Source: Gemmatimonadota bacterium (GTDB lineage Bacteria > JAAXHH01). From it: a stretch of 64,000 nucleotides of DNA. Below, piece after piece: positions 1 to 64,000 of the stretch. The stretch lies in contig VXRC01000038.1 of NCBI GenBank assembly GCA_009838645.1, positions 62,001 through 126,000 of the forward strand, given 5' to 3'. Position 1 is the first letter of the stretch, and each line of letters opens with the position of its first letter. A program made the translations under genes and the position numbers. Under the pieces are notes generated by a model. It was given only the letters and a program-made list of their open reading frames with translations. It was not told where the DNA came from and ran no database searches.

Positions 1-1278
1 CTGTTACTGGCCTTGGTCCTGGCGGGACGCCCCGTCCAGGGCCAGCAACTGGTGGACTACGTCGTCGCCGTCGTGGACAACGAGATCATCCTCTACTCCG
101 ACGTCGTCGAAGCGGTGAAGATGTACCGCATGCAGGAGACGGAGCAGGAGCCGGAAGACCTCCCGAACCAGTTGTTGAAGGACATGGTCGATACGCGCGT
201 TGTGCTCGCGTACGCGCGCAGGGACAGCGTGCGGGTACCCGCTGAACAGGTAAACGGCGCGGTGCGCCAGATCATCGACCAGTACACGGAACGGCTCGGT
301 TCCGAAGAAGCCCTGGAACAACTGGTGGCGAATTCGGGCATGACCATGCGGGACTGGAACCGGCTGCTCCGGCGCCAGAAGGAGGAGGAGCTGCTGCAGC
401 GCAGGCTCGAGGAAGACCGCTTCGGTGAAGTCCGCGTTACCGGCCTGGAAGTGGCCCGGTACTATGAGACGCACTACGACAGCATACCGTCGAACCCCGT
501 CCAACTCGACCTGAGCCATATCATGATCACCTCACGCCCGGACCCGGAAGTCGTGGCCGCCATGAACGCGCGGATTGACGAGATTCGGCGCCGCATAGCC
601 GACGGCGAGGATTTCGGCGAGATGGCGCGGCGGTATTCGGAAGACCTGAACAGCGCCAAAAACGGCGGAGACCTGGGATTCTTCACCCGCGGCACGTTCA
701 TGGCCGATTTCGAAGAGGCGGCTTTCGCCCTGGAGACGGGCGGCGTCAGCCACACGGTGCAGACGGACGTGGGCCTGCATATCATCAAGCTGGAGGAACG
801 GAGGGACGACCGGATCCGCGTGCGGCACATATTGGTCCAGATCCCGAAGACGGATGAGGACGATCACCGGGCGCAGGAGACGATTTCCTTGCTGCGGCAG
901 CGGATACTCGACGGCGACGAGACTTTTTCCGATGCCGCGGCGAAGTACTCGGAAGACCTGGCCTCCGCTTCCGAAGGCGGCCACATCGGGGAGTTCATGC
1001 TCGACCAGTTGCTGCCCCAGTACCAGGCCGCCCTCAATGCCGTCTCCATCGACGAGATGACCGAACCCATCAAGGTGGTGGACCAGGGCGCCGTCTCCTA
1101 TCACATCATGCGGCTGAACGACAGGACCGGGGGCGACAAGTTCACCCTGGACGACCACTTTCAGGAAATCACGAATCTGGCCAAATTCGCCAAGTGGAGT
1201 GAGGAGAGGGAACGGTGGCTCAAGGATCTTCGCCGCGAGTTGTACATTGACGAGCGCGGCCTGGACGTCCTGCCCTGA
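1..1278 (+). CDS. surA: SurA-type periplasmic peptidyl-prolyl isomerase/chaperone (5' partial)
   Basis: The frame is open from base 1 and already inside a hydrophobic signal segment (LLLALVLAG), so the true start lies upstream of the window. The mature part opens with the SurA-like stretch VDYVVAVVDNEIILYSDV, followed by a helical chaperone domain. Two parvulin (PpiC) domains follow, opening at LSHIMI (codon ~170) and RVRHILVQ (~275), each with the G-G-D/H-[IL]-G turn typical of the family. SurA folds outer-membrane proteins in the periplasm, so it implies a diderm envelope. The C-terminus ends in a short basic/acidic helix. The family assignment is firm; whether prolyl isomerase activity is retained cannot be judged. 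Confidence 0.88.
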   Translation: MLLALVLAGRPVQGQQLVDYVVAVVDNEIILYSDVVEAVKMYRMQETEQEPEDLPNQLLKDMVDTRVVLAYARRDSVRVPAEQVNGAVRQIIDQYTERLGSEEALEQLVANSGMTMRDWNRLLRRQKEEELLQRRLEEDRFGEVRVTGLEVARYYETHYDSIPSNPVQLDLSHIMITSRPDPEVVAAMNARIDEIRRRIADGEDFGEMARRYSEDLNSAKNGGDLGFFTRGTFMADFEEAAFALETGGVSHTVQTDVGLHIIKLEERRDDRIRVRHILVQIPKTDEDDHRAQETISLLRQRILDGDETFSDAAAKYSEDLASASEGGHIGEFMLDQLLPQYQAALNAVSIDEMTEPIKVVDQGAVSYHIMRLNDRTGGDKFTLDDHFQEITNLAKFAKWSEERERWLKDLRRELYIDERGLDVLP

Positions 1279-1347
1279 ACGACCTGCCCTGAACCGAGAT
1301 CCGCGAACGCGCGTCTAACGCGTGACCAACCTGCGACATCCCGTGAG

Positions 1348-1635
1348 ATGAGAGTAGATCTCTTTCTGAAACGGTCCCGCATCATCAAACAGCGGGACGC
1401 CGCCAAGAAGGCCTGCGACCGGGGTATGGTTACCATTTCCGGAAGGTCCGCGAAACCCGGCCACCAGGTCGCGGCAAGGGACATCGTCGTCGTGGCCTGG
1501 CCCGACAGAAGGCTGGAATTCGAAGTGTTGAACGTCCCGGAAGGAAACGTCTCGAAAGACCGGGCGCAATCCATGTATCACGTCCTCAGCGACGAGCGCC
1601 TGATTGATAACGTTTCAGGCTTCGAAGCTCGTTGA
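1348..1635 (+). CDS. S4-domain RNA-binding protein (HslR/Hsp15-like)
   Basis: This 95-residue protein begins MRVDLFLKRSRIIKQR and has the S4 layout of an alpha-L RNA-binding fold: a basic helix pair, then G-M-V-T-I-S-G-R and a strand ending DIVVVAW. Hsp15-type S4 proteins bind ribosomal particles, for example stalled 50S subunits carrying nascent chains. The ATG at 1348 is the first start after the surA stop and gives the expected N-terminus directly before the S4 motif. It lies 69 bases downstream of surA and 33 bases upstream of a methyltransferase, probably in one transcript. The general S4 call is secure; the precise ribosomal role is inference. Confidence 0.8.
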   Translation: MRVDLFLKRSRIIKQRDAAKKACDRGMVTISGRSAKPGHQVAARDIVVVAWPDRRLEFEVLNVPEGNVSKDRAQSMYHVLSDERLIDNVSGFEAR

Positions 1636-1668
1636 TGACCGCCCGCCCGGACGCGAAATCCCTTGAGC

Positions 1669-2445
1669 ATGCGCCACAGGAAAACCCACCCGGCTGATCC
1701 GGAGCTTCCCTACAACCAGTTGGCCCCGATATACGATCACGTGATGCGACACGTGGACTACGATCGGTGGGCCGACTACATCCAGTCGATATTCGAACGG
1801 TTCGGGGCGACGCCGAAGGACATCCTTGAACTGGCCTGCGGTACCGGCGTCATGGCGTGTATCCTCGATGACCGCGGATACCGGATGACGGGCATGGACC
1901 GGTCGGAAGGCATGATCGCCGTCGCCAGGCAAAAAGCCCTGGACGGCCGCCGGTCCATCGCGTTTCAGGCCGGCGACATGGTAGATATGCACGTTTCGGG
2001 CAGCTATGACGCGGTATTGTGCCTGTACGACAGCATCAACTATATCATGGATGAAGCGGACATCGCCGCCATGATGAATGGGTTGCGCGGGGTGCTGAAC
2101 ACCGGCGGCCTTTTCGTGTTCGACATCTGCACGGAAATCAACTCGCGCAGGTACTTCCATAAACAGGTCGACCAGGAAAGCAAAGGGGATTACTCCTATA
2201 TCCGTCGCTGCGAGTATGTCCCCGGGTCGCGCGTGCAGGTCAATGAATTCCAGTTAACCTTCCACCGCTGCGGGAAGCGGTTTTCCACCCGGGAACGCCA
2301 CGAGCAGCGGATCTATCCCGTGGCCCGGCTGGCGGAGATCTGCCGGCAATCGGGCTATCGCGTTCTCGGCGCATTCGACGGCTTCAGTTTCCAGGAAGCG
2401 TCGGAGCGATCCAACAGGGTCCACTACGTGGTCCGCCCCGCCTGA
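1669..2445 (+). CDS. Class I SAM-dependent methyltransferase
   Basis: The SAM-binding Rossmann motif I is ILELACGTGVMA (about residues 52-63), followed by an acidic residue at the end of strand 2 (GMDRSEGM) and the motif IV-like YDAVLCLYDSINY. This matches the Methyltransf_11/25 group of small-molecule methyltransferases. ATG 1669 is preferred to the in-frame TTG at 1663. The product is about 258 residues, normal for the family. It sits between an S4 RNA-binding protein and holB, with short gaps suggesting co-transcription. The sequence does not identify the substrate. Confidence 0.8.
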   Translation: MRHRKTHPADPELPYNQLAPIYDHVMRHVDYDRWADYIQSIFERFGATPKDILELACGTGVMACILDDRGYRMTGMDRSEGMIAVARQKALDGRRSIAFQAGDMVDMHVSGSYDAVLCLYDSINYIMDEADIAAMMNGLRGVLNTGGLFVFDICTEINSRRYFHKQVDQESKGDYSYIRRCEYVPGSRVQVNEFQLTFHRCGKRFSTRERHEQRIYPVARLAEICRQSGYRVLGAFDGFSFQEASERSNRVHYVVRPA

Positions 2446-2460
2446 TGAACGGTCCCCGAT

Positions 2461-3768
2461 ATGGCTTTCGATCGCGTTATTGGTCACGAGAAGCAGCGGC
2501 AACGGCTCATGGAGGCCGTTAAGCAGGACCGCCTGGCCCACGGGTACCTGTTCTCCGGGCCGCCCGGCGTGGGCGCCGAGGCACTGGCCATTGAGCTCGC
2601 CTGCGCGGTCAACTGCGAATACGGTCCCGGGGAGCCCTGCGGCCAGCCTGGTCAGCTTGGCCAGCCTGGTCAGCCTGGCCGGCAAGATCAGCATAGTCCG
2701 CGCGGCCCATGCCGCCATTGCCGGCGGATTCGCGCGCTCCAACACCCCGACCTGCACATCCTGGTTCCGTCATCCTCCGCTCCGCCCCCGGATCGGTCTT
2801 CAGGCCGGGGCGAGGGTTCGTCCAGTCGCGGCGAGGGCTCGTCCGGCCGCGCGAACGCCCGGGAGGAGCGCAGGCAGGGCCTGGCCGTCCGGCTGGCCGA
2901 AGACCCCTACGGCGCCCCGCCCTTCGGAATGAACGACATGCTCTCCGTGGAGGATGTCCGGTCGCTGCGCAGGGAGGCATCGGCCAAGCCCTACGAAGGA
3001 CGGAGGAAGGTGGCGGTCATCGTCTCGGCGGACCGGATGAACGCCGCGGCCTCGAACGCACTGCTCAAGACGCTCGAAGAGCCGCCGGGATCCCTGATGC
3101 TCATTCTGACCGCGTCCCGGTCCGGGAGGCTGCTGCCGACCATCGTGTCCCGTTGCCAACCCGTTTTTCTTTCGCGCCTGCGGGAGGACGAGGTGAAATC
3201 GGCGTTGATCGAGTGGTACGCCGTATCCCCGGAAGCAGCCGGGGAACTCGCACGCAGGTCCGAAGGCCGCCTTGCCGAAGCGCTGGCGGCCAGTTCGGAT
3301 CGGGGTTCGAAGATCCGTGATGACGCCTTCGCCTTGCTTGAATGTATATACGACGGGACACCGCTGAGCCTGTTCGAGCAGGTGGAATCCCTCACCGCGT
3401 CTCACCGCGAAGAACCGGTCGTGGAGAAGATACTCGACCATCTGCTGTCCCTGTACCGCGACATGTTCGTCCTCTCCTCGACAAGCGGGTCCCCGACGCT
3501 CTCGAACACGGACCGCACGGCGCCGCTGCGGGAACGGGCATCCGCGATGAACGTGGAAGAAATCGAAAAGGGGATCGCCGCCATCGAGGAAGCCAGGCGG
3601 GACATCGCGCGCAACGCCCACGTCCAACTGGCCCTCCTCGTGCTCGTCCTCAGACTCAGAATGAACCGTAGATACGCAGGTCCCCGGCAGGCGTCTTCCA
3701 CCCGGACGCCATCCCGCGAGAGACTATCCGATGAAACATCGTCCCATGCCCCGCCCGCCTCAGATTGA
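2461..3768 (+). CDS. holB: DNA polymerase III subunit delta-prime (clamp-loader AAA+ subunit)
   Basis: The N-terminus (FDRVIGHEKQRQRLMEAV, then RLAHGYLFSGPPGVGAE) is the delta-prime/DnaX AAA+ start. The Walker A is degenerate (Ala where Lys is expected), consistent with the non-hydrolysing delta-prime role. Four cysteines at residues 52, 60, 84 and 87 form the zinc module, and NALLKTLEEPP is the sensor-1 region. The protein is 435 residues, longer than usual, because of two low-complexity insertions: a Gln-Pro-Gly stretch inside the zinc module (residues 62-73) and a Ser/Gly/Arg/Glu stretch (residues 112-130). Delta-prime acts as the stator of the replisome clamp loader. ATG 2461 follows the methyltransferase stop by 15 bases. 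Confidence 0.88.
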   Translation: MAFDRVIGHEKQRQRLMEAVKQDRLAHGYLFSGPPGVGAEALAIELACAVNCEYGPGEPCGQPGQLGQPGQPGRQDQHSPRGPCRHCRRIRALQHPDLHILVPSSSAPPPDRSSGRGEGSSSRGEGSSGRANAREERRQGLAVRLAEDPYGAPPFGMNDMLSVEDVRSLRREASAKPYEGRRKVAVIVSADRMNAAASNALLKTLEEPPGSLMLILTASRSGRLLPTIVSRCQPVFLSRLREDEVKSALIEWYAVSPEAAGELARRSEGRLAEALAASSDRGSKIRDDAFALLECIYDGTPLSLFEQVESLTASHREEPVVEKILDHLLSLYRDMFVLSSTSGSPTLSNTDRTAPLRERASAMNVEEIEKGIAAIEEARRDIARNAHVQLALLVLVLRLRMNRRYAGPRQASSTRTPSRERLSDETSSHAPPASD

Positions 3769-3772
3769 TCCG

Positions 3773-3801
3773 TTGACAAACCCCCTTCCACACCCTATCC
3801 T
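3773..3801 (+). promoter_or_regulatory. Predicted sigma-70-type promoter for metG
   Basis: TTGACA (3773-3778) is followed by a 17-base spacer and TATCCT (3796-3801). Transcription would start near 3808, about 50 bases before the metG GTG codon. The site lies immediately after the holB stop. Confidence 0.6.
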
Positions 3802-3859
3802 GATGCTGGAACAAAACCGGGTCCCACAGGATTGATCCACCCGCGTCCGAGAGGTGGTC

Positions 3860-5968
3860 GTGGCAGAGAAAATTCTCGTTACAGACGCGTTGCCCTACGC
3901 GAACGGCAAGCTGCATATCGGTCATATCGCTGGTGTCCATCTGCCCGGCAACATCTACGTACGCTACCAGCGGCTGAAGGGCCGGGACGTCGTGCACGTC
4001 AGCGGATCGGACGACCACGGCGTGGCCATCACCCTGGCGGCCGAGAAGCAGGGGATCACGCCCAAGGAACTGGTGGACAAGTACTATCCCGTTATCCGGG
4101 GTGCGCTCGAAGACTTCGGCATCGTCTACGACAATTTCTCCCAGACCTCCCGCCCGATCCATCACGAAACGGCCCGGGACTATTTCCGCCGCCTGGATGA
4201 GAAGGGCTGTTTCGACGTGCGCGAGGTCGACCAGATCTACTGTCCGGCAAACAACCGTTTTCTGCCCGACCGCTACGTGGAGGGCACCTGCCCCCACTGC
4301 GGCTCGGGCCGGGCCAGGGGAGATCAATGCGAGGCCTGCGGCACCATTCTGGACGCCACGCAGCTTATCGATCCCCACAGCGATGTCTGCAAGGGATCCC
4401 TCGAGGTAAGACCGGCCAACCACTGGTATTTCAAGCTCGCCCGCATGTCCGCCCGGCTGCAGACTTGGATCGATACGAAAACGCACTGGAAGGTCAACGT
4501 GCGCAATTACTGCCAGGGCTGGTTCAACGAGGGGCTGTCCGACCGGCCCATCTCCCGGGACCTGGATTGGGGCGTAAAGCTGCCGATCGAGGAAGCGGTG
4601 GGCAAGGTCATGTACGTCTGGTTCGAGAACACGCTGGGCTACGTGTCGTCCACCCGGGAATGGGCGGTGGCGCAGGGCGACCCCGATCGGTGGAAGGACT
4701 ACTGGCTGAACCCGGACTGCAAGCTCGTCAATTTCCTCGGCAAGGACAACATCGTCTTCCACGCGATCCTCTGGCCGGCCATGATTATGGAGCACGGGGA
4801 TTTCGTCCTGCCTTCGGAGATCCCTGCCAACGAGTTTCTCAACATCGAGGGCCAAAAGCTGTCCACGAGCCGGAACTGGGCGGTCTGGCTGGACGAGTAC
4901 CTGGATGACTTCCCGCCCGATCCGATGCGTTACTGCCTGGCGTCGATTTCGCCCGAGACCAAGGACTCCGACTTTACGTGGAAGGACTTCCAGGCGCGCA
5001 ACAACAACGAACTGGCCGATATCTTCGGAAATTTCGTAAACCGGACGCTGACCTTCATCAACCGGTATTTCGACGGAGTGATCCCGGAACCGGGGACGTT
5101 TTCGCCGGAGGACCGGGAGATGCTTCAGGCCGTGGCCGGCGCTCCGGACCGTGTGGGCGCATGTTTCGAGTCGTTCCAGGTGCGGGGTGCCGTACGGGAG
5201 CTGATCGCCCTGGGAAACCAGTGCAACCGGTACTTCAACGACCAGGCGCCCTGGAACACGCGCAAGACCGACCTCGCACGTTGCGCCGCCACGCTCCACG
5301 TGTGCATGCAGACGGTGAGGGTCCTCGCCGTGGTCATGTCTCCCATCCTGCCGTTCAGCGCGGAGCGGCTGTGGAAGATGGCGGGCCTGGAAGGACGCGT
5401 CGATGCGCAGATGTGGGACGAAATCGAGATCGATGCGTCGTTGTCCGGCCGACCCATCGGCGAAATCGAAATCCTGTTCCACAAGATCGACGACGATACG
5501 ATCGACGAGCAGATCGGAAGGCTGGGCCGGTCCGATGCCTTGAAATCCGTGGAAGCGGAACCCGGCGGAACGAAATCCGTGGAAGCGGAACCCGGCGGAA
5601 CGAAATCCGTGGAAGCGGAACCCGCCGGGTCGGTTCGGACCGAACTCGTATCGATCGACGATTTCCGCCAGATCGATTTGCGCATCGCAGACATCGTGGC
5701 GGCGGAACCGGTACCCGGAACGGACCGGTTGCTCAGACTGCAGCTGTGCATCGGCGCGGAGGAGCGGCAGATCGTGTCCGGGATTGCCCCCGGGTATACG
5801 CCGGAGAAACTGGTCGGCCGGCAGATCGTGGTGGTGGCGAACCTGGAGCCCGCGAAAATCCGCGGCATGGAATCGAGGGGCATGCTGCTCGCGGCCGAAG
5901 ACGACGACGGCGCTCCCATCCTCCTCGGTCCGGACGTCCGCGTCCGATCCGGTTCATCGGTTACCTGA
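3860..5968 (+). CDS. metG: Methionyl-tRNA synthetase (with C-terminal tRNA-binding domain)
   Basis: This enzyme charges tRNA-Met. The class I HIGH signature is at residues 19-22 (KLHIGHIAG). A four-cysteine zinc knuckle region follows (CPANN..., CPHCGSG, CEACG), and the KMSKS equivalent is KLSTS near residue 333. The C-terminus is an EMAP/Trbp111-like tRNA-binding domain (DFRQIDLRIADIV onward). The linker between them contains a 10-residue tandem repeat. I chose GTG 3860 because GAGAGG at 3849-3854 sits 5 bases upstream; the GTG at 3854 would overlap that Shine-Dalgarno. The length of 702 residues is normal for the bacterial long form. Confidence 0.95.
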   Translation: MAEKILVTDALPYANGKLHIGHIAGVHLPGNIYVRYQRLKGRDVVHVSGSDDHGVAITLAAEKQGITPKELVDKYYPVIRGALEDFGIVYDNFSQTSRPIHHETARDYFRRLDEKGCFDVREVDQIYCPANNRFLPDRYVEGTCPHCGSGRARGDQCEACGTILDATQLIDPHSDVCKGSLEVRPANHWYFKLARMSARLQTWIDTKTHWKVNVRNYCQGWFNEGLSDRPISRDLDWGVKLPIEEAVGKVMYVWFENTLGYVSSTREWAVAQGDPDRWKDYWLNPDCKLVNFLGKDNIVFHAILWPAMIMEHGDFVLPSEIPANEFLNIEGQKLSTSRNWAVWLDEYLDDFPPDPMRYCLASISPETKDSDFTWKDFQARNNNELADIFGNFVNRTLTFINRYFDGVIPEPGTFSPEDREMLQAVAGAPDRVGACFESFQVRGAVRELIALGNQCNRYFNDQAPWNTRKTDLARCAATLHVCMQTVRVLAVVMSPILPFSAERLWKMAGLEGRVDAQMWDEIEIDASLSGRPIGEIEILFHKIDDDTIDEQIGRLGRSDALKSVEAEPGGTKSVEAEPGGTKSVEAEPAGSVRTELVSIDDFRQIDLRIADIVAAEPVPGTDRLLRLQLCIGAEERQIVSGIAPGYTPEKLVGRQIVVVANLEPAKIRGMESRGMLLAAEDDDGAPILLGPDVRVRSGSSVT
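5543..5628 (+). repeat. 30-bp in-frame tandem repeat in the metG linker
   Basis: A 30-base unit starting at 5543, 5573 and 5603 encodes KSVEAEPGGT nearly three times. The copies are almost identical at DNA level, so the duplication is recent. It lengthens the acidic linker between the anticodon-binding and C-terminal tRNA-binding domains. Confidence 0.9.
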
Positions 5969-6029
5969 AATCCGGCCTGCCGGCCACACGGAACGTACGT
6001 CATTCAATAACCTGCACCCAATCGCTGCC

Positions 6030-6794
6030 TTGCTGTTCGATACGCATACCCATCTCACGGACGAAGCATTCGACGACGACCGCGCCGACGTGATCCAGCG
6101 GGCCCTGGACGCGGGCGTGGAACGCATGGTCGCCGTGGGGTATGATCTGGAGAGCAGCAGGGCCGCGGTGGCGCTCGCCGAAGACCGGGATTCCGTGTAT
6201 GCCGCCGCGGGCATCCACCCGTGCCACGTCCACGAAGCCCGTGAAGAGGACTACCGGGAAATCGAGAAACTGCTGAAGCATCCGACCGTCATCGCCGTGG
6301 GCGAAACCGGCATCGACCTGCATTACGACCGGTCCACCTACCCGCTGCAGGAGACGTCGTTCAGAAGACACATGGAGTGGGGCGGAAGCACGGGACTGCC
6401 GGTTATCGTGCACGACCGGGACGCCCACGCCGAGGTCATGACCATGCTGGGCGAGTTTCCCGGCGAGGAAACGACCGCGATCCTGCACTGCTTTACCGGG
6501 GACGTCGCCATGGCCGAAAGAGCTGTTTCCATGGGATGTTTCCTGGGGTTCGGCGGCATCGCGACGTTCAAGAACTCGACGGTGGGCACGGTGGTCTCCG
6601 GATTGCCAGCGGAATGCATCCTTGTCGAAACGGACGCACCCTATCTCGCGCCCGTACCCCACCGCGGACGCCGGAACGAACCATCATACCTCGTAAACAC
6701 GGCCGAAGCGGTCGCCCGTCACCGGGCCGTTACCGTGGATGAACTGGCACGGACCACAACCCAGAACGCGAACAAGGTGTTTCGAATCCATTGA
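6030..6794 (+). CDS. tatD: TatD-family metal-dependent hydrolase/DNase
   Basis: The start LLFDTHTHLTDE carries the HxH metal ligands of the TatD amidohydrolase barrel. Further hallmarks are GIHPCH, VIAVGETGIDLHYD (the catalytic Glu), PVIVHDRDA, LHCFTGD and ILVETDAPYLAP. TatD proteins are 3'-5' exonucleases or D-aminoacyl-tRNA-related hydrolases. TTG 6030 gives the standard N-terminus. No good Shine-Dalgarno is visible there, and the frame stays open upstream into the end of metG, so the start is the least certain point. The stop overlaps the next gene's TTG by 4 bases, implying translational coupling. Confidence 0.85.
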   Translation: MLFDTHTHLTDEAFDDDRADVIQRALDAGVERMVAVGYDLESSRAAVALAEDRDSVYAAAGIHPCHVHEAREEDYREIEKLLKHPTVIAVGETGIDLHYDRSTYPLQETSFRRHMEWGGSTGLPVIVHDRDAHAEVMTMLGEFPGEETTAILHCFTGDVAMAERAVSMGCFLGFGGIATFKNSTVGTVVSGLPAECILVETDAPYLAPVPHRGRRNEPSYLVNTAEAVARHRAVTVDELARTTTQNANKVFRIH

Positions 6795-7663
6795 GTACGG
6801 TGCTCGATCCTCCTGAAGACCTGCTGGCCAGCCTGCGCCGATCGGATTTTCGCCCATCCAGGTCGAAGGGTCAGCACTTCCTGAACGATACGTCCATCGC
6901 CCGCCGCATCATCGAATCGGCGGGCGTAACGAAGGATACGGCCGTACTTGAAATTGGTCCGGGGGCCGGCGCGTTGACCCGCCACCTTATCACACTGGCC
7001 GGCGGTGTGACCGCCGTGGAAGTCGATTCCAGGCTGGCAGGCGTCCTCCAGGAAGCCTACGGCCGATACGATCACATGACCATCGTGATCGGAGACGTGC
7101 TCGATCTGGACCTGGCCGACCTGATGGGGAAGTATGGCGAGCCCGGGTTCGTACTCGTGGCCAATCTGCCCTACGGGATTACGGGTCCCGTGCTTGACCG
7201 GTTGATTGCCCATCGCGGAAAGATCAGGTGCGCGGTCATCATGGTTCAGCATGAAGTGGGCGGACGCCTGACGGCGCGGCCGGGTACGAAAGCCTACGGC
7301 GCGATCACCGCCATCATGGCGTACCACTACGCCGTGGAATCGTTGTTCCGGGTGGGCGGCGACCGGTTCGTTCCCCGTCCGGCGGTGGATTCGGTCGTCC
7401 TCCGGTTGACGCCCCATGAGCGGCCGCCGGTTACGGTCGGGGACGCCGACCTGTTGAACGACGTGATCAAGGCGGCCTTTCAACATCGGCGCAAGATGCT
7501 GCACCACGCGATGAATCGCCTGGTTCCCGGTTCCGCCGGCTATCTCTCGGATCATACCGGCATCGACCTGAAACGACGCGGTGAAACCATGGACCTGAAC
7601 GAGTTCGCGGTGCTTGCCGATGCGCTTCGGGTATTCCGGGACCACCACCAGGACGATTGCTGA
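6791..7663 (+). CDS. rsmA: 16S rRNA (adenine-1518/1519-N6)-dimethyltransferase
   Basis: The KsgA/RsmA signature is complete: KGQHFLND at the N-terminus, the SAM motif VLEIGPGAGALTRHL, an acidic residue in VEVDSRL, and the catalytic motif IV VANLPYGIT. The C-terminal helical domain contains AAFQHRRKML. The enzyme dimethylates two adjacent adenines near the 3' end of 16S rRNA during small-subunit maturation. TTG 6791 overlaps the tatD stop (TTGA). The length is about 290 residues, slightly longer than typical because of the N-terminal segment. Confidence 0.93.
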   Translation: MSTVLDPPEDLLASLRRSDFRPSRSKGQHFLNDTSIARRIIESAGVTKDTAVLEIGPGAGALTRHLITLAGGVTAVEVDSRLAGVLQEAYGRYDHMTIVIGDVLDLDLADLMGKYGEPGFVLVANLPYGITGPVLDRLIAHRGKIRCAVIMVQHEVGGRLTARPGTKAYGAITAIMAYHYAVESLFRVGGDRFVPRPAVDSVVLRLTPHERPPVTVGDADLLNDVIKAAFQHRRKMLHHAMNRLVPGSAGYLSDHTGIDLKRRGETMDLNEFAVLADALRVFRDHHQDDC

Positions 7664-7674
7664 CGGACCGCAAT

Positions 7675-8922
7675 ATGCGCTTCCGCTTTTCACATTCGGC
7701 CAGAACGAGGATGGCGAGCAGAAAAAGCCAGCGCCGGTCGTACATCCTGTACGCCGGCCTCGGAACGGCTGCTGTCGTGCTGCTGGTCCTCGCCGTGTGG
7801 ATCATGCTGTATGAAAACCAGGCCAGGAAGGTCGTGGACTGGCTGCTGGACCGGCCCATCCCGGTTGCCGTGCCCGAACTCCAACGGACGTCCGCCTGGA
7901 AAACGGACCAGCAGGCGTTTCACGCGATGGAAGCGGCCCTGTACGGTGCGTTCATGAATCTGCAGGTCACACCGGACAGGATACGGGACACCGTGCCGCG
8001 CACCGCGACGGCCACGGGCCGTTGGAGGTCCATGGAACGAAGGATCATCGTTTCGGATACCTATTCGCTTACCCAATGCAATCTCGAGATCGCCAGGGCG
8101 GTCGTCCGGGCGGGCGGAAAGGTCTCCCGTGCGGAGGAACGGACCAGGACCGGGGCGTTGCTGCTCGAAATCACCTTCGATGGCGACGTAACCCATCGCC
8201 TCGATATAACCCGCGACCCGGCTGTTCGCCGTAAAACGGGTCGTCTTGCCGTCGTGATCGCTTATACGGACGAAGATCAGCGAGGCATGGTCGAGGAACT
8301 CTCCGAATTCACCCGGCCTCTCAATTTCGCCCTGTTTCCCTGGGCTGACGGCGCAAACGAATTGGCTGCCGAACTCACGCGCGGCGATCACGAGGTTATG
8401 GCGCTGCTACCCGTTCAACCGGCGTCTGACGCCGCCGGTCTGCCGCGCAGGAGATCCGTGTCGCCCACGCACTCGGAGCTGACCAACCGCCGCGTCGTGG
8501 AAGACGCCCTTTCCACGCTACCCGGGGCTCAGGGCGTCCTTCGGTATCCAGCCGGCCGCATGGAAAATGAAGCCGAGGTGCTGGCCCCCGTGCTGGACGA
8601 ACTGGGCAAACGGAACCTGTACTACCTGGACAACCCGGGCGGACCGGGAGGTTCAAGCGGACCGGGCGGACCAGGCGGTCCGGAGGATCGGGTCGGGGGA
8701 AGCGGCCGGCTTCGGGCCTGGGGTGTGCTCGATCCCTTGTACAATCCCGTAATCATATCCATGAACCTGGACCGCGCGTCGCTTACCGCCCTGGACGACA
8801 CCCGCGCCGTCGTCATCGCCGATGCCAGGTCCCATACCCTTCAGGTGCTGATGGACCGGATGAGGTATCTTGAAATCAGAGGGATCGAGTTCGTACGGGT
8901 TTCCGACCTCGTGGACAACTGA
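7675..8922 (+). CDS. Divergent polysaccharide deacetylase family protein, membrane-anchored
   Basis: One N-terminal membrane segment (YILYAGLGTAAVVLLVLAVWIML) precedes an extracytoplasmic region. The C-terminal half matches the divergent polysaccharide deacetylase family: LAVVIAYTDEDQ, LNFALFPWADGANELAAEL, HEVMALLPVQP, and a final ARSHTLQVLMDRMRYLEIRGIEFV. In this family the deacetylase barrel is kept but the classical His-x3-His metal site is not. A Gly/Pro-rich insertion follows LYYLDNPGG. ATG 7675 is used; TTG 7657 and ATG 7711 are in-frame alternatives. It lies directly after rsmA and before a PdxJ-fold gene. The substrate is unknown and probably an envelope polysaccharide. Confidence 0.7.
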   Translation: MRFRFSHSARTRMASRKSQRRSYILYAGLGTAAVVLLVLAVWIMLYENQARKVVDWLLDRPIPVAVPELQRTSAWKTDQQAFHAMEAALYGAFMNLQVTPDRIRDTVPRTATATGRWRSMERRIIVSDTYSLTQCNLEIARAVVRAGGKVSRAEERTRTGALLLEITFDGDVTHRLDITRDPAVRRKTGRLAVVIAYTDEDQRGMVEELSEFTRPLNFALFPWADGANELAAELTRGDHEVMALLPVQPASDAAGLPRRRSVSPTHSELTNRRVVEDALSTLPGAQGVLRYPAGRMENEAEVLAPVLDELGKRNLYYLDNPGGPGGSSGPGGPGGPEDRVGGSGRLRAWGVLDPLYNPVIISMNLDRASLTALDDTRAVVIADARSHTLQVLMDRMRYLEIRGIEFVRVSDLVDN

Positions 8923-8937
8923 CACCGGAGATCACCC

Positions 8938-9696
8938 ATGGTAAAACTGAGTGTATGCGTAGACCAGGTCGCCGCCCTTCGGAATATCGCGAAACGGGGG
9001 GAACCCGATCCCATGACTGCGGTAATGATGTCCCAGGTGAGCGGCGCGGACGCCGTAACGATTTCGTGGGCTGCCGCCGATTCGCTCTACCTGGGCGGGG
9101 AATATGAAATCATCAGGCAACTCGTGCACACGCACCTTAACCTGATCGCACCGCCGGACCTGGAAGTACTGCGTAGTATCTTGACGATTTCGCCCGATAT
9201 GGTTACCCTTGTTCCCGAGGGTTACGGGCACGCCGGCCTGAGAAACGACTGGTCCGATTCCTCATGGCCCGAAGGCGATTCCCTGGAACGGCCGGTGGAA
9301 CGCATGCTGAAGGCCCTGCAGGAAAAAGGGATCCTGACGAGCATATTGATCACGCCCACCGCTTCGCACGTCCGGCAATGCGCCGAATTCAAGGCAGACT
9401 ACGTCCACCTTGACGCAAGCCGGTTCGTACAGGCCGCCGACCCCGAAGAGAAGGGCCGGATGTTCCAGGAAATCGCCGGTACGGCCAGGACCGCGTCACG
9501 TTTGAACATGGGCGTTACCCTGGGACGGGGCGTCGATTACCGGACGGCGGCGGATCTGGCGGGTATCGCCGAGGTGGAGGAAGTGGTGGTAGGCTACGCC
9601 GTGGCCGTGCGGGCGATGACCATCGGGTTCGAGCAAGCCGTCCGCGACCTGGTCGGCATCATCCGCCACGCGCCGAGGTCCCAGGCAGACTGGTAA
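8938..9696 (+). CDS. PdxJ-fold protein lacking PdxJ catalytic residues
   Basis: The overall match to pyridoxine-5'-phosphate synthase is clear along the whole 252 residues (LSVCVDQVAALRN; GADAVTISW; HLNLI; LVPEG; GIAEVEEVVVGYAVAVRAMTIG). Aligned by eye with E. coli PdxJ, however, the active-site residues are gone. The His of the NIDH motif is Gln10. The VHLRE motif is IS-W-A-A (Ser43 and Ala45 instead of His and Arg). The NLE glutamate is Ile70, the AGHG histidine is Arg197 region, and the IGHA histidine is Tyr220. It is therefore unlikely to make pyridoxine phosphate. The neighbours are SecD-like and SecF-like genes, with a 1-base gap to the former. Confidence 0.75.
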   Translation: MVKLSVCVDQVAALRNIAKRGEPDPMTAVMMSQVSGADAVTISWAAADSLYLGGEYEIIRQLVHTHLNLIAPPDLEVLRSILTISPDMVTLVPEGYGHAGLRNDWSDSSWPEGDSLERPVERMLKALQEKGILTSILITPTASHVRQCAEFKADYVHLDASRFVQAADPEEKGRMFQEIAGTARTASRLNMGVTLGRGVDYRTAADLAGIAEVEEVVVGYAVAVRAMTIGFEQAVRDLVGIIRHAPRSQADW

Positions 9697-9697
9697 C

Positions 9698-11425
9698 GTG
9701 GCCAACCGTGCCGCACTCGGAAGCGGTCCCGAAAGGAACAGTACCATTCTCAAGCGCATTTCATTTCTGGTGTTTCTCGCCGTCACCCTGCTAGGCGCGG
9801 TCCTGGTCTCCCCGACCATCAGGCTGTGGTTTTCGTCTCCCGAGTCCATCGAAGCGCTTGCGCCCGAAGAAAGGAAAGCGCTTTACAGCCAGTCCACGGT
9901 ACCGGGCATCGACCTGGCCGGCGGTTATCGGCTAGCTGTAAGCACGGACCTTTCCCGGTTCACGGAACGGGGCAGGACCCGGGCGGTGGAAGGCCTGGTC
10001 GAGAACTGGCGGCGGCGCCTTAACGCCTTCGGGATCTCCGAACCGGTCATTACCGCGCGGGAGAACGACACGTTCGAAATCGTCGTTCCCCTGAGCGCGG
10101 ACACCGGTCTCATAAGCAGGATAATCCGGGAATCGGGCGAGATCACACTGCATTTGTTCAAGGACGGCGCGGAAGTACAGGCCTTGCGGCAACGTATTGA
10201 CGATGCCCTTCGTGAGCGGACCTCGTCCGCCGCGGCCACGTCCGCCGGAAATGGCGGCCAGGAATCGGCGATAACGGTAGGACCGGAATCGGCCGGATCC
10301 GGGGGATCGGCATCGACCGGGCCGGGCGAATTCAGCGCGTTGCTTGCAAGCATTACGGTGGAGGAAGGGATCGGGGACATCGCGGTCCGGGAAGACAACC
10401 TGGATGCCGTACAGGCCATACTGGCCGATTCAACGGTACAGGCCGGCATTAGGGCCTTCAACCTGGCCAATCCGCCCGCCGGCTCCTTCGCATGGGCTTC
10501 CGTCCCGGTGGAACGCGGAGGCAGGCTGTTCCATCCGCTCTACTTCATCAATCAGGATATCGACCTCAACGTGCAGCCGGTGGCGTCGGCCGTGGTCAGC
10601 GACGCTTCGGTAACGGTGAACCGGGGCGCGTACGCGGTACGCCTGTTCCTGCAGGACGAGGGCAGGGAGAGTCTGGCCAACCTGTCCAGCGCCAACGCGG
10701 GAAACCGTGTTGCCATCAAGATGAATGACCAGGTGTACGTGAAGTTGAGTATACAGGGCAGAATACCCGACGGACGGATAGAAGTACCTGGCGGAGACTC
10801 GCTGGAAGAGGCCCGCGCCCTTGCGGTCATCCTGGAATCCGAGTCGCCGCCCCTGGACGTGGCGCTCCTGGATCAGCCGGCGGATGCGCCCTCACCGCTG
10901 GGTGAAGGGGCCGCGGACAGCGCGGCCGGCGCCGGCGCGATCGGTCTCGGATTGCTCTGCGCATTGTTCGTTATCCGGTACCGGGCCGCCGGCCTGCTTT
11001 TCGTTATGGGGATGCTGCACTTTCTGATCATGACCGGAGCGGTACTGAGGCTGTGGAACATCGCCGGGATTGCGCCATATTTCACGCTTGCCGGCGCGGT
11101 GGGTTTACTCGGAGCGGTGCTTGTCTTCTCCTCCGTGCATCTCTGGATCTTCGAATACCTCCGGGCGGAATCCGGGACGGAATCTTCGGTCCGCCAGGAC
11201 GTCATGGCCTCGCTCGAGAAGATCAGGCCTGTCCTGGTCTGGACCCATGTCATGCTGCTGCTCGTATCGGTGAGCCTGGTCGTAGTCGGCACCGACGCCG
11301 TCGTCAATTTCGGCCTCGTGCTGTTCTCCGGCGCGGCCGGCAGCCTGCTCACCTGCATGTGCTGGACGAACATGCTGCTGTCCTCCCTGGTGGCGGACTG
11401 GCAGATCAGAAAGTTGAGCGTATGA
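9698..11425 (+). CDS. SecD-like membrane protein with degenerate proton-relay motif
   Basis: Layout follows SecD: an N-terminal membrane helix (residues ~20-40), then GIDLAGGYRL, which corresponds to the SecD GLDLQGG motif. A P1-type periplasmic region follows (SVTVNRGAYAVRLFLQDEG...), then about five C-terminal helices. The helix that in SecD reads GMAVDAN-V-L-I-F-E-R reads VFSSVHLWIFEYLRAE here, so the conserved aspartate is missing. The P1 region also holds a Ser/Gly-rich insertion around residues 175-210. Start GTG 9698 follows the previous stop by one base. The gene probably descends from secD but cannot work by the standard proton-driven mechanism. Canonical secDF is presumably elsewhere in the genome (inference). 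Confidence 0.7.
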   Translation: MANRAALGSGPERNSTILKRISFLVFLAVTLLGAVLVSPTIRLWFSSPESIEALAPEERKALYSQSTVPGIDLAGGYRLAVSTDLSRFTERGRTRAVEGLVENWRRRLNAFGISEPVITARENDTFEIVVPLSADTGLISRIIRESGEITLHLFKDGAEVQALRQRIDDALRERTSSAAATSAGNGGQESAITVGPESAGSGGSASTGPGEFSALLASITVEEGIGDIAVREDNLDAVQAILADSTVQAGIRAFNLANPPAGSFAWASVPVERGGRLFHPLYFINQDIDLNVQPVASAVVSDASVTVNRGAYAVRLFLQDEGRESLANLSSANAGNRVAIKMNDQVYVKLSIQGRIPDGRIEVPGGDSLEEARALAVILESESPPLDVALLDQPADAPSPLGEGAADSAAGAGAIGLGLLCALFVIRYRAAGLLFVMGMLHFLIMTGAVLRLWNIAGIAPYFTLAGAVGLLGAVLVFSSVHLWIFEYLRAESGTESSVRQDVMASLEKIRPVLVWTHVMLLLVSVSLVVVGTDAVVNFGLVLFSGAAGSLLTCMCWTNMLLSSLVADWQIRKLSV

Positions 11426-12273
11426 TGGAAAATGGACTCGCCGCACTGTACAGAAAACTGATCGACCGGCCGGGGGGCGTTTACACCTTCGCCGTCATAC
11501 TGGCCGCGGCGGGGATTGCCGCGCCGACGACGAAGGCCGAACATGCCGTCGACGACGGCGTGATGGCGCTGCTGCTTTCCGGCGACCTGCTCTTCGGCCT
11601 TTTTGTGACCATGCTGATTGTACTGGTCATCGTCGGCGCGCGGATCGACGACCGGCCGGGCAAAAGCATCGCGCTGGCCCTCGGCGTAATGGCGGTCGGC
11701 AGCATCGTACGGATGCTGCTCCCCTTTTCCCGTTCGATCGGCTGGCTGGCGGAATGGAACGGGGCCATGCTCGGTATCATGATCATCACCCTCTACCTGT
11801 CGCTCCGCATAGGCGCTCGATTCGCCGTGGCGGCCATGGGCTGTGCCCTTTACACCATGTTCGTCACGGCGGGGATAACCCTTAGCCTGGCAGATCGGAT
11901 TACGGTGCCGGGAATCTTGACGCTGACGTCCGTGGGGGCCCTGGCGGTGGTCCTGGCTTTCCTGGGTTACAGCCTGGTCAGGAGCCGGATTGAATCCGCG
12001 CGGCGGGATCCGGTCAGCCATTCCGTGCGTACCGGCATGGTGCAGGCCATGCCCTTTCTGGTGCTGGCCGGCCTGGCCGTGCTGTTGTTCGCCGCTCCGC
12101 TGGCCCTCGTCACGGACGGTCCCCTGCGTGATTTCGGTCTGTACCTGATGGTCGGCGGTCCGATGGGCGCATGCGCCGCGTTGATGTCCGCGATTCCGCT
12201 CGCCGCGATGACCCAAAACATCCGGTTCGAGGCCGCCCCGCCCGCACGGCGTGGAGGCCGCCGGCAGCGATAA
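11422..12273 (+). CDS. SecF-like multi-pass membrane protein, degenerate
   Basis: This 283-residue protein has six or seven hydrophobic helices and starts with an ATGA overlap on the SecD-like gene. A region reading LYTMFVTAGITLSLAD, then LTSVGALAVVLAFLGYSLV and a basic segment RSRIESAR, mirrors the SecF order of GFTLSL, LTIIGYSIND and R-x-R-E. The polar residues after GYS (the Asn/Asp pair) are replaced by LVRSR. The large periplasmic P4-like domain of SecF is absent. The final codons and stop lie inside a 19-bp tandem repeat. A further start at ATG 11425 would change only one residue. Confidence 0.6.
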   Translation: MMENGLAALYRKLIDRPGGVYTFAVILAAAGIAAPTTKAEHAVDDGVMALLLSGDLLFGLFVTMLIVLVIVGARIDDRPGKSIALALGVMAVGSIVRMLLPFSRSIGWLAEWNGAMLGIMIITLYLSLRIGARFAVAAMGCALYTMFVTAGITLSLADRITVPGILTLTSVGALAVVLAFLGYSLVRSRIESARRDPVSHSVRTGMVQAMPFLVLAGLAVLLFAAPLALVTDGPLRDFGLYLMVGGPMGACAALMSAIPLAAMTQNIRFEAAPPARRGGRRQR

Positions 12274-12346
12274 GGGCCGCCGGCAGCGATAAGGGCCGCC
12301 GGCAGCGATAAGGGCCGCCGGCAGCGGCAGGGCCGGCAGCGGCAAG
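12256..12346 (+). repeat. 19-bp tandem repeat across the SecF-like stop codon
   Basis: The unit GGCCGCCGGCAGCGATAAG occurs three times from 12256 (12256-12274, 12275-12293, 12294-12312), followed by a degraded copy and further GGCAGC-rich sequence to about 12346. The TAA in the first copy is the stop codon of the upstream gene. GCCGGC cores are self-complementary, so the transcript can fold into short hairpins. Confidence 0.9.
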
Positions 12347-12406
12347 CGCCTGGCTGAGGCGGTAAACGCCTGTCAGGCAACCCGTTTCGCGGACGCCAGG
12401 AGTATC

Positions 12407-13924
12407 ATGGCCGACCAGCCCAACATCCTCCTGATCCTGTCCGACCAGATGGTCGCCGCTTTGACCGGGGCTTATGGCCATCCCGTCGTACGGACCCCCA
12501 ACCTGGACCGCATGGTGGAAACCGGGGTGCGTTACGATGCCGCCTACACTCCTTTCCCCCTCTGCGCGCCCGGTCGGGCCTGCCTGATGACGGGAAGGCA
12601 TGCATCGGAAATCGGCGCATGGGACAACGGCGCATTGCTGGCCGCCGACCAGCCGACATTTGCCCACTACCTGGCCCGTGCCGGTTACGATACCGTGCTG
12701 TCCGGCAAGATGCACTTCATCGGACCGGACCAGCTGCACGGGTTCAGGATGCGGCTGACTACCGACATCTATTCCTCGGATTTCGACTGGGTCAAGCCGG
12801 AGTGGATCCGCCTGAAGGAGACCGGCGGCGAGGACTGCGAGCGGGTGATGGCCGACCGGCCGGCCTACAACGCGGCGGGGTACACGGGCGACGGCGTCCG
12901 GATCGGCGTCTGGCACAACGCCCTCAGCTACGACGAGGAAACCCACTTCCGCGCGGTCGAGTACCTGCGGTCCAGGAAGCCGGGCGGGGGAGAGGAACCG
13001 TTCCTGCTGTGCGCGTCCTATCACCATCCCCACGAACCGTTCTGGCCGCCCGAGTCCTACTGGGCCCGGTTCGAAGGATCGGAAATCGAACTGCCCGGGT
13101 TCCCGGCCGACCTGGATGAACGCCATTCCATGATGGACCGGAACCTGAACGCTTATCACGGTACCGGCCGTTACGACCTGCGGGACGAAGAGGGTCTCTA
13201 CCGGCTACGCCGCGCCTATTTCGCGCTGGTGAGCTACATGGACGACAAGGTCGGCGGCCTGCTGGATACCCTGGACGAGACCGGCCTCGCGGAAAACACG
13301 GTGGTGGTATTCGCCAGCGACCACGGCGACATGCTGTGCGAACGCGGCATGGTGCAGAAGCGGTGTTTCTACGAGTGGTCCTGCCGGGTGCCCCTCATCG
13401 TTCGCTATCCGGACGGCTGGCGGGCGGGGACGACCTGTCCCCATCCCGTGTCCCTCATCGATCTGCTGCCGACCTTCTGCGACCTCGCGGGCGTCGAGGA
13501 CCGGCTTCCCCACGACGGCAAAAGCCTGGTCTCGTCCTCCGCGGACGAAGCGGACCGCGTGGTCTTCGCCCAGGCCCACGAGGCCGTGGGCATGCCCTGC
13601 ATCATGGCGCGGCAGGGACGGTACAAGTACCATTACATCCACGGGTACGCGCCCCGTCTTTTTGACCTGGACGACGATCCGGGCGAATGGCATGATCTCT
13701 CCTGCAATGACGCGCACCGCCAGGTGGAGTCCCGGCTTCGCGACCGGATCCTCGATCGCTTCGATCCGGATGCCATCGCGTCGGCCAACCTGTCCAGCCT
13801 GTACCGGCGGCGTCTGATCCGGGACACCATGGCGCGTCACGGACGGACGTGGAGCCACGATCCGGAATTCGATCATCGCCGCGGCGCCATGAACCAGTAC
13901 GTGCCGCCGTCCGGCCAACAGTGA
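12407..13924 (+). CDS. Choline-sulfatase-like sulfatase (BetC-type)
   Basis: The N-terminus PNILLILSDQM and the formylglycine motif LCAPGRACLMTGR mark a type I sulfatase whose Cys is converted by a sulfatase-maturating enzyme. Segments such as LSGKMHFIGPDQLHGF and LTTDIYSSDFDW are characteristic of the BetC choline-sulfatase clade, as is the short C-terminal domain (residues ~450-505). VFASDHGDMLCERG supplies the second metal site. No signal peptide is seen, so the enzyme should be cytoplasmic, like BetC. The start ATG 12407 has AGGAG 8 bases upstream. A Gfo/Idh/MocA oxidoreductase follows after 51 bases. Substrate specificity for choline sulfate is inference. Confidence 0.82.
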   Translation: MADQPNILLILSDQMVAALTGAYGHPVVRTPNLDRMVETGVRYDAAYTPFPLCAPGRACLMTGRHASEIGAWDNGALLAADQPTFAHYLARAGYDTVLSGKMHFIGPDQLHGFRMRLTTDIYSSDFDWVKPEWIRLKETGGEDCERVMADRPAYNAAGYTGDGVRIGVWHNALSYDEETHFRAVEYLRSRKPGGGEEPFLLCASYHHPHEPFWPPESYWARFEGSEIELPGFPADLDERHSMMDRNLNAYHGTGRYDLRDEEGLYRLRRAYFALVSYMDDKVGGLLDTLDETGLAENTVVVFASDHGDMLCERGMVQKRCFYEWSCRVPLIVRYPDGWRAGTTCPHPVSLIDLLPTFCDLAGVEDRLPHDGKSLVSSSADEADRVVFAQAHEAVGMPCIMARQGRYKYHYIHGYAPRLFDLDDDPGEWHDLSCNDAHRQVESRLRDRILDRFDPDAIASANLSSLYRRRLIRDTMARHGRTWSHDPEFDHRRGAMNQYVPPSGQQ

Positions 13925-13975
13925 AACCCGTAGCCAGCCCAACTTAAAGGGCGGGCATCCCCAGGGAGGCAGTCC

Positions 13976-14929
13976 ATGCTGCGCGCAGGCTTTATAGGCG
14001 CCGGGGGCCGTTCCCAGAGCGCGCACTATCCGGCGGTCGCCCGGTTGCCGGACGTCGAGATGACCGCCGTGTGCGAACTGGACGAGACGCGCCTGGCACA
14101 GGTAACCGAACGCTACGACTTTCCTCATGTCTATACGGACCACCGAGCCATGCTGGCGGAAGTGGAGCTGGACGTGGTCTACTGCGTCATGCACGAGAAG
14201 TGGTTGCTCCAGCCGGCCTTGGACTGCCTTCAGGCCGGAAAGCACATCTTCATCGAGAAACCCCCCGGGAAGAACAGCGATGAAACGCGGCAGTTGCTGG
14301 ACGCGGCCGTGGAGCACGACGTGTACGCCATGGTGGGCTATCAACGACGTTACACCACGGTGGTCCGCGAGGCCATACGCCGCGTACGCGCGAAGGGACT
14401 GGTCTCCCATGCCGTGACCACCTTCAACAAGAAGCTGTTCTACGACAAGCCGGCGGTCTCCACGACCCTGTGGGACGACGTGACCCACGTGGTTGACCTG
14501 CTGCGGTACATGGTGGGCAGCGAACCCGTCGAAGTAACCCGCTACCGTGACAAGTTCGATTCCGTCAGTTGGAATCACTACACGGCGCTGGTCCGTTTCG
14601 CCAGCGGCGCCACGGGTGTCGTATTCGGAAACCGGGCCTCCGGCGGCCGGGTGCTGAGCGCGGAGCTGCACGGCGTGGGCATCGGCTGCTACATGAAGCT
14701 GCCCGAGGAAATCGACATCCGGGAGGACGATCGGCAGACCGTAATGCAGGGCTGGGAGATCAACGGCGACGACCCGGAAGATACGCCCCGTTACGAGGGT
14801 GCGCTCGCCATGCACGAGCATTTCGTGGAATCCGTACGCAACCAGACCATCCCCGTCAGCGATCTTAGGGACGTCATACATACCATCCGGCTCGTGGACT
14901 GGATCGAAACGGGACAGTGCCCCGACTAG
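13976..14929 (+). CDS. Gfo/Idh/MocA-family NAD(P)-dependent oxidoreductase
   Basis: An N-terminal Rossmann domain begins MLRAGFIGAGGRSQSAHYPA. The family motif IFIEKPPGK (the EKP lysine) is near residue 95, followed by an alpha/beta domain with DVTHVVDLLRYM at the site of the catalytic His. GGAGG lies just upstream of ATG 13976. At 317 residues it is in the normal family range. Enzymes of this type oxidise sugars, inositols or other polyols with NAD(P). Position after the sulfatase suggests a catabolic cassette for a sulfated compound, but the substrate cannot be read from sequence. Confidence 0.85.
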   Translation: MLRAGFIGAGGRSQSAHYPAVARLPDVEMTAVCELDETRLAQVTERYDFPHVYTDHRAMLAEVELDVVYCVMHEKWLLQPALDCLQAGKHIFIEKPPGKNSDETRQLLDAAVEHDVYAMVGYQRRYTTVVREAIRRVRAKGLVSHAVTTFNKKLFYDKPAVSTTLWDDVTHVVDLLRYMVGSEPVEVTRYRDKFDSVSWNHYTALVRFASGATGVVFGNRASGGRVLSAELHGVGIGCYMKLPEEIDIREDDRQTVMQGWEINGDDPEDTPRYEGALAMHEHFVESVRNQTIPVSDLRDVIHTIRLVDWIETGQCPD

Positions 14930-14947
14930 GCGCCGCCCGCCTTCATC

Positions 14948-15397
14948 ATGGAACGGCTCAATTTCCCGGAATACGGATTCGAAATCGATTCGGATGAAGC
15001 GGGCCGCAGGATCATTTTCGACCCGATCCGGCGCAGGTTCGTCCGACTGACGCCCGAGGAGTGGGTCCGGCAGCACCTGGTGCGGTACCTGGTGGAGGAC
15101 CGGGGCTTTCCCGCGGGCTTTGCCGCCGTGGAAAAGGGATTCCAGTACGCCGGAACGGCCGTTCGCGCCGACGTGATCATGCACGACCTGAAGGGACGGC
15201 CGGTGCTCATGGGCGAATGCAAGGCGCCGGACGTGCGGGTAACCGAAGCGGTATTCGAGCAGCTGGCCCGGTACAATTCGGTCATCAACGCCCGGTTCCT
15301 GGTGGCCACCAACGGCAAGACACACTTCTGCTGCGAGCACAAAACCGGCGGGGGATATGCCTTTCTGCCGGAACTGCCTGAATTCGAGCGTGCCTGA
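14948..15397 (+). CDS. Small HsdR-N-type nuclease-fold protein
   Basis: The 149 residues match the HSDR_N_2 family, the N-terminal restriction-endonuclease-like domain of type I R proteins found as a free-standing protein in many FCB bacteria. The PD-(D/E)xK core is visible: A-D-V-I-M in strand 2, then PVLMGECKAP (E-x-K), and later ARFLVATNGKTHFCCE. The N-terminus RRRFVRLTPEEWVRQHLVRYLV is the family's helical lead-in. No HsdM, HsdS or helicase domain is nearby, so this is not a complete restriction system. ATG 14948 is 18 bases after the previous stop. Confidence 0.75.
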   Translation: MERLNFPEYGFEIDSDEAGRRIIFDPIRRRFVRLTPEEWVRQHLVRYLVEDRGFPAGFAAVEKGFQYAGTAVRADVIMHDLKGRPVLMGECKAPDVRVTEAVFEQLARYNSVINARFLVATNGKTHFCCEHKTGGGYAFLPELPEFERA

Positions 15398-15417
15398 GAA
15401 GCCTGAGGAGTTCGAAC

Positions 15418-16221
15418 GTGCCGGAAAGACTGGAATTGGTCGCGAGGGAGACGCTGGAACAGCGGGTTGAAGCCCTGGACCAGGACGGCTATGTCTATTT
15501 TTCAAGTGCGCTTGCAGATGATGAAGTCGTCGAACTGCGCGATGCCATGGACCGGCTGGAAGCGCGGTCCGAAGAGTTCGACCGGCACACGAACCCAGAT
15601 TCCCACGGTTTTCTCAACAAGTCCATCAACAACGTGTTTAACCGGGACCCGCTGTTTCTGTCCTATCTGGACCGCCCGGATGTCATCGACGTGGTCGAAG
15701 CCGCCCATGGACCGGACTGTCACGTAATCGGCATGACGGCGTGGATGACGGGCCCGGGCCGGCCGGACCAGGGCGTCCACGTGGACTGGCAGCCGCTGGA
15801 GCTGCCGGAGGACGTCATGGACGATCCCCGTGTCCATGTGCCGGTGTACATCACCACGGCCCACTTCTATCTCAACGATATCTACGAGGAACTTGGCCCC
15901 ACGCAGTTCATTCCGGGCAGCCACCGCGCGGGCCGCTGTCCGTCCAATGGCGAATCCACCTGGCGCGGAGTCGAACCGCGGAGCATACTGTGTTCGGCCG
16001 GCGACGCCGTCCTCTTCCGCTGCGAAGTCTGGCACCGCGGGACGGCGAATACGAGCGGCCGGATGCGCTACCTGCTCCAGGTCCACTACGCACAGCGCAT
16101 GATCACGCAGAAGTTTCCGCCCTACCTGAACCGATTCCAGTTCGACCCGGCCATCCTGTCCCGGGCTACGGCCCGCCAGCGGCGGTTGCTCGGCGAGCAT
16201 GTTCAAAGCAATTACGACTGA
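15418..16221 (+). CDS. Phytanoyl-CoA dioxygenase (PhyH)-family Fe(II)/2-oxoglutarate oxygenase
   Basis: The double-stranded beta-helix iron site is visible as H-V-D in GVHVDWQ (about residue 122) and the distal histidine in EVWHRGTANTSGRMRY, which also carries the Arg for 2-oxoglutarate. GPTQFIPGSHRAG is the PhyH signature turn. GTG 15418 follows an AGGAG-like sequence. At 267 residues the length is typical. Members hydroxylate diverse small molecules; in bacteria rich in this family most have no assigned substrate. One of four PhyH genes in the window. Confidence 0.85.
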   Translation: MPERLELVARETLEQRVEALDQDGYVYFSSALADDEVVELRDAMDRLEARSEEFDRHTNPDSHGFLNKSINNVFNRDPLFLSYLDRPDVIDVVEAAHGPDCHVIGMTAWMTGPGRPDQGVHVDWQPLELPEDVMDDPRVHVPVYITTAHFYLNDIYEELGPTQFIPGSHRAGRCPSNGESTWRGVEPRSILCSAGDAVLFRCEVWHRGTANTSGRMRYLLQVHYAQRMITQKFPPYLNRFQFDPAILSRATARQRRLLGEHVQSNYD

Positions 16222-16310
16222 TTTTGGAATCACGGAACCGTTATACATGCCATAGGTCGCGTTTCATCTACGCTACGTCATTCGGTCAATCTCATTCAGG
16301 AGGTAGTTTA

Positions 16311-17297
16311 ATGAAATCCGCGAAGTTCGTAATCGTTTTCCTTCTGACCGTCGGTTTCCTCTTCCAGTCGAACGCCCAGACGCGGGAAGAAGGTCCGTGG
16401 TGGCCCCATCCCATCTGGGGCAAGGACGACCAGTCGGGCGGATCCAACTGGATCACGCCGGAGAAGGTGCTGAAGGCCCTTACCCTGGTCAAGACGGGCC
16501 AGATCTACGAGATCGGCCAGGTGTACAGCGCCGACATGCCGCTCTTCGGCCAGCGGACCTATTCCATGGTGCTGCCCGGTTCTCCCACGGGCGAGCCTAT
16601 GGGGACGAACAACCTGATCTATTACGACGAGTTCCTGGTGGCCGAAATCGGCCAGGTCGGCACGCAGTTCGACGGACCGGGCCACATCGGCGAGCGGATC
16701 ACGATGGCCGACGGAACGGAGAAGGACGTGTTCTACAACGGATTCACTAATGAGGAGATCAAGGGGCCCTACGGCCTGCTGAAGCTGGGCGTCGAGCACG
16801 TGGGACCCTTCATCACCCGCGGTATCCTCGTCGACGTGGCCGCGTACAAGGGCGTGGAATCCCTCGATCACGGCTACGAGGTCACCGTGGAGGACGTGGA
16901 AGGCGCGCTGGAGCGACAGGGCATAGCGATGGACAGTCTCGAGCCGGGCGACGCCTACTTCTTCCGGTACGGATGGGCCCGCCACTGGAACGACCCCGGT
17001 ACGTACAACGCCAGCCCGCCGGGTATCGGAATGGCCGTGGCCCGCTGGGTGGTCGAGAAGCAGGCTTCCATGATCGGCTCGGACCAGTGGACCACCGAAG
17101 TCGTGCCCAACCCGGACATCGGCAAGGCCTTTCCGGTCCACCAGGAGCTCATCACCCGGAACGGCGTGTGGAACCTCGAAAACATGAACTTCGACGAACT
17201 TTCAGGAGACGGTGTCTACGAGTTCCTGTTCATCCACACGCCCATCCGCTTCAAGGGCGCGACGGGCTCGCCGGCCCGGCCGATTGCCATCCGGTGA
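16311..17297 (+). CDS. Secreted cyclase-family (kynurenine-formamidase-like) metal hydrolase
   Basis: A signal peptide (MKSAKFVIVFLLTVGFLFQSNAQ) is predicted to be cleaved after the NAQ. The body matches the cyclase family (PF04199): YEIGQVYSADMPLF, then the metal motif VGTQFDGPGHIG. The usual first histidine of HxGTHxDxPxH is a glutamine (GTQFDGPGH), as in the secreted subgroup of the family. A strong AGGAGG precedes ATG 16311. The open frame extends much further upstream, overlapping the PhyH gene, but that part is not credible coding sequence. Likely hydrolysis of a cyclic ester or amide in the periplasm; substrate unknown. Confidence 0.83.
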   Translation: MKSAKFVIVFLLTVGFLFQSNAQTREEGPWWPHPIWGKDDQSGGSNWITPEKVLKALTLVKTGQIYEIGQVYSADMPLFGQRTYSMVLPGSPTGEPMGTNNLIYYDEFLVAEIGQVGTQFDGPGHIGERITMADGTEKDVFYNGFTNEEIKGPYGLLKLGVEHVGPFITRGILVDVAAYKGVESLDHGYEVTVEDVEGALERQGIAMDSLEPGDAYFFRYGWARHWNDPGTYNASPPGIGMAVARWVVEKQASMIGSDQWTTEVVPNPDIGKAFPVHQELITRNGVWNLENMNFDELSGDGVYEFLFIHTPIRFKGATGSPARPIAIR

Positions 17298-17348
17298 GTT
17301 TTAAAGCGTGTTTCCGGGAGAGATGTAGCGGGGATGTCAAAGCACAAA

Positions 17349-17370
17349 GGTCTCCTTGTAATCGGAGACC
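17349..17370. terminator. Hairpin between convergent genes (candidate bidirectional terminator)
   Basis: GGTCTCC (17349-17355) pairs perfectly with GGAGACC (17364-17370) across an 8-base loop. It lies between the ends of the cyclase (+) and the HNH lipoprotein (-). Only a weak T-run follows on the minus strand, so Rho-independent function is uncertain. Confidence 0.4.
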
Positions 17371-17398
17371 ATTGTGAAGGGGGTTATATGGAGACGGT

Positions 17399-18454
17399 TC
17401 ATTTATCTGTTACAATGACACGCAATGGAAGATCGTCATAGCCGGAATCGCTACCTGTTGACCGTTCTACATAGACAATACGCATGGGGTCGTCTTGTGT
17501 CGCGGCATATAGATGCACCCAGGTGCGTTCATTTCGTTTCCAAACGGTATGTCCTTCCGATTCTTCACTTTCACCGTAACGTTCGTCAAGAACGGGTTTA
17601 ATGGTATCCAACCTGCTGGATGGCACATCCGTCGCAAACGCATATGATCCTGAACTGAGGGCGTTGTCCGAAAACAAGTACGAAACCGTTACCGTGTCGG
17701 ATATCTCATCACTGAACTGTAACAATGCCGTGACCGATCCGGTTTCCCGGGTTGAATCTACCTGGCTATAGGTCAGGGTGTCGAGTTCCGTCGACTGCAC
17801 TTCCTCCTTGCTGTCGCCCCACCTGCTCCATCTGAAATCATAGTATCCAGACTCGGCCAGACCCGCGGCACAGACTGGCACGGTCATTTCGAAAGAATCG
17901 CATTCCTGATAGACCGCAGCAATTGAGTCTGCTTCGGCCTGGTCCATGGTCAGATTGTACTTCTTCTTGATTTCCACCCACTTGCCTACATACCAGCATC
18001 TGTTGTTCTCCGGCATCCATTCTGCCGGGTCCTTGTCGGATTTCTGGTTTCTGTTTACGCTAGGCGCAGCCAGGGTGAGGTTGTCCAGGTCCTTGCCGAA
18101 GGCACTGCGATCTTCCTCGGTCCTGGCATACATGCCGCTGGCATGTGCCTCGGCGGCTGCAACGATGTGTTCAATATCCGTTTCGGTAGCGGAATCGAAG
18201 CAATTGAGCGAGTAGGGAGAGAACAACCCGCCCTGTCGGTTTACGATATCAGCCTCGATTGAACTGGGGGGATTGTAATCATCTCTGACATAGGAACCGT
18301 CATCAACCTCGGCAGCGATACGGACGCCAAGTACGGGATGTAAGGTTTGCACCGTACGTTCCAGGGGTACGGTAACTGAGTTGGCAATTGGACTGGAATC
18401 GCCTGAGCAAGCCAGGATTATAGCACATAGTAGGGAAACTGGTATCCGCAACAA
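17399..18454 (-). CDS. Lipoprotein with secreted HNH nuclease-like (DUF1524-type) domain
   Basis: The TTG start at 18454 has GGAGGT 6 bases upstream. A lipobox (IILAC-S, Cys16) marks a lipoprotein. Residues ~75-185 match secreted HNH endonucleases of the GmrSD-C/DUF1524 type: TDIEHIVAAAEAH (His96), KDLDNLTLAAPSVNR, KSDKDPAEWMP, then NRCWYVGKWVEIKKKYNL. Residues ~195-351 form a second, beta-rich region I do not recognise. The gene is on the opposite strand to its neighbours and visibly less G+C-rich, which suggests acquisition by transfer. An extracytoplasmic nuclease role (nutrient DNA, biofilm DNA, defence or competition) is inference. Confidence 0.7.
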   Translation of the reverse strand: MLRIPVSLLCAIILACSGDSSPIANSVTVPLERTVQTLHPVLGVRIAAEVDDGSYVRDDYNPPSSIEADIVNRQGGLFSPYSLNCFDSATETDIEHIVAAAEAHASGMYARTEEDRSAFGKDLDNLTLAAPSVNRNQKSDKDPAEWMPENNRCWYVGKWVEIKKKYNLTMDQAEADSIAAVYQECDSFEMTVPVCAAGLAESGYYDFRWSRWGDSKEEVQSTELDTLTYSQVDSTRETGSVTALLQFSDEISDTVTVSYLFSDNALSSGSYAFATDVPSSRLDTIKPVLDERYGESEESEGHTVWKRNERTWVHLYAATQDDPMRIVYVERSTGSDSGYDDLPLRVIVTDK

Positions 18455-18645
18455 TTACACACCTCCATCGACTCGAGAGGACTCGTACCATAAGTACACG
18501 TACTTTACTACATGTTTACAAATCAGACAGTTACACTACCGTGACATTACACCCCGTCAAGTACTTATTCTTCACACCAGCCGTAAACGCCGTTTTAAAA
18601 CTGGTCACCTCGTGCAAAGGCGCGTTACTTTACGTAACCGAAAGG

Positions 18646-18674
18646 TTGAACTAGTGTATGGGATGTTGTATGGA
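18646..18674 (+). promoter_or_regulatory. Possible promoter for the SDR gene
   Basis: TTGAAC (18646-18651), a 17-base spacer and TATGGA (18669-18674) lie in the A+T-rich 239-base gap between divergent genes. The inferred start would fall close to the Shine-Dalgarno at about 18683, giving an unusually short leader, so the call is weak. A palindrome TTACGTAA sits just upstream at 18630-18637. Confidence 0.25.
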
Positions 18675-18693
18675 TCACGAATGGAGGTAGATC

Positions 18694-19485
18694 ATGGGAA
18701 ATGAGTCGGGAGGAGCATTCGAAGGGAAAGTAGTCATCGTGACTGGCGGCGCGAAAGGCATCGGAGGGGGTATCGTCCGCGCCTTCGCCGGTGAGGGAGC
18801 CCATGTCCTGTGCGCCGACATCGACGATGAAGCCGGCGCGAAGATCGCCGCGGAAAACGACAATATCCGCTACGTGTACGCCGACGTATCCACGAGCGAA
18901 GTGTGCCGGTACCTGGTGGAAACGGCCACGGATTCCTGGGGCGGGGTGGACATCCTGTGCAACAACGTGGGGATCCAGCCCACGACGAGCTATCTTCCCG
19001 CCCATGAGCTCTCAGAGGAGCAGTGGGACCGGATCATCGACGTAAACCTCAAAAGCCGGTTCCTGATGGTGAAGTACTGCGTGCCCGTCATGAAGGCGCG
19101 GGGAGGCGGCGTAATCATCAACACGGCCAGCGTGCAGGGTCTGCAGTCGGCCAAAGGCATCTCGGCCTACGCGGCGAGCAAGGGGGGCGACCTGTCGCTG
19201 GTGCGCCAACTGGCCCTGGATTACGCGGAGGACAACATCCGCGTGGTGGCGGTCAACCCGGGCACCATCGAAACGCCGCTCCTGCAGGAAGCCATCGACT
19301 CGATCGGCGGCGACGAGGACGAAATACGGACGGATATGGCCTCCCGGCACGCCGTGAACCGCCTGGGCAGTCCGGAAGATATCGCCAACGCGGTGCTCTT
19401 CCTCGCGAGCGACAGGGCTTCCTTCATCACGGGTGAATACGTGAACGTGGACGGAGGTCTGATGGCCCGGGGGGCATGGGCCTAG
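18694..19485 (+). CDS. Short-chain dehydrogenase/reductase (classical SDR)
   Basis: The cofactor motif TGGAKGIGGG, the NNVG motif, the catalytic Ser (NTASVQG) and the YAASK Tyr/Lys pair are all present, ending with the FITGEYVNVDGG C-terminal signature. GGAGG precedes ATG 18694. The length of 263 residues is typical. An acidic residue after strand 2 (CADIDDE) suggests NAD(H) preference. It stands alone between the HNH lipoprotein and a microprotein gene, so its substrate cannot be deduced. Confidence 0.88.
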   Translation: MGNESGGAFEGKVVIVTGGAKGIGGGIVRAFAGEGAHVLCADIDDEAGAKIAAENDNIRYVYADVSTSEVCRYLVETATDSWGGVDILCNNVGIQPTTSYLPAHELSEEQWDRIIDVNLKSRFLMVKYCVPVMKARGGGVIINTASVQGLQSAKGISAYAASKGGDLSLVRQLALDYAEDNIRVVAVNPGTIETPLLQEAIDSIGGDEDEIRTDMASRHAVNRLGSPEDIANAVLFLASDRASFITGEYVNVDGGLMARGAWA

Positions 19486-19668
19486 GTGGGTGTCGCAGAC
19501 TGAATCCCAATCTCTCATCAGGTCTGTTTATTTCATACGAGAAACCCGCAAATGACAGCGACTATTGAAATTGATGTAGTTGTTCAGATGCGGACGTGAA
19601 ACCACGACTGAGCGTCGTGATCGTTACGACTGTATAAAATACATACCTGAACGCCGGGAGAATTTGAA

Positions 19669-19887
19669 ATGAGCGTCGAGTTGATCGGGATAATCAGTGT
19701 AGGTGTTGCTCTTGCCGGGGTAAGCGTTGCCCTCGCCGGGCTAATCCTGGCGTCGAAGCGAGACATCAATCTCCGTCTTGTCGCCTTGGAAAAGGGGCAA
19801 GCTGACCTTAGAGAACGAATGGCAAGACTGGAGGGAATCCTGGAATGTCTGGTCTTGCGACTTGCGGAAAGGATCGATCCGGAGTAG
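19669..19887 (+). CDS. 72-residue membrane/coiled-coil protein, unknown function
   Basis: One hydrophobic helix (residues ~4-27, LIGIISVGVALAGVSVALAGLIL) is followed by a charged heptad-like segment (INLRLVALEKGQADLRERMARLEGILECLVLRLAE), an expected coiled coil. GGGAG lies 9 bases upstream of ATG 19669. The arrangement resembles small holin-like or XhlA-like membrane proteins, but no phage genes are nearby. It lies between an SDR and the end of the sdh operon, in sequence slightly less G+C-rich than average. I do not assign a function. Confidence 0.6.
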   Translation: MSVELIGIISVGVALAGVSVALAGLILASKRDINLRLVALEKGQADLRERMARLEGILECLVLRLAERIDPE

Positions 19888-19934
19888 ACCAGTAGACCAG
19901 AGAAATTGCACATTTGTTTCTTCGAGGCGTAATA

Positions 19935-20696
19935 CTAGGCCGGCTCGTTGCTGTCCTTCGACTTGAAGATGCGCAGCAGCCGGTTGAGCGGATCATAGAA
20001 TTCGCCGACGACCCGTTCCTTCAAGGGGATGATGGCGTTGTCCGTGATGGTGATTTCTTCGGGGCAGACGTGGGTGCAGCACTTGGTGATGTTGCAGTAG
20101 CCGATGCCCTGGTCCTCCTTGAGGTCGCCGAGCCGGTCCTCGGTGTCGAGGGGATGCATCTCCAGGGCGGCGTTGTGCACCATGAGGCGCGGCCCGATGA
20201 ACTCCTCGTGCAGGTCGTGTTCCCGCAACACGTGGCAGACGTCCTGGCAGAGAAAGCACTCGATGCATTTGCGGAACTCCTGCACCCGCTCGATGTCGTC
20301 CTGATCCATGCGCCAGGTGCCGTCCTCGGCGTCGGGCTTCCGGGGCCTGAAGGGCTTGATCTTCATCTTGGCCTCGAAGTTCCAGGATACATCCGTCACC
20401 AGGTCGCGGATGGTCGGGAAGGCCTTCATCGGCTCGATCGTGATGGTTTCGTCATCGGGCAGGTCGCTCATGCGCGTCATGCACATCAGCTTGGGATGTC
20501 CGTTGACTTCGGCGGAACAGGACCCGCACTTGCCGGCCTTGCAGTTCCACCGGACCGCCAGGTCGGGGGCCGACTCCGCCTGGATCTGGTGCACCGCGTC
20601 CAGTACGACCATGCCCTCGTCGATCTCGGTGGAATAGTCTTCGAACCCGCCACTCTCGCCATCGCCCCGCCAGATTCGGAAGTTGGCCGTCGCCAT
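19935..20696 (-). CDS. sdhB: Succinate dehydrogenase/fumarate reductase iron-sulfur subunit
   Basis: The N-terminal ferredoxin domain carries the [2Fe-2S] motif CKAGKCGSC...LMC. The C-terminal domain has CIECFLCQDVC and CCTHVC clusters for the [4Fe-4S] and [3Fe-4S] centres. At 253 residues it is standard. It passes electrons from the flavin in SdhA to the membrane quinone site. Its ATG overlaps the sdhA stop by one base, and it is the last gene of the sdhCAB operon. The wording of the cluster motifs (CIECFLCQDVCHV) is the kind seen with Sdh1-type complexes. Confidence 0.93.
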   Translation of the reverse strand: MATANFRIWRGDGESGGFEDYSTEIDEGMVVLDAVHQIQAESAPDLAVRWNCKAGKCGSCSAEVNGHPKLMCMTRMSDLPDDETITIEPMKAFPTIRDLVTDVSWNFEAKMKIKPFRPRKPDAEDGTWRMDQDDIERVQEFRKCIECFLCQDVCHVLREHDLHEEFIGPRLMVHNAALEMHPLDTEDRLGDLKEDQGIGYCNITKCCTHVCPEEITITDNAIIPLKERVVGEFYDPLNRLLRIFKSKDSNEPA

Positions 20697-22510
20697 TATC
20701 TGTTCTCCTCGATGACCGCTGCCAGGTCCTCCCGGAGCGGTGTGACCGGAACGCTGTTGATCACCATCTCGCCGCCGGCGCCTTTATGTTGGGTGATGTT
20801 GAGGCTGCCGAAAGCTTCGTCCTTTTCCTCGAAGTCTTCCCGGAAGTGCGCGCCGCGGCTCTCCTTCCTTTCCAGCGCGGCCCTGGCCACCGCCTCCGAG
20901 ACGATCAGCAGGAACTTCAGATCCAGCGCGGTGTGCCAGCCCGGGTTGTATTCGCGGTTGCCGACTACGGAGACTTTACCGGTCCTTTGACGCAGATCGT
21001 CGACGACCTCGAGCGCCCGTTGCATGTCGCCCTCGTTGCGCACGATGCCGACAAGTTCCTGCATCCGTTCCTGCAGTTCGTATTGAATCTCGAAGGGGTT
21101 CTCGCCGCTTTGCTCGCGGTCGAAGGGCGCCAGGGTCTCGCCAATGGCTGCTTCGACCTGGCCGTCATCGATCGCGCCGTTGCCGTTCTCCCGTGCGTAC
21201 TCCGCGGCGTACTTGCCGGCGCGCTGGCCGAATACGAGCAGGTCGGAAAGGGAATTGCCGCCCAGCCGGTTGGCCCCGTGCAGGCCCGCCGCGCATTCTC
21301 CTGCGGCGAATAGACCGGGCACGGTCGACATCTGCGTGTCGGCGTCCACGAGCACGCCGCCCATCACGTAGTGGGTCGTGGGGCCCACTTCCATGGCCTC
21401 TTTCGTGATGTCGATGTCGGCAAGCTGCTTGAACTGGTGGTACATGCTGGGCAGCTTGCGCTTGATATGTTCTTCGGCGTTGGAAAGCTTCTCCCTGATC
21501 CACGAAATGTCGAGGTAGACCCCGTCGTGGGGCGATCCTCGGCCTTCCCGGATTTCCCGCACGATACACCGGGCCACGTGGTCTCGCGTCAGCAGTTCGG
21601 GCGGCCGGCGGGCTTCCTTGTCCCCCTGCGTATAGATCCAGCCCTCTTCGGGGTTATCCGCGGTGGAGTTCTTGTAGAGATCGGGAATGTCGTCGAACAT
21701 GAACCGGTTGCCTTCGCTGTTCGTCAGGACGCCGCCCTCGCCGCGGACGCCCTCCGTGACCAGGATGCCTCTTACGCTCGGCGGCCATACCATGCCCGTC
21801 GGGTGGAACTGCACGAACTCCATGTCCAGCAGCGCGGCCCCGGCGTCGTAGGCCAGGCCGTGGCCGTCTCCGGTATATTCCCAGCTGTTGCTCGTGATCT
21901 TGAACGCCCGGCCGATGCCGCCCGTGGCCAGGATAACCGCTTTCGCGCGGAATACCCGGAAACGTCCCCGCTCCCGGTCGTAGCCGAAAGCGCCCACCAC
22001 CCGGTCGCCGTCCTTCAACAGGGCCACGATGGCGTGTTCCATGTACACTTCCATGCCCTGGTGGATCCCGTAGTCCTGGAGGGTGCGGATCATTTCCAGG
22101 CCGGTGCGGTCGCCCACGTGGGCGAGGCGGGGGTACTTGTGGCCGCCGAAGTTGCGCTGCAGGATACGGCCGTCGGCCGTCCGGTCGAACAGGGCGCCCC
22201 AGGCTTCCAACTCCCGGACGCGGTCCGGCGCTTCGCGGGCGTGCAGCTCGGCCATGCGCCAGTTGCTCAGGTACTGGCCGCCCCGCATCGTGTCGGCGAA
22301 GTGGACGCTCCAGCCGTCCCGGTCGTCCACGTTGGCCAGGGCAGCGGCCACGCCGCCTTCGGCCATGACCGTATGGGCCTTGCCCAGCAGGGACTTGCAC
22401 ACTAATCCCACCGATACTCCGGCGGCCGAGGCCTCGATGGCCGCCCGGAGGCCGGCGCCGCCGGCGCCGATCACGAGCACGTCATGTTCGTGGCGCTGGT
22501 ATTCCGCCAT
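20696..22510 (-). CDS. sdhA: Succinate dehydrogenase/fumarate reductase flavoprotein subunit
   Basis: The FAD-binding start HDVLVIGAGGAGLRAAIEA and the segment KAHTVMAEGG, holding the histidine used for covalent FAD attachment, identify the flavoprotein. Active-site motifs are FVQFHPTG, THYVMGG and the HGANRLGGNSLSDLLVFG signature. At 604 residues it is full length. ATG 22510 begins where the sdhC stop ends; the frame stays open further upstream through sdhC but that part is not coding. The enzyme oxidises succinate to fumarate in the TCA cycle, or the reverse. Confidence 0.95.
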   Translation of the reverse strand: MAEYQRHEHDVLVIGAGGAGLRAAIEASAAGVSVGLVCKSLLGKAHTVMAEGGVAAALANVDDRDGWSVHFADTMRGGQYLSNWRMAELHAREAPDRVRELEAWGALFDRTADGRILQRNFGGHKYPRLAHVGDRTGLEMIRTLQDYGIHQGMEVYMEHAIVALLKDGDRVVGAFGYDRERGRFRVFRAKAVILATGGIGRAFKITSNSWEYTGDGHGLAYDAGAALLDMEFVQFHPTGMVWPPSVRGILVTEGVRGEGGVLTNSEGNRFMFDDIPDLYKNSTADNPEEGWIYTQGDKEARRPPELLTRDHVARCIVREIREGRGSPHDGVYLDISWIREKLSNAEEHIKRKLPSMYHQFKQLADIDITKEAMEVGPTTHYVMGGVLVDADTQMSTVPGLFAAGECAAGLHGANRLGGNSLSDLLVFGQRAGKYAAEYARENGNGAIDDGQVEAAIGETLAPFDREQSGENPFEIQYELQERMQELVGIVRNEGDMQRALEVVDDLRQRTGKVSVVGNREYNPGWHTALDLKFLLIVSEAVARAALERKESRGAHFREDFEEKDEAFGSLNITQHKGAGGEMVINSVPVTPLREDLAAVIEENR

Positions 22511-23313
22511 TAAAGGATTCTCCAATCCGTCCACACGCCCATGGCCACCAGGCGTACGTACACATCCGCGAAAGCGACCCAGACCAGACTGAGCCAGGCC
22601 CAGTTCATGTGACCTCTGTTCAGGCAAGAAACGCACTGGTAACCCGCATGCCGCACGGGCGCTTTCGAAAGCAGGTCCAGGTTGCCGCCGATCAGGTGCC
22701 GCAGGGAGTGGCAGCCGAACTGGTAGCCGCCCAGGAGGATAACGTTCAGGGTCAACACCAGGGTGCCGATCCCGATGCCGAAGGAAGTCTCGCCGGTCGC
22801 CGCGTCCGTGAACCACAGGGCCTTCCAGGCGTCGTGAGCCAGGAAGATCCAGATGATGAACACCGCGTAGAGAAAGTACCGGTGAATGTTCTGGAGTATG
22901 AGCGGAAAGGACTGTTCGCCCCGGTATTTCTTTCTCGGTTCGGAAACACTGCAGGAAGGCGGGTCGGCCCAGAAGGCCTTGTAGTACGCTCCCCGGTAGT
23001 AGTAGCAGGTGATGCGGAATCCGGCCGGCGCCCAGAGGATCAGGAAGGCCGGTGAGAACGGGAGCATGGCTGGCCACCAATCGGGCCTGGGACCGAAGAG
23101 GGCATGGGACGAACTGCCGAAGATTTCGGGCGAATAGAAGGGCGAAAGATAGGGCCCCCAGGCGTAGAACTCGCCCTGAAAGGCCGCCCACGTGGAGTAG
23201 ACGACGAAGGCGGAGAATACGCCCAATGTCACCAACTGCTGCGCCCACCAGGCGTCTCTGCGGCGCGTCTGGCCGAAACCGCTGGTCTTCAGCGTAACAC
23301 CGGTTGTCGACAT
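22510..23313 (-). CDS. sdhC: Single large membrane subunit of succinate dehydrogenase (Sdh1-type SdhC)
   Basis: This 267-residue protein has about five membrane helices and matches the membrane subunit of mycobacterial Sdh1 (Rv0249c group): PYLSPFYSPEIFG, ILWAPAGFRITCYYYRGAYYKAFW, FPLILQNIHRYFLY, GTLVLTLNV, FGCHSLRHLIGG. Conserved Cys and His residues (TCYYYR, CSVSE, GCHSLRH, CVSCLNRGH) could ligate cofactors. The complex would have one anchor protein instead of the usual SdhC plus SdhD pair. ATG 23313 is preceded by AGAGGA at a 7-base spacing. Confidence 0.85.
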   Translation of the reverse strand: MSTTGVTLKTSGFGQTRRRDAWWAQQLVTLGVFSAFVVYSTWAAFQGEFYAWGPYLSPFYSPEIFGSSSHALFGPRPDWWPAMLPFSPAFLILWAPAGFRITCYYYRGAYYKAFWADPPSCSVSEPRKKYRGEQSFPLILQNIHRYFLYAVFIIWIFLAHDAWKALWFTDAATGETSFGIGIGTLVLTLNVILLGGYQFGCHSLRHLIGGNLDLLSKAPVRHAGYQCVSCLNRGHMNWAWLSLVWVAFADVYVRLVAMGVWTDWRIL

Positions 23314-23376
23314 AGGTTATCCTCTTGAAACCAGATCGTGAATCGGCCGGATTTCACAGACAAAACACATTAGCGC

Positions 23377-23405
23377 AAATTAGATGATGAGCGGCCGTAA
23401 GGCAA
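23377..23405 (-). promoter_or_regulatory. Predicted promoter of the sdhCAB operon
   Basis: On the minus strand TTGCCT (23405-23400) and TAATTT (23382-23377) are separated by 17 bases. This places transcription start near 23370, about 57 bases before the sdhC ATG. It lies in the divergent gap shared with the DUF6785-like gene. Confidence 0.4.
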
Positions 23406-23605
23406 TAGAAAAAAACGGGTCTGCATGCCATGGCCGCGAGACCCATCCCGGTAGTTTTCGACGGCAGATTCCCGTTTGAAAGCCCGCATAAAACAATAGC
23501 CGAAACCGGCGGTGCGTGGATATATTTAAAACCCGTATTCGCGAAGCCGCGCCAGCACGCCATGAGTACCGATTCACCCCGCAGATTTGGAATCAACGTC
23601 CCCAG

Positions 23606-25564
23606 ATGCCGACCGATTCAAACCAGGTTTCACCCTCCATCCAATCCGCGAACGGCCTGACCCCCAGGGTGCTCATCCTGGGCAGCGTGCTCGCCGTGTT
23701 CATCGCGATCTGGACGCCCCATACCAATTACGTCATGCACGGCCCAAGGCTCACCCTGAGCCATCTCTCGATCGCGGCGCTGGTTTCCTTTCTCGTCGTG
23801 ATCTTCTGCGTTCAGATCCCCCTGCGCAGGTGGCGGCCCGAACGGGCGTTCACGGCGGGTGAACTGGCCGTGCTCTTCGTCTTCTGCCTGGTCTCGTCCA
23901 CGATACCCGGCAAGGCCTTCGTGGACTACTTCGTCGGCATCCTGGCGTCGCCGTTCTACTACGCCACGCCGGAGAACCGTTGGGCGGACACCTTCTTCCC
24001 CCATCTGCCGGGCTGGCTGGTCGTCCAGGACGACCTCGGGGCCGCGACGGGGTTCTACGAAGGCGCCAGCCAGAGTGTCCTGCTGTGGGTCGACTGGATC
24101 GTTCCCCTCTTCTGGTGGATGTGCATGCTGGCGGCGCTGTTCCTGGTCATGGCCTGCATTTCGGTGATCTTCCGCCGGCAGTGGGTCGAGCACGAGCGGC
24201 TGTCCTTCCCCGCGGTCCAGATTCCCTCGATGCTGATCGCGGGGACGACCCGGGGAGGACTGGTGCCGGCGTTTATGGCGAACCGGTACTTTCAGGTGGG
24301 ATTCGGGCTCACCTTCGCCCTGCTGGCCTGGAACTGTCTGGCTTATTTCGGTTACGTGCCGGCCATACCCGTCGGCGCGCCCTTCCGAACACAGATCCAA
24401 CTGGCGCAGTCCGTTCCCGAGACCCAGGTGCAGTTCAATATCTTCATGATGTGTTTCGCCTACTTCGCCGACCTCAAGGTGCTCTTCAGCATATGGTTCT
24501 TCCACCTCCTCGCGTTGCTGGAAATCAGCCTGCTCAACCAGTTGGGCGTATCGGCGTCCGGCATGGCGGGCGGCTCCGGGTTCATCGTAAAGACCCAGCA
24601 TTTCGGCGGATTCTGGGTATTCGTACTCTGGGGCCTGTGGATCGGGAGACATCACCTGAAGGCGGTCTGGCGCAAAGCCCTGGGCCGTGCGCCGGAACTC
24701 GACGATTCCATGGAATTGCTGTCCTACCGCACGGCATTGCTTGGACTGGCGGGCGGCTTGTGCTACCTGCTGTTCTGGTTGAACCGCATGGGCATGTCGG
24801 TCGACGTAGCGGTGCTCTTCCTCGCGATCACCCTGGCACTGTATATCGGCGTCACCCGCATCGTCGCCGAGACCGGGCTGGTCTTTCTCGACCTTCCGGT
24901 CAATTCGAACGAAATGACGGTGGGCGTCATCGGCTCGACCAACCTCTCGCCCTCGAATCTTACGGCCCTGGGACTCACCCACGCCATCTCCCACAACCAC
25001 CGGGGCATCGGACTTTCTTCCCTGATACACAGCCTGAAGGTCTCCGAAGGGTTTACGCGGTCCAGGAAGGGCCTGTTCGCCGCGGTGGGCGCGGTGCTGG
25101 TACTGACCTTCATCGTCACGAACGGCTATACGATCTACGCCGGGGCATCCGGGACGGGCGCCCATGATTTCGCGCCGCTCCGGGCCGAAGGGTTCTACGA
25201 CCAGCTGGCCACGTGGTTCAACAATCCCTACACCCTGTCCTACGAGGAGATCTATTTCCTGTTCCTGGGCGCCGGGATCACCACGGGTCTCCTGTTCATG
25301 CAGTACCGATTCCCGGGCTGGCCCTTCCATCCCATCGGCTACGTCGTAGCCTACGCGGACATCATCAACTTCGAAATCACGTCGATCTTCACGATCTGGC
25401 TGATCAAGGTGCTGTTGCTGCGCCTGGGCGGCTTCGAAATGTACCGGAGGATGCAGCCGGCCGTGATCGGCGTGCTGCTGGGTTACGCGGCGGGCGTGAC
25501 TCTCTCCCTGGTCGTCGATGTCATCTGGTTTCCGGGCCAGGGACACAACGTGCACAACTGGTAG
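23606..25564 (+). CDS. DUF6785/DUF6784-like polytopic membrane protein (copy 1)
   Basis: The roughly 652-residue protein has some 12-14 predicted membrane helices. The region FFWWMCMLAALFLVMACISVIFRRQWVEHERLSFP and the C-terminal WPFHPIGYVVAY are family landmarks shared with the minus-strand paralogue at 25593-27533. ATG 23606 is chosen as the start; a GTG at 23516 is in frame but lacks a Shine-Dalgarno. The two paralogues point towards each other across a 28-base hairpin. The family is typical of Latescibacterota/Planctomycetota-like genomes and has no established function; an uptake role for sugars or related solutes is only a guess. Confidence 0.7.
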   Translation: MPTDSNQVSPSIQSANGLTPRVLILGSVLAVFIAIWTPHTNYVMHGPRLTLSHLSIAALVSFLVVIFCVQIPLRRWRPERAFTAGELAVLFVFCLVSSTIPGKAFVDYFVGILASPFYYATPENRWADTFFPHLPGWLVVQDDLGAATGFYEGASQSVLLWVDWIVPLFWWMCMLAALFLVMACISVIFRRQWVEHERLSFPAVQIPSMLIAGTTRGGLVPAFMANRYFQVGFGLTFALLAWNCLAYFGYVPAIPVGAPFRTQIQLAQSVPETQVQFNIFMMCFAYFADLKVLFSIWFFHLLALLEISLLNQLGVSASGMAGGSGFIVKTQHFGGFWVFVLWGLWIGRHHLKAVWRKALGRAPELDDSMELLSYRTALLGLAGGLCYLLFWLNRMGMSVDVAVLFLAITLALYIGVTRIVAETGLVFLDLPVNSNEMTVGVIGSTNLSPSNLTALGLTHAISHNHRGIGLSSLIHSLKVSEGFTRSRKGLFAAVGAVLVLTFIVTNGYTIYAGASGTGAHDFAPLRAEGFYDQLATWFNNPYTLSYEEIYFLFLGAGITTGLLFMQYRFPGWPFHPIGYVVAYADIINFEITSIFTIWLIKVLLLRLGGFEMYRRMQPAVIGVLLGYAAGVTLSLVVDVIWFPGQGHNVHNW

Positions 25565-25595
25565 GCCTGCCGGAGTGGCCGTCCCGGGCGGGCTA
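25562..25595. terminator. Convergent hairpin joining two stop codons
   Basis: TAGGCCTGCC (25562-25571) can pair with GGGCGGGCTA (25586-25595) with one mismatch and one G-T pair. The arms contain the stop codons of the two facing DUF6785-like genes. No T-run follows. Confidence 0.4.
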
Positions 25596-27533
25596 GAAGA
25601 TCTCGGTGATGTGCGGCGTGTCCGGAAAGTAAATCGTATCGACGATATAGGCGGCCAGGACCCCGGCCACGTAACCGACGAGGATACCCAGGAAAAGCGG
25701 TTGCGCTTTCCGGTACAGCCGGACGCCGCCGATGCGGAGCAGGATGACCTGGACGAGCCACGCGACGAAGAGGGTGAAGGTAAGCCCCCGTATGGGCGCC
25801 GAGGCCCCGATGGCGAACCCGATGGGATTGAGCGGCCACCAGTAGAAGAGGTACCTGCCCAGGGCAAGCAGGCTGCTTACGGCCATGCCGACCGTGAGAA
25901 ACAGGATTTCGAGGGCGGTGACCTGCGTGGCGTTCTTCATCCACTTCACCACCAGGTCGAAAAACAGGTTCCCCGTGTTCCTCAGATTGATATGCAGGTT
26001 GTCCGCCCCCTCCGCGTAACCTGAGTAGACGACGTATCCCATCGAGATCGCCGTCCCGCTGACGAACGCGAGCATCACGAGCAGGAACAGCCGCCCGCGG
26101 TTCTCCCCGAGATAGTTCCGCCAGAAGGCGACGTGCGAAAGCCCCACCATCGTAAAGGTCCGCCAGTTCCGCGCGAAGGTGTTGGTCAGTCCGAGGCCGG
26201 TCAGCGTAGACCCCGACAGGTTGGCCGAGCCCACCATCCCCACCGTGAAGGCGTGGGCGTTGATCGGCAGATCGAGGTTGATCAGGCCCGCTTCGGCGAG
26301 GATGCGCGCGATGCCGAAATAGAATACCAGCAGGAGGAACAGGAAAAGCAGGGCGACGGGGACGGAGAATCCGATGGCGTGCAGCCAGGCGGTCATGAAG
26401 AGCACGCCCAGTACCAGGCCGAAGACCGCCGTGCGGTAGGAGAACATTTCGTTCTCGTCGCGCAGGTCACTTTCCCTGCCGAGGGACTTTCGAAGGACGT
26501 TTCGGATGTGTTTCCGGGCCATCCAGACGCTGATCAGGGCGAACATGATCAGTCCGCCGCAGAACTGGATGGCCACCAGGCCGCGGGGCACGATCGTCTC
26601 GGCCGGCGAAACCACGCCGAAACGGTTGAGCAGACCGGTTTCCAGGATGCCCAGCACCTGGAAGAACCAGACGCTGAAGAGGATCTCGACGTTGACGAAG
26701 AAGGCGAAACACAGCACGTAGGGCACGAGCCGGATGGCGATGGGCGGGTAGGCCGGGTCGATGACCACGTTGAATACCGGACCGGGAAGGGGGATGTGGG
26801 GTAGCACGCCCCAGAAGCCGATGATGTTCCAGGTCATGACGGCCAAGCTGGCCGCGAAGCCGACCTGGAACAGCCGGTTGCCGAAGAGGGCCGGCCACCT
26901 TCCGGACGCGCCTTGATCGGTCTCGAGAAGGCGGAGCACCACCTCGCCCATGGGAAACTGAAGCCGCTCGTGTTCCACCCACTGTTTCCGGAACATCACG
27001 ACCAGGCAGGCGCCGATGAAGAGCAGCGCGCCCAGGGCCGACATCCACCAGAAGAGCGGGATGACCCAGTCCCGCCACGGAATCGGCATCCCGGACGGCC
27101 GTCCCGCGAAGAAATCGGACACCTGCCCCTTGTCGTTGGGAATGACCGTCCATTCCGGCAGGTAGGCGAAGAAATGCGCCTCCCACTGGTTCTCCGGGCT
27201 GGCGAAGTAGTGCGGCGCGGTGATGACGCTGATGAGATAGCGGACCATCCCCCAGTCGGGCACCATGGCCGCGATCAGTCCCATGGCGAAGATGATCAGG
27301 AGTTCCGGCCTCGTGAGCGCGGCGTCCCGGTTTATGGCGCGAATCAGTACGTTCGGAAGAAGGACCAGGAAGACGAAGGGAACGACCAGGCACAGCGGCA
27401 TCTGGGGGAAGGTCAGATAGTTGTAGTTCAGCTGCGCGGAGGCGTGCTGTCCCCAGAAGGCGACGAAACAGGCGAAGGCCAGACCCAGGCCGGCTGTTTT
27501 AAGGGATATGGGTTTCGTTGTCAGCTTGGTCAT
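25593..27533 (-). CDS. DUF6785/DUF6784-like polytopic membrane protein (copy 2)
   Basis: The 646-residue paralogue of copy 1 keeps the same order of landmarks: WVIPLFWWMSALGALLFIG, FRKQWVEHERLQFP, FGNRLFQVGF, SYRTAVFGL, AEAGLINLDLPINAHAFTVGM, WWPLNPIGFAIG. About 14 hydrophobic helices are expected. It lies 103 bases downstream of the sulfatase-isomerase-SDR gene set on the same strand, so it could be the transporter of that set. The stretch just upstream of its ATG (27535-27600) is rich in GCCTGG/GGCTGTCCC near-repeats. Function not established. Confidence 0.7.
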   Translation of the reverse strand: MTKLTTKPISLKTAGLGLAFACFVAFWGQHASAQLNYNYLTFPQMPLCLVVPFVFLVLLPNVLIRAINRDAALTRPELLIIFAMGLIAAMVPDWGMVRYLISVITAPHYFASPENQWEAHFFAYLPEWTVIPNDKGQVSDFFAGRPSGMPIPWRDWVIPLFWWMSALGALLFIGACLVVMFRKQWVEHERLQFPMGEVVLRLLETDQGASGRWPALFGNRLFQVGFAASLAVMTWNIIGFWGVLPHIPLPGPVFNVVIDPAYPPIAIRLVPYVLCFAFFVNVEILFSVWFFQVLGILETGLLNRFGVVSPAETIVPRGLVAIQFCGGLIMFALISVWMARKHIRNVLRKSLGRESDLRDENEMFSYRTAVFGLVLGVLFMTAWLHAIGFSVPVALLFLFLLLVFYFGIARILAEAGLINLDLPINAHAFTVGMVGSANLSGSTLTGLGLTNTFARNWRTFTMVGLSHVAFWRNYLGENRGRLFLLVMLAFVSGTAISMGYVVYSGYAEGADNLHINLRNTGNLFFDLVVKWMKNATQVTALEILFLTVGMAVSSLLALGRYLFYWWPLNPIGFAIGASAPIRGLTFTLFVAWLVQVILLRIGGVRLYRKAQPLFLGILVGYVAGVLAAYIVDTIYFPDTPHITEIF

Positions 27534-27636
27534 GCCTGGTCAAGCCCGGCCGAGCCTGGGCTGTCCCGGCCTGGCATGGGCTGTCCCTGCCCTATGCGAG
27601 CTTGGCCCGAGTGATCCCGCCTGCTCGCGCCGGAAG

Positions 27637-28416
27637 TCACTCCTGGATGGAGGCCGTCCCGCGCTTGAGCCAGAACCCCCCGTCGACGCGCAGGACCTCC
27701 CCGGTGATGTAGTCCGCCGCGTCGGAACACAGGAAGGTGGCGGCCTTGCCCAGGTCCTCGATCGTACCCAGCCGGCCCCAGGGTAGCCGCCTGCCGCCCT
27801 CCTCGAGTTCCTGCTCGGTGGAGTACTGCCGCTCGCCGGGCGTGTCGGTCCACCCGGGTTCGATAACGTTTACGCGGATGCGGTGCTCCAGCAGCTCCAG
27901 GGCGATGATGGCCGCCATGTGGTTCATGCCGGCCTTGGCCGAAGAGTAGGCGAGCGATGTGGGGAAAGGCAGTAAGGACATGACCGAACTAATGAAGAGG
28001 ATGCTGCCGCCCTTCCCTCCGGCCACCATCTTCCGCGCGCCGGCCTGGGCCACGTGGAAGGCGCCGAAGAGGCTGACATCGTAGGTTTTCCGCAGTTCAT
28101 CCACGTCCATCTCGAGAAAAGGCTCCCGCGTGGAATAGTAGGCATTGGCCACGACGATATCGGGTCCGCCGAGTTCCTCGGATGTCTGTTCCACCATCTC
28201 GTCCACCGCGGACCGGTCCGACGCGTCCGCGCAGATGACGACGGCCCGCCGCCCCATGGTCCGGATCTCGCCCGCGACGGCCTCGCCGTCGTCCCGGTGG
28301 CGGAAGTAGTTGACGGCGACGTCCGCCCCGGCGCGCGCCATTTCCAGTGCGATGCCTTTGCCGATTCCGCGGGAGGAACCGCTGATCAACGCTGTCTTGC
28401 CTGAAAGATCGATCAT
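27637..28416 (-). CDS. Short-chain dehydrogenase/reductase (FabG-like)
   Basis: All classical SDR motifs are present: SGSSRGIGKG, an NAY version of the NNAG motif, catalytic Ser (FISSVMS), YSSAK, and DYITGEVLRVDGG near the end. At 259 residues it is typical. It is the third gene of a minus-strand set: sulfatase (30660-29254), TIM-barrel isomerase (29242-28481), then this gene after 64 bases. It probably oxidises or reduces an intermediate released from the sulfatase substrate (inference from context). Confidence 0.87.
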   Translation of the reverse strand: MIDLSGKTALISGSSRGIGKGIALEMARAGADVAVNYFRHRDDGEAVAGEIRTMGRRAVVICADASDRSAVDEMVEQTSEELGGPDIVVANAYYSTREPFLEMDVDELRKTYDVSLFGAFHVAQAGARKMVAGGKGGSILFISSVMSLLPFPTSLAYSSAKAGMNHMAAIIALELLEHRIRVNVIEPGWTDTPGERQYSTEQELEEGGRRLPWGRLGTIEDLGKAATFLCSDAADYITGEVLRVDGGFWLKRGTASIQE

Positions 28417-28480
28417 GTATTCCTCTTTTCAAGCGCGGTGTGCGGTTTCACGGACCGCGCGTCCTGTACGCCCGATAGGT

Positions 28481-29242
28481 CTAGAGGCCCATGGCGGTCA
28501 TGTTGCGGAAGCTGATGGCGATACTGTCGAAGGGATCGCCTGCACAGGTATCCTGTTCGACGACGTACCACTGGGCCCCGGCGGTCTCGCAGGCGGCGAC
28601 GATACCGGGCCAGTTCATGTTCCCCTCGCCGATCTCGGCCATCACCTGTTCCCTGCCCGATACGCCCAGGTCCTTGAAATGGATGACCGGGCACCGGTTG
28701 CTTACCCGTTCGATCCAGTGGATCGGATCGCCCCCGCCGTACTGGATCCAGTAGGTGTCGATCTCGAAGCACAGGGCGGGGTCGCTGTCCTCGATGAGAA
28801 TGGCCAGCCCGGTCCGGCCGCCCACGCGCACGAGTTCCGTATGGTGATTGTGGTAGCTGAAGGACATGCCGGCTTTCTTCAGCCTGACCGCCACGGCGGA
28901 CACGTCCGCCGCGAACCGGGAGAACCCGTCCGGATCGTCCCAGTAGGACCGCGGCATGGACCCGACGGCGATATGCTCGCAACCCCAGAGGCGGTGCTCC
29001 TCGATCACTTTGTTCGGTTCGTCCTGCAGCCGTTCGAAGGGCACGTGCGTGGCGCAGACGCGCAGGCCGGCGTCCCGGATCATGGTGCCGAGCTCCGCGG
29101 GGTCGACGGGACCGAGGGCCGAAAGCTGAATATGTTCATAGCCGATGGACTTGACTTTCTTCAGGGTGTCCGCAATGTCGGCCGGCGTCTGCACGAAGTC
29201 GCGCAACGTATAGAGCGTAACGGCGATTTTGCTTGCAGCCAT
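28481..29242 (-). CDS. Sugar phosphate isomerase/epimerase (AP endonuclease 2-type TIM barrel)
   Basis: The sequence KIAVTLYTLRDFV, followed by SIGYEHIQLSALGP, the metal-binding MSFSYHNHHTEL, CFEIDTYWIQYGG and CPVIHFKDLG, is the xylose-isomerase-like TIM barrel found in inosose isomerases and 3-keto-sugar epimerases. ATG 29242 has AAGGAG 6 bases upstream. The length of 253 residues is normal. The sulfatase stop is only 11 bases upstream, indicating an operon. The family suggests isomerisation or epimerisation of a keto-sugar; the substrate is not identifiable. Confidence 0.85.
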   Translation of the reverse strand: MAASKIAVTLYTLRDFVQTPADIADTLKKVKSIGYEHIQLSALGPVDPAELGTMIRDAGLRVCATHVPFERLQDEPNKVIEEHRLWGCEHIAVGSMPRSYWDDPDGFSRFAADVSAVAVRLKKAGMSFSYHNHHTELVRVGGRTGLAILIEDSDPALCFEIDTYWIQYGGGDPIHWIERVSNRCPVIHFKDLGVSGREQVMAEIGEGNMNWPGIVAACETAGAQWYVVEQDTCAGDPFDSIAISFRNMTAMGL

Positions 29243-29253
29243 CGGGGTCTCCT

Positions 29254-30660
29254 TCACGATGTCAGTTGTTCGAAAGCAGGCGAGTCGGCATCCCAGTCGC
29301 CGCCGACGGGTCGCAGCTGGCCGGCGCCGGAGACCGGCCTGGACCAGCCGTCCCGATCCGGGTCGGCATAGCGTTCGAACCAGCCCTCCAACTCGCCGCG
29401 CAGCGACCGGCGCCTGGCGGCGTAACCGGCATCGTCCGCGAGATTCGACCGTTCGTCGGGATCGTTCTCCAGGTCGTACAGTTCGTTGGGTCCGTCGGGA
29501 TACCGGTGCACGTACTTCCACGTTTCGGTGCGTATCATGCGTGTGCCGCCGTATTCGTCGAATACCACGACGTGGTCCCGGCCGGCGTCGGACGAAGCCG
29601 CCCCGCACATCCAGGCGTCCAGGGCGTTTCGCCCCGGCAGGTTGCGGTCCCAGGGCACGGGCAAATCCAGGTAGGACAGCAGCGAGGGCATGAAATCATA
29701 GGCGCTGATCATCGCCGGCTGCACGGCGCCTTCGGGCAGGCGCCCGGGTTGACTTACGAGCGCGGGCACCAGGATGGAGTTCTCGTACATGTTCAACGGG
29801 CTGGTTCCGTTGCCCTTGCCCCAGAACCCGTGGTGTCCCAGGCTGAAACCGTTGTCGCTCAGGAAGACCACCAGGGTGTCCTCGCGTATGCCGTGATGCT
29901 CGAGCCGGCCCAGCAACCGGCCGACGTCGAGGTCCATGGCCGTGACGGCCGCAAAGTAGCCCTTCAGGCTTTCCCGGTCACCCATGCATTCGCGGGTCAG
30001 GCCGCCTGCCCACGGGTGGACGGGTTCCTGGGGACAGGAGTCGAAAGGGCAGTCATCGTAGGAATCGACAATATCCTGCGGATGCCCCGTCCACGGACTG
30101 TGCGGCGCGGTGTAGTGGACGCTCAGGTAGAACGGATCATCCTGGTTGGCGTGGCGGTCTATGAAGGCCAGCGCATCGTCGGTAATGACGTTCGTGACAT
30201 ACCCCGGTTCGGTGACCGGGACGCCGTTCCGGACCATAGGCGCATCATTGTAGGGACCGCCGCCGAACTGGTGGGTGAACCAGTGGGAAAACCCGTGCTG
30301 GGGCAGGGTGCTGTTGCCCAGGTGCCATTTGCCGCTGAGGCCGCATCGCCATCCGTGGGCCGCGAGCACATCGGTATACGCCGTTTCTCCCTCGAGGTAG
30401 GAAGCCGCGTCCTCGCCGACATTGCCTCCCCTGATCCAGTCGTGCACGCCATGCTGGGAGGGGATCCGGCCGGTCAGCAGCGTCGCGCGGCTGGGGGAGC
30501 AGACGGGCGTGGCCACGAAGAACCGTTCGAAGCGAACCCCGGTCTCCGCGATCCGGTCGATGTGCGGCGTGCGGATTTCCCCGTTGCCGTAACAGCCCGC
30601 CGCCCAGACGCCCTGGTCGTCGGTAAGGATGCAGAGCACGTTCGGTCGCGATGTTGCCAT
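29254..30660 (-). CDS. Type I sulfatase
   Basis: The N-terminus PNVLCILTDDQG supplies the two aspartate metal ligands. ATPVCSPSRATLLTGR carries the formylglycine Cys motif C-x-P-x-R. LSGKWHLGN and VVFLSDNGFSLGHHGFWGK complete the active site. No signal peptide is visible. ATG 30660 is chosen over an upstream ATG because it begins MATSRPNVL and has GAGG 6 bases upstream. It is the first gene of a minus-strand set with a TIM-barrel isomerase and an SDR, so it probably starts degradation of a sulfated carbohydrate or polyol. Confidence 0.88.
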   Translation of the reverse strand: MATSRPNVLCILTDDQGVWAAGCYGNGEIRTPHIDRIAETGVRFERFFVATPVCSPSRATLLTGRIPSQHGVHDWIRGGNVGEDAASYLEGETAYTDVLAAHGWRCGLSGKWHLGNSTLPQHGFSHWFTHQFGGGPYNDAPMVRNGVPVTEPGYVTNVITDDALAFIDRHANQDDPFYLSVHYTAPHSPWTGHPQDIVDSYDDCPFDSCPQEPVHPWAGGLTRECMGDRESLKGYFAAVTAMDLDVGRLLGRLEHHGIREDTLVVFLSDNGFSLGHHGFWGKGNGTSPLNMYENSILVPALVSQPGRLPEGAVQPAMISAYDFMPSLLSYLDLPVPWDRNLPGRNALDAWMCGAASSDAGRDHVVVFDEYGGTRMIRTETWKYVHRYPDGPNELYDLENDPDERSNLADDAGYAARRRSLRGELEGWFERYADPDRDGWSRPVSGAGQLRPVGGDWDADSPAFEQLTS

Positions 30661-30764
30661 GATGGACCTCGGGATCGGGTGGTTACCCGGCATGAGATCG
30701 GAAGGTGCGGGTTTAAGACGGTTGAAACGGCAAATTAGTGCGCCGCCGGTGGAATGTCACGGAC

Positions 30765-30793
30765 ATTATAACCCACCCAATTCGCGTTTGCCA
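30765..30793 (-). promoter_or_regulatory. Predicted promoter of the sulfatase operon
   Basis: A perfect TATAAT on the minus strand (30770-30765) lies 17 bases from TGGCAA (30793-30788), a 3-of-6 match to the -35 consensus. The inferred leader is about 98 bases. The -35 hexamer coincides with that of the opposing promoter. Confidence 0.45.
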
Positions 30794-30817
30794 TGCATCC
30801 GGCCCAACCCGTATATT
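30788..30817 (+). promoter_or_regulatory. Predicted promoter of the 30874 oxidoreductase
   Basis: TTGCCA (30788-30793), an 18-base spacer and TATATT (30812-30817) lie about 57 bases before the ATG at 30874. The two divergent promoters share bases 30788-30793. Confidence 0.45.
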
Positions 30818-30873
30818 GTCCCCCGCATAGCCGGTGGGGCGGAGGACGCGGGGCGAGCGTGTGGGGAATCGTC

Positions 30874-31938
30874 ATGATACGAACGGGCATCGTGGGCTAC
30901 GGACTGGCGGGACGGCTTTTCCACGCCTACCTGGTTTCGCGGACCGAGGGGTTGGAACTCGCCGCCGTGGCCAGCCGGGACCCTGCACGCCGTGCGCAGG
31001 CGCGTCGGGACGGGTCCGTGGATACTTACAGGACCCTGACCGATCTTCTGGCGGACGACGGCATTCAGCTGATCATCCTGGCCACGCCTCACCATACCCA
31101 CGCTTCCCTGGCCATCGAAGCCATGGAGGCCGGGAGACACGTGGTCGTCGACAAGGTCATGTGCATGTCGGCCGCCGAAGCCGGGGAAATGATCGCGGTC
31201 AGCCGGCGGCGCGGGGTCATGCTGAGCGTCTTCCACAACCGCCGCTGGGACTGGGGCTATTTGACCGTGCGCAAGGCAATAGAGGATGGCCTGCTTGGCG
31301 AACCCTTCCTGGTCGAAAGGGCGGTGCACCGGTTCCGGGCATCCAGGGGTTGGCGAACGAGCCGGGCGGACAGCGGCGGGCTGCTTTACGACTGGGGCGC
31401 CCACTTGGTCGACCAGGGGCTGCAGCTGATGGCCGGCCGTCCCGAGGCAGTCCACTGCAAAGGCCACAAACGCCTGTGGGAAGGGGACATTGAAGATCAT
31501 GTCACCTGCACGCTGTATTTCGGAACGGGTACTGAATACCGGATGGAAATCAGCAATCTGTCGCATATATCCAAGCCCCACTGGTACGTGCTGGGTACTC
31601 GGGGATCCCTCGTGAAGACGGGACTCGATCCCCAGGAGGACTGGATGAAGAAGGGCAGGATCGAGGACGCGGTGGAGGCGCCCGAAGACCGCGTCCTGGT
31701 GGCCGCGGAGCGGGACGGGACGGTAGAGGAGAAGATTCTGGATCCGGTGAAAGGCAGCTGGGTCGACTACTACCGGAATATCGCGGCCGTGCTGGCCGAA
31801 GGCGCCGAACTGGCCGTCCAGCCCCGCGAAATGCTGGACCTGATGAAGGTGCTGGACGCCGCAACGGAATCCATGAAATCCGGCCGCGTCGTATCGATGA
31901 ACCGGGGTTCGGCGAGAATTCGCAATCCAGGCGAGTAA
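30874..31938 (+). CDS. Gfo/Idh/MocA-family oxidoreductase
   Basis: The protein starts MIRTGIVGYGLAGRLFHAYL, the NAD(P)-binding Rossmann motif. The usual EKP tripeptide is VDKVMCM here, keeping the lysine. LYDWGAHLVDQGLQLM carries the His of the second domain. GGGGA lies upstream of ATG 30874. At 354 residues it is normal. The last codons are part of a 20-bp tandem repeat that runs into the next gene. It is divergent from a sulfatase operon with which it may share regulation. Substrate unknown. Confidence 0.85.
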   Translation: MIRTGIVGYGLAGRLFHAYLVSRTEGLELAAVASRDPARRAQARRDGSVDTYRTLTDLLADDGIQLIILATPHHTHASLAIEAMEAGRHVVVDKVMCMSAAEAGEMIAVSRRRGVMLSVFHNRRWDWGYLTVRKAIEDGLLGEPFLVERAVHRFRASRGWRTSRADSGGLLYDWGAHLVDQGLQLMAGRPEAVHCKGHKRLWEGDIEDHVTCTLYFGTGTEYRMEISNLSHISKPHWYVLGTRGSLVKTGLDPQEDWMKKGRIEDAVEAPEDRVLVAAERDGTVEEKILDPVKGSWVDYYRNIAAVLAEGAELAVQPREMLDLMKVLDAATESMKSGRVVSMNRGSARIRNPGE

Positions 31939-31976
31939 TTCGCAATCCAGGCGAGTACTATGCAATCCAGACGAAT
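31918..31976 (+). repeat. 20-bp tandem repeat across a gene junction
   Basis: The unit AATTCGCAATCCAGGCGAGT occurs twice in full from 31918, and a third, diverged copy extends to about 31976. The first copy holds the end of the oxidoreductase gene and its stop; the third holds the ATG of the next gene (31960). Confidence 0.85.
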
Positions 31977-33012
31977 GGTCATTCTCACCGAGGGCCAACT
32001 GGGCACGTTCTCCTCTAAGACGGCCGCGTCGCTGGTCCGCTACAAGTCCGACGAGACCGTGGCGGTGCTCGACAGCGTGCACGCCGGGAGGAAACTCGAA
32101 GACGTGCTCGAGGTGGGAACGGGCATCCCGATCGTGGCGACGCTGAGAGAGGCGATGGCCTTCGAACCGACCTCGCTGGTCATCGGCATCGCGACGCCCG
32201 GGGGTGTTCTGCCCGATGCCTGGCGGGAAGTCATCCACGAGGCCATCGAGCACGGGCTCGAGGTGGTAAACGGGCTGCATACTTTTCTCAACGAAGACGA
32301 GGGGTTCGCCCGGCATGCTGAACAGCAAGGCGTGCGGCTGTGGGACGTGCGGCAGCCGCCCGGCGATCTGGACGTGGGGCGGCACCAGGTCCACGGCCTC
32401 CCCAACCTACGTGTATTGACCGTCGGCGCCGACTCCAGCATCGGCAAGAAGATCGCCGCGATCGAAATCGACCGCGCGGCCCGCGAGGCAGGCTGGGACG
32501 CCGAGTTCGTGGCCACCGGGCAGACCGGCATCATGATCGCCGGATCGGGCATCGCAGTGGATACCGTGGCGGCGGACTACATATCGGGCGCGGCGGAAAG
32601 ACTCGTGCTGGAACGCAAGCACCGGGAACTGCTGGTCATCGAAGGGCAGGGCACGATTCTGCATCCTTCCTATTCAGGCGTATCGCTCGGTCTGCTTCAC
32701 GGCGCGGCGCCGCAGGCCCTGGTACTGTGCCACCAGCCTGGGAGGGACATGATGCGCAACCTCCCCGTGGCCGTGCCGTCCTACGCGGAGATGATTACCG
32801 CCCATGAGAATATCGCCCGGCCGCTGTTCCCCTGCCGGGTCGTGGCCGTATCGCTCAACTGCTTCGGCATGTCCCTGGACGATGCCCGGCGTGAAGTGGA
32901 CAGGGTCGAAGAGGAGACCGGGCTCCCGGCGACGGACTGCGTGAAATTCGGTTGCGGTCCCATACTCGATGCTCTGGCGCCACTGAGGCCCGCGACGGGG
33001 AACACCCGATGA
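31960..33012 (+). CDS. DUF1611 P-loop protein (DgcN-like)
   Basis: The 350-residue protein has an N-terminal Rossmann-like domain (RMVILTEGQLGTFSSKTAA, LVIGIATPGG) and a C-terminal P-loop domain starting LRVLTVGADSSIGKKIAA (Walker A-like). Both halves match DUF1611. A characterised member, DgcN, is reported to N-acetylate D-glutamate in a D-glutamate degradation pathway, working with an enolase-superfamily partner DgcA. An enolase-superfamily gene occurs in this window at 39339 but not adjacent. HisD follows after 19 bases. The family call is firm; the substrate is inference. Confidence 0.75.
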   Translation: MQSRRMVILTEGQLGTFSSKTAASLVRYKSDETVAVLDSVHAGRKLEDVLEVGTGIPIVATLREAMAFEPTSLVIGIATPGGVLPDAWREVIHEAIEHGLEVVNGLHTFLNEDEGFARHAEQQGVRLWDVRQPPGDLDVGRHQVHGLPNLRVLTVGADSSIGKKIAAIEIDRAAREAGWDAEFVATGQTGIMIAGSGIAVDTVAADYISGAAERLVLERKHRELLVIEGQGTILHPSYSGVSLGLLHGAAPQALVLCHQPGRDMMRNLPVAVPSYAEMITAHENIARPLFPCRVVAVSLNCFGMSLDDARREVDRVEEETGLPATDCVKFGCGPILDALAPLRPATGNTR

Positions 33013-33031
33013 CCAGACCAGTGAGGGGAAG

Positions 33032-34375
33032 ATGAACATCCGGATATTGTCCGCCGAAGAGGCCGGGTCGAGCATCCTGCGGCGTCGTCCGCTGAACGAG
33101 GCTATGCACGCGCCGGAAATCGAAGCGCGGAACAGCGAACTTTTCGGCGAGCCCCTGACGGCGGAACAGGCCGTAGCCCGCATCATCGACGACGTCAGAG
33201 ATAACGGGGATGATGCGATCAGGAGATACGCCCGGCTGCTGGACGGAAGCGTACCGGAATTCTTTGAGGTCCCGCAATGCGAGATCGACGACGCGGCGGC
33301 ATCGCTGCCTTCCGGGTTGCGCGATGCCCTGGAGACCGCGGCCGGCCGCATACGGACTTTTCACGCGCGGCAACCGGCCGGGTCCTGGACGCACTGGGAC
33401 GAAGAGGGCGGAACCGGCCAGATCGTCCGGCCGCTGGACCGGGTGGGCGTCTACGCACCCGGCGGAGGGGCCGTCTATCCTTCCTCGTTGCTGATGGCCG
33501 TGATCCCTGCACGGGTCGCCGGCGTCCGGGAGGTCGTCGTAGCCACGCCGCCCGGGAGGGACGGCGCGGTAACGTCCGCTGTGCTGGCCGCCGCTTCCGT
33601 GGCGGGCGCGGACACGGTCTACCGCATCGGCGGCGCCCAGGCGATCGCGGCGATGGCCCATGGCACCGGGACGGTTCCACGCGTCGACAAGATCGTGGGT
33701 CCGGGGAACGTCTTCGTGACCCTGGCCAAGCGCCAGGTATACGGGATCGTGGATATCGACCAGCTCGCCGGCCCCACTGAGACCCTGCTCATCGCCGACG
33801 AGACGGCCCGTCCGGACCTCGCGGCGGCCGACCTGCTGGCGCAGGCCGAGCACGATGCGATGGCGAGCGCCATATTGATTACGCCGTCGTCCACGCTGGC
33901 CCTGGCGGTGCAACAGGCCGTGGAGGAGCAACTGGCCGAGCTGGACAGGGCGGACACCATCCGTTCCTCCTTGGCACGGAACGGAGGGATCGTGCTTGTA
34001 TCGGGCCTTGCAGCGGCGGTCGAACTGGCCAATGCCTACGCACCGGAGCACCTGTGCCTGCTGGTGGCGGACCCCTGGCCGCTGGTGGACCGGGTTCGGC
34101 ACGCAGGGGGGATCTTCGTAGGCGAACATTCCTCCGAAGCCCTGGGCGACTATGTCACCGGTCCCAGCCACGTCATGCCCACCGGGGGCAGCGCCCGGTT
34201 CCATTCTCCCTTGAGCGTCCGCGATTTCCTGAAGATCACCAGCCTGTTCGCGGTTAACGAACGGGCCGAGAAACGGTTGGGACCGGCCGCGATCCGGCTT
34301 GCGGAGGCCGAAGGCCTGTCAGCCCACGCCATGGCCCTGCGACGGCGGCTTTCGAAAGACCGGAACGGGGGCTGA
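33032..34375 (+). CDS. hisD: Histidinol dehydrogenase
   Basis: The product is 447 residues. Zinc ligands and catalytic residues of HisD are present: LLAQAEHD (Gln and His), NAYAPEHL (catalytic Glu-His), EALGDYVTGPSHVMPTGGSAR (zinc Asp) and the final GLSAHAMALRRR (zinc His). The enzyme oxidises L-histidinol to histidine in two NAD-dependent steps. No other his genes flank it except a HisI-like gene 2.7 kb away. HisD-like enzymes acting on other amino-alcohols exist, so a non-histidine role next to a DUF1611 gene cannot be excluded. Confidence 0.88.
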   Translation: MNIRILSAEEAGSSILRRRPLNEAMHAPEIEARNSELFGEPLTAEQAVARIIDDVRDNGDDAIRRYARLLDGSVPEFFEVPQCEIDDAAASLPSGLRDALETAAGRIRTFHARQPAGSWTHWDEEGGTGQIVRPLDRVGVYAPGGGAVYPSSLLMAVIPARVAGVREVVVATPPGRDGAVTSAVLAAASVAGADTVYRIGGAQAIAAMAHGTGTVPRVDKIVGPGNVFVTLAKRQVYGIVDIDQLAGPTETLLIADETARPDLAAADLLAQAEHDAMASAILITPSSTLALAVQQAVEEQLAELDRADTIRSSLARNGGIVLVSGLAAAVELANAYAPEHLCLLVADPWPLVDRVRHAGGIFVGEHSSEALGDYVTGPSHVMPTGGSARFHSPLSVRDFLKITSLFAVNERAEKRLGPAAIRLAEAEGLSAHAMALRRRLSKDRNGG

Positions 34376-34388
34376 TCCGACACGCCGG

Positions 34389-34413
34389 CGGACCGATCCT
34401 CGCCGTCGGTCCG
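34389..34413. terminator. Hairpin between convergent hisD and aldolase genes
   Basis: CGGACCGA (34389-34396) and TCGGTCCG (34406-34413) form a perfect 8-bp stem with a 9-base loop in the 48-base gap between facing genes. No T-run follows. Confidence 0.5.
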
Positions 34414-34423
34414 ATCCGAAGGG

Positions 34424-35179
34424 CTACCTGCCGACCTCGGCGAGTGACGCGCGGGCCGCCTGGGCCAGGAACCCCATATCGCTTCCGAGGGTGATCCACT
34501 GGAAGCCCTCCGCAATCCGCTTCCGGTTGGCCTCCATCGAGATGAACGCGTATCCGCCGGGCACGCCGAGTTCCTTCCCGCGGTCCATGATCCCCTTGAC
34601 GACCTTCTCCATCTCCGGGTGCGTCGGCTGACCCACGTAGCCATGGGACGCCGCGAGGTCGTTCGGCCCGACCAGGAAAGCGTCGACGCCGGGCGTGGTG
34701 AGTATGTCGTCAAGGTGCTCCACGGCTTCGACGGTCTCGATTTGGACCATGATGAAGGTTTCTTCGTTGGCGGTGCGGAGATATTCGGCCAGATCCAGGC
34801 CTGCGGTATTCAGGAAGCGGGCGCCCATGCCGCGGATGCCCATGGGCGGATACTTGGCTGCGCGGACGGCGTACTCCGCCTGCTCGCGGTTGTTGACCCA
34901 GGGAATAATCAGGCCTTCCGCCCCGATGTCCAGCGCCTTCTTGATATGCACCATGTCGTTCCACGGCACGCGGACGAGCGGGGTGACGTCCCGGCCCCGG
35001 GTCGCCTGGATCATGGGATGAAGGATCTCGGCATTCAACGGGCCGTGTTCGCCATCGAACCAGATCCAGTCGAAGGCCAGGTTCGACACCAGTTCCACGA
35101 TGTCGTTACTGGGGGTGCCGACGGATACGCCGTAGGTCACTTCGCCGTTGCGCAGTTTCTCCTTCAGCTTGTTTTTCAT
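34424..35179 (-). CDS. HpcH/HpaI-family class II aldolase
   Basis: The 251 residues follow the HpcH/HpaI pattern: TYGVSVGTPSNDIVEL, WIWFDGEHGP (the catalytic His region), LVRVPWND, IIPWVNNREQAEYAVRAAKYPP, GIRGMGARF, IMVQIETVEAVEHLDDIL with the metal Glu, and VGPNDLAASHGY with the metal Asp. Such enzymes cleave 2-keto-3-deoxy sugar acids or 4-hydroxy-2-ketoacids to pyruvate and an aldehyde. It is divergently oriented from a dienelactone-hydrolase gene. It fits the carbohydrate-acid catabolism implied by the enolase-superfamily and Gfo/Idh genes nearby. Confidence 0.88.
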   Translation of the reverse strand: MKNKLKEKLRNGEVTYGVSVGTPSNDIVELVSNLAFDWIWFDGEHGPLNAEILHPMIQATRGRDVTPLVRVPWNDMVHIKKALDIGAEGLIIPWVNNREQAEYAVRAAKYPPMGIRGMGARFLNTAGLDLAEYLRTANEETFIMVQIETVEAVEHLDDILTTPGVDAFLVGPNDLAASHGYVGQPTHPEMEKVVKGIMDRGKELGVPGGYAFISMEANRKRIAEGFQWITLGSDMGFLAQAARASLAEVGR

Positions 35180-35250
35180 GGGTTCTCCCGCGGGCCATCA
35201 TGCGATAAGAAAGGTGGTCTTCACGAAGTACATCACAAAGGATTTCACGA

Positions 35251-35279
35251 TTGATTCGCTACGTTTTGATAAGTATATT
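35251..35279 (+). promoter_or_regulatory. Predicted promoter for the dienelactone hydrolase gene
   Basis: TTGATT (35251-35256), a 17-base spacer and TATATT (35274-35279) lie in an A+T-rich stretch. Transcription would start near 35286, about 90 bases before ATG 35376. Confidence 0.55.
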
Positions 35280-35375
35280 GAAACCCGTCGCTCATGGAAA
35301 ACAGTAAATGCCCACGGGGCTCTCGATCCGTATCTTCGGAGCAGGGCCTCCCGGTTTGAAATAGGGGTAAACATC

Positions 35376-36230
35376 ATGGCAGGTATAACATCCAGTAGGC
35401 GATTTTCAATGCCCGTTGCGTACACTGCGCTCGTCATCCTTGCCTTTGCGGCACTGGCGATCCACGGACAGCAGATACCGTATGCGCCGACGTCCGAAGG
35501 CGAGATCCCCGACGCCATTCTCGGCGAGGCCGGCGCGCCCCGCGGCGGCGACCTGGCCTATTTCGATGAAGACCAGGCGACCAGGGGCTATCTCGCCGAA
35601 CCGGAAGGGCCGGGTCCCCGGGGCGCCGTCATCCTGATCCACGAATGGAACGGCCTGGTGGACCGCGTCAGGCAGGTGGCCGACGCGCTGGCCGCGGAGG
35701 GCTACGTCGCCCTGGCGGCCGATCTGTATTCGGGCCGAACGGGGAGCAACCGCGACGAGAACATGGCGCTTGTGCGGGAAACGCTGGACGACATGGACAA
35801 GATCATCCGCAACCTGGACGCGGCGGCGGCCTACCTGAGATCGCGGCCGGACGTGAACGGCAAGATCGGCGCCATGGGCTGGTGCTACGGCGGCGGGGTC
35901 GCGCTGAGTTACGCCCTGGGCGGCGAGAACCATGACGCCACCGCTATCTTCTACGGGCGCCTGCTTGATGATCCCGAACGGCTCAGCGCCATACACCACG
36001 AGATCTACGGCACCTTCGCCGGACTCGACCGCGGCCCCTCGCCCGAACAGGTGGAAAGCTTCGTCGCCGCGCTCCGCCAGGCCGGCGTGGAGAACGACGT
36101 GCACATCTACGACGACGTCAACCACGGGTTCTGGCTATACGTGGAGCGCGATCCGAAGAACGAGGAACCCGCGCTGGACGCCTGGGAGCGGCTGAAGTCC
36201 TATCTCAAGCGAACCATCGGAAGCGATTGA
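35376..36230 (+). CDS. Secreted dienelactone-hydrolase-family alpha/beta hydrolase
   Basis: A signal peptide (residues ~10-32, ending AIHGQ) precedes an alpha/beta-hydrolase domain. GAVILIHEWNGL is the oxyanion-side strand. GAMGWCYGGGVAL carries the dienelactone-hydrolase nucleophile Cys170 in G-x-C-x-G context, and the catalytic His is His250 (YDDVNHGFW). The ATG at 35376 is chosen; the frame is open upstream but the first part would not be coding. The stop overlaps the ATG of the following PhyH gene by one base, so the two are coupled. Confidence 0.85.
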   Translation: MAGITSSRRFSMPVAYTALVILAFAALAIHGQQIPYAPTSEGEIPDAILGEAGAPRGGDLAYFDEDQATRGYLAEPEGPGPRGAVILIHEWNGLVDRVRQVADALAAEGYVALAADLYSGRTGSNRDENMALVRETLDDMDKIIRNLDAAAAYLRSRPDVNGKIGAMGWCYGGGVALSYALGGENHDATAIFYGRLLDDPERLSAIHHEIYGTFAGLDRGPSPEQVESFVAALRQAGVENDVHIYDDVNHGFWLYVERDPKNEEPALDAWERLKSYLKRTIGSD

Positions 36231-36976
36231 TGGATGCTTTCGAGCAGGCCCTCGCCGAAATCGACACCTTCGGCTTCACCCTGTTGCCCGATGTGCTGTC
36301 GGTGTCCCAGGTGCGCACGCTTCGCGAGGCGTTGACCCACGTAGCCGCGGCGCACGGCGAGGCCGATTACGAGAACCGAGGGGGCACATCGCTGCTGGTG
36401 CGGAACCTGCCCACCCTGGATCCGGTGTTTCTCCAGGTCATCGACCACCCCGTCGTCCTTCCGATCCTGGAAAGTGTGCTGGACAAGACCGTGGTACTGG
36501 GCAGCCTGAGTTCCCGCATCGTGCGGCCGGGCGACGGCTACCAGGACTTTCACAGCGACATCCCGCAGCACATGCTGAACCCGGTTTCCCCCGTGATGAT
36601 GAACACCATCTGGATGCTGGACGATTTCGACGCGGCGATCGGCGGCACGCGGATCGTCCCCGGTTCACACAAGAGCGGATGGGTGGGTCCACCCAAGGGC
36701 ATGGAGGTGCGGCACGTCTACCAGCCCGTGGCTTCCGCGGGCAGCGTGCTGATCTTCAACGGACAGTGCTGGCACGGAGGCGGCGCGAACACCACCGACC
36801 GCAACCGGCACGCGCTCTTCGGGCACTACCGCAAGTCCATGCTCCTCTTCCAGCTCGATCCCCACGACGGTTTCCGGGACGAGTGGTTCGAAGGGCTTTC
36901 GCCCCGCCAGAAGCAGCTATTGCGCATGCAGAAGGGCGTAGGCGCGCGCCACGCGGCGGACGACCATCTGCTGTAG
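36230..36976 (+). CDS. PhyH-family Fe(II)/2-oxoglutarate oxygenase
   Basis: The iron site is H-S-D in YQDFHSDIPQHM and the distal His in QCWHGGGANTTDRNRHALFGHY, whose Arg would bind 2-oxoglutarate. GGTRIVPGSHKSG is the family turn. The gene starts at ATG 36230 in a TGATG overlap with the dienelactone-hydrolase gene, implying a joint role, with one enzyme hydroxylating and the other hydrolysing a common metabolite (inference). At 248 residues it is slightly short but complete. Confidence 0.85.
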   Translation: MDAFEQALAEIDTFGFTLLPDVLSVSQVRTLREALTHVAAAHGEADYENRGGTSLLVRNLPTLDPVFLQVIDHPVVLPILESVLDKTVVLGSLSSRIVRPGDGYQDFHSDIPQHMLNPVSPVMMNTIWMLDDFDAAIGGTRIVPGSHKSGWVGPPKGMEVRHVYQPVASAGSVLIFNGQCWHGGGANTTDRNRHALFGHYRKSMLLFQLDPHDGFRDEWFEGLSPRQKQLLRMQKGVGARHAADDHLL

Positions 36977-37070
36977 AAGATCACTGGCGCATTTGATCTG
37001 GCCACCAATCCCTGCACCGCCTTCTAACGATCGCACTATTTTAGATACATTGTAGACACTTGGAGAAATC

Positions 37071-37493
37071 ATGGCGAGTTTATCAGGATCCGACCACCTG
37101 GAAGAGGGTTCGAAGGAATCTCTGGATTTCTCGAAGCTCGGGCGAATCGCAGGCATCAAAGAGGATGTCTTACCGGTGGTCGTGCAGGATTCGTCTACGA
37201 AGGAAGTGTTGATTCTGGCCTACATCAACCGCCTGGCCCTGGACGAATCCATGAAGACCGGGATCGCCACGTTCTGGAGCACTTCGCGGAACGAACTGTG
37301 GGTGAAGGGCGCCACGTCGGGAAACGCCCTCGGTATCGATGAAATCCGCGTGAATTGCGAACAGAATTCCGTGGTCTATCTCGTGACACCCCGCGGCGGC
37401 GGAGCCTGTCACACGAAGGACAGCGACGGACAGTACCGGACCGGTTGCTACTATCGGCGCATAAAGTCGTCAGGGAAACTGGAGTACGTCTGA
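37071..37493 (+). CDS. HisI-like phosphoribosyl-AMP cyclohydrolase homologue with altered metal site
   Basis: The fold is HisI throughout: LDFSKLGRIAGI, VLILAYINRLALDES, FWSTSRNELWVKG-x-TSGN, then GGGACHT and GCYYRR. Zinc cysteines are kept (Cys96, Cys113, Cys126). The Mg-binding D-C-D-x-D motif of HisI, however, is N-C-E-Q-N (residues 95-99), losing two of three aspartates and changing the third to Glu. The segment between Cys113 and Cys126 is longer than usual. It may be a functional variant or a paralogue with a different substrate. GGAG precedes ATG 37071. No other early his genes adjoin it. Confidence 0.7.
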   Translation: MASLSGSDHLEEGSKESLDFSKLGRIAGIKEDVLPVVVQDSSTKEVLILAYINRLALDESMKTGIATFWSTSRNELWVKGATSGNALGIDEIRVNCEQNSVVYLVTPRGGGACHTKDSDGQYRTGCYYRRIKSSGKLEYV

Positions 37494-37496
37494 AGG

Positions 37497-37518
37497 GACC
37501 GGCGTAGCATCGGTTTTT
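37497..37518 (+). terminator. Weak Rho-independent terminator candidate after the HisI-like gene
   Basis: GACCG and CGGTT (five pairs, one G-T) flank a 9-base loop and run into TTTTT. The stem is short, so confidence is low. Confidence 0.3.
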
Positions 37519-37577
37519 GTGGTTCTGAAGTAAGCGTAGAACGAATCACCCTGAATTTAGGAAAGACCGGAAAACTT

Positions 37578-37667
37578 AACCATTTTGGAGCAACCTCCGA
37601 ACATATCCTACTTTTTCGGAATACAGTCCAAAACGGTAAGAAACGCGACTCGATTCAGGTAAGAAAC
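37578..37667. repeat. Nested inverted repeat plus direct repeat in an A+T-rich gap
   Basis: AACCATTTTGG (37578-37588) pairs with CCAAAACGGT (37628-37637) with one mismatch, and TCCGA (37596-37600) pairs with TCGGA (37616-37620) inside it. GGTAAGAAAC occurs at 37635-37644 and again at 37658-37667. The 190-base gap holds no open reading frame and is much richer in A+T than its surroundings. Confidence 0.5.
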
Positions 37668-37683
37668 CAGGGCGCGTTCCCGC

Positions 37684-38424
37684 CTACCCCCCAAAAGCCG
37701 CCAAGTAGAGTTTTGTGCGTTCGTTCAGGACGCCGTAGAAGGCCCGGGTTTCCGGGTCGTCGCTGTCCCGCCAGAGGGTGGCGGGAATCCCCGAATCATT
37801 GGCCAGCGGGTCCCGGTCTCGGTGGCCGTAGTAGATCTGCGCGGTCTTCCGCACGGCCCGCGTGGGACGCGTCGTGGCTGTGTGGAGCACCGATACGTTG
37901 AACAGGGCGCAGGTGCCCGCGGGTCCGTGAAGGTCGTAGACGCCCCGTTCCAGTTGCGTGCTGCTCTCCTTCAAAACAGGCTGATCGACCCCTTCGGGCG
38001 AGATGGAGAAGCAGTGGGAATCCTCATCCACGTCGGTGAAATAGACCATGAGCTGGATGTAGTCCATGCGAAGGGGATGGTCGAGCCAGTGGACCTTGTC
38101 GCGGTGCCAGCGCTGGTGGAACTCGCCCTTGTACGGTCCCATGGATCGCAGCCCGATTTCTCCGAAACACAGCGGACCGCCCATCAGTTCCTCGATGGTG
38201 CCGTAGATGGCGGGATGGCGGATCAGTCCGTCGAAGGCCGGCGTGGTGATAAGGGCGTCGTAATTCGCCTCCTGATGGTGGCCGTAGGGATGCCAGAAAT
38301 AGGGGTACTTGCGGCGGTCCTCGTCGAAGAGATTCAGAAAACGATCCACCTCATCGTCCACGAGGACCTTGCCGAGGTTGATGAATCCGTTCTGACGAAA
38401 GAACGCCAGGTCGGCCTGTTCCAT
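37684..38424 (-). CDS. PhyH-family Fe(II)/2-oxoglutarate oxygenase
   Basis: The 246-residue protein starts MEQADLAFFRQNGFINLGKVLV, the common PhyH opening. Iron ligands are H-x-D in RWHRDKVHW and the distal His in VSVLHTATTRPTRAVRKTAQIYYG. The ATG at 38424 lies 9 bases after the stop of the SDR gene on the same strand, so they form a two-gene unit. This clade, with the FSISPEG segment, is common in Latescibacterota- and Poribacteria-like genomes. The substrate is unknown. Confidence 0.83.
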   Translation of the reverse strand: MEQADLAFFRQNGFINLGKVLVDDEVDRFLNLFDEDRRKYPYFWHPYGHHQEANYDALITTPAFDGLIRHPAIYGTIEELMGGPLCFGEIGLRSMGPYKGEFHQRWHRDKVHWLDHPLRMDYIQLMVYFTDVDEDSHCFSISPEGVDQPVLKESSTQLERGVYDLHGPAGTCALFNVSVLHTATTRPTRAVRKTAQIYYGHRDRDPLANDSGIPATLWRDSDDPETRAFYGVLNERTKLYLAAFGG

Positions 38425-38433
38425 AGTCTCCCC

Positions 38434-39138
38434 TCAGACCGACCGGGTGATGCCGCCGTCGACGCGCAGGTTTTGCCCGGTGATATAGCCGGAGCCGGGC
38501 GACAGCAGGAAAGCGGCCGTTTCCGCGATCTCTTCCACGGTGCCGTAGCGTCCCATGGGTATGCGCGACCGGAAGGCCTCCGATTCCGGGAGGCTGTTGA
38601 TGAACCCCGGCAGGATGTTGTTCATTCGGATATTGTCCCCGGCGTGGTTGTCGGCGTAGATCTTCGTATAACTCGCCAGGGCCGCCCGAAAAGCGGTCGA
38701 CACGGGGAAGTAATGCTCCGGTTCGAAAGCGGCGTAGGTCGAGATGTTCACGATGGAACCACCGCCCTGGCCCACCATGATCGGGGTGACGAGGCGCGCC
38801 ATGCGCACCACGTTGAGGAACACGATGTCCAGTCCCTCGTGCCAGTCTTCGTCCGGAATGTCCAGGAGATCGCCCTTGGGCGGATGCCCCGTGCTGTTGA
38901 CGACACCGTCGATGCGGCTGTGGGCGTCCATGGTCAGATCGACCAGTTTCCGAAGGTCGGCTTCGTCCGTGACGGAACCGGTCACGCCGATCCCGCCCAG
39001 TTCACCGGCGAGCGATTCCGCCGCACCGGAAGGGGACAGCAGCGAGACGGCCCACCCCTGGCCGGCCAGGTTCCTCGCGATGGCCGCACCCATGCCGCGA
39101 CCCGCTCCCGTAATGACTGCTACACGTTGCGCACTCAT
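38434..39138 (-). CDS. SDR-family protein lacking the catalytic Tyr/Lys pair
   Basis: The cofactor motif ITGAGRGMGAAIA and the C-terminal SGYITGQNLRVDGG are intact and the serine of NIST (Ser133) is present. The YxxxK positions read S-T-A-F-R (residues 147-151), so Tyr is Ser and Lys is Arg; a Tyr at 143 is the nearest alternative. ATG 39138 is preferred because AGGGAG lies 5 bases upstream; the open frame continues upstream without coding character. It precedes a PhyH gene by 9 bases. Either the chemistry differs or the protein is non-catalytic. Confidence 0.75.
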   Translation of the reverse strand: MSAQRVAVITGAGRGMGAAIARNLAGQGWAVSLLSPSGAAESLAGELGGIGVTGSVTDEADLRKLVDLTMDAHSRIDGVVNSTGHPPKGDLLDIPDEDWHEGLDIVFLNVVRMARLVTPIMVGQGGGSIVNISTYAAFEPEHYFPVSTAFRAALASYTKIYADNHAGDNIRMNNILPGFINSLPESEAFRSRIPMGRYGTVEEIAETAAFLLSPGSGYITGQNLRVDGGITRSV

Positions 39139-39247
39139 GCCACTCCCTTCGTCGATTCGATCCCTTGACCGTTGCCGGACCCTTGTCCGGAAATGTTCTC
39201 GTGTTTCGTAGATACGCTGCCGGAGCCACGGGCTACCAGGTGCCACC

Positions 39248-39285
39248 GCCCCGGCCAAGGCATTGCCAAACGCCCCGACCAAGGC
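39248..39285. repeat. 15-bp direct repeat in a divergent gap
   Basis: CGCCCCGGCCAAGGC (39248-39262) recurs with one change at 39271-39285, 23 bases apart, next to an A+T-rich patch (GATATATAAAC) upstream of the enolase-superfamily gene. It could be an operator or a simple duplication. Confidence 0.35.
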
Positions 39286-39338
39286 GATATATAAACAAAT
39301 GCGTTGCCGCAATCAATGACGGAATGTAGCGTTAGATC

Positions 39339-40439
39339 ATGAAAATTACCGCCCTGAAGACCCACGCCGTTCACGTGAATCACCGGGGAGACTGGACGTT
39401 CCTGGCGGTGCACACCGACGAGGAGATCACCGGTTACGGCGAGGTGAATCCCGGCGGCGCAAGATCCGGGAGCGTGGACTTCCTGCGGCAGGCCGAACCC
39501 GTGCTGGCCGGACGCGATCCCGGCGACATCGAACGCATCCTGGCCGAACTCCTCCCTTCGCCCGTCGACCGGTCGAAAGTGATGGCGATGAGCGCCCTCG
39601 ACCAGGCCCTGTGGGACATCAAGGGGAAGGTCCTGGGCGTGCCGGTGGCCGACCTCATCGGAGGCCGCTGCCGCAATGAGATCCCCCTCTACGCCAACAT
39701 CAACCGGGCTACCACCGACCGGACGCCCGCGGGATTCGCCCGGAACGCGGCCGCCGCGGTCGCGGACGGATTCGACGCCGTGAAGCTCGCGCCCTTCGAC
39801 GGGATGCCTGCCGGTATCGACCGGGCTTCGGATGCCCGGGCAGGCATCGCCTGCATGGAAGCGGTGCGCGCCGCGATCGGTCCGGACGTGTCCCTGCTGA
39901 TCGACTGCCACAGCCACTTCACCGCCCGGGGAGGATGCGAGGTCTTCGACGCGCTCAAGGACCTGGACCTGTACTGGTACGAGGAACCCGTGCCCGACGA
40001 GGACCACGAGGGATACCGGACCATCAAAGATCACATTGACGTGCCGCTGGCCGGAGGCGAGAGCCTGATGTACCGGGAGGGGTTCTGGCCCGTACTGGAC
40101 CAGGGGCTGATGGACGTCATCATGCCGGACGTAACGATCGTGGGTGGGCTTTGGGAACTGAAGAAGGTCGCCGCCATGGCGGAGGGCCGGGGGATTCCCA
40201 CCGCGCCGCACGGTCCCTTCGGGCCGTTGACCATCGCGGCGGGCGTGCAGGCCATGGCCGCCCATCCGAGGTTTCGGGTCCTGGAATACGCCTGGGGAGA
40301 GGTGCCGTGGAGACACGAGCTTATCGAACCGCCGGAGAGGATCGAAGGCGGTCGGATTCGTGTAACCGACCGGCCCGGGCTGGGCGTCTCGCTGAACATG
40401 GATGCGATTGAAACCTACAGGGCGGACCGAGATCGGTAG
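39339..40439 (+). CDS. Enolase-superfamily enzyme (mandelate racemase/muconate lactonizing type)
   Basis: The N-terminal capping domain (MKITALKTHAV, then ITGYGEVNPGG) is followed by a barrel with ALDQALWDIKGK, VKLAPFD (acid/base Lys region), metal ligands LIDCHSHF (Asp), YWYEEPVP (Glu) and LAGGESL (Glu), and TAPHGPFGP with the catalytic His. The Lys plus His arrangement suggests acid-sugar dehydration or epimerisation. The length of 366 residues is normal. It is divergent from the SDR/PhyH pair. Likely part of sugar-acid catabolism together with the HpcH-type aldolase; substrate unknown. Confidence 0.86.
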   Translation: MKITALKTHAVHVNHRGDWTFLAVHTDEEITGYGEVNPGGARSGSVDFLRQAEPVLAGRDPGDIERILAELLPSPVDRSKVMAMSALDQALWDIKGKVLGVPVADLIGGRCRNEIPLYANINRATTDRTPAGFARNAAAAVADGFDAVKLAPFDGMPAGIDRASDARAGIACMEAVRAAIGPDVSLLIDCHSHFTARGGCEVFDALKDLDLYWYEEPVPDEDHEGYRTIKDHIDVPLAGGESLMYREGFWPVLDQGLMDVIMPDVTIVGGLWELKKVAAMAEGRGIPTAPHGPFGPLTIAAGVQAMAAHPRFRVLEYAWGEVPWRHELIEPPERIEGGRIRVTDRPGLGVSLNMDAIETYRADRDR

Positions 40440-40455
40440 GCGGTCCCGTAGTCAG

Positions 40456-40483
40456 CCCCGGCGCCTGGCCTGGCGGCCCGGGG
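40456..40483. terminator. G+C-rich hairpin between convergent genes
   Basis: CCCCGGCGCC (40456-40465) pairs with GGCG and CCGGGG (40472-40483), with a 2-base bulge and a 6-base loop. It sits between the enolase-superfamily gene and the thioredoxin gene. No T-run. Confidence 0.4.
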
Positions 40484-40517
40484 ACGCTGGCCCGTCGGCC
40501 CCCGGACACTGGATCGC

Positions 40518-41243
40518 TTACTTCTTCGCCAGCGCGGCCTTGATCGCGGCCTCGAATGCGTCTTTCGTCTGGTTGTTGACGAAACGCTTCGACACGGTGC
40601 CTTCGCGATCGATCACGAAGGTGTGGGGTATGGTAAGCACGTTGCCGTACGCCTGGTAGGTCTTCCGGTCCGCTTCCACGATGGGATAGGATACGTTCAG
40701 CTTTTCGACGAAAGGTTTCGTGATGGGAAGCCCCTCTTCGTCGAGGGAAAGTCCGAGTACCTCGACACCCTGTTTCCCGTATGTTTCGTAGAGTCCGTTC
40801 AGGACCGGCATCTCCACGAGGCAGGGCGGACACCAGGTGGCCCAGAAGTTCACCACGACCACCTTTCCTTTCAAGGCGGATAGACTGGCCTCGCCGCCGC
40901 CCAGGACCGGCAGGTTGAAATCGGGCGCGGCGCTGCCTTCCTTCAGCATGAGCCGGGCCTCGATGGCCTTCAACTCGGCCACGACGGCCGCCCGGACGCG
41001 GGGAACCATGTTCGGGGTGACCTGGATCCCGAGCTCATTGTATACGGCCATGGCCGTTTCCGGACCGAAATTCGGCTTGCCGGCCTTGGATTCGGAGACC
41101 TGCTTCATGATATAGACAACGATCTTCTGCTCGTCGTCGGTCAGGGGTTGCTCGCCCTGGTCCGCGGTCTGCGCCTGTACGTTGGACAGGACGAAGGCCC
41201 CGGCAAACATTGCACATAAAAACGTTGTATATATTCTTTTCAC
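40518..41243 (-). CDS. Secreted TlpA/ResA-like thiol-disulfide oxidoreductase
   Basis: A signal peptide (MKRIYTTFLCAMFAGAFVLSNVQAQ) leads to an unusual alpha-helical N-terminal region (residues ~30-95). It is followed by a thioredoxin domain: APDFNLPVLGG, VVVNFWATWCPPCLVEMP with the CPPC redox pair, VLGLSLDEEG, and the cis-proline TIPHTFVID. The family reduces disulfides in the periplasm, for example for cytochrome c assembly. At 241 residues, the extra helical segment is longer than in ResA. It faces the previous gene across a hairpin and precedes no obvious partner. Confidence 0.87.
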   Translation of the reverse strand: MKRIYTTFLCAMFAGAFVLSNVQAQTADQGEQPLTDDEQKIVVYIMKQVSESKAGKPNFGPETAMAVYNELGIQVTPNMVPRVRAAVVAELKAIEARLMLKEGSAAPDFNLPVLGGGEASLSALKGKVVVVNFWATWCPPCLVEMPVLNGLYETYGKQGVEVLGLSLDEEGLPITKPFVEKLNVSYPIVEADRKTYQAYGNVLTIPHTFVIDREGTVSKRFVNNQTKDAFEAAIKAALAKK

Positions 41244-41365
41244 ACTTACCTCCCCTTCAGCTGATTTTTATCTCTCCGACCGTGCCTGGTTATCTTGAAC
41301 TCCCGGCTGGCCGTAGACCGAGCAACCTGATCGTCGAATCCGACCCGGTTCCGGGAATTCGAATA

Positions 41366-41719
41366 TCAGGCCTTGCTGTCTGCCTTCTCGGCCCCGGCCG
41401 CTTTCTTGAGCAGTTCGTTGAAATTCATTTCGAAATTCGCCAGGTCGCTGCGGTCCACGATCGTGGCGGCCGCTACGCCCACGGCGATGGCCACGGCTTC
41501 CCGGATCTCCGCACCTTCGGCGCCGTACTTCATGGCCTTCTTGAGATGTCCTTCCAGGCAGTTCTGGCATCCGGCGCTCAGCGACGCGGCTATGGCGATC
41601 AGTTCCTTGGTCTTGTTGTCGAGCGCCGTGCCTTCCCGGTAGGTCTCCCGGTAGAAATCGAAGTAGATGTCCTTCATCCGTTCTTCCAGCAACTCGTATG
41701 ACCTGAGAACCTTGCCCAC
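41366..41719 (-). CDS. Carboxymuconolactone decarboxylase (AhpD-like) family protein
   Basis: The 117-residue all-helical protein contains the AhpD-type motif LSAGCQNCLEGHLKKA, a C-x-x-C followed by His, used in thiol-based peroxide defence. Flanking helices (ALDNKTKELIAIAAS, EIREAVAIAVGVAAATI) match the CMD family. The GTG start at 41719 is supported by GGAGG 8 bases upstream. A thioredoxin-like gene lies downstream on the same strand, compatible with a shared redox role. Confidence 0.85.
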   Translation of the reverse strand: MGKVLRSYELLEERMKDIYFDFYRETYREGTALDNKTKELIAIAASLSAGCQNCLEGHLKKAMKYGAEGAEIREAVAIAVGVAAATIVDRSDLANFEMNFNELLKKAAGAEKADSKA

Positions 41720-41903
41720 GTATGTATCCTCCGGAACCCGATGCGAAGACGTAAGGAATCTGACGTTGTATCAATGCGAACGGGCTGCGATCCGGCTGCC
41801 ATCCCGCCCATCCGAACCCATTGAAGTATTCAAAATCGCGCCGGGATTATTCAAACTTAAACCCGGGAACGGTTACAGACATACTAAGGCGCTTCCTCCT
41901 CCG

Positions 41904-41940
41904 GCGCAATCTGATTCGGCGCACCCGCGCAATCTGATTC
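41904..41940. repeat. 14-bp direct repeat downstream of uvrC
   Basis: GCGCAATCTGATTC occurs at 41904-41917 and 41927-41940, 23 bases apart. The 263-base gap between uvrC and the AhpD-like gene holds nothing else that I can identify. Confidence 0.4.
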
Positions 41941-41982
41941 CGCGCCGCCTCGGGCCGCTCCCACCTGCCCGGCGCGGACCGT

Positions 41983-43818
41983 TCAGGATGCTTCGGGATG
42001 GAAATACCGGTACACCTTGCGCGCCGCGTCTTTGCCCACGCCCTGGACCGTCCTCAGTTCCTCCTCGGAGCACTTCCGGATGTTCTCCACGGAACCGAGC
42101 GCCAGGATCAACTGCTGTTTCCGTTTCGGTCCCACCCCGGGTATGTTGTCCAGTTCCGACCGGATCATGCGCCTTCCCCGCTGCTGCCGGTGAAAGGTCA
42201 CGGCGAAACGATGGGCTTCGTCCCGGGCCTGCATGAGCATTTTCAGGGCCGGGGAGGACCGGGGTACGAGGATCGGTTCGGACTGGCCCGGACGGAAGAC
42301 CTCCTCCAGGCGCTTAGCCAGGCCGATGACGGGCAGGTCGACCAGGCCCAGTTCGTTCAGGACTTGCCGTACGCTGGATAGCTGTCCCTTTCCGCCGTCG
42401 ATGAGCACGAGGTCCGGCAGGGGCTTGTTCTCGTCGATCAGCCGCCGGTACCGCCGGCCGACTACTTCCTGCATCATGGCGAAATCATTGGGACCGATCA
42501 CGTCCCTTACCTTGAACTTCCGGTAGTCCGACTTGCGGGGACGGCCGTCCACGAAGCAGACCAAGGAGGCTACCGGGTCCGAACCCTGGATATTGGAGAT
42601 GTCGAAGGTCTCGACGCGTCTCGGCGGCGCCTCGAGACCGAGGACTTCCTGCAGGGATCCCACCGAGGCGGGCATGCTGCGGCGGACCCTGGTTTCGGCC
42701 CGTTTCAGTGCGTGGGTGTTCAACTGCAGTTCGGCGTTCTGCGTGGCAAGCCGGACCATGGCGGCCTTGTCGCCCCGGCGGGGCACGACGACTTCGACTT
42801 TGGATCCACGCTGCCGGGCCATCCATTCCCGGAACGTCTCCATGCCGTCCGGTTCGCCGGTCAGCAGGATCTCGTCGGGCCAGAGTTGCGCGGCGAGGTA
42901 GTACTGGGTCAGGAAGGCGCCCAGCGTCTCCGGTTCCGTCGACTCCTCCGGCGCCGTCAGGAAGAAGTGCTCCTTGCCCAGCAGCTTGCCCTCCCGGACC
43001 TGCAGGACCGCTCCGCACACGTCGGTTCCGTTCCTTGCGAGCCCGATGATGTCCCGGTCCACTTCCCTGTTCGAAAAAGCCCGCTGACGGATCGTCGTCT
43101 TCTCGATGGCGACGATCTGGTCGCGAATGCGTCCCGCCAGTTCGAACTGCAGTTGCTCCGACGCCCTCGCCATGCGTTCCTTCAGGCGATTCAGCAGGTC
43201 CTTCGTCCTGCCCGAGAGAAACTGGCACACCTGCTCGATGATTTCGCCGTAGCCCTCCTCGCCGATGTGCCCCTTGCACGGTCCGGGACAGCGGTCGATG
43301 TAGTAGTCGAGGCAGGGCCGGTCCATGGATGGCCACGCCTTCGCGCTGGGACAGGTGCGCAACGGGAAGACTTTCCGGACCAGGTCGATCGTCCTTCGCA
43401 TGGCCTTCACGTTGGTGTAGGGGCCGAAGTACCGGGCCCCGTCCTGCCGGACGTTGCGCGTAACGACGACCCGAGGAAAAGCCTCGTTGGTCACCATGAT
43501 GAAGGGAAAGGACTTGTCGTCGCGAAGCATCACGTTGTACTTCGGCTTGTGCTCCTTGATGAGATGGTCTTCCAGGAGCAGCGCGTCGACCTCCGATTCG
43601 GTGGCTACGTAGTCGAAGTCACGAATCCGGCTGGCCAGAGCGACGGACTTGGGCGCCGTGAGACGGGTCTTCTGGAAATACGAGCGGATCCGCTGCCGCA
43701 GCGCGCGGGTCTTGCCCACGTAGATGATGCGCGACCGGGCGTCTTTCATCAGGTACACGCCCGGTTTGCCGGGGAGGGACTTGAGCTTCTTTTCGATTTC
43801 CGTCGGTTCGACAGCCAT
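41983..43818 (-). CDS. uvrC: UvrABC excinuclease subunit C
   Basis: The GIY-YIG nuclease domain (LPGKPGVYLMKD, IIYVGKTRALRQRIRSYF) comes first. Then come the cysteine-containing RPCLDYYIDRCPGPCKG segment, a UVR motif near residues 200-235, and the UvrC C-terminal nuclease (VETFDISNIQGSDPVASLV, DLVLIDGGKGQL, DEAHRFAVTFHR). It ends in a helix-hairpin-helix pair (NIPGVGPKRKQ, VQGVGKDAARKV). The protein makes both incisions in nucleotide excision repair. At 611 residues it is full length. It is divergent from rpsT. Confidence 0.95.
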   Translation of the reverse strand: MAVEPTEIEKKLKSLPGKPGVYLMKDARSRIIYVGKTRALRQRIRSYFQKTRLTAPKSVALASRIRDFDYVATESEVDALLLEDHLIKEHKPKYNVMLRDDKSFPFIMVTNEAFPRVVVTRNVRQDGARYFGPYTNVKAMRRTIDLVRKVFPLRTCPSAKAWPSMDRPCLDYYIDRCPGPCKGHIGEEGYGEIIEQVCQFLSGRTKDLLNRLKERMARASEQLQFELAGRIRDQIVAIEKTTIRQRAFSNREVDRDIIGLARNGTDVCGAVLQVREGKLLGKEHFFLTAPEESTEPETLGAFLTQYYLAAQLWPDEILLTGEPDGMETFREWMARQRGSKVEVVVPRRGDKAAMVRLATQNAELQLNTHALKRAETRVRRSMPASVGSLQEVLGLEAPPRRVETFDISNIQGSDPVASLVCFVDGRPRKSDYRKFKVRDVIGPNDFAMMQEVVGRRYRRLIDENKPLPDLVLIDGGKGQLSSVRQVLNELGLVDLPVIGLAKRLEEVFRPGQSEPILVPRSSPALKMLMQARDEAHRFAVTFHRQQRGRRMIRSELDNIPGVGPKRKQQLILALGSVENIRKCSEEELRTVQGVGKDAARKVYRYFHPEAS

Positions 43819-43930
43819 GAGAAGGGTGATCCATTACGTGGATTCGGGGTGTCACAGGCATGCCTGGCCGCCTGCGGGCCACCCGTCGCATGCGGGCCGG
43901 GCAACGCCCACGCCATAAGTCAATTTAACC

Positions 43931-43959
43931 TTGACTTCCGGCGGCTCGCCAGGTAAATT
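43931..43959 (+). promoter_or_regulatory. Predicted promoter for rpsT
   Basis: TTGACT (43931-43936), a 17-base spacer and TAAATT (43954-43959) give a start near 43966 and a leader of about 110 bases before the rpsT TTG codon. Confidence 0.5.
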
Positions 43960-44076
43960 GATGCTGGTTCCATACCGGACCCTGCGAGCCTGAAGACAGG
44001 TCGCTTCACGACAGGCCGCATCGGCCGAAACGCCGTGCGGTGTTTTGACGATTCAGCATTTTAAAGGGAGTAACAG

Positions 44077-44322
44077 TTGCCGACCCTCGTTTCATCCAAG
44101 AAGCGTTTGCGCCAGGAAAGCGTCCGTCAACGGCGTAACGCCACGGTCAAGTCCGCCCTCCGAACCGCCATCAAGCGCCTGCGCGAGAATGCTGACGCCG
44201 AAGCGGCGCCAGGACTCCTTGGACAGGCCTATTCCAAGCTGGACAAAGCCGTCAAGCGCGGCGTGATGCACCGGCGGACCGCCGCCCGCATCAAATCCAG
44301 GCTGACGAAACAGGCCAACTGA
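44077..44322 (+). CDS. rpsT: 30S ribosomal protein S20
   Basis: The 81-residue, highly basic helical protein SSKKRLRQESVRQRRNATVKSALRTAIKRL ending AARIKSRLTKQAN is S20, which binds 16S rRNA early in 30S assembly. The TTG start at 44077 has AAGGGAG 6 bases upstream. E. coli rpsT also starts with UUG and is autoregulated at translation, so the conserved weak start and long leader here may serve similar control (inference). Confidence 0.93.
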   Translation: MPTLVSSKKRLRQESVRQRRNATVKSALRTAIKRLRENADAEAAPGLLGQAYSKLDKAVKRGVMHRRTAARIKSRLTKQAN

Positions 44323-44374
44323 GCCTGATTCCGGGTACCTGCCACACCAGACCGGACGCACGTCCACCTTCCTG

Positions 44375-46159
44375 CTATTCCGCTTGACCGGCCTCCATGG
44401 CCACCTGCCGGTCTTCCGCTGATTCCGCGTACGTCAATGCTGCCTGGACCAGGCCTCTGAACAAGGGGTGGGGTCTGTAAGGACGGCTTGTCAACTCGGG
44501 GTGGAACTGGGTGCCTACGAAGAAGGGGTGCGTGGGGATTTCCAGTATCTGCATGATCTCCTCGTCGGGCGTCATGCCGGAGAACACCATGCCCTTGTGC
44601 TCGATGAGTTCCCTGTACTGGTTGTTGAACTCATACCGGTGGCGAAACCGTTCGACGGCCGCTTCCGATCCGTAGCAGCGGTGTGCTTCCGTGCCGGCTT
44701 TCACTTTCACTTCGTGTCCTCCGAGCCGCATCGTGGCCCCCATGCCGGTGAGCTTCCGCTGGTCGGGCAACAGGTAGATGACCGGCGTTTCCGTTTCCGC
44801 GTCGAATTCCGCGTGGGCGGCTTCCAGCATGCCGCACTCGTTGCGCGCGAACTCCACCACGGCCAGCTGGAAGCCGTAGCACAGGCCCAGGAACGGCAAC
44901 CCGTTCTCCCTGGCGTACTGTATGAACCGGATCTTGCCCTCGGCGCCCCGCTCGCCGAAGCCGCCGGGCACGATGATCCCTGAAATACCGTCCAGCATGC
45001 CCTCGTCCAGCGGCTGATCACTCGAGAAATCCGTCGTGTCTATCCACTCGGTGGCGATCTCCGCGCCCACGGCGACCTTGCTGTGGTCCAGGGCGTTGAG
45101 AATGCTCACGTAGGAATCGTGGAGCGCCGTGTACTTGCCGGTGATGGCGATGCGTACTTCGGGATGGCTGCCGGACAGGTACTTCAGGTAGATGTCGAAC
45201 ATCTCGGGACGCTGGTCGGTACGCTGCGGGAGGTTGACGTTGAGCTTGTCGGCGACGATCTGCACCGTCTCCTGGCGGTCGAGCAGGGCCGGCACCCGGT
45301 AGATGGAATCCGTGTCCGGACTGCTGACCACGCGGTCCTCGGCGATGTTGCAGAAGAGGCTGATCTTCTGGCGGACGCTCTTGTTCAGGGGTATGGCCGA
45401 GCGGCACACCACGATATCGGGCTGGATGCCCAGTTGAAGCAGCGCCTTGACACTGTGCTGCGTGGGCTTGGTCTTCAATTCCCCGGCGGACGCGTTGTAG
45501 GGCACCTGCGTGACGTGGACCGACATGACGTTGTCCCGACCCTCGTCGTAGAGCATCTCGCGGGCGGCTTCGATGAAATGGATGTTCTCGATATCCCCGA
45601 CCGTGCCGCCGATCTCGACGACCAGGATGTCGTAGGGGCCCTCGTGGGCCTTTGTCCGGATCAGGTTCTTGATCTCGCCGGTCACGTGGGGAACGACCTG
45701 CACGTCACGGCCGAGATACTCGCCCCTCCGTTCCTTGTCGAGGATGATGCGGTATACCCGGCCCGACGTGATGTAGTTGTTCCGGTTCAGGTTATCGTCG
45801 AGGAAGCGCTCGTAGGTACCCAGGTCCATGTCGCATTCGGTGCCGTCCTCGAGCACGAACACTTCACCGTGGCGGTAGGGGTTGATGGTGCCGGCGTCCT
45901 GGTTCAGGTAGCCGTCGATCTTAATCTGGGAGACCGTGAATCCGTAATGCTTGAGCAGGTGTCCGAGGGAAGCGCTGAAGACGCCCTTGCCCACGCCGGA
46001 CATGACGCCGCCGGTGACGAAGATGTACTTGGTCCGGCCGATGCGGTAATCGGTGGGGAAGAATTCGATGGCCTCGGATTCTACGGTCTTGGCGCTGTGG
46101 GCGTCCAGGTCGACTTCATCAAAAAACACATCGTCGCTATAGTCCGGGGCACCGGCCAA
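44375..46159 (-). CDS. pyrG: CTP synthase
   Basis: The synthetase domain begins at about residue 42 (TKYIFVTGGVMSGVGKGVFSAS, the P-loop) with NPYRHGEVFVLEDGTE and VEIGGTVGDIE. The glutaminase domain has GIIVPGGFGERG, GLCYGFQLAVVEFARN (nucleophile Cys427) and GTQFHPELTSRP. The 594-residue length exceeds the usual ~545 because of an acidic ~40-residue N-terminal extension. That extension is supported by AAGGAG 7 bases upstream of the TTG at 46159. The enzyme aminates UTP to CTP. Confidence 0.95.
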   Translation of the reverse strand: MAGAPDYSDDVFFDEVDLDAHSAKTVESEAIEFFPTDYRIGRTKYIFVTGGVMSGVGKGVFSASLGHLLKHYGFTVSQIKIDGYLNQDAGTINPYRHGEVFVLEDGTECDMDLGTYERFLDDNLNRNNYITSGRVYRIILDKERRGEYLGRDVQVVPHVTGEIKNLIRTKAHEGPYDILVVEIGGTVGDIENIHFIEAAREMLYDEGRDNVMSVHVTQVPYNASAGELKTKPTQHSVKALLQLGIQPDIVVCRSAIPLNKSVRQKISLFCNIAEDRVVSSPDTDSIYRVPALLDRQETVQIVADKLNVNLPQRTDQRPEMFDIYLKYLSGSHPEVRIAITGKYTALHDSYVSILNALDHSKVAVGAEIATEWIDTTDFSSDQPLDEGMLDGISGIIVPGGFGERGAEGKIRFIQYARENGLPFLGLCYGFQLAVVEFARNECGMLEAAHAEFDAETETPVIYLLPDQRKLTGMGATMRLGGHEVKVKAGTEAHRCYGSEAAVERFRHRYEFNNQYRELIEHKGMVFSGMTPDEEIMQILEIPTHPFFVGTQFHPELTSRPYRPHPLFRGLVQAALTYAESAEDRQVAMEAGQAE

Positions 46160-46206
46160 AGACTCGCTCCTTGTTCAGGATTTAGGATGTGATTAAGGCC
46201 GCATCT

Positions 46207-46235
46207 AAGATAGGGCGGGAAAGACGAAATCGCAA
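46207..46235 (-). promoter_or_regulatory. Predicted promoter for pyrG
   Basis: On the minus strand TTGCGA (46235-46230) and TATCTT (46212-46207) are 17 bases apart, about 48 bases ahead of the pyrG start. Confidence 0.4.
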
Positions 46236-46259
46236 TACAATTATATTAAAAATCCTATA

Positions 46260-47057
46260 TCAATAGTCCCCGATCCACTTGCTCCTCAGCGCATCCAGCG
46301 TACCCTTCTGCCGCATCTGGTACAGCCAGAGGTTCAGGAAGTTGATGAAGGGCTGGTCGCCGCGGACGGTCATGTAGCCGAGGTCCTCACGGGTCAGTGG
46401 CCTGTCCGGGTCGAGGGCGTATAGCAGGGAATTCTGCCTGGCGTAGATCACCGCTTCCACGTTGTCCGTGAACATGACGTCCACGTCGCCCGCCGCCACG
46501 GCCGGCTGTACGTCCAGATTGTTCTCGAACATGACGATCGTGGCCTGCACGATGTTGGCACGGACGTAGGCTTCGTTGGTCCCGCCGTAGTTGGCGCCGA
46601 TCCGGACGCCGGCCCGGTCGATGTCCTGAAGGCTCCTGTAACGCTCGCGGTCGGCCTTCCGGATTAGCGGCGACTTGCCGATGGTTACATACGGATCGGT
46701 GAGGGCCAGGTCTTTCTGCCGCTTCAGCGTCCGGGTAATGCCGCCCATGGCCAGGTCGAACCGGTCGTTCAGGGTGTCGTAGGAGAGGTTGCTCCAGGTC
46801 GTGGGCACGAACCGGACGCCGACGCCCAGCGCTTCGCCGAGCAGATGCGCCGCGTCGATGTCCATGCCCTCGTAGGTACCGGTCTCCGGATTCAGATAGG
46901 TGAATGGCTTGTAGTCGCCGGTCGTCCCGACCCGGATCTCTCCCCGTTCCTGGATCCTGTCCAACAGGGAGGTCTGGCCGTGTATATGCGCCGGAACGGC
47001 GCCCAGGCAGACTGTCAGAAAAAGCGCCAGGATAGCGCGCATATGGAAAGTCTTCAT
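46260..47057 (-). CDS. Periplasmic PheC-like (cyclohexadienyl dehydratase) or solute-binding protein
   Basis: A signal peptide (to about residue 27) precedes a type 3 solute-binding fold. The sequence is closer to PheC than to typical binding proteins: LLDRIQERGEIRVGTTGDYKPFTY, VPTTWSNL, DRFDLAMGGITRTLKRQK, GANYGGTNEAYVRANI, and FTDNVEAV. The last includes Glu201, matching the glutamate I recall as catalytic in Pseudomonas PheC. PheC converts prephenate/arogenate to phenylpyruvate/phenylalanine in the periplasm. No ABC transporter genes are adjacent, which favours PheC-like activity, but an orphan binding protein is the alternative. Confidence 0.65.
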   Translation of the reverse strand: MKTFHMRAILALFLTVCLGAVPAHIHGQTSLLDRIQERGEIRVGTTGDYKPFTYLNPETGTYEGMDIDAAHLLGEALGVGVRFVPTTWSNLSYDTLNDRFDLAMGGITRTLKRQKDLALTDPYVTIGKSPLIRKADRERYRSLQDIDRAGVRIGANYGGTNEAYVRANIVQATIVMFENNLDVQPAVAAGDVDVMFTDNVEAVIYARQNSLLYALDPDRPLTREDLGYMTVRGDQPFINFLNLWLYQMRQKGTLDALRSKWIGDY

Positions 47058-47161
47058 TGATCACTCCAGTAGGGTATGATTCGCTGGCGGAACTTCAAAC
47101 GACCTGCGGATGCGACCGTCGGTGAGTTTATACCGCTTCCCGACACGCGTGTCAATGCATC

Positions 47162-47190
47162 TTGACAGCCCCGCGCCGGGCTTCTACCTT
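47162..47190 (+). promoter_or_regulatory. Predicted promoter for the CRTAC1-RnfD-like pair
   Basis: A consensus TTGACA (47162-47167), a 17-base spacer and TACCTT (47185-47190) give a start near 47197, about 70 bases before ATG 47269. Confidence 0.55.
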
Positions 47191-47268
47191 GAAATCGCAT
47201 TCGACACAATCAGAAAAACCCGTGACATTTCCATCTGTCCACCCGCTGAATATCTTGTCCCTCAGGCC

Positions 47269-49068
47269 ATGTCACCAGCCTCCTCCAGTACGATACGGAC
47301 ATCGGCTACTGCGCTTTTCATCATATTGATCTTAGCTCCCTTCTTCCTCGACCGATGGCTGTCGCGCGAGACAGACGTACGCATGGCAGACGGGCGCGAG
47401 ACAGACGCGGCAAATCCGGGACGTTACGGGTTCCTGTTGACCGACGCGACGGCGGCGGCCGGCATCGACTTCTTCCATGCAAAACCGCAGCTCGATCCGC
47501 AGCTCGACCCGATCATGCCCCATATCTCGGCTCTCGGGGCATCCGTCTCGGTCGTGGATTTCGACAATGACGGGTGGCAGGATCTTTACGCGACCAGCAG
47601 CAGGAAGGGTACGCCGAACGCCCTGTACCGGAACCAGGGCGACGGCAGCTTCGCGGAAGTTGCCGGAGAGGCCGGCCTGGCCGATGTGAACGGGGACGGC
47701 GGCGTATCCATGGGGTCGGTGTGGGGGGATTACGACAACGACGGGTACGAGGACGTCTTCATCTACATGTGGGGCCGCCAGTGCCTGTACCGGAACCTGG
47801 GCGATGGTACCTTCGAGGACGCGACCGGCGCGGCCGGGCTCGACCGGTGGATGAATGCCAACAGCGCGGTGTGGACGGACGTTGACCGGGACGGCCAGAT
47901 CGATCTCTACGTGGGCGGGTATTTCTCGGAAGTATATGACCTATGGCAGGTTACGACCACGCGCATCATGCAGGAGAGTTTCGAATACGCGAACAACGGA
48001 GGCCACAACTATCTCTTCCTGAACCGGGGAAACGGACGCTTCGAGGACGTGACGGAAGCCTACGGGGCGGACTGCACGCGGTGGACCATGTCCGTCGGCG
48101 CGGCGGACCTGAACGGCGACGGCTGGCCCGATCTGTACCTGGCCAACGATTACGGTCCCGAGGTGCTCTTCCTCAATATCGAAGGGAAGCGTTTCGAGCA
48201 GCCCGCCGGGACCACGCTGGAGGAGACCTCCAAGAGCGGCATGAACGTGGCCTTCGGCGACCTGTACAATGACGGCCGCGCGGACGTCTACGTGACGAAT
48301 ATCTCGAAGCGCGGCTACCTGTTCCAGGGGAACAATCTCCGCCGCAACCTGATGGCGGAAAACGGCCGGATGCTCAACATCGCGGAGGGTGAGATCGCCG
48401 ACGCGGGCTGGGCCTGGGGCGCGCAGTTCGGGGACCTGAACAACGACGGATTCGTGGACTTGTTCGTCACCAACGGCTTCGTCTCGGCCGATCCGGAGGA
48501 GGACTACTGGTATGAGATGTCGCGGGTCGCCATGGGAAACAACAACATCTTCCAGGATGTGCGGAACTGGGCGCCCATGGGCGATCAGAGCCTTTCGGGA
48601 TACGAGCGGTCCAGGCTGTACCTGAACGACGGCACCGGGCGCTTCTACGACGTAGCGGAATCCGTCGGCGTAAACGACCGGTACGACGGCAGGGGAGTCG
48701 CCCTTGCCGACCTCTTCAACCGGGGCGTGCTCGACGTGGTGGTGGCCAACCAGGACGGCCCCCTGGTCCTGTACCGGAACGAGGTCGACGGTGAAAACGC
48801 GTGGATTTCCTTCGAGCTGAAGGGCACCCGCGGCAACGCGAGCGCCATCGGCGCGGAGGTCCGTGTATTCCGGGACGGCCGGCAACAGCTCCAGGTCGTG
48901 ACAGCGGGCGCGAGTTTCGCCGCCCAGAGCCAGCGGAGACGGCACTTCGGCCTGGGTGCCGCCACGGAGATCAAACGCGTCGAGATACGCTGGCCGAGCG
49001 GGACGGTACAGACGCTGGAACATCCCGAAATAAACCGGCTGCACACCGTGACCGAACCGGAGGGATGA
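47269..49068 (+). CDS. CRTAC1-family FG-GAP/VCBS repeat protein with ASPIC/UnbV domain
   Basis: An N-terminal hydrophobic helix (ATALFIILILAPFFL) anchors or exports the protein. Seven calcium-loop repeats follow, each of D-x-[DN]-x-D-G-x-x-D type: VVDFDNDGWQDLY, GDYDNDGYEDVF, TDVDRDGQIDLY, ADLNGDGWPDLY, GDLYNDGRADVY, GDLNNDGFVDLF, ADLFNRGVLDVV. Together they should form a beta-propeller. The C-terminal ASPIC/UnbV domain runs from ISFELKGTRGNASAIGAEVRV to RVEIRWPSG. ATG 47269 is selected because upstream codons give no plausible signal. The stop overlaps the next gene's ATG. Function is extracytoplasmic but unknown. Confidence 0.83.
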   Translation: MSPASSSTIRTSATALFIILILAPFFLDRWLSRETDVRMADGRETDAANPGRYGFLLTDATAAAGIDFFHAKPQLDPQLDPIMPHISALGASVSVVDFDNDGWQDLYATSSRKGTPNALYRNQGDGSFAEVAGEAGLADVNGDGGVSMGSVWGDYDNDGYEDVFIYMWGRQCLYRNLGDGTFEDATGAAGLDRWMNANSAVWTDVDRDGQIDLYVGGYFSEVYDLWQVTTTRIMQESFEYANNGGHNYLFLNRGNGRFEDVTEAYGADCTRWTMSVGAADLNGDGWPDLYLANDYGPEVLFLNIEGKRFEQPAGTTLEETSKSGMNVAFGDLYNDGRADVYVTNISKRGYLFQGNNLRRNLMAENGRMLNIAEGEIADAGWAWGAQFGDLNNDGFVDLFVTNGFVSADPEEDYWYEMSRVAMGNNNIFQDVRNWAPMGDQSLSGYERSRLYLNDGTGRFYDVAESVGVNDRYDGRGVALADLFNRGVLDVVVANQDGPLVLYRNEVDGENAWISFELKGTRGNASAIGAEVRVFRDGRQQLQVVTAGASFAAQSQRRRHFGLGAATEIKRVEIRWPSGTVQTLEHPEINRLHTVTEPEG

Positions 49069-49922
49069 TGCGCGCAACCGACGCCGCGGAGTCCGGATCC
49101 ACCGCGGGACCGCCGACGGGATCGCCGGATGGACCGCCGCTGGGACCGCCGGAGGGGGTGGGATGGCAGATCGACCCACGGTACCTTTCCTCCGGCCTGA
49201 TCACCCTGATCCTTGTCTTCGGCCAGCTTTACGTGGGATTCCTCCACGACCTGTCGCAACTGTTCACGGCGATCGCCGCGGCCCTGGCGGCGGAGTTGAT
49301 CCTGGGCCGCCTGCTGACGGGGAAGTGGCTCAACCCCGCCAGCGCGTACATCACCGGGATCAGCTGCGGGATTCTGCTGAGATCGCTTTCCCTCTGGCCG
49401 TACGCCATTGCCAGCCTGCTTTCCATCCTGTCGAAATACGTCCTCCGCTTCAAGGGCCGGCACCTGTGGAATCCTTCCAACCTGGGCATCTGCGTGGTGC
49501 TCTTCGCGGCGCCCGGGACCGTGGCGGCCCTGAGCGAGCAGTGGGGCAACGATCTCTGGGCCATGGCCGTTATCTGGGTGCTGGGTTCCGTCATCCTCTG
49601 GCGGGCGAAGCGGTTTCACGTTACCTTCACCTACGCCGTGTCCTTCGTCGCGCTCGCTTACGTGCGGTCCATGATCACCGGAACCCCGTTCCTGTCCGAA
49701 GTCGCGCCCATCACCGGGCCCATGTACCAGCTCATGGCCTTCTTCATGGTCACGGACCCCGCCACGTCAGTCTCCTCGCGCAACGGCCGCATCGGGGTGG
49801 CTTTTCTGGTGGCGCTGGCGGAAATGGTACTGCGGCTTTACGAAATCGTGAACGCGCCGCTGTACGCGCTGTTCCTGGTGGGACCGGCGGCGAAGGTATT
49901 GGATTTGAGACGTTCGGCCTGA
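49068..49922 (+). CDS. NqrB/RnfD-like membrane protein
   Basis: The 284-residue protein has about eight membrane helices after a Gly/Pro-rich cytoplasmic tail. Landmarks of the NqrB/RnfD family are GRHLWNPSNLGI, GKWLNPASAYITG and FFMVTDPATSVSSRNGRIG. In the Rnf complex, RnfD carries covalent FMN on a threonine in an S/T-G-A-T motif. Here only MITGTPF (residues 202-208) is near that position, so flavinylation is doubtful. No other rnf or nqr genes are present. The ATG overlaps the CRTAC1 stop by one base (TGATG), so the two proteins probably work together. Confidence 0.75.
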   Translation: MRATDAAESGSTAGPPTGSPDGPPLGPPEGVGWQIDPRYLSSGLITLILVFGQLYVGFLHDLSQLFTAIAAALAAELILGRLLTGKWLNPASAYITGISCGILLRSLSLWPYAIASLLSILSKYVLRFKGRHLWNPSNLGICVVLFAAPGTVAALSEQWGNDLWAMAVIWVLGSVILWRAKRFHVTFTYAVSFVALAYVRSMITGTPFLSEVAPITGPMYQLMAFFMVTDPATSVSSRNGRIGVAFLVALAEMVLRLYEIVNAPLYALFLVGPAAKVLDLRRSA

Positions 49923-49939
49923 ATGAAAGGGAGATCCCC

Positions 49940-50953
49940 ATGGCCCTCAGGGTAGGCATCGTCGGCGTGGGTGGCATCGCGCATTGTCACGGCAGGGCGG
50001 CCCGGGAAGCGCCCGAAACGGAACTCGCCGCGATCTGCGATGTCTCGGAGGAGGCGGTGGACCGTTTCGGCGAGACCTTCGGGGTCTCCCGGCGTTATAC
50101 GGATCTGGAAGGCATGTTGCAGGAAGAGGAAATCGACATCCTCTCCGTCTGTACCTGGGGTGATTCGCACGCGGATCTCACTATCCGGGCGGCTCGGACC
50201 GGCCGCGTCAGGGCGATTCTCTGCGAAAAACCCATCAGTTCGACGGCGGCCGAGTGCGAAGCCATGATCGATACCGCGCGGGATCACGGCGTCCTGCTCG
50301 CCGAGGCCTTCAAGTTCCGCCACCACCCGTGCCATCTCAGGGCAAATGAGCTGATCGAAGCCGGTGAGATCGGTCAGGTCAAATTGATCCGCAGCACCTT
50401 TACCGCGGCGGTCGATCCCGGTAACCTGAGGCCGGACTACAACTGGCGTTTCAACAAGGCCAAGCGCGGAGGCGCCACTTACGACCTGGGCTGCTACTGC
50501 ATACACCACGCCCGGTTCATCACGGGCAGCGAACCGTACGTCGTCCATGCCCGCGGCCATTTCGGACAGCGATCGCAGGTGCCAGAGGACGTCACCGCGC
50601 AGCTCGAATTCCCGGGAGAGATCAGCGCGCAGTGCGTCTTTTCGTTCCGGTGCCACGGATCCCAGGAGTTCGAAGTATACGGTACCCGGGGCTATATGCG
50701 GATGGACATGGCGTGGAACAATGAAGATCGCCCGGTTGCGCTGGAAATCAGGAAGAGCGGCGGGGAAGAAAGAACCATCCGGTTCGCGCCTGTTTACCAA
50801 TTCACCGAACAGCTGCGGCACCTGTGCGACTGCCTCGAATCCGGCCGGCCGCACCGGATTCCACCGGAGAACAGCCTGGGCAACATGCGGGTCATCGACG
50901 CCGTGCACGCGTCCATCGAGGCGGGACAGCCCGTGGTTTCGAATCCCGGCTAG
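49940..50953 (+). CDS. Gfo/Idh/MocA-family oxidoreductase
   Basis: MALRVGIVGVGGIAHCHGRAA is the NAD(P) Rossmann motif, and ILCEKPISS is the EKP signature (about residue 98). TYDLGCYCIHHARFITG supplies the His of the catalytic region. AAAGGGAG precedes ATG 49940. The open frame extends far upstream into the RnfD-like gene but that is antiphase shadow. At 337 residues it is normal. A VOC-fold protein follows after 45 bases and may belong to the same unit. Substrate unknown. Confidence 0.86.
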   Translation: MALRVGIVGVGGIAHCHGRAAREAPETELAAICDVSEEAVDRFGETFGVSRRYTDLEGMLQEEEIDILSVCTWGDSHADLTIRAARTGRVRAILCEKPISSTAAECEAMIDTARDHGVLLAEAFKFRHHPCHLRANELIEAGEIGQVKLIRSTFTAAVDPGNLRPDYNWRFNKAKRGGATYDLGCYCIHHARFITGSEPYVVHARGHFGQRSQVPEDVTAQLEFPGEISAQCVFSFRCHGSQEFEVYGTRGYMRMDMAWNNEDRPVALEIRKSGGEERTIRFAPVYQFTEQLRHLCDCLESGRPHRIPPENSLGNMRVIDAVHASIEAGQPVVSNPG

Positions 50954-50998
50954 TCCCCGGGCGCACACTTCACACGCACTTGAGGAGGGCATTGAGCA

Positions 50999-51394
50999 AT
51001 GAGAATCACACTGACCAGTGTCGCGGTAGATGACCAGCAGAAGGCGCTTCGCTTCTACACGGAGATACTTGGCTTCCAGGTGAAGCACAACATACCCCTG
51101 GGAGAACACGCCTGGATCACCGTGGTATCCGGGGAAGATCCGGATGGGACGGAACTGGCGCTCGAGCCTGATGTCCATCCCGCGGTGCGTCCGTTCAAGA
51201 AGGCCCTTGTGGACGACGGAATCCCCTGGACAGCCTTCGCGGTCGACGACGTCGCAGCCGAACACGAGCGCCTCGAGGCAAAGGGTGTGCGATTCGTACA
51301 GCCGCCAACGGATGCCGGGACCGTTATAATCGCCGCCTTCGACGATACATGCGGCAACTTGATTCAGATTATGGAGGAGAAGGATCAGGCGTGA
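50999..51394 (+). CDS. VOC-family (glyoxalase/bleomycin-resistance fold) protein
   Basis: The 131 residues form the paired beta-alpha-beta-beta-beta modules of the VOC superfamily: LTSVAVDDQQKALRFYTEILGFQV, and a second module with WTAFAVDDVAAEHERLEAKGVRF, ending DTCGNLIQIMEE. The final glutamate is a usual metal ligand, but the first-strand His is replaced by Ser/Val, so metal binding is not assured. GGAGGG precedes the ATG. VOC proteins range from lyases and dioxygenases to drug-binding proteins; the function here is open. Confidence 0.82.
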   Translation: MRITLTSVAVDDQQKALRFYTEILGFQVKHNIPLGEHAWITVVSGEDPDGTELALEPDVHPAVRPFKKALVDDGIPWTAFAVDDVAAEHERLEAKGVRFVQPPTDAGTVIIAAFDDTCGNLIQIMEEKDQA

Positions 51395-51460
51395 CGATCG
51401 CATAGCTCCGTCGACCATCCGGGTCAACGGGCATAATGCGCATTTACAGGGAGGAACATG

Positions 51461-51889
51461 ATGCTCAGGAACATCCTCGCAGCCGTCGTCGGCTACGTTG
51501 TCATGGCCGCCGTGCTCTTCGTACTCTTCTCGCTGCTGTGGGTGGCGGTAGGCCCCTCAGGTGCCTTCCAGCCGGGTTCGTGGGAAGTACCCACCGGCTG
51601 GTCGCTCGGCTCGCTCGTGCTCGGTTTCGTGGGCGCGTACATCGCCGGCCTGGTCTGCGTCAGGGTGGGGCACGATGCCAGGGCTGCGATAATCCTGATC
51701 GGCCTCGTCATCGTGCTCGGGGTGGTGAGGGCCCTGACGCCGGTGGAGATGCCGGCAGGACCGCGTCCCGACGACCTGTCGATGATGGAGGCGACCGCGG
51801 GTGCCATCCATCCGGCATGGTTCAACTGGCTCAACCCGCTGATTGGGGCCGCGGGCGTCTGGTTCGGATCGCGGAAGTCGCGCGCGTAA
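51461..51889 (+). CDS. Small four-helix membrane protein, unknown function
   Basis: About 142 residues with four hydrophobic helices (IAGYIV-type N-terminal segment LAAVVGYVVMAAVLFVLFSLLWV, LVLGFVGAYIAGLVCV, AAIILIGLVIVLGVV, LNPLIGAAGVWFG). ATG 51461 is preferred to 51458, because AGGGAGG ends 6 bases before it and only 3 bases before the first ATG. It does not match a family I can name. It follows the VOC gene and precedes the GCS2-type ligase. Confidence 0.65.
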   Translation: MLRNILAAVVGYVVMAAVLFVLFSLLWVAVGPSGAFQPGSWEVPTGWSLGSLVLGFVGAYIAGLVCVRVGHDARAAIILIGLVIVLGVVRALTPVEMPAGPRPDDLSMMEATAGAIHPAWFNWLNPLIGAAGVWFGSRKSRA

Positions 51890-51913
51890 CTGCAAAAGCG
51901 TGTCAGAAAAAGC

Positions 51914-51950
51914 GTAGCAGTCGACCCGTAGCAGTCTACCTGTTGCAGTT
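51914..51950 (+). repeat. Short direct repeats upstream of the GCS2-type ligase
   Basis: GTAGCAGTC occurs at 51914-51922 and 51928-51936, with a related TTGCAGTT at 51943-51950 (spacing 14-15 bases). A binding-site array or slippage product are both possible. Confidence 0.35.
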
Positions 51951-52006
51951 AACAGGACAATCGGCGGTCTATCGTCCGGACCCGGTTACCTGGAGCAGTT
52001 TACACC

Positions 52007-53110
52007 ATGAACCTCGAGGAAATGACCCTCGGCGTCGAAGAAGAATACCAGATCATCGACCCCGATTCGCGGGAACTGACCTCCTACATCTCCGAGTTCC
52101 TCGAAAAGGGAAAGCGGGTCTTCCGCGACCAGGTCAAGCCGGAATTTCTTCAGTCCCAGGTGGAAATGGGTACCGAGGTCTGCAGGGACATCAAGGAAAT
52201 CCGAAGGGAGATCGCCCGGCTTCGGAGCATGGTGTCCGAAATCGCGGAAAAGAGCGGCCACCGGATCGTGGCGGCCGGCACCCATCCCTTTTCCCGATGG
52301 CAGGAGCAGGAGATCACCGAGAAAGACCGGTACCGCAGCCTGGTTGCCGACCTGCAGTACGTCGCCCGCCGCCTGCTCATCTTCGGCATGCACATCCACG
52401 TCGGCATACCCGACCGGGAACTGCGCATCGACACCATGAACCAGATCAGCTATTTCATGCCCCACGTCCTGGCCCTTTCTTCTTCATCCCCCTTCTGGAT
52501 GGGAGACAACACGGGGCTCAAATCCTACCGGAGCATCGTGTTCTCCGAGTTGCCCCGGACCGGCATCCCCGAACGGTTCAATTCGGCCGACGAATACGAC
52601 CATTTCATCCAGACGATGATCAAGACCGGCTGCATGGACGAGCCCACGAAAATCTGGTGGGACGTACGTCCCCATCCCCGTTTCCCCACCCTGGAGATCC
52701 GGATCTGCGACTGCATCACCGAAATCGACGAAGTGGTGGCCATCGTGGCCCTGGTCAGGGCGGTGGCGACCAAGTTGATCCGGCTGCGCCGCGAGAACCA
52801 GTCATGGCGGTACTACCGGCGCGACCTGGTGGCCGAGAACAAGTGGCGTGCGATCAAGGACGGGCTGGACGGAAGCCTGGTCGACTTCGGCAAGGAAGAG
52901 GAGGTGCCCCTGAGATTCCTCATCGAGGAACTGCTGGATATCGTGGACGACGTTGTGGATCCACTCGGTGTCCGTGAAGAGATCGAGTACATCCGGGTCA
53001 TGCTCGAACGGGGCAGCAGTGCGGACCGGCAACTCAGAACCTATGATGAAACCGGTGATCTGAAAGCCGTCGTCGACCAGCTCGCCGAGGAGACGGTTAC
53101 GGGATTGTGA
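52007..53110 (+). CDS. Carboxylate-amine ligase/glutamate-cysteine ligase-like protein (YbdK/GCS2 type)
   Basis: MTLGVEEEYQIIDPDSREL is the GCS2 opening with the Glu metal ligands. Further motifs are FGMHIHVGIPDRE, SSSSPFWMGDNTGLKSYRS, and WWDVRPHPRFPTLEIRICDC. The length of 367 residues is typical. Members catalyse ATP-dependent amide bonds such as gamma-glutamylcysteine formation; the YbdK type has weak ligase activity and often unknown substrate. It is the only thiol-ligase-like gene in the window and no glutathione synthetase is adjacent. Confidence 0.87.
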   Translation: MNLEEMTLGVEEEYQIIDPDSRELTSYISEFLEKGKRVFRDQVKPEFLQSQVEMGTEVCRDIKEIRREIARLRSMVSEIAEKSGHRIVAAGTHPFSRWQEQEITEKDRYRSLVADLQYVARRLLIFGMHIHVGIPDRELRIDTMNQISYFMPHVLALSSSSPFWMGDNTGLKSYRSIVFSELPRTGIPERFNSADEYDHFIQTMIKTGCMDEPTKIWWDVRPHPRFPTLEIRICDCITEIDEVVAIVALVRAVATKLIRLRRENQSWRYYRRDLVAENKWRAIKDGLDGSLVDFGKEEEVPLRFLIEELLDIVDDVVDPLGVREEIEYIRVMLERGSSADRQLRTYDETGDLKAVVDQLAEETVTGL

Positions 53111-53137
53111 TCGGGACGAAGAACAGTGGTGATTTCC

Positions 53138-53266
53138 ATGGCCGAACAATACGAAAACAACTTTGTACGACTGGTGAGTGTTCTTTGGAACGTCTGGCGC
53201 ACATTCTGGTGGTGGCTTTTCGTGATTGTCGTGATCTACCTTATGAACCGAATGCTCTGTTCGTGA
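53138..53266 (+). CDS. 42-residue single-pass membrane microprotein
   Basis: ATG 53138 opens a short frame encoding MAEQYENNF at its start, then an aromatic, hydrophobic helix rich in Trp (VLWNVWRTFWWWLFVIV). It ends NRMLCS before TGA at 53264-53266. In-frame GTG codons at 53126 and 53129 are alternative starts. It fits in the gap between the GCS2-type ligase and a sulfatase with no competing gene. The membrane helix and clean termini support translation, but no Shine-Dalgarno is convincing. No homologue is known to me. Confidence 0.45.
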   Translation: MAEQYENNFVRLVSVLWNVWRTFWWWLFVIVVIYLMNRMLCS

Positions 53267-53312
53267 ACCACTGAAACCCGCAACCATTCGTTACTTTGTT
53301 CTGCTGAATACA

Positions 53313-54941
53313 GTGAGACGAGTGCATCTCGTGCCTTCCCGGTCTAGACCGAACATCCTGTGGATCTCCTTTGAGGATACGGGCCCCTATTACGGCTGCT
53401 ACGGCGACCCGGTAGCGCGCACGCCGAACGTAGACCGCATCGCGGCCGAGGGATGCCGGTGGACGCACTGCTTCTCCACGTCGGGCGTCTGCGCCCCTGC
53501 CCGTTCTGCGATCATAACCGGGATGTACGCCACCTCCATCGGCACGCACCACATGCGGACCACCCACGTACACGCCGATACCCCGGAGATGCCCACGCCA
53601 TATTCCGCGGTCCCGCCCCATTACGTCAAGTGCTTCACCGAATACCTGCGTGCGGCGGGCTACTACTGCACGAACAACTTCAAGACCGACTACCAGTTCG
53701 ATCCGCCGCTGACGGCCTGGGACGACCAGGGAAAGGATGCCCACTGGCGCAACCGGCCCGATCCGGAACAGCCGTTCTTCGCCGTCTTCAACCTCATGCG
53801 CAGCCACGAAAGCGGGATGTGGCCGGAGAAGTGCCCTTCGCCCGAGTTCGATTCCGAAGCCATCGAGCCGCCGCCCCACCTGCCCGACACGCCGAAGGTC
53901 AGGGAGGCCCTGGCCCGCATGTACACTCATATCGCCCACAACGACCGGGAGTTCGGTACCATTCTGGGGCAGCTGGAAGAAGACGGACTCGCCGGGAATA
54001 CGTATGTCTTCAACTGGAGCGACCACGGACCCCTGCCCCGCGGAAAACGGTGGCCATATGACGCGGGAATCCACGTACCGCTGATCGCGCGGGGACCGGA
54101 CCTTGAAGGCGGGCAGGTGTGCGAAGACCTCGTCAGCACAGTCGACCTCGGTCCCACGATGCTGTCCCTGGCGGGCGTCGGAATCCCGCACCATATCCAG
54201 GGCCGCGCCTTTCTCGGGGAGCAGGCGCGACCGCCACGTGAATATGTCTACGCAAGCAGGGACCGCCACGACGTCTCCTACGACATGGTCAGGGCCGTGC
54301 GCGACGGACGGTACAAGTACATCCGGAACTATCGGCCCGATCTGCCGTATCTTTCCTGGATACCCTACCGCAACCGCCATCCGATCATGCAGGAGATCTG
54401 GCGGCTGCACGTAGAGGGCGGGCTCGACGGAACGCAGTCGGCCCTTTTCCGGTACCCCCGGCCCGTCGAGGAGTTTTACGACACCGAAGCCGATCCCCAT
54501 GAAGTACACAATCTGGCCGACGATCCCCGGATTCTCGGTGACCTGGAGCGGATGCGCGGGGCGCTCGACGCCTGGCTCGAGGTAGTGGGCGACCTGGGCC
54601 GGATTTCTGAAAGCGAGATGGTCCGGGACTGGTATCCGGACGGCCGCCAGCCCAAGACCGCCCCTGTGGTCTGCGTACCCGTATGCCCTGAAAGTCCCGG
54701 GATTGAACCGGCCCTGGAGGGTGGGTCGTATGACGGACCCCTGCTACTGCAGCTTCACTGCGCCACGCAGGGCGCTTCCATCGCCTATACGCTCCAGGCC
54801 GGGGACGACCCCCACTGGCTGTTGTACACCGAACCGCTGCGGCTCGAGGTCGGCGAGTACCGGGTGCGGGCCCGGGCAATTCGGATCGGGTACAAAGAAA
54901 GTCCCGAGATCCGGGCGAAGTTCCTGGTTCGGGAAGCATGA
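53313..54941 (+). CDS. Type I sulfatase with C-terminal beta-sandwich
   Basis: The N-terminus RPNILWISFEDTGP carries the metal Asp/Glu pair and TSGVCAPARSAIITG the formylglycine motif. VFNWSDHGPLPRGKRWPYD forms the second metal site. Residues ~455-542 add a beta-sandwich resembling the chitobiase/beta-hexosaminidase C-terminal (CHB_HEX_C_1) type: ASIAYTLQAGDDPHW, then LRLEVGEYRVRARAIRIG. No signal peptide. GTG 53313, 53322 and 53331 are all possible starts. A structured RNA follows the stop. Substrate unknown. Confidence 0.85.
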   Translation: MRRVHLVPSRSRPNILWISFEDTGPYYGCYGDPVARTPNVDRIAAEGCRWTHCFSTSGVCAPARSAIITGMYATSIGTHHMRTTHVHADTPEMPTPYSAVPPHYVKCFTEYLRAAGYYCTNNFKTDYQFDPPLTAWDDQGKDAHWRNRPDPEQPFFAVFNLMRSHESGMWPEKCPSPEFDSEAIEPPPHLPDTPKVREALARMYTHIAHNDREFGTILGQLEEDGLAGNTYVFNWSDHGPLPRGKRWPYDAGIHVPLIARGPDLEGGQVCEDLVSTVDLGPTMLSLAGVGIPHHIQGRAFLGEQARPPREYVYASRDRHDVSYDMVRAVRDGRYKYIRNYRPDLPYLSWIPYRNRHPIMQEIWRLHVEGGLDGTQSALFRYPRPVEEFYDTEADPHEVHNLADDPRILGDLERMRGALDAWLEVVGDLGRISESEMVRDWYPDGRQPKTAPVVCVPVCPESPGIEPALEGGSYDGPLLLQLHCATQGASIAYTLQAGDDPHWLLYTEPLRLEVGEYRVRARAIRIGYKESPEIRAKFLVREA

Positions 54942-54944
54942 CCG

Positions 54945-54995
54945 GCGCAACAGCGTAAGACGGGCCGATGCCTTGTTGCGCTAAGGCCCCGTCTT
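54945..54995 (+). other. Predicted pseudoknot or switch-like RNA after the sulfatase stop
   Basis: AAGACGGG (54957-54964) pairs with CCCGTCTT (54988-54995) and GCCTT (54970-54974) with AAGGC (54983-54987). The 8-base loop between them contains GTTGCGC (54975-54981), the complement of upstream GCGCAAC (54945-54951). The transcript could form an H-type pseudoknot or two alternative hairpins. It begins 4 bases after the stop and ends about 90 bases before the PhyH start. No T-run follows. Confidence 0.5.
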
Positions 54996-55083
54996 CAAAG
55001 AGGTTGACCATCAGGTGGTGAATCATTAAGAAAATACAAGCACGTTACGCGAAGTTCAGGTGTTTCGAACCCGGAGCCCCGCC

Positions 55084-55935
55084 ATGGACCCTTCCTGTCT
55101 TGCCTACCGTTTGACGGACGAAGAGCGGCGCCTCTTCGATGAACAGGGTTATTTCATCGTGGAGAACGTCCTGCCGGGTGACATGGTCGAAGCACTGGGC
55201 CGGATCGCGGACCGCATCGACGCGGAACGCCGCCCGAACATGGGGGGCAGTCCCAACAGTATCAAGAACCACTTCGACATCATCGGACAGGACGATCTGC
55301 TGCTTGAACTGCTCGACTGGCCGAAGACCTTCCCCAAGGTCTGGGGCATTCTCGGGTGGCACATCCAGCTGTATCATTCCCACTTAATCGTTTCGCCGCC
55401 GTCGCCTTCGGATCAGAAGCCTAAAAAACGGCGTCTGGGCTGGCACCAGGACAGCGGCAGGCTCAATATCGACCTGGAGACCACGCCCCGACCGCGGGTG
55501 TCGCTGAAAGTGGCCTTCTTCCTGAGCGACTGCACGGCGACCGACCGGGGCAACTTCCACGCCATTCCGGGCAGCCACCAATGCGAGGCGATCGACTTTC
55601 CCGAAAACGCCGAGCTGGATCCCGAAGGCGCCGTTCCGATCCGTGCCGCGGCCGGCGACGCCGTGTTTTTCGATCGACGCCTCTGGCACGCCTCGGGGAT
55701 CAACTACTCCGATATCACACGCAAGGTGTTGTTCTACGGATACAGTTACCGCTGGCTGCGTCCCCGGGACAACATGACGGTGGATCACTACATGGACCGC
55801 TGCGACCCCATACGCAGGCAGCTCCTGGGCGCCGGGCCATCGGGCGGTCATGGCTATACCTCGCCCCTGACCGAAGACATCCCACTGCGCGAATGGATCG
55901 CTGAACATGCGGGCCGGGAATTCGTGGTAAACTGA
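55084..55935 (+). CDS. PhyH-family Fe(II)/2-oxoglutarate oxygenase
   Basis: The iron site is H-x-D in LGWHQDSGRL and the distal His in RRLWHASGINYSDITRKVL. GNFHAIPGSHQCE is the family turn. The N-terminus LTDEERRLFDEQGYFIVENVL is typical of the family. ATG 55084 with GGAGCC upstream is preferred to GTG 55060. At 283 residues the protein is normal. It precedes the GlmL operon by about 60 bases; shared transcription is possible but not shown. Substrate unknown. Confidence 0.84.
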   Translation: MDPSCLAYRLTDEERRLFDEQGYFIVENVLPGDMVEALGRIADRIDAERRPNMGGSPNSIKNHFDIIGQDDLLLELLDWPKTFPKVWGILGWHIQLYHSHLIVSPPSPSDQKPKKRRLGWHQDSGRLNIDLETTPRPRVSLKVAFFLSDCTATDRGNFHAIPGSHQCEAIDFPENAELDPEGAVPIRAAAGDAVFFDRRLWHASGINYSDITRKVLFYGYSYRWLRPRDNMTVDHYMDRCDPIRRQLLGAGPSGGHGYTSPLTEDIPLREWIAEHAGREFVVN

Positions 55936-55998
55936 GGCGGCCATGCCAACCCGGCGGTCCGTGGCGTTCGCGTCGGTCGCTGCGAGGTGATCAGTACT

Positions 55999-56292
55999 TT
56001 GCCTGATTCATCAGATACCCTGGCGGAACAACAGGCCCTGCTCGACCGGATTGCCGAAGCCATATCCGCGCGCGAACTGACCGCGCCCGCGGTCCTCTTC
56101 CTGGAATCCATGAAACCCCTCTCGTTTCTGGGCGGCCAGTTCATGGCATTCCTGAGTCCCTTCATTCACATGGTGGTGGATGCGTCGGACTACGACCGGA
56201 TCGCCGAGGCCATCGAGCGCCGGGAGAACGTGGAGTTCCTGATCCAGCGCATAGAGCATCACGCCTCCGGGGCGGATGATACGGCAGACTGA
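55999..56292 (+). CDS. 97-residue hypothetical protein, first gene of the GlmL operon
   Basis: The start TTG 55999 is preferred to GTG 55987 because AGGTGATC, a strong match to the 16S rRNA tail, lies 6-7 bases before it. The product begins MPDSSDTLAEQQALLDRIAEAI, continues LESMKPLSFLGGQFMAFLSPFIHMVV and ends in a charged helix. It looks amphipathic and helical, and could associate with the membrane. The stop is 4 bases before the GlmL ATG. No family is recognised. Confidence 0.6.
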   Translation: MPDSSDTLAEQQALLDRIAEAISARELTAPAVLFLESMKPLSFLGGQFMAFLSPFIHMVVDASDYDRIAEAIERRENVEFLIQRIEHHASGADDTAD

Positions 56293-56296
56293 ATTC

Positions 56297-58096
56297 ATGT
56301 CCCTACCATCGGAAATCAACGTCATCCTGGCCACGGACTGCGGCAGCACGACCACCAAGGCCATCCTCATCGAGCGGCGTGACGGCGCTTACCGTCTCGT
56401 CGTTCGCGGCGAGGCGCCGACGACCGTGGAAGCGCCCTTCGAGGACGTCACGCGGGGCGTCCTCAACGCGGTGCGCGAGGTGGAGGAGCAGTCCGGCCGC
56501 GAGATCCTCGACGGAGAACGGATCGTGTCGCCGGCGGAAGGCAACCGTGGGGTGGACGTCTACGTCTCGACGAGCAGCGCGGGCGGCGGGCTCCAGATGA
56601 TGGTGGCCGGCGTGGTCAAGAGCATGACCGCCGAGAGTGCCGAACGGGCGGCCCTGGGCGCGGGCGCCATCGTCATGGAAACCCTGGCGTCCAACGACGG
56701 GCGTCGGCCCCACGAGCGCATCGAACGCATACGTCAGCTCCGTCCGGACATGATCCTGCTGTCCGGCGGCGTGGACGGCGGCACGAAGTCCCACGTGGTC
56801 GAGATGGCCGAACTGATCGCCGCGGCGGACCCGAGACCCCGGCTGGGCAGCGGCTACGATCTGCCGGTGATTTACGCCGGGAACGCTGACGCCCGCGAAG
56901 ACATTGCCCGGATCCTGGCCGAACGGACGGAACTCAGCCAGGTGGACAACCTGCGGCCCGTGCTCGAAGCGGAGAACCTGGGCCCCGCCCGGGAACAGAT
57001 CCACACCCTGTTCATGGAACACGTGATGGCCCAGGCGCCCGGGTACGGCGACCTTATGGCGTGGACCCACGTGCCGATCATGCCCACGCCCGGCGCCGTG
57101 GGACGGATGGTGCGGGTCGTCGCGGAACGAAACGGAATCGACGTGCTGGGCGTTGATATCGGCGGTGCGACCACCGACGTGTTTTCGGTCTTCGGCGGCG
57201 CGTTCAACCGGACCGTCAGCGCCAATCTCGGCATGAGCTACAGCATTTCCAACGTGTTGACGGAGGCGGGACTGGAGGCCATAGCGCGGTGGCTGCCCTT
57301 TGAAATGACCGACGCCGACCTGAAGGACCGCATGGGCAACAAGATGATTCGGCCCACCAGCATTCCCCAGACCATGGAGGAGCTGATCATCGAGCAGGCC
57401 GTGGCCCGGGAGGCCCTGCGGCTGGCCTTCGAGCAGCACAGGAACTTCGCCGTCGAGTTGAAGGGCGTGCAACAGCTCCGAACGATATCGGACACCTTCG
57501 AACAGCAGACGGGCGGCCGGACCCTGGTCGACCTGATGAACCTGGACCTGATCATCGGCAGCGGGGGCGTGCTCTCCCACGCGCCGGGCCGGTCGCAGGC
57601 CGCGCTGATGATGGTGGACGCCTTCCAGCCCGAGGGCATCACGAACCTGGCGGTGGACAGCATCTTCATGATGCCCCACCTGGGCGTGCTGTCGACCGTG
57701 CATGAAACCGCGGCGCTGGAGGTATTCGACCGGGATTGCCTCGTTCACCTTGGGCCGTGCGTGGCGCCCGTGGGCACCGGATCGTCCGGCACCCCATGCG
57801 CGACCGTCAGGGCGAGGTCGGACGACGTGGAATGGACGCACGAGGCGGCCGTGGGCGAACTGGCCGCGATTCCGGCCGGGGAGGAGGAGGTCGCCCTGGA
57901 GGTCGCGCCCGCCCGCGGGTTCGACGCCGGCGCCGGACGGGGTGTGACCGTCTCCCGTACCGTGCGGAACGGCCCCCTGGGCGTGATTATCGACACCCGA
58001 GGCAGGCCGCTTCAACAGCCGGAGGACGCGGCCGAACGGGTAGAAACGCTGCAGAGGGATTACCGCGCACTCGACCTCTATCCGGAGTCCGGCTGA
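56297..58096 (+). CDS. GlmL/MutL-family ASKHA ATPase
   Basis: ILATDCGSTTTKAILIE (residues ~10-26) is the phosphate-1 loop of the actin/Hsp70/sugar-kinase (ASKHA) fold. DVLGVDIGGATTDVFSVF (~283-300) is phosphate-2 and LIIGSGGVLSHAPG (~418-431) the adenosine motif. The stretches YVSTSSAGGGLQMMVAGVV and RPDMILLSGGVDGGTKSHVVE place it in the MutL/GlmL family. Known members sit beside B12-dependent mutases, as reactivating or maturation ATPases. No mutase or B12-binding domain occurs here. ATG 56297 is preferred to 56276. The stop overlaps the next ATG by one base. Confidence 0.85.
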   Translation: MSLPSEINVILATDCGSTTTKAILIERRDGAYRLVVRGEAPTTVEAPFEDVTRGVLNAVREVEEQSGREILDGERIVSPAEGNRGVDVYVSTSSAGGGLQMMVAGVVKSMTAESAERAALGAGAIVMETLASNDGRRPHERIERIRQLRPDMILLSGGVDGGTKSHVVEMAELIAAADPRPRLGSGYDLPVIYAGNADAREDIARILAERTELSQVDNLRPVLEAENLGPAREQIHTLFMEHVMAQAPGYGDLMAWTHVPIMPTPGAVGRMVRVVAERNGIDVLGVDIGGATTDVFSVFGGAFNRTVSANLGMSYSISNVLTEAGLEAIARWLPFEMTDADLKDRMGNKMIRPTSIPQTMEELIIEQAVAREALRLAFEQHRNFAVELKGVQQLRTISDTFEQQTGGRTLVDLMNLDLIIGSGGVLSHAPGRSQAALMMVDAFQPEGITNLAVDSIFMMPHLGVLSTVHETAALEVFDRDCLVHLGPCVAPVGTGSSGTPCATVRARSDDVEWTHEAAVGELAAIPAGEEEVALEVAPARGFDAGAGRGVTVSRTVRNGPLGVIIDTRGRPLQQPEDAAERVETLQRDYRALDLYPESG

Positions 58097-59235
58097 TGGC
58101 CCACGCCTATACATCCGGCCTGCGCGTATCGCCGCGGACCGTCGTCGCCAGGACGCGCCGGCTGCCCCTGAGCGGCCAGGTGCTGGTGGATGTCGGCGAC
58201 CGGGTACGGCCCGACACGGTGGTCGCCGAAACCTACCTGCCCGGCCCGGTGCACAACGTCAATGTGGCCAATGCCCTGGCCATCGTGCCGGAGGAAGTGC
58301 CGGGCTGCATGCTCAAGCAACGGGACGAACCGGTGGCGAAAGGCGAGTTGATCGCCGAATCCAGGGGGATCTTCGGTCTGTTCAAGTCCAGCGTCCGGTG
58401 TCCCGAAAGCGGCACCATCGAAATGGTCTCGGAAGTGACCGGACAGGTGCTCATCCGGGAACCGTCGACCCCGGTGCGGATCAATGCCTACCTCGACGGC
58501 ACGGTCACCGAAACACTGCCCGGTGAGGGCGTCGTGGTGGAAACGGCCGGCGCCTGCATTCAGGGTATCTTCGGCGTAGGGGGCGAAACGCACGCGCCGA
58601 TAAGCCAGATCGTCCAATCGCCCGAAGACGAGGTCACCGTTGAGATGATCGATGAACGCCTGCGGGGCCGGATCGCCTGCTGCGGATCCATGATCACCCT
58701 TGACGCGTTGCGTAAGTTGATAGAGGTCGGTGCGTCCGGCGTGGTCGTGGGCGGCATGCTGTACCACGATATCGGCGACCTCCTGGGATACCAGATCGGC
58801 GTCGCGGTGACCGGCGGGGAGGAAATCGGACTGACCATGATCGTCACCGAGGGCTTCGGACGGTTGCCCATGGCCGAACGCACCTTCGAATTGCTCCGTT
58901 CCCTGCAGGACCGCGAAGCTTCACTGAGCGGCGCCACGCAGATCCGGGCCGGCGTGATTCGGCCCGAGATCATCATCAAGTCCGCCGGTGGCGAGGCGTC
59001 CGCCGATGAGGCGTCCTCGGAACGGGTGAGTAAGGCCGGCCGCGGCCTTGAAGCCGGTTCGCTGGTCCGCCTGATCCGCGAGCCCTGGTTCGGGGAACTC
59101 GCCACGGTGGCCTCGCTGCCCGAACAACCCGTGCGGCTTCCCACGGGCGCCTTCGCCCGGGTGCTGCAAGCCCGCAGGACGAACGGAGCGCTCGTGACGG
59201 TGCCCCGGGCGAACGTGGAAATCGTGGAGACCTGA
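58096..59235 (+). CDS. Conserved protein partner of GlmL-like ATPase, beta-rich, unknown function
   Basis: The 379-residue protein begins AYTSGLRVSPRTVVARTRRLPLSGQVLVDVGDRV, with a barrel-like lipoyl/biotinyl-type start. A middle domain holds ACIQGIFGVGGETH and GRIACCGSMITLDALRKLIEVGASGVVVGGMLYHD. The C-terminal ~55 residues resemble a KOW-type beta-barrel (GSLVRLIREPWFGELATV...RANVEIVE). It starts in a TGATG overlap with the ATPase and its stop overlaps the next gene the same way. No catalytic signature is visible. Strong coupling argues for a complex with the ATPase. Confidence 0.65.
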   Translation: MAHAYTSGLRVSPRTVVARTRRLPLSGQVLVDVGDRVRPDTVVAETYLPGPVHNVNVANALAIVPEEVPGCMLKQRDEPVAKGELIAESRGIFGLFKSSVRCPESGTIEMVSEVTGQVLIREPSTPVRINAYLDGTVTETLPGEGVVVETAGACIQGIFGVGGETHAPISQIVQSPEDEVTVEMIDERLRGRIACCGSMITLDALRKLIEVGASGVVVGGMLYHDIGDLLGYQIGVAVTGGEEIGLTMIVTEGFGRLPMAERTFELLRSLQDREASLSGATQIRAGVIRPEIIIKSAGGEASADEASSERVSKAGRGLEAGSLVRLIREPWFGELATVASLPEQPVRLPTGAFARVLQARRTNGALVTVPRANVEIVET

Positions 59236-60212
59236 TGCACCTCTGCCCAACCCCCCGCATACCGCATTGTGTATCTCACTCGACCAAACCGCATCATGTG
59301 GTCTCCGCGTATGCGGCAGTCTTTTCCCTGCTGCGTGCAGTCTTTGCGTTCGCGGCGATCTTCTCCTTGCTGCAGGCGGACCCCGTTCTAGCCCAGGCCG
59401 GCGCCGAATCCGGCTGGTTCAACGCGGACCGGACCCAGGCCCTGGTCCTGGGGATCATCCTGACGGGCGCTATTTTGCTTTACGTCGTGCTGGCCTCCGC
59501 GGGCCGGCCGCTTTTCATACGCAAGATCGCCGGCCTGGAGACGGTGGAAGAAGCCGTGGGACGGGCGACGGAGATGGGCAAACCCATCCTCTACGTCCCG
59601 GGCCTGAACGACATGGACGAGGTGCAGACCATCGCGTCCATGAACCTGCTGGGTCATCTCGCCACCATCATCGCGGGCTACGATTCCAGGCTGCACGTGC
59701 CCGTACGCAAGTCCCTCGTCATGAGCGTGGCCCGGGAAACCGTGCAGCAGTCCTACCTGACCGCGGGCCGCCCCGACGCCTACCAGGAGGACGACATCCA
59801 CTACGTCTCGGATGCGCAGTTCGCATACGCGGCGGCCGTCGACGGCATCATCGTACGGGAAAAGCCGGCCGCCTGCTTCTACCTGGGCGGGTTCTACGCC
59901 GAGTCCCTCATCCTGGCGGAAACGGGCAACTCCATCGGGGCCATACAGATCGCGGGAACGGCAAGGCCTCCCCAATTGCCCTTCTTCGTAGCGGCCTGCG
60001 ACTATACGCTGATCGGAGAGGAATTGTTCGCCGCCAGCGCGTACCTGTCCAAGGAACCGCGCATGCTGGGCAGCCTGAAGGGACAGGACGCCGGCAAGGG
60101 CATCGCCATCGTATTCATCCTGGCCGGCAGTGCGCTGGCCACCCTGGAATCCATTACCGGAAGTGAAACCGTCCGCGAAGTCTCCGAAATCGTACTCTGG
60201 CTATTCAGGTAG
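59235..60212 (+). CDS. DUF6754-like membrane-anchored protein
   Basis: An N-terminal hydrophobic region and a second helix (ALVLGIILTGAILLYVVLASA) are followed by a cytoplasmic-looking domain: FIRKIAGLETVEEAVGRATEMGKPILYVPG, NLLGHLATIIAGYDSRLHVPV, AAACFYLGGFYAESLILAE-like segments, then PFFVAACDYTLIGEELFAASAYLS and GSLKGQDAGKGIAIVFILAG with a last helix. These match what I recall as DUF6754. The ATG overlaps the previous stop. Function is not known. Confidence 0.65.
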   Translation: MHLCPTPRIPHCVSHSTKPHHVVSAYAAVFSLLRAVFAFAAIFSLLQADPVLAQAGAESGWFNADRTQALVLGIILTGAILLYVVLASAGRPLFIRKIAGLETVEEAVGRATEMGKPILYVPGLNDMDEVQTIASMNLLGHLATIIAGYDSRLHVPVRKSLVMSVARETVQQSYLTAGRPDAYQEDDIHYVSDAQFAYAAAVDGIIVREKPAACFYLGGFYAESLILAETGNSIGAIQIAGTARPPQLPFFVAACDYTLIGEELFAASAYLSKEPRMLGSLKGQDAGKGIAIVFILAGSALATLESITGSETVREVSEIVLWLFR

Positions 60213-60217
60213 ATCCC

Positions 60218-60898
60218 ATGCGCCGTAGAATACCCCTTATCATCACCTTCATCATCGGCGTGGTCCTGATTACGGGATACTTCGTGACGCGGGGCCCCTT
60301 CAATACGCTCTACGAGAGTTTCTCGGACTACTTCGCCATCATTACCGTCTTTGCGTTCATCCTCGGCGGAGGGAGCCTGCTCAAGATCCACCTGAAACGC
60401 GTTTCCAGCCGCGCCGCGGACTGGCCCTACAGCGTGGTCACCCTGGTGGCCTTCCTCGTCACCCTGGTGATCGGCCTGTTCAAGGTGGGCAACCCCGGCG
60501 GGATGGGCGGGGAGATCCTGGCCTCGGGTTCCTGGCTTCGGTTCATGTTCGACGGGGTCTACAACCCGCTGTCGGCCACCATGTTCTCCCTGCTGGCCTT
60601 CTTCGTCGCCTCGGCTTCCTACCGCGCCTTCAGGGCGCGCACGAAGGAGGCCACCATCCTCTTGTCGGCCGCCATGGTCATCCTGCTGGGCAGGACCCCC
60701 GTAGGGGCGTGGCTGACGGCCTGGATGCCGGAAAGCCTGGCATTCCTCGAACTGCCGAACCTGGCCAACTGGATCATGGCCTGGCCCAATACGGCCGGCC
60801 AGCGGGCCATCATGATCGGAATCGCCCTGGGGGTCATCGCGACTTCGCTGCGCATCATCCTGGGGATCGAACGAAACTACCTGGGCCGGGGAGAATGA
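60218..60898 (+). CDS. Six-helix membrane protein of the GlmL operon
   Basis: The 226-residue protein has six predicted helices: IPLIITFIIGVVLITGYFV, FAIITVFAFILGGGSLL, YSVVTLVAFLVTLVIGLF, SATMFSLLAFFVASASY, ATILLSAAMVILLG and AIMIGIALGVIATSLRIIL. A conserved-looking loop contains FDGVYNPLSATM. It starts 5 bases after the DUF6754-like stop and overlaps the next gene by 4 bases. Unknown family. It differs in sequence from the other six-helix protein at 61812, but the size is nearly equal. Confidence 0.65.
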   Translation: MRRRIPLIITFIIGVVLITGYFVTRGPFNTLYESFSDYFAIITVFAFILGGGSLLKIHLKRVSSRAADWPYSVVTLVAFLVTLVIGLFKVGNPGGMGGEILASGSWLRFMFDGVYNPLSATMFSLLAFFVASASYRAFRARTKEATILLSAAMVILLGRTPVGAWLTAWMPESLAFLELPNLANWIMAWPNTAGQRAIMIGIALGVIATSLRIILGIERNYLGRGE

Positions 60899-61800
60899 GC
60901 ATGCGGATTCCCGATTCCATCCTGCAGATCGACCGCCGGATCATCTTCCTGCTGATCGGGGCGGCGGTTTGCATCCCCTTGCTCCTGAAACCCCGCTTCC
61001 AGGACAGCCCCACGCCCATCGTCCAGTCGATCTTCGACACCGTGGAACGGCTTCCGTCCGGGTCGCGGGTGTTCCTTTCCTTCGATTACGGCCCGGACAC
61101 CGCGCCCGAGCTGGATCCCATGGCGAAGGCCCTCGTGCGGCATACGATGACACGCGGCCACGAAGTGTCCTTCTTCACCCTGTTCCCCGAAGGGGTGGGA
61201 CAGATCAAGAAGATCACGGACAACCTGCTGCCCGTGGAGTTCCCGGACAAGGCGTACGGGCGGGACTACGTGAACCTGGGGTACAAGGCCGGTCTGGGCG
61301 GCGCCATCAACACCATGGTGGTCAACTTCAGGACGCTGGTCAACGCCGACGCGGAGGGCACGCCGCTCGACGACCTGCCCATAACCGCGGACGTGGACGA
61401 GATGGTGGACTACGTCATCATCCTGAGCCTGACCGCTGGGGACCCCGGACTGAAGGAGTGGATCCAGTTCGCGGGCGACATCGCGGGGATTCCCGTCATG
61501 GGCGGCGGCACGGCCGTGGTGGCGCCGGAACTCTATCCCTACTATCCCCAGCAACTGGTCGGCTTGATGGGCGGCCTCAAAGGGGCTTCCGAGTACGAGT
61601 CCGCCCTGGTGGACCGGTATCCGGCCTACCGGAACGCCACTATGGAGGCCACCATGCGCATGGGTCCCCAGGTCGTGACCCACGTGCTGATCGTCCTGCT
61701 AGTCTTGCTGGGCAACCTGGCCTATTTCTTCGGTCGGTCTGGCCGGGCGGCCCGGGCAGGCCGAACGGGCCAGGGTAACCGGGCGGTACGCCGGCCATAG
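60895..61800 (+). CDS. Membrane-bracketed domain protein of the GlmL operon
   Basis: Between an N-terminal helix (IIFLLIGAAVCIPLLL) and a C-terminal helix (VVTHVLIVLLVLLGNLAYFF) lies a ~210-residue soluble domain with alternating strands and helices: GSRVFLSFDYGPDTAPELDP, GHEVSFFTLFP, RDYVNLGYKAGLGGAINTMV, DYVIILSLTAG, IPVMGGGTAVVAPELYPYY. It looks like a Rossmann-type fold. The tail is rich in Arg/Gly. Start ATG overlaps the previous stop as ATGA. No known family or active site is recognised. Confidence 0.65.
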   Translation: MSMRIPDSILQIDRRIIFLLIGAAVCIPLLLKPRFQDSPTPIVQSIFDTVERLPSGSRVFLSFDYGPDTAPELDPMAKALVRHTMTRGHEVSFFTLFPEGVGQIKKITDNLLPVEFPDKAYGRDYVNLGYKAGLGGAINTMVVNFRTLVNADAEGTPLDDLPITADVDEMVDYVIILSLTAGDPGLKEWIQFAGDIAGIPVMGGGTAVVAPELYPYYPQQLVGLMGGLKGASEYESALVDRYPAYRNATMEATMRMGPQVVTHVLIVLLVLLGNLAYFFGRSGRAARAGRTGQGNRAVRRP

Positions 61801-61811
61801 AGGACCTTTTA

Positions 61812-62486
61812 ATGGATGTAACGCTGATGCTCTGGATCGACGCGGCCCTCACGCTGATGATCCTCAGTTTCCTTTACCGGGACAATCCCTTCTACAAGTT
61901 CGCCGAACACCTGTTCGTCGGCGTTTCGGCCGCTTACCTGATGGCCGTCGGGTTCTGGGACCACCTGGTGCCGAATCTGCTCGGCAAGCTGTTCCCTTCG
62001 CTCATGTCGGGCGTTGTGCCCGGCGCAGAGGGCCGGTCGCCGGACTACTACTACATCATCCCCGCCGTCTTCGGCCTGCTGCTGCTCACCCGCCTGATCG
62101 ACCGCTGGGCCTGGCTCAGCCGCTGGGCCCTGGCCTTCATCGTCGGCGGCGCGGCGGGATTCAACCTGCCCCGCTTCCTCGATTCGGACTTCATCATCCA
62201 GGTCCAGAGCACCATGATCCCCCTCGTGGTGCTCGACGCATCAGGCAACCTGCTCTGGGGCGCCAGCTTTTCACACATCGTGCTCGTCCTGGGCGTGATC
62301 TGCGGCCTGGTGTACTTCTTCTTCTCCGTGGAGCACAAAGGCGTGCTGGGACAAGTGTCCCGCGCGGGTATCTGGGTCTTGATGGTGACCTTCGGCGCGG
62401 CCTTCGGGTACACGGTCATGGCGCGCATCTCCCTGCTGACCGGCCGGATGGAGGCCCTGGGCGCCTGGCTCGGTTCGATCTTCTGA
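61812..62486 (+). CDS. Second six-helix membrane protein of the GlmL operon
   Basis: The 224-residue protein has six helices (LMLWIDAALTLMILSFL; LFVGVSAAYLMAVGFW; IIPAVFGLLLLTRLI; WALAFIVGGAAGFNL; HIVLVLGVICGLVYFFF; GIWVLMVTFGAAFGYTVMA). Motifs include YRDNPFYKFAEHLFVGVSAAY and ARISLLTGRMEALG. It starts 11 bases after the preceding stop and is the last gene of the set; a nucleotidyltransferase with its own Shine-Dalgarno begins 134 bases later. Family unknown. Confidence 0.65.
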   Translation: MDVTLMLWIDAALTLMILSFLYRDNPFYKFAEHLFVGVSAAYLMAVGFWDHLVPNLLGKLFPSLMSGVVPGAEGRSPDYYYIIPAVFGLLLLTRLIDRWAWLSRWALAFIVGGAAGFNLPRFLDSDFIIQVQSTMIPLVVLDASGNLLWGASFSHIVLVLGVICGLVYFFFSVEHKGVLGQVSRAGIWVLMVTFGAAFGYTVMARISLLTGRMEALGAWLGSIF

Positions 62487-62620
62487 ACAGCCGTGCGGTC
62501 CGGCGCCGGAAACCATGATTTCTGTTGCGCGCGGCACGGGGCCGCTGTTTCTTACTGAACCGTTATTTTCGGTCCCGGCGCGTTCCGCCGGGAGAGGGTG
62601 CACACGCGCAAGGAAGTTAC

Positions 62621-63643
62621 ATGAAAGCCATCATTCCCGTCGCTGGCAGCGGCAGCCGATTGCGCCCCCTCACGCTTGAAACTCCCAAGGCCATGGTCCC
62701 CGTCGCCGGCAAGCCGGTGCTGGAATACCTGCTCGACCAGGTAACCGGCATGGGCATCCGCGACGTCGTGCTGGTGATCTCGCCTTCGGGTGACGCCATC
62801 CGCCGGTTCGTCGACCGGCGGGACGACCTCGAAGCCCGGTACGTCGTGCAACGCGAGCCGCTCGGGATCGGACACGCCGTGCACCTGTGTGCGGACCTCG
62901 TGGATGACGATCCGCTCCTGGTCCTGCTGGGGGATGTCATCTACCTTTCCGATTTCGCTTTCCTGGCCGGGGAGCCGTCCGGCAACGCCATCGGCGTCAA
63001 GCGGGTCGCCGGTTACCTGAGCCGGTACGGACTGGTTGAAATCGAGGACGGGCGGATTACCCGGCTGGTGGAGAAACCCGACCATCCCGTATCGAATCTC
63101 GCGATCGCCGGAATCTACGGTTTCTCCAGTCCGCGGCCGCTCATGGAAGGACTGGAAACACTTGTGCGGTCCGGACGAAGGACCCGGAACGAGTATCAGC
63201 TGACGGACGCCCTGCAGTGGATGGTGGAACAGGGCGAACACCTGGTCCCCTTTGAAGTCGACGACTTGTACGACTGCGGCACACCGGACCGTCTGCTGGA
63301 GGCCAACAGGCGGCTGCTCGATCTGAACGGGGGGCGTTGTGACATACCCGGCAGCGTAATCATTCCGCCGGTAGACATCGCGTCCGACGCCCGTGTCCAC
63401 CGGTCGGTCATCGGTCCTCACGTCGCCATTTCGTCCCGGGCTTCCGTCGCGCGCACCGTCATCCGCGACGCCATCATCGAAAGCCACGCCCGTATCGAGA
63501 ACTGCGACCTCAGAGGGTCCATCGTTGCCCCCCATGCCGTCCTGGCCGATACGGTAAGGCGTGTTCCGGTCGGCCCGGGTAACCCGGCCAGCCCTGACAG
63601 CCCCGACGGCCCGGCCGGCGCGCAATGCGAAGTATTCGTCTGA
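62621..63643 (+). CDS. Sugar-1-phosphate nucleotidyltransferase with left-handed beta-helix tail
   Basis: KAIIPVAGSGSRLRPLTLETPKAMVPVAGKPVLEYLL is the nucleotidyltransferase signature with the catalytic Arg. LVLLGDVIYLSDF carries the metal Asp, and YGLVEIEDGRITRLVEKP is the sugar-binding region. The C-terminal ~100 residues (SVIIPPVDIASDARVHRSVIGPHVAIS...) form hexapeptide-type turns of a beta-helix. This resembles RmlA/GlmU-like enzymes that make dTDP- or UDP-sugars for envelope polysaccharides. AAGGAAG precedes ATG 62621. The sugar and nucleotide are not determined. Confidence 0.85.
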   Translation: MKAIIPVAGSGSRLRPLTLETPKAMVPVAGKPVLEYLLDQVTGMGIRDVVLVISPSGDAIRRFVDRRDDLEARYVVQREPLGIGHAVHLCADLVDDDPLLVLLGDVIYLSDFAFLAGEPSGNAIGVKRVAGYLSRYGLVEIEDGRITRLVEKPDHPVSNLAIAGIYGFSSPRPLMEGLETLVRSGRRTRNEYQLTDALQWMVEQGEHLVPFEVDDLYDCGTPDRLLEANRRLLDLNGGRCDIPGSVIIPPVDIASDARVHRSVIGPHVAISSRASVARTVIRDAIIESHARIENCDLRGSIVAPHAVLADTVRRVPVGPGNPASPDSPDGPAGAQCEVFV

Positions 63644-63708
63644 CCCTTAACCGAAACCACTAAACCGATCGTTCCCGACCCACGGGCAGCTCGTTAGGAG
63701 CAAGACGC

Positions 63709-64000
63709 ATGACACCTGGTTACCTCTTCACTTCCGAATCCGTTACCGAAGGCCATCCCGACAAGGTCGCCGATCAGATTTCCGACGCGGTGCTGGACGC
63801 CGTCATCGAACAGGACCCCTACGCCCGCGTGGCCTGTGAAACCTTCGTCACCACGGGCCTGGTAGTCGTTGGCGGGGAGATCACGACGGACGGCCACGTG
63901 GACGCGCAAAGTGTGGCCCGCGAGACCGTCAAATCCATCGGGTATACGGATTCCGGGTTCGGGCTGGACTGGGAGTCCTGCGGCGTGGTCGTCTCCCTCG
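63709..64000 (+). CDS. metK: S-adenosylmethionine synthetase (3' truncated by the window)
   Basis: The visible 97 codons start [33 protein letters not shown], the MetK N-terminus with the conserved catalytic His of [21 protein letters not shown] follows and the frame is open to the window end. MetK makes SAM from methionine and ATP. AGGAG lies 9 bases upstream of ATG 63709. The 65-base gap from the previous stop shows no SAM riboswitch. Confidence 0.95.

Follow-up and report, generated by a model that had tools for sequence, protein, structure and literature searches.

A PdxJ-fold protein without the catalytic triad, encoded among deacetylase-like, SecD-like and SecF-like genes in a conserved gemmatimonadote operon

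Plant PDX1.2, a non-catalytic homologue of PdxS, assists its live paralogue within one complex. The closest described relative of the protein studied here, which was named PdxJL, is the PNP synthase PdxJ (PF03740, TIGR00559; structures 1ho1, 1m5w and 3gk0), and the presence of PdxJ is regarded as a signature of the DXP-dependent vitamin B6 route (PMC9997740). The immediate neighbour of PdxJL belongs to the PF04748 family, as does E. coli SddA/YibQ, which deacetylates denuded peptidoglycan strands; the authors of that work mention an inactive homologue, ATU2773, which is nevertheless retained together with its partner gene (PMC11870482). ATU2773 provides a precedent for the retention in a conserved operon of a deacetylase without metal ligands, but it is a different protein from PdxJL, and its operon contains envC and not pdxJ or secDF.

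The PdxJ barrel and its active site

PdxJL lies in the window, the whole stretch of 64,000 nucleotides that was analysed. The genes considered are the following:

3854..5968, + strand: metG, ordinary, conserved upstream neighbour
6791..7663, + strand: ksgA (rsmA), ordinary, conserved upstream neighbour
7657..8922, + strand: divergent polysaccharide deacetylase of SddA/YibQ type (PF04748, 86.4 bits)
8938..9696, + strand: PdxJL, 252 aa, PdxJ-fold protein in which the triad and the majority of the ligand residues are lost
9698..11425, + strand: SecD-like protein with motif loss, scoring under the cut-off of the secD equivalog model
11422..12273, + strand: SecF-like membrane protein, with motif and domain loss

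The PdxJL reading frame starts with ATG, is preceded by GGAG and occupies exactly 8938-9696 of the forward strand. A preliminary description of this DNA had claimed similarity to PdxJ from end to end, and this was borne out. PdxJL matched PF03740 with 135.8 bits (gathering score 24.5), residues 3-240 being aligned to positions 1-232 of the 234 in the profile, as for a full-length homologue. When it was used as a phmmer query against the PDB, eight PdxJ sequences were matched. The AF2 model, which was obtained from an alignment of the 15 orthologues and other PdxJ, was a TIM barrel of the PdxJ type (pLDDT 90.4, pTM 0.89), and its best 16 PDB matches in Foldseek were all PdxJ (TM 0.86-0.92). PdxJL differs from PNP synthase in its six-residue insertion with a conserved WP, its conserved RHAP C-terminus and its score against TIGR00559, the pdxJ equivalog model (105.6 versus a cut-off of 192.75); it also fell below the cut-offs of five further NCBIfam models.

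Alignment with E. coli PdxJ demonstrated that the catalytic triad H45/E72/H193 was replaced by S/I/R in PdxJL and in all 14 of its orthologues. In PdxJL, the replacements N9C, H12Q, R20A, R47A, H52L, T102G, E153H and H216Y were also found, while D11, R17, G194 and G215 were retained together with the structural glycines and prolines. These positions are those that we take to form the active site of E. coli PdxJ; most of them proved to be conserved in 95% or more of the 32 live PdxJ used for comparison, which supports their importance. The replacement of the NIDH His, the VHLRE His and Arg, the NLE Glu, the AGHG His and the IGHA His, noted in the preliminary description, was therefore real, and alignment to PdxJ of known structure placed no His or Glu at the catalytic positions. 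Because the ancestral NIDH and VVGH motifs were still present in the most divergent orthologue (G015), H12 and H216 were lost late; H45, E72 and H193 were absent from every orthologue.

It is highly improbable that PdxJL still acts as a PNP synthase by means of other residues. Its score exceeds the Pfam PdxJ cut-off, but the residues that it has lost are those so widely conserved in live PdxJ, it scores below all NCBIfam equivalog cut-offs, and the genome has an intact PdxJ. Judging from the sequence, synthesis of PNP by PdxJL may be excluded with high confidence.

The second PdxJ of the genome and selection on PdxJL

A search of the same genome for a canonical PdxJ, as proposed in the preliminary description, located one at C40:26924-27637 (272.9 bits), with H45, R47, E72, T102 and H193 present. 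It carries NVNK, HPRPD and NIEG motifs, is presumably of the Bacteroides type and adjoins a frame that was named by eye as a SerA-like dehydrogenase. PdxA was present in the genome, and PdxS was absent from it. The gene content suggests that the organism is a B6 prototroph. Considering that the genome harbours both an intact second PdxJ and PdxA, it may be concluded that PdxJL is not its B6 enzyme. The PdxA sequence (L092; G000 C50:4948-6021) makes up the C-terminal part of one long frame (763 aa, counted from the first ATG). The N-terminal part of this frame by eye resembles a four-carbon acid sugar kinase, an arrangement known from PdxA2-type systems.

An origin of PdxJL from the intact PdxJ of its genome by recent duplication was rejected, since the two proteins are only about 21-22% identical, PdxJL is up to 34% identical to PdxJ of other lineages, and synteny indicates descent in place. 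This low identity also separates PdxJL from plant PDX1.2, which belongs to the unrelated PdxS route; the two would be alike as vitamin B6 synthase homologues retained as pseudoenzymes.

PdxJL was found in 15 of the 16 genomes of the phylum that were examined. It occurs in all 12 members of the genus, in a second genus of the same family and in two more families of the order. The identity between orthologues was 46-96%. True loss was not supported for the remaining genome (G012), the 3.5 kb contig of which stops inside the SecD-like gene before PdxJL is reached. Among 384 genomes, orthologues scored 416 bits or more, and no other sequence exceeded 175 bits; a widespread PdxJL family was rejected, its orthologues being confined in this sample to the phylum.

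Between species, the dN/dS of PdxJL relative to the window copy was 0.09-0.27, with a median of 0.164; the intact PdxJ, metG and ksgA gave medians of 0.154, 0.142 and 0.233, respectively. PdxJL is thus under purifying selection similar to that on the intact PdxJ. The dN/dS values and the conservation led us to reject pseudogene decay, and together with the intact second PdxJ and the retention in three families they strongly support the earlier suggestion of a repurposed rather than decaying barrel. The scrambled catalytic residues and three degenerate neighbours would suit a slowly decaying relic without function, but the frame is intact in 15 genomes of three families and evolves like a live PdxJ, and a pair of dead copies from another lineage is 82% identical despite saturated synonymous sites. 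Such a relic is the most improbable of the readings considered, and it is nearly certain that PdxJL is retained for a function.

Twelve of the 20 former active-site positions were invariant among PdxJL sequences, whereas 6.0 were expected (p=0.004), in a small test based on a chosen list of E. coli sites and only four deep lineages. The invariant residues were mostly new in identity (S43, I70, G100, H157, D159, A160 and R197). In these alignments, the pocket seems to have been re-specified and not given up.

The main rival to the explanation preferred below is that PdxJL is a new enzyme, in which the barrel and the phosphate-binding loops are kept and S43, W44, H157, D159 and R197 serve another reaction, the substrate of which might be a phosphosugar. 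Changes of chemistry are frequent among TIM-barrel phosphate enzymes, the fold of PdxJL is confidently predicted, and H157, D159 and R197, which are capable of acid/base catalysis, are fixed in three families. However, other dead PdxJs, some of them in similar neighbourhoods, carry mutually inconsistent residues and so share no common new active site, and none of the adjoining operon genes encodes a metabolic enzyme. A new enzyme is therefore considered rather unlikely, at something over one chance in five.

The operon and a possible role of PdxJL

The genes around PdxJL are closely packed. The deacetylase-like gene ends 15 bp before PdxJL, the SecD-like gene begins 1 bp after it, and the start of the SecF-like gene overlaps the SecD-like stop codon. 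The order metG-tatD-ksgA-deacetylase-PdxJL-SecD-SecF is kept throughout the genus, and the order metG-ksgA-deacetylase-PdxJL-SecD was found in G013, G014 and G015 as far as their contigs extend; the arrangement thus spans three families.

These neighbours have also lost their motifs. In the deacetylase-like protein of the genus, the IDD, HMPME, NNHMGS and IGH motifs were all replaced, and the Asp/His metal ligands were not found. This loss was stepwise: the motifs were intact in G014, partial in G015 and G013 and completely lost in the genus of the window. The SecD-like protein does not qualify as a SecD subunit, since it scored 129.6 bits against TIGR01129 (cut-off 244.4 bits) and the VDAN aspartate was replaced; the VDANVLIFERI and DANLTT membrane motifs were absent. 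In both the window and G013, the SecF-like protein had neither a periplasmic domain nor the NDTIVVxDRIRE motif. A fused SecDF with intact motifs was found elsewhere in the genome, at C10. Four adjacent genes that lose catalytic motifs together, yet stay under selection, represent a rare case.

In another lineage, the order deacetylase-PdxJ-SecD-SecF was accompanied by an intact PdxJ triad and intact SecD and SecF motifs (G151). The deacetylase-like neighbour there (L127:6631-7713) had lost its motifs although PdxJ, SecD and SecF were intact, which indicates that loss of the deacetylase can come first. The deacetylase-pdxJ pair was found in three further genomes.

It is probable that the barrel does a job other than PNP synthesis. 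With confidence slightly better than even, we propose that PdxJL is a pseudoenzyme-type PdxJ homologue serving an envelope complex as a non-catalytic subunit with a binding or regulatory task; this is favoured because the replaced pocket is conserved in the phylum and the envelope partners lack their motifs. The ancestor would have been a once catalytic PdxJ within an old deacetylase-pdxJ-secD-secF operon. PNP synthesis would then have been taken over by the separate Bacteroides-type PdxJ in this phylum, and by PdxS in other lineages, and the work of the secretion motor by the fused SecDF encoded elsewhere in the genome. The operon copies would subsequently have lost their catalytic and ion-relay residues while the proteins were retained, with selection keeping the barrel and its re-specified pocket. 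PdxJL would act as a cytoplasmic subunit together with membrane-anchored deacetylase-like, SecD-like and SecF-like partners. We infer this order of events, as well as the association of the proteins into one complex and the binding of a ligand by the pocket. The complex is deduced from gene order, which could be historical, and with the barrel in the cytoplasm and most of the deacetylase in the periplasm, the two do not have to be in contact.

Two tandem repeats were noted in these genes. In metG, the linker that precedes the tRNA-binding domain contains a repeat of KSVEAEPGGT type, encoded by a 30-base repeat at 5542-5628 (2.9 copies, 98% match). At 12256-12326, at the end of the SecF-like gene and just beyond it, the 19-base unit GGCCGCCGGCAGCGATAAG is present in 3.7 perfect copies.

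PdxJ homologues without the triad in other lineages

The second tier of the PdxJL search (at most 175 bits) included other PdxJs with lost catalytic residues. Matches to PF03740 and PF01680 were crossed over the 384 genomes, and the residues were then read. The named control Synechococcus elongatus matched both families and lay outside the residue reading. A PdxJ homologue occurred together with a true PdxS in 16 genomes, and the intact H45/E72/H193 triad was missing in 15 of them; the one genome with a triad, G014, owes it to a separate live copy. In the inspected subset of PdxS-negative genomes with a readable PdxJ, the triad was missing in only 3 of 67, in one of which (G010) a live copy was merely split between contigs. 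The association of dead PdxJ with PdxS was strong (Fisher p 1e-12, uncorrected for relatedness). In two of the 15 (G104 and G244), E72Q was the only change in the triad, so these proteins, judged by their residues, could have lost activity recently or could even still be active. An apparent PdxJ fusion in the same two genomes was an artefact of an over-extended frame. Dead PdxJ for which no PdxS was found occurred in G106 (L193) and G203 (L194); these organisms are possibly B6 auxotrophs or use an unknown route. A literature search that covered few subscription journals yielded no paper on catalytically dead PdxJ.

The replacements varied between the dead lineages and none was common to all, while P27, G38, P88, G215 and G226 stayed. 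Even the most degenerate full-length protein (G343) was modelled as a PdxJ barrel. On the PdxJ tree, a switch between live and dead forms had to occur three times or more: G070 was placed beside the live G213, the f92 family formed a second group, and a larger long-branched set included PdxJL. On this tree the dead PdxJ did not form a single clade, although long branches make its deep joins unreliable.

Several of these lineages also have a deacetylase-family gene directly upstream of the dead PdxJ. It may be supposed that the barrel, live or dead, has always had a structural or regulatory role as well, tied to the upstream PF04748 deacetylase, and that its catalytic activity disappears each time a different route to PLP arises; this differs from the non-catalytic envelope subunit proposed above mainly in timing. 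Such moonlighting agrees with the many lineages in which PdxJ, whether dead or live, directly follows a gene of the PF04748 family, with the almost complete association between dead PdxJ and PdxS, and with the three or more live/dead changes on the tree. However, the dead PdxJs of G193, G106, G120 and G068 have other neighbours, and gene order alone is weak evidence of function. We consider this supposition unlikely, though more likely than the relic and the residual PNP synthase.

These observations, like the degenerate deacetylase, SecD and SecF neighbours, go beyond the preliminary description and point to a second function of a well-studied enzyme fold. Because a PdxJ homologue in a genome with PdxS was nearly always dead in this survey, pathway calls made there by homology only would be wrong. 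A broader proposal, offered tentatively and at well below even chances, is that in several bacterial lineages PdxJ has an unrecognised non-catalytic role linked to a conserved envelope operon, that takeover of PLP synthesis by PdxS or a second PdxJ has repeatedly led to loss of catalysis with retention of the barrel, and that the entire operon of this phylum now encodes pseudoenzymes retained together as one new envelope complex.

In several unrelated genomes, genes for small putative lipoproteins lie upstream of a PdxJ, whether dead or live (L138, L143, L185, L189, L127 and L130). The three that were scanned had no Pfam match, and several begin with C-x-NPF.
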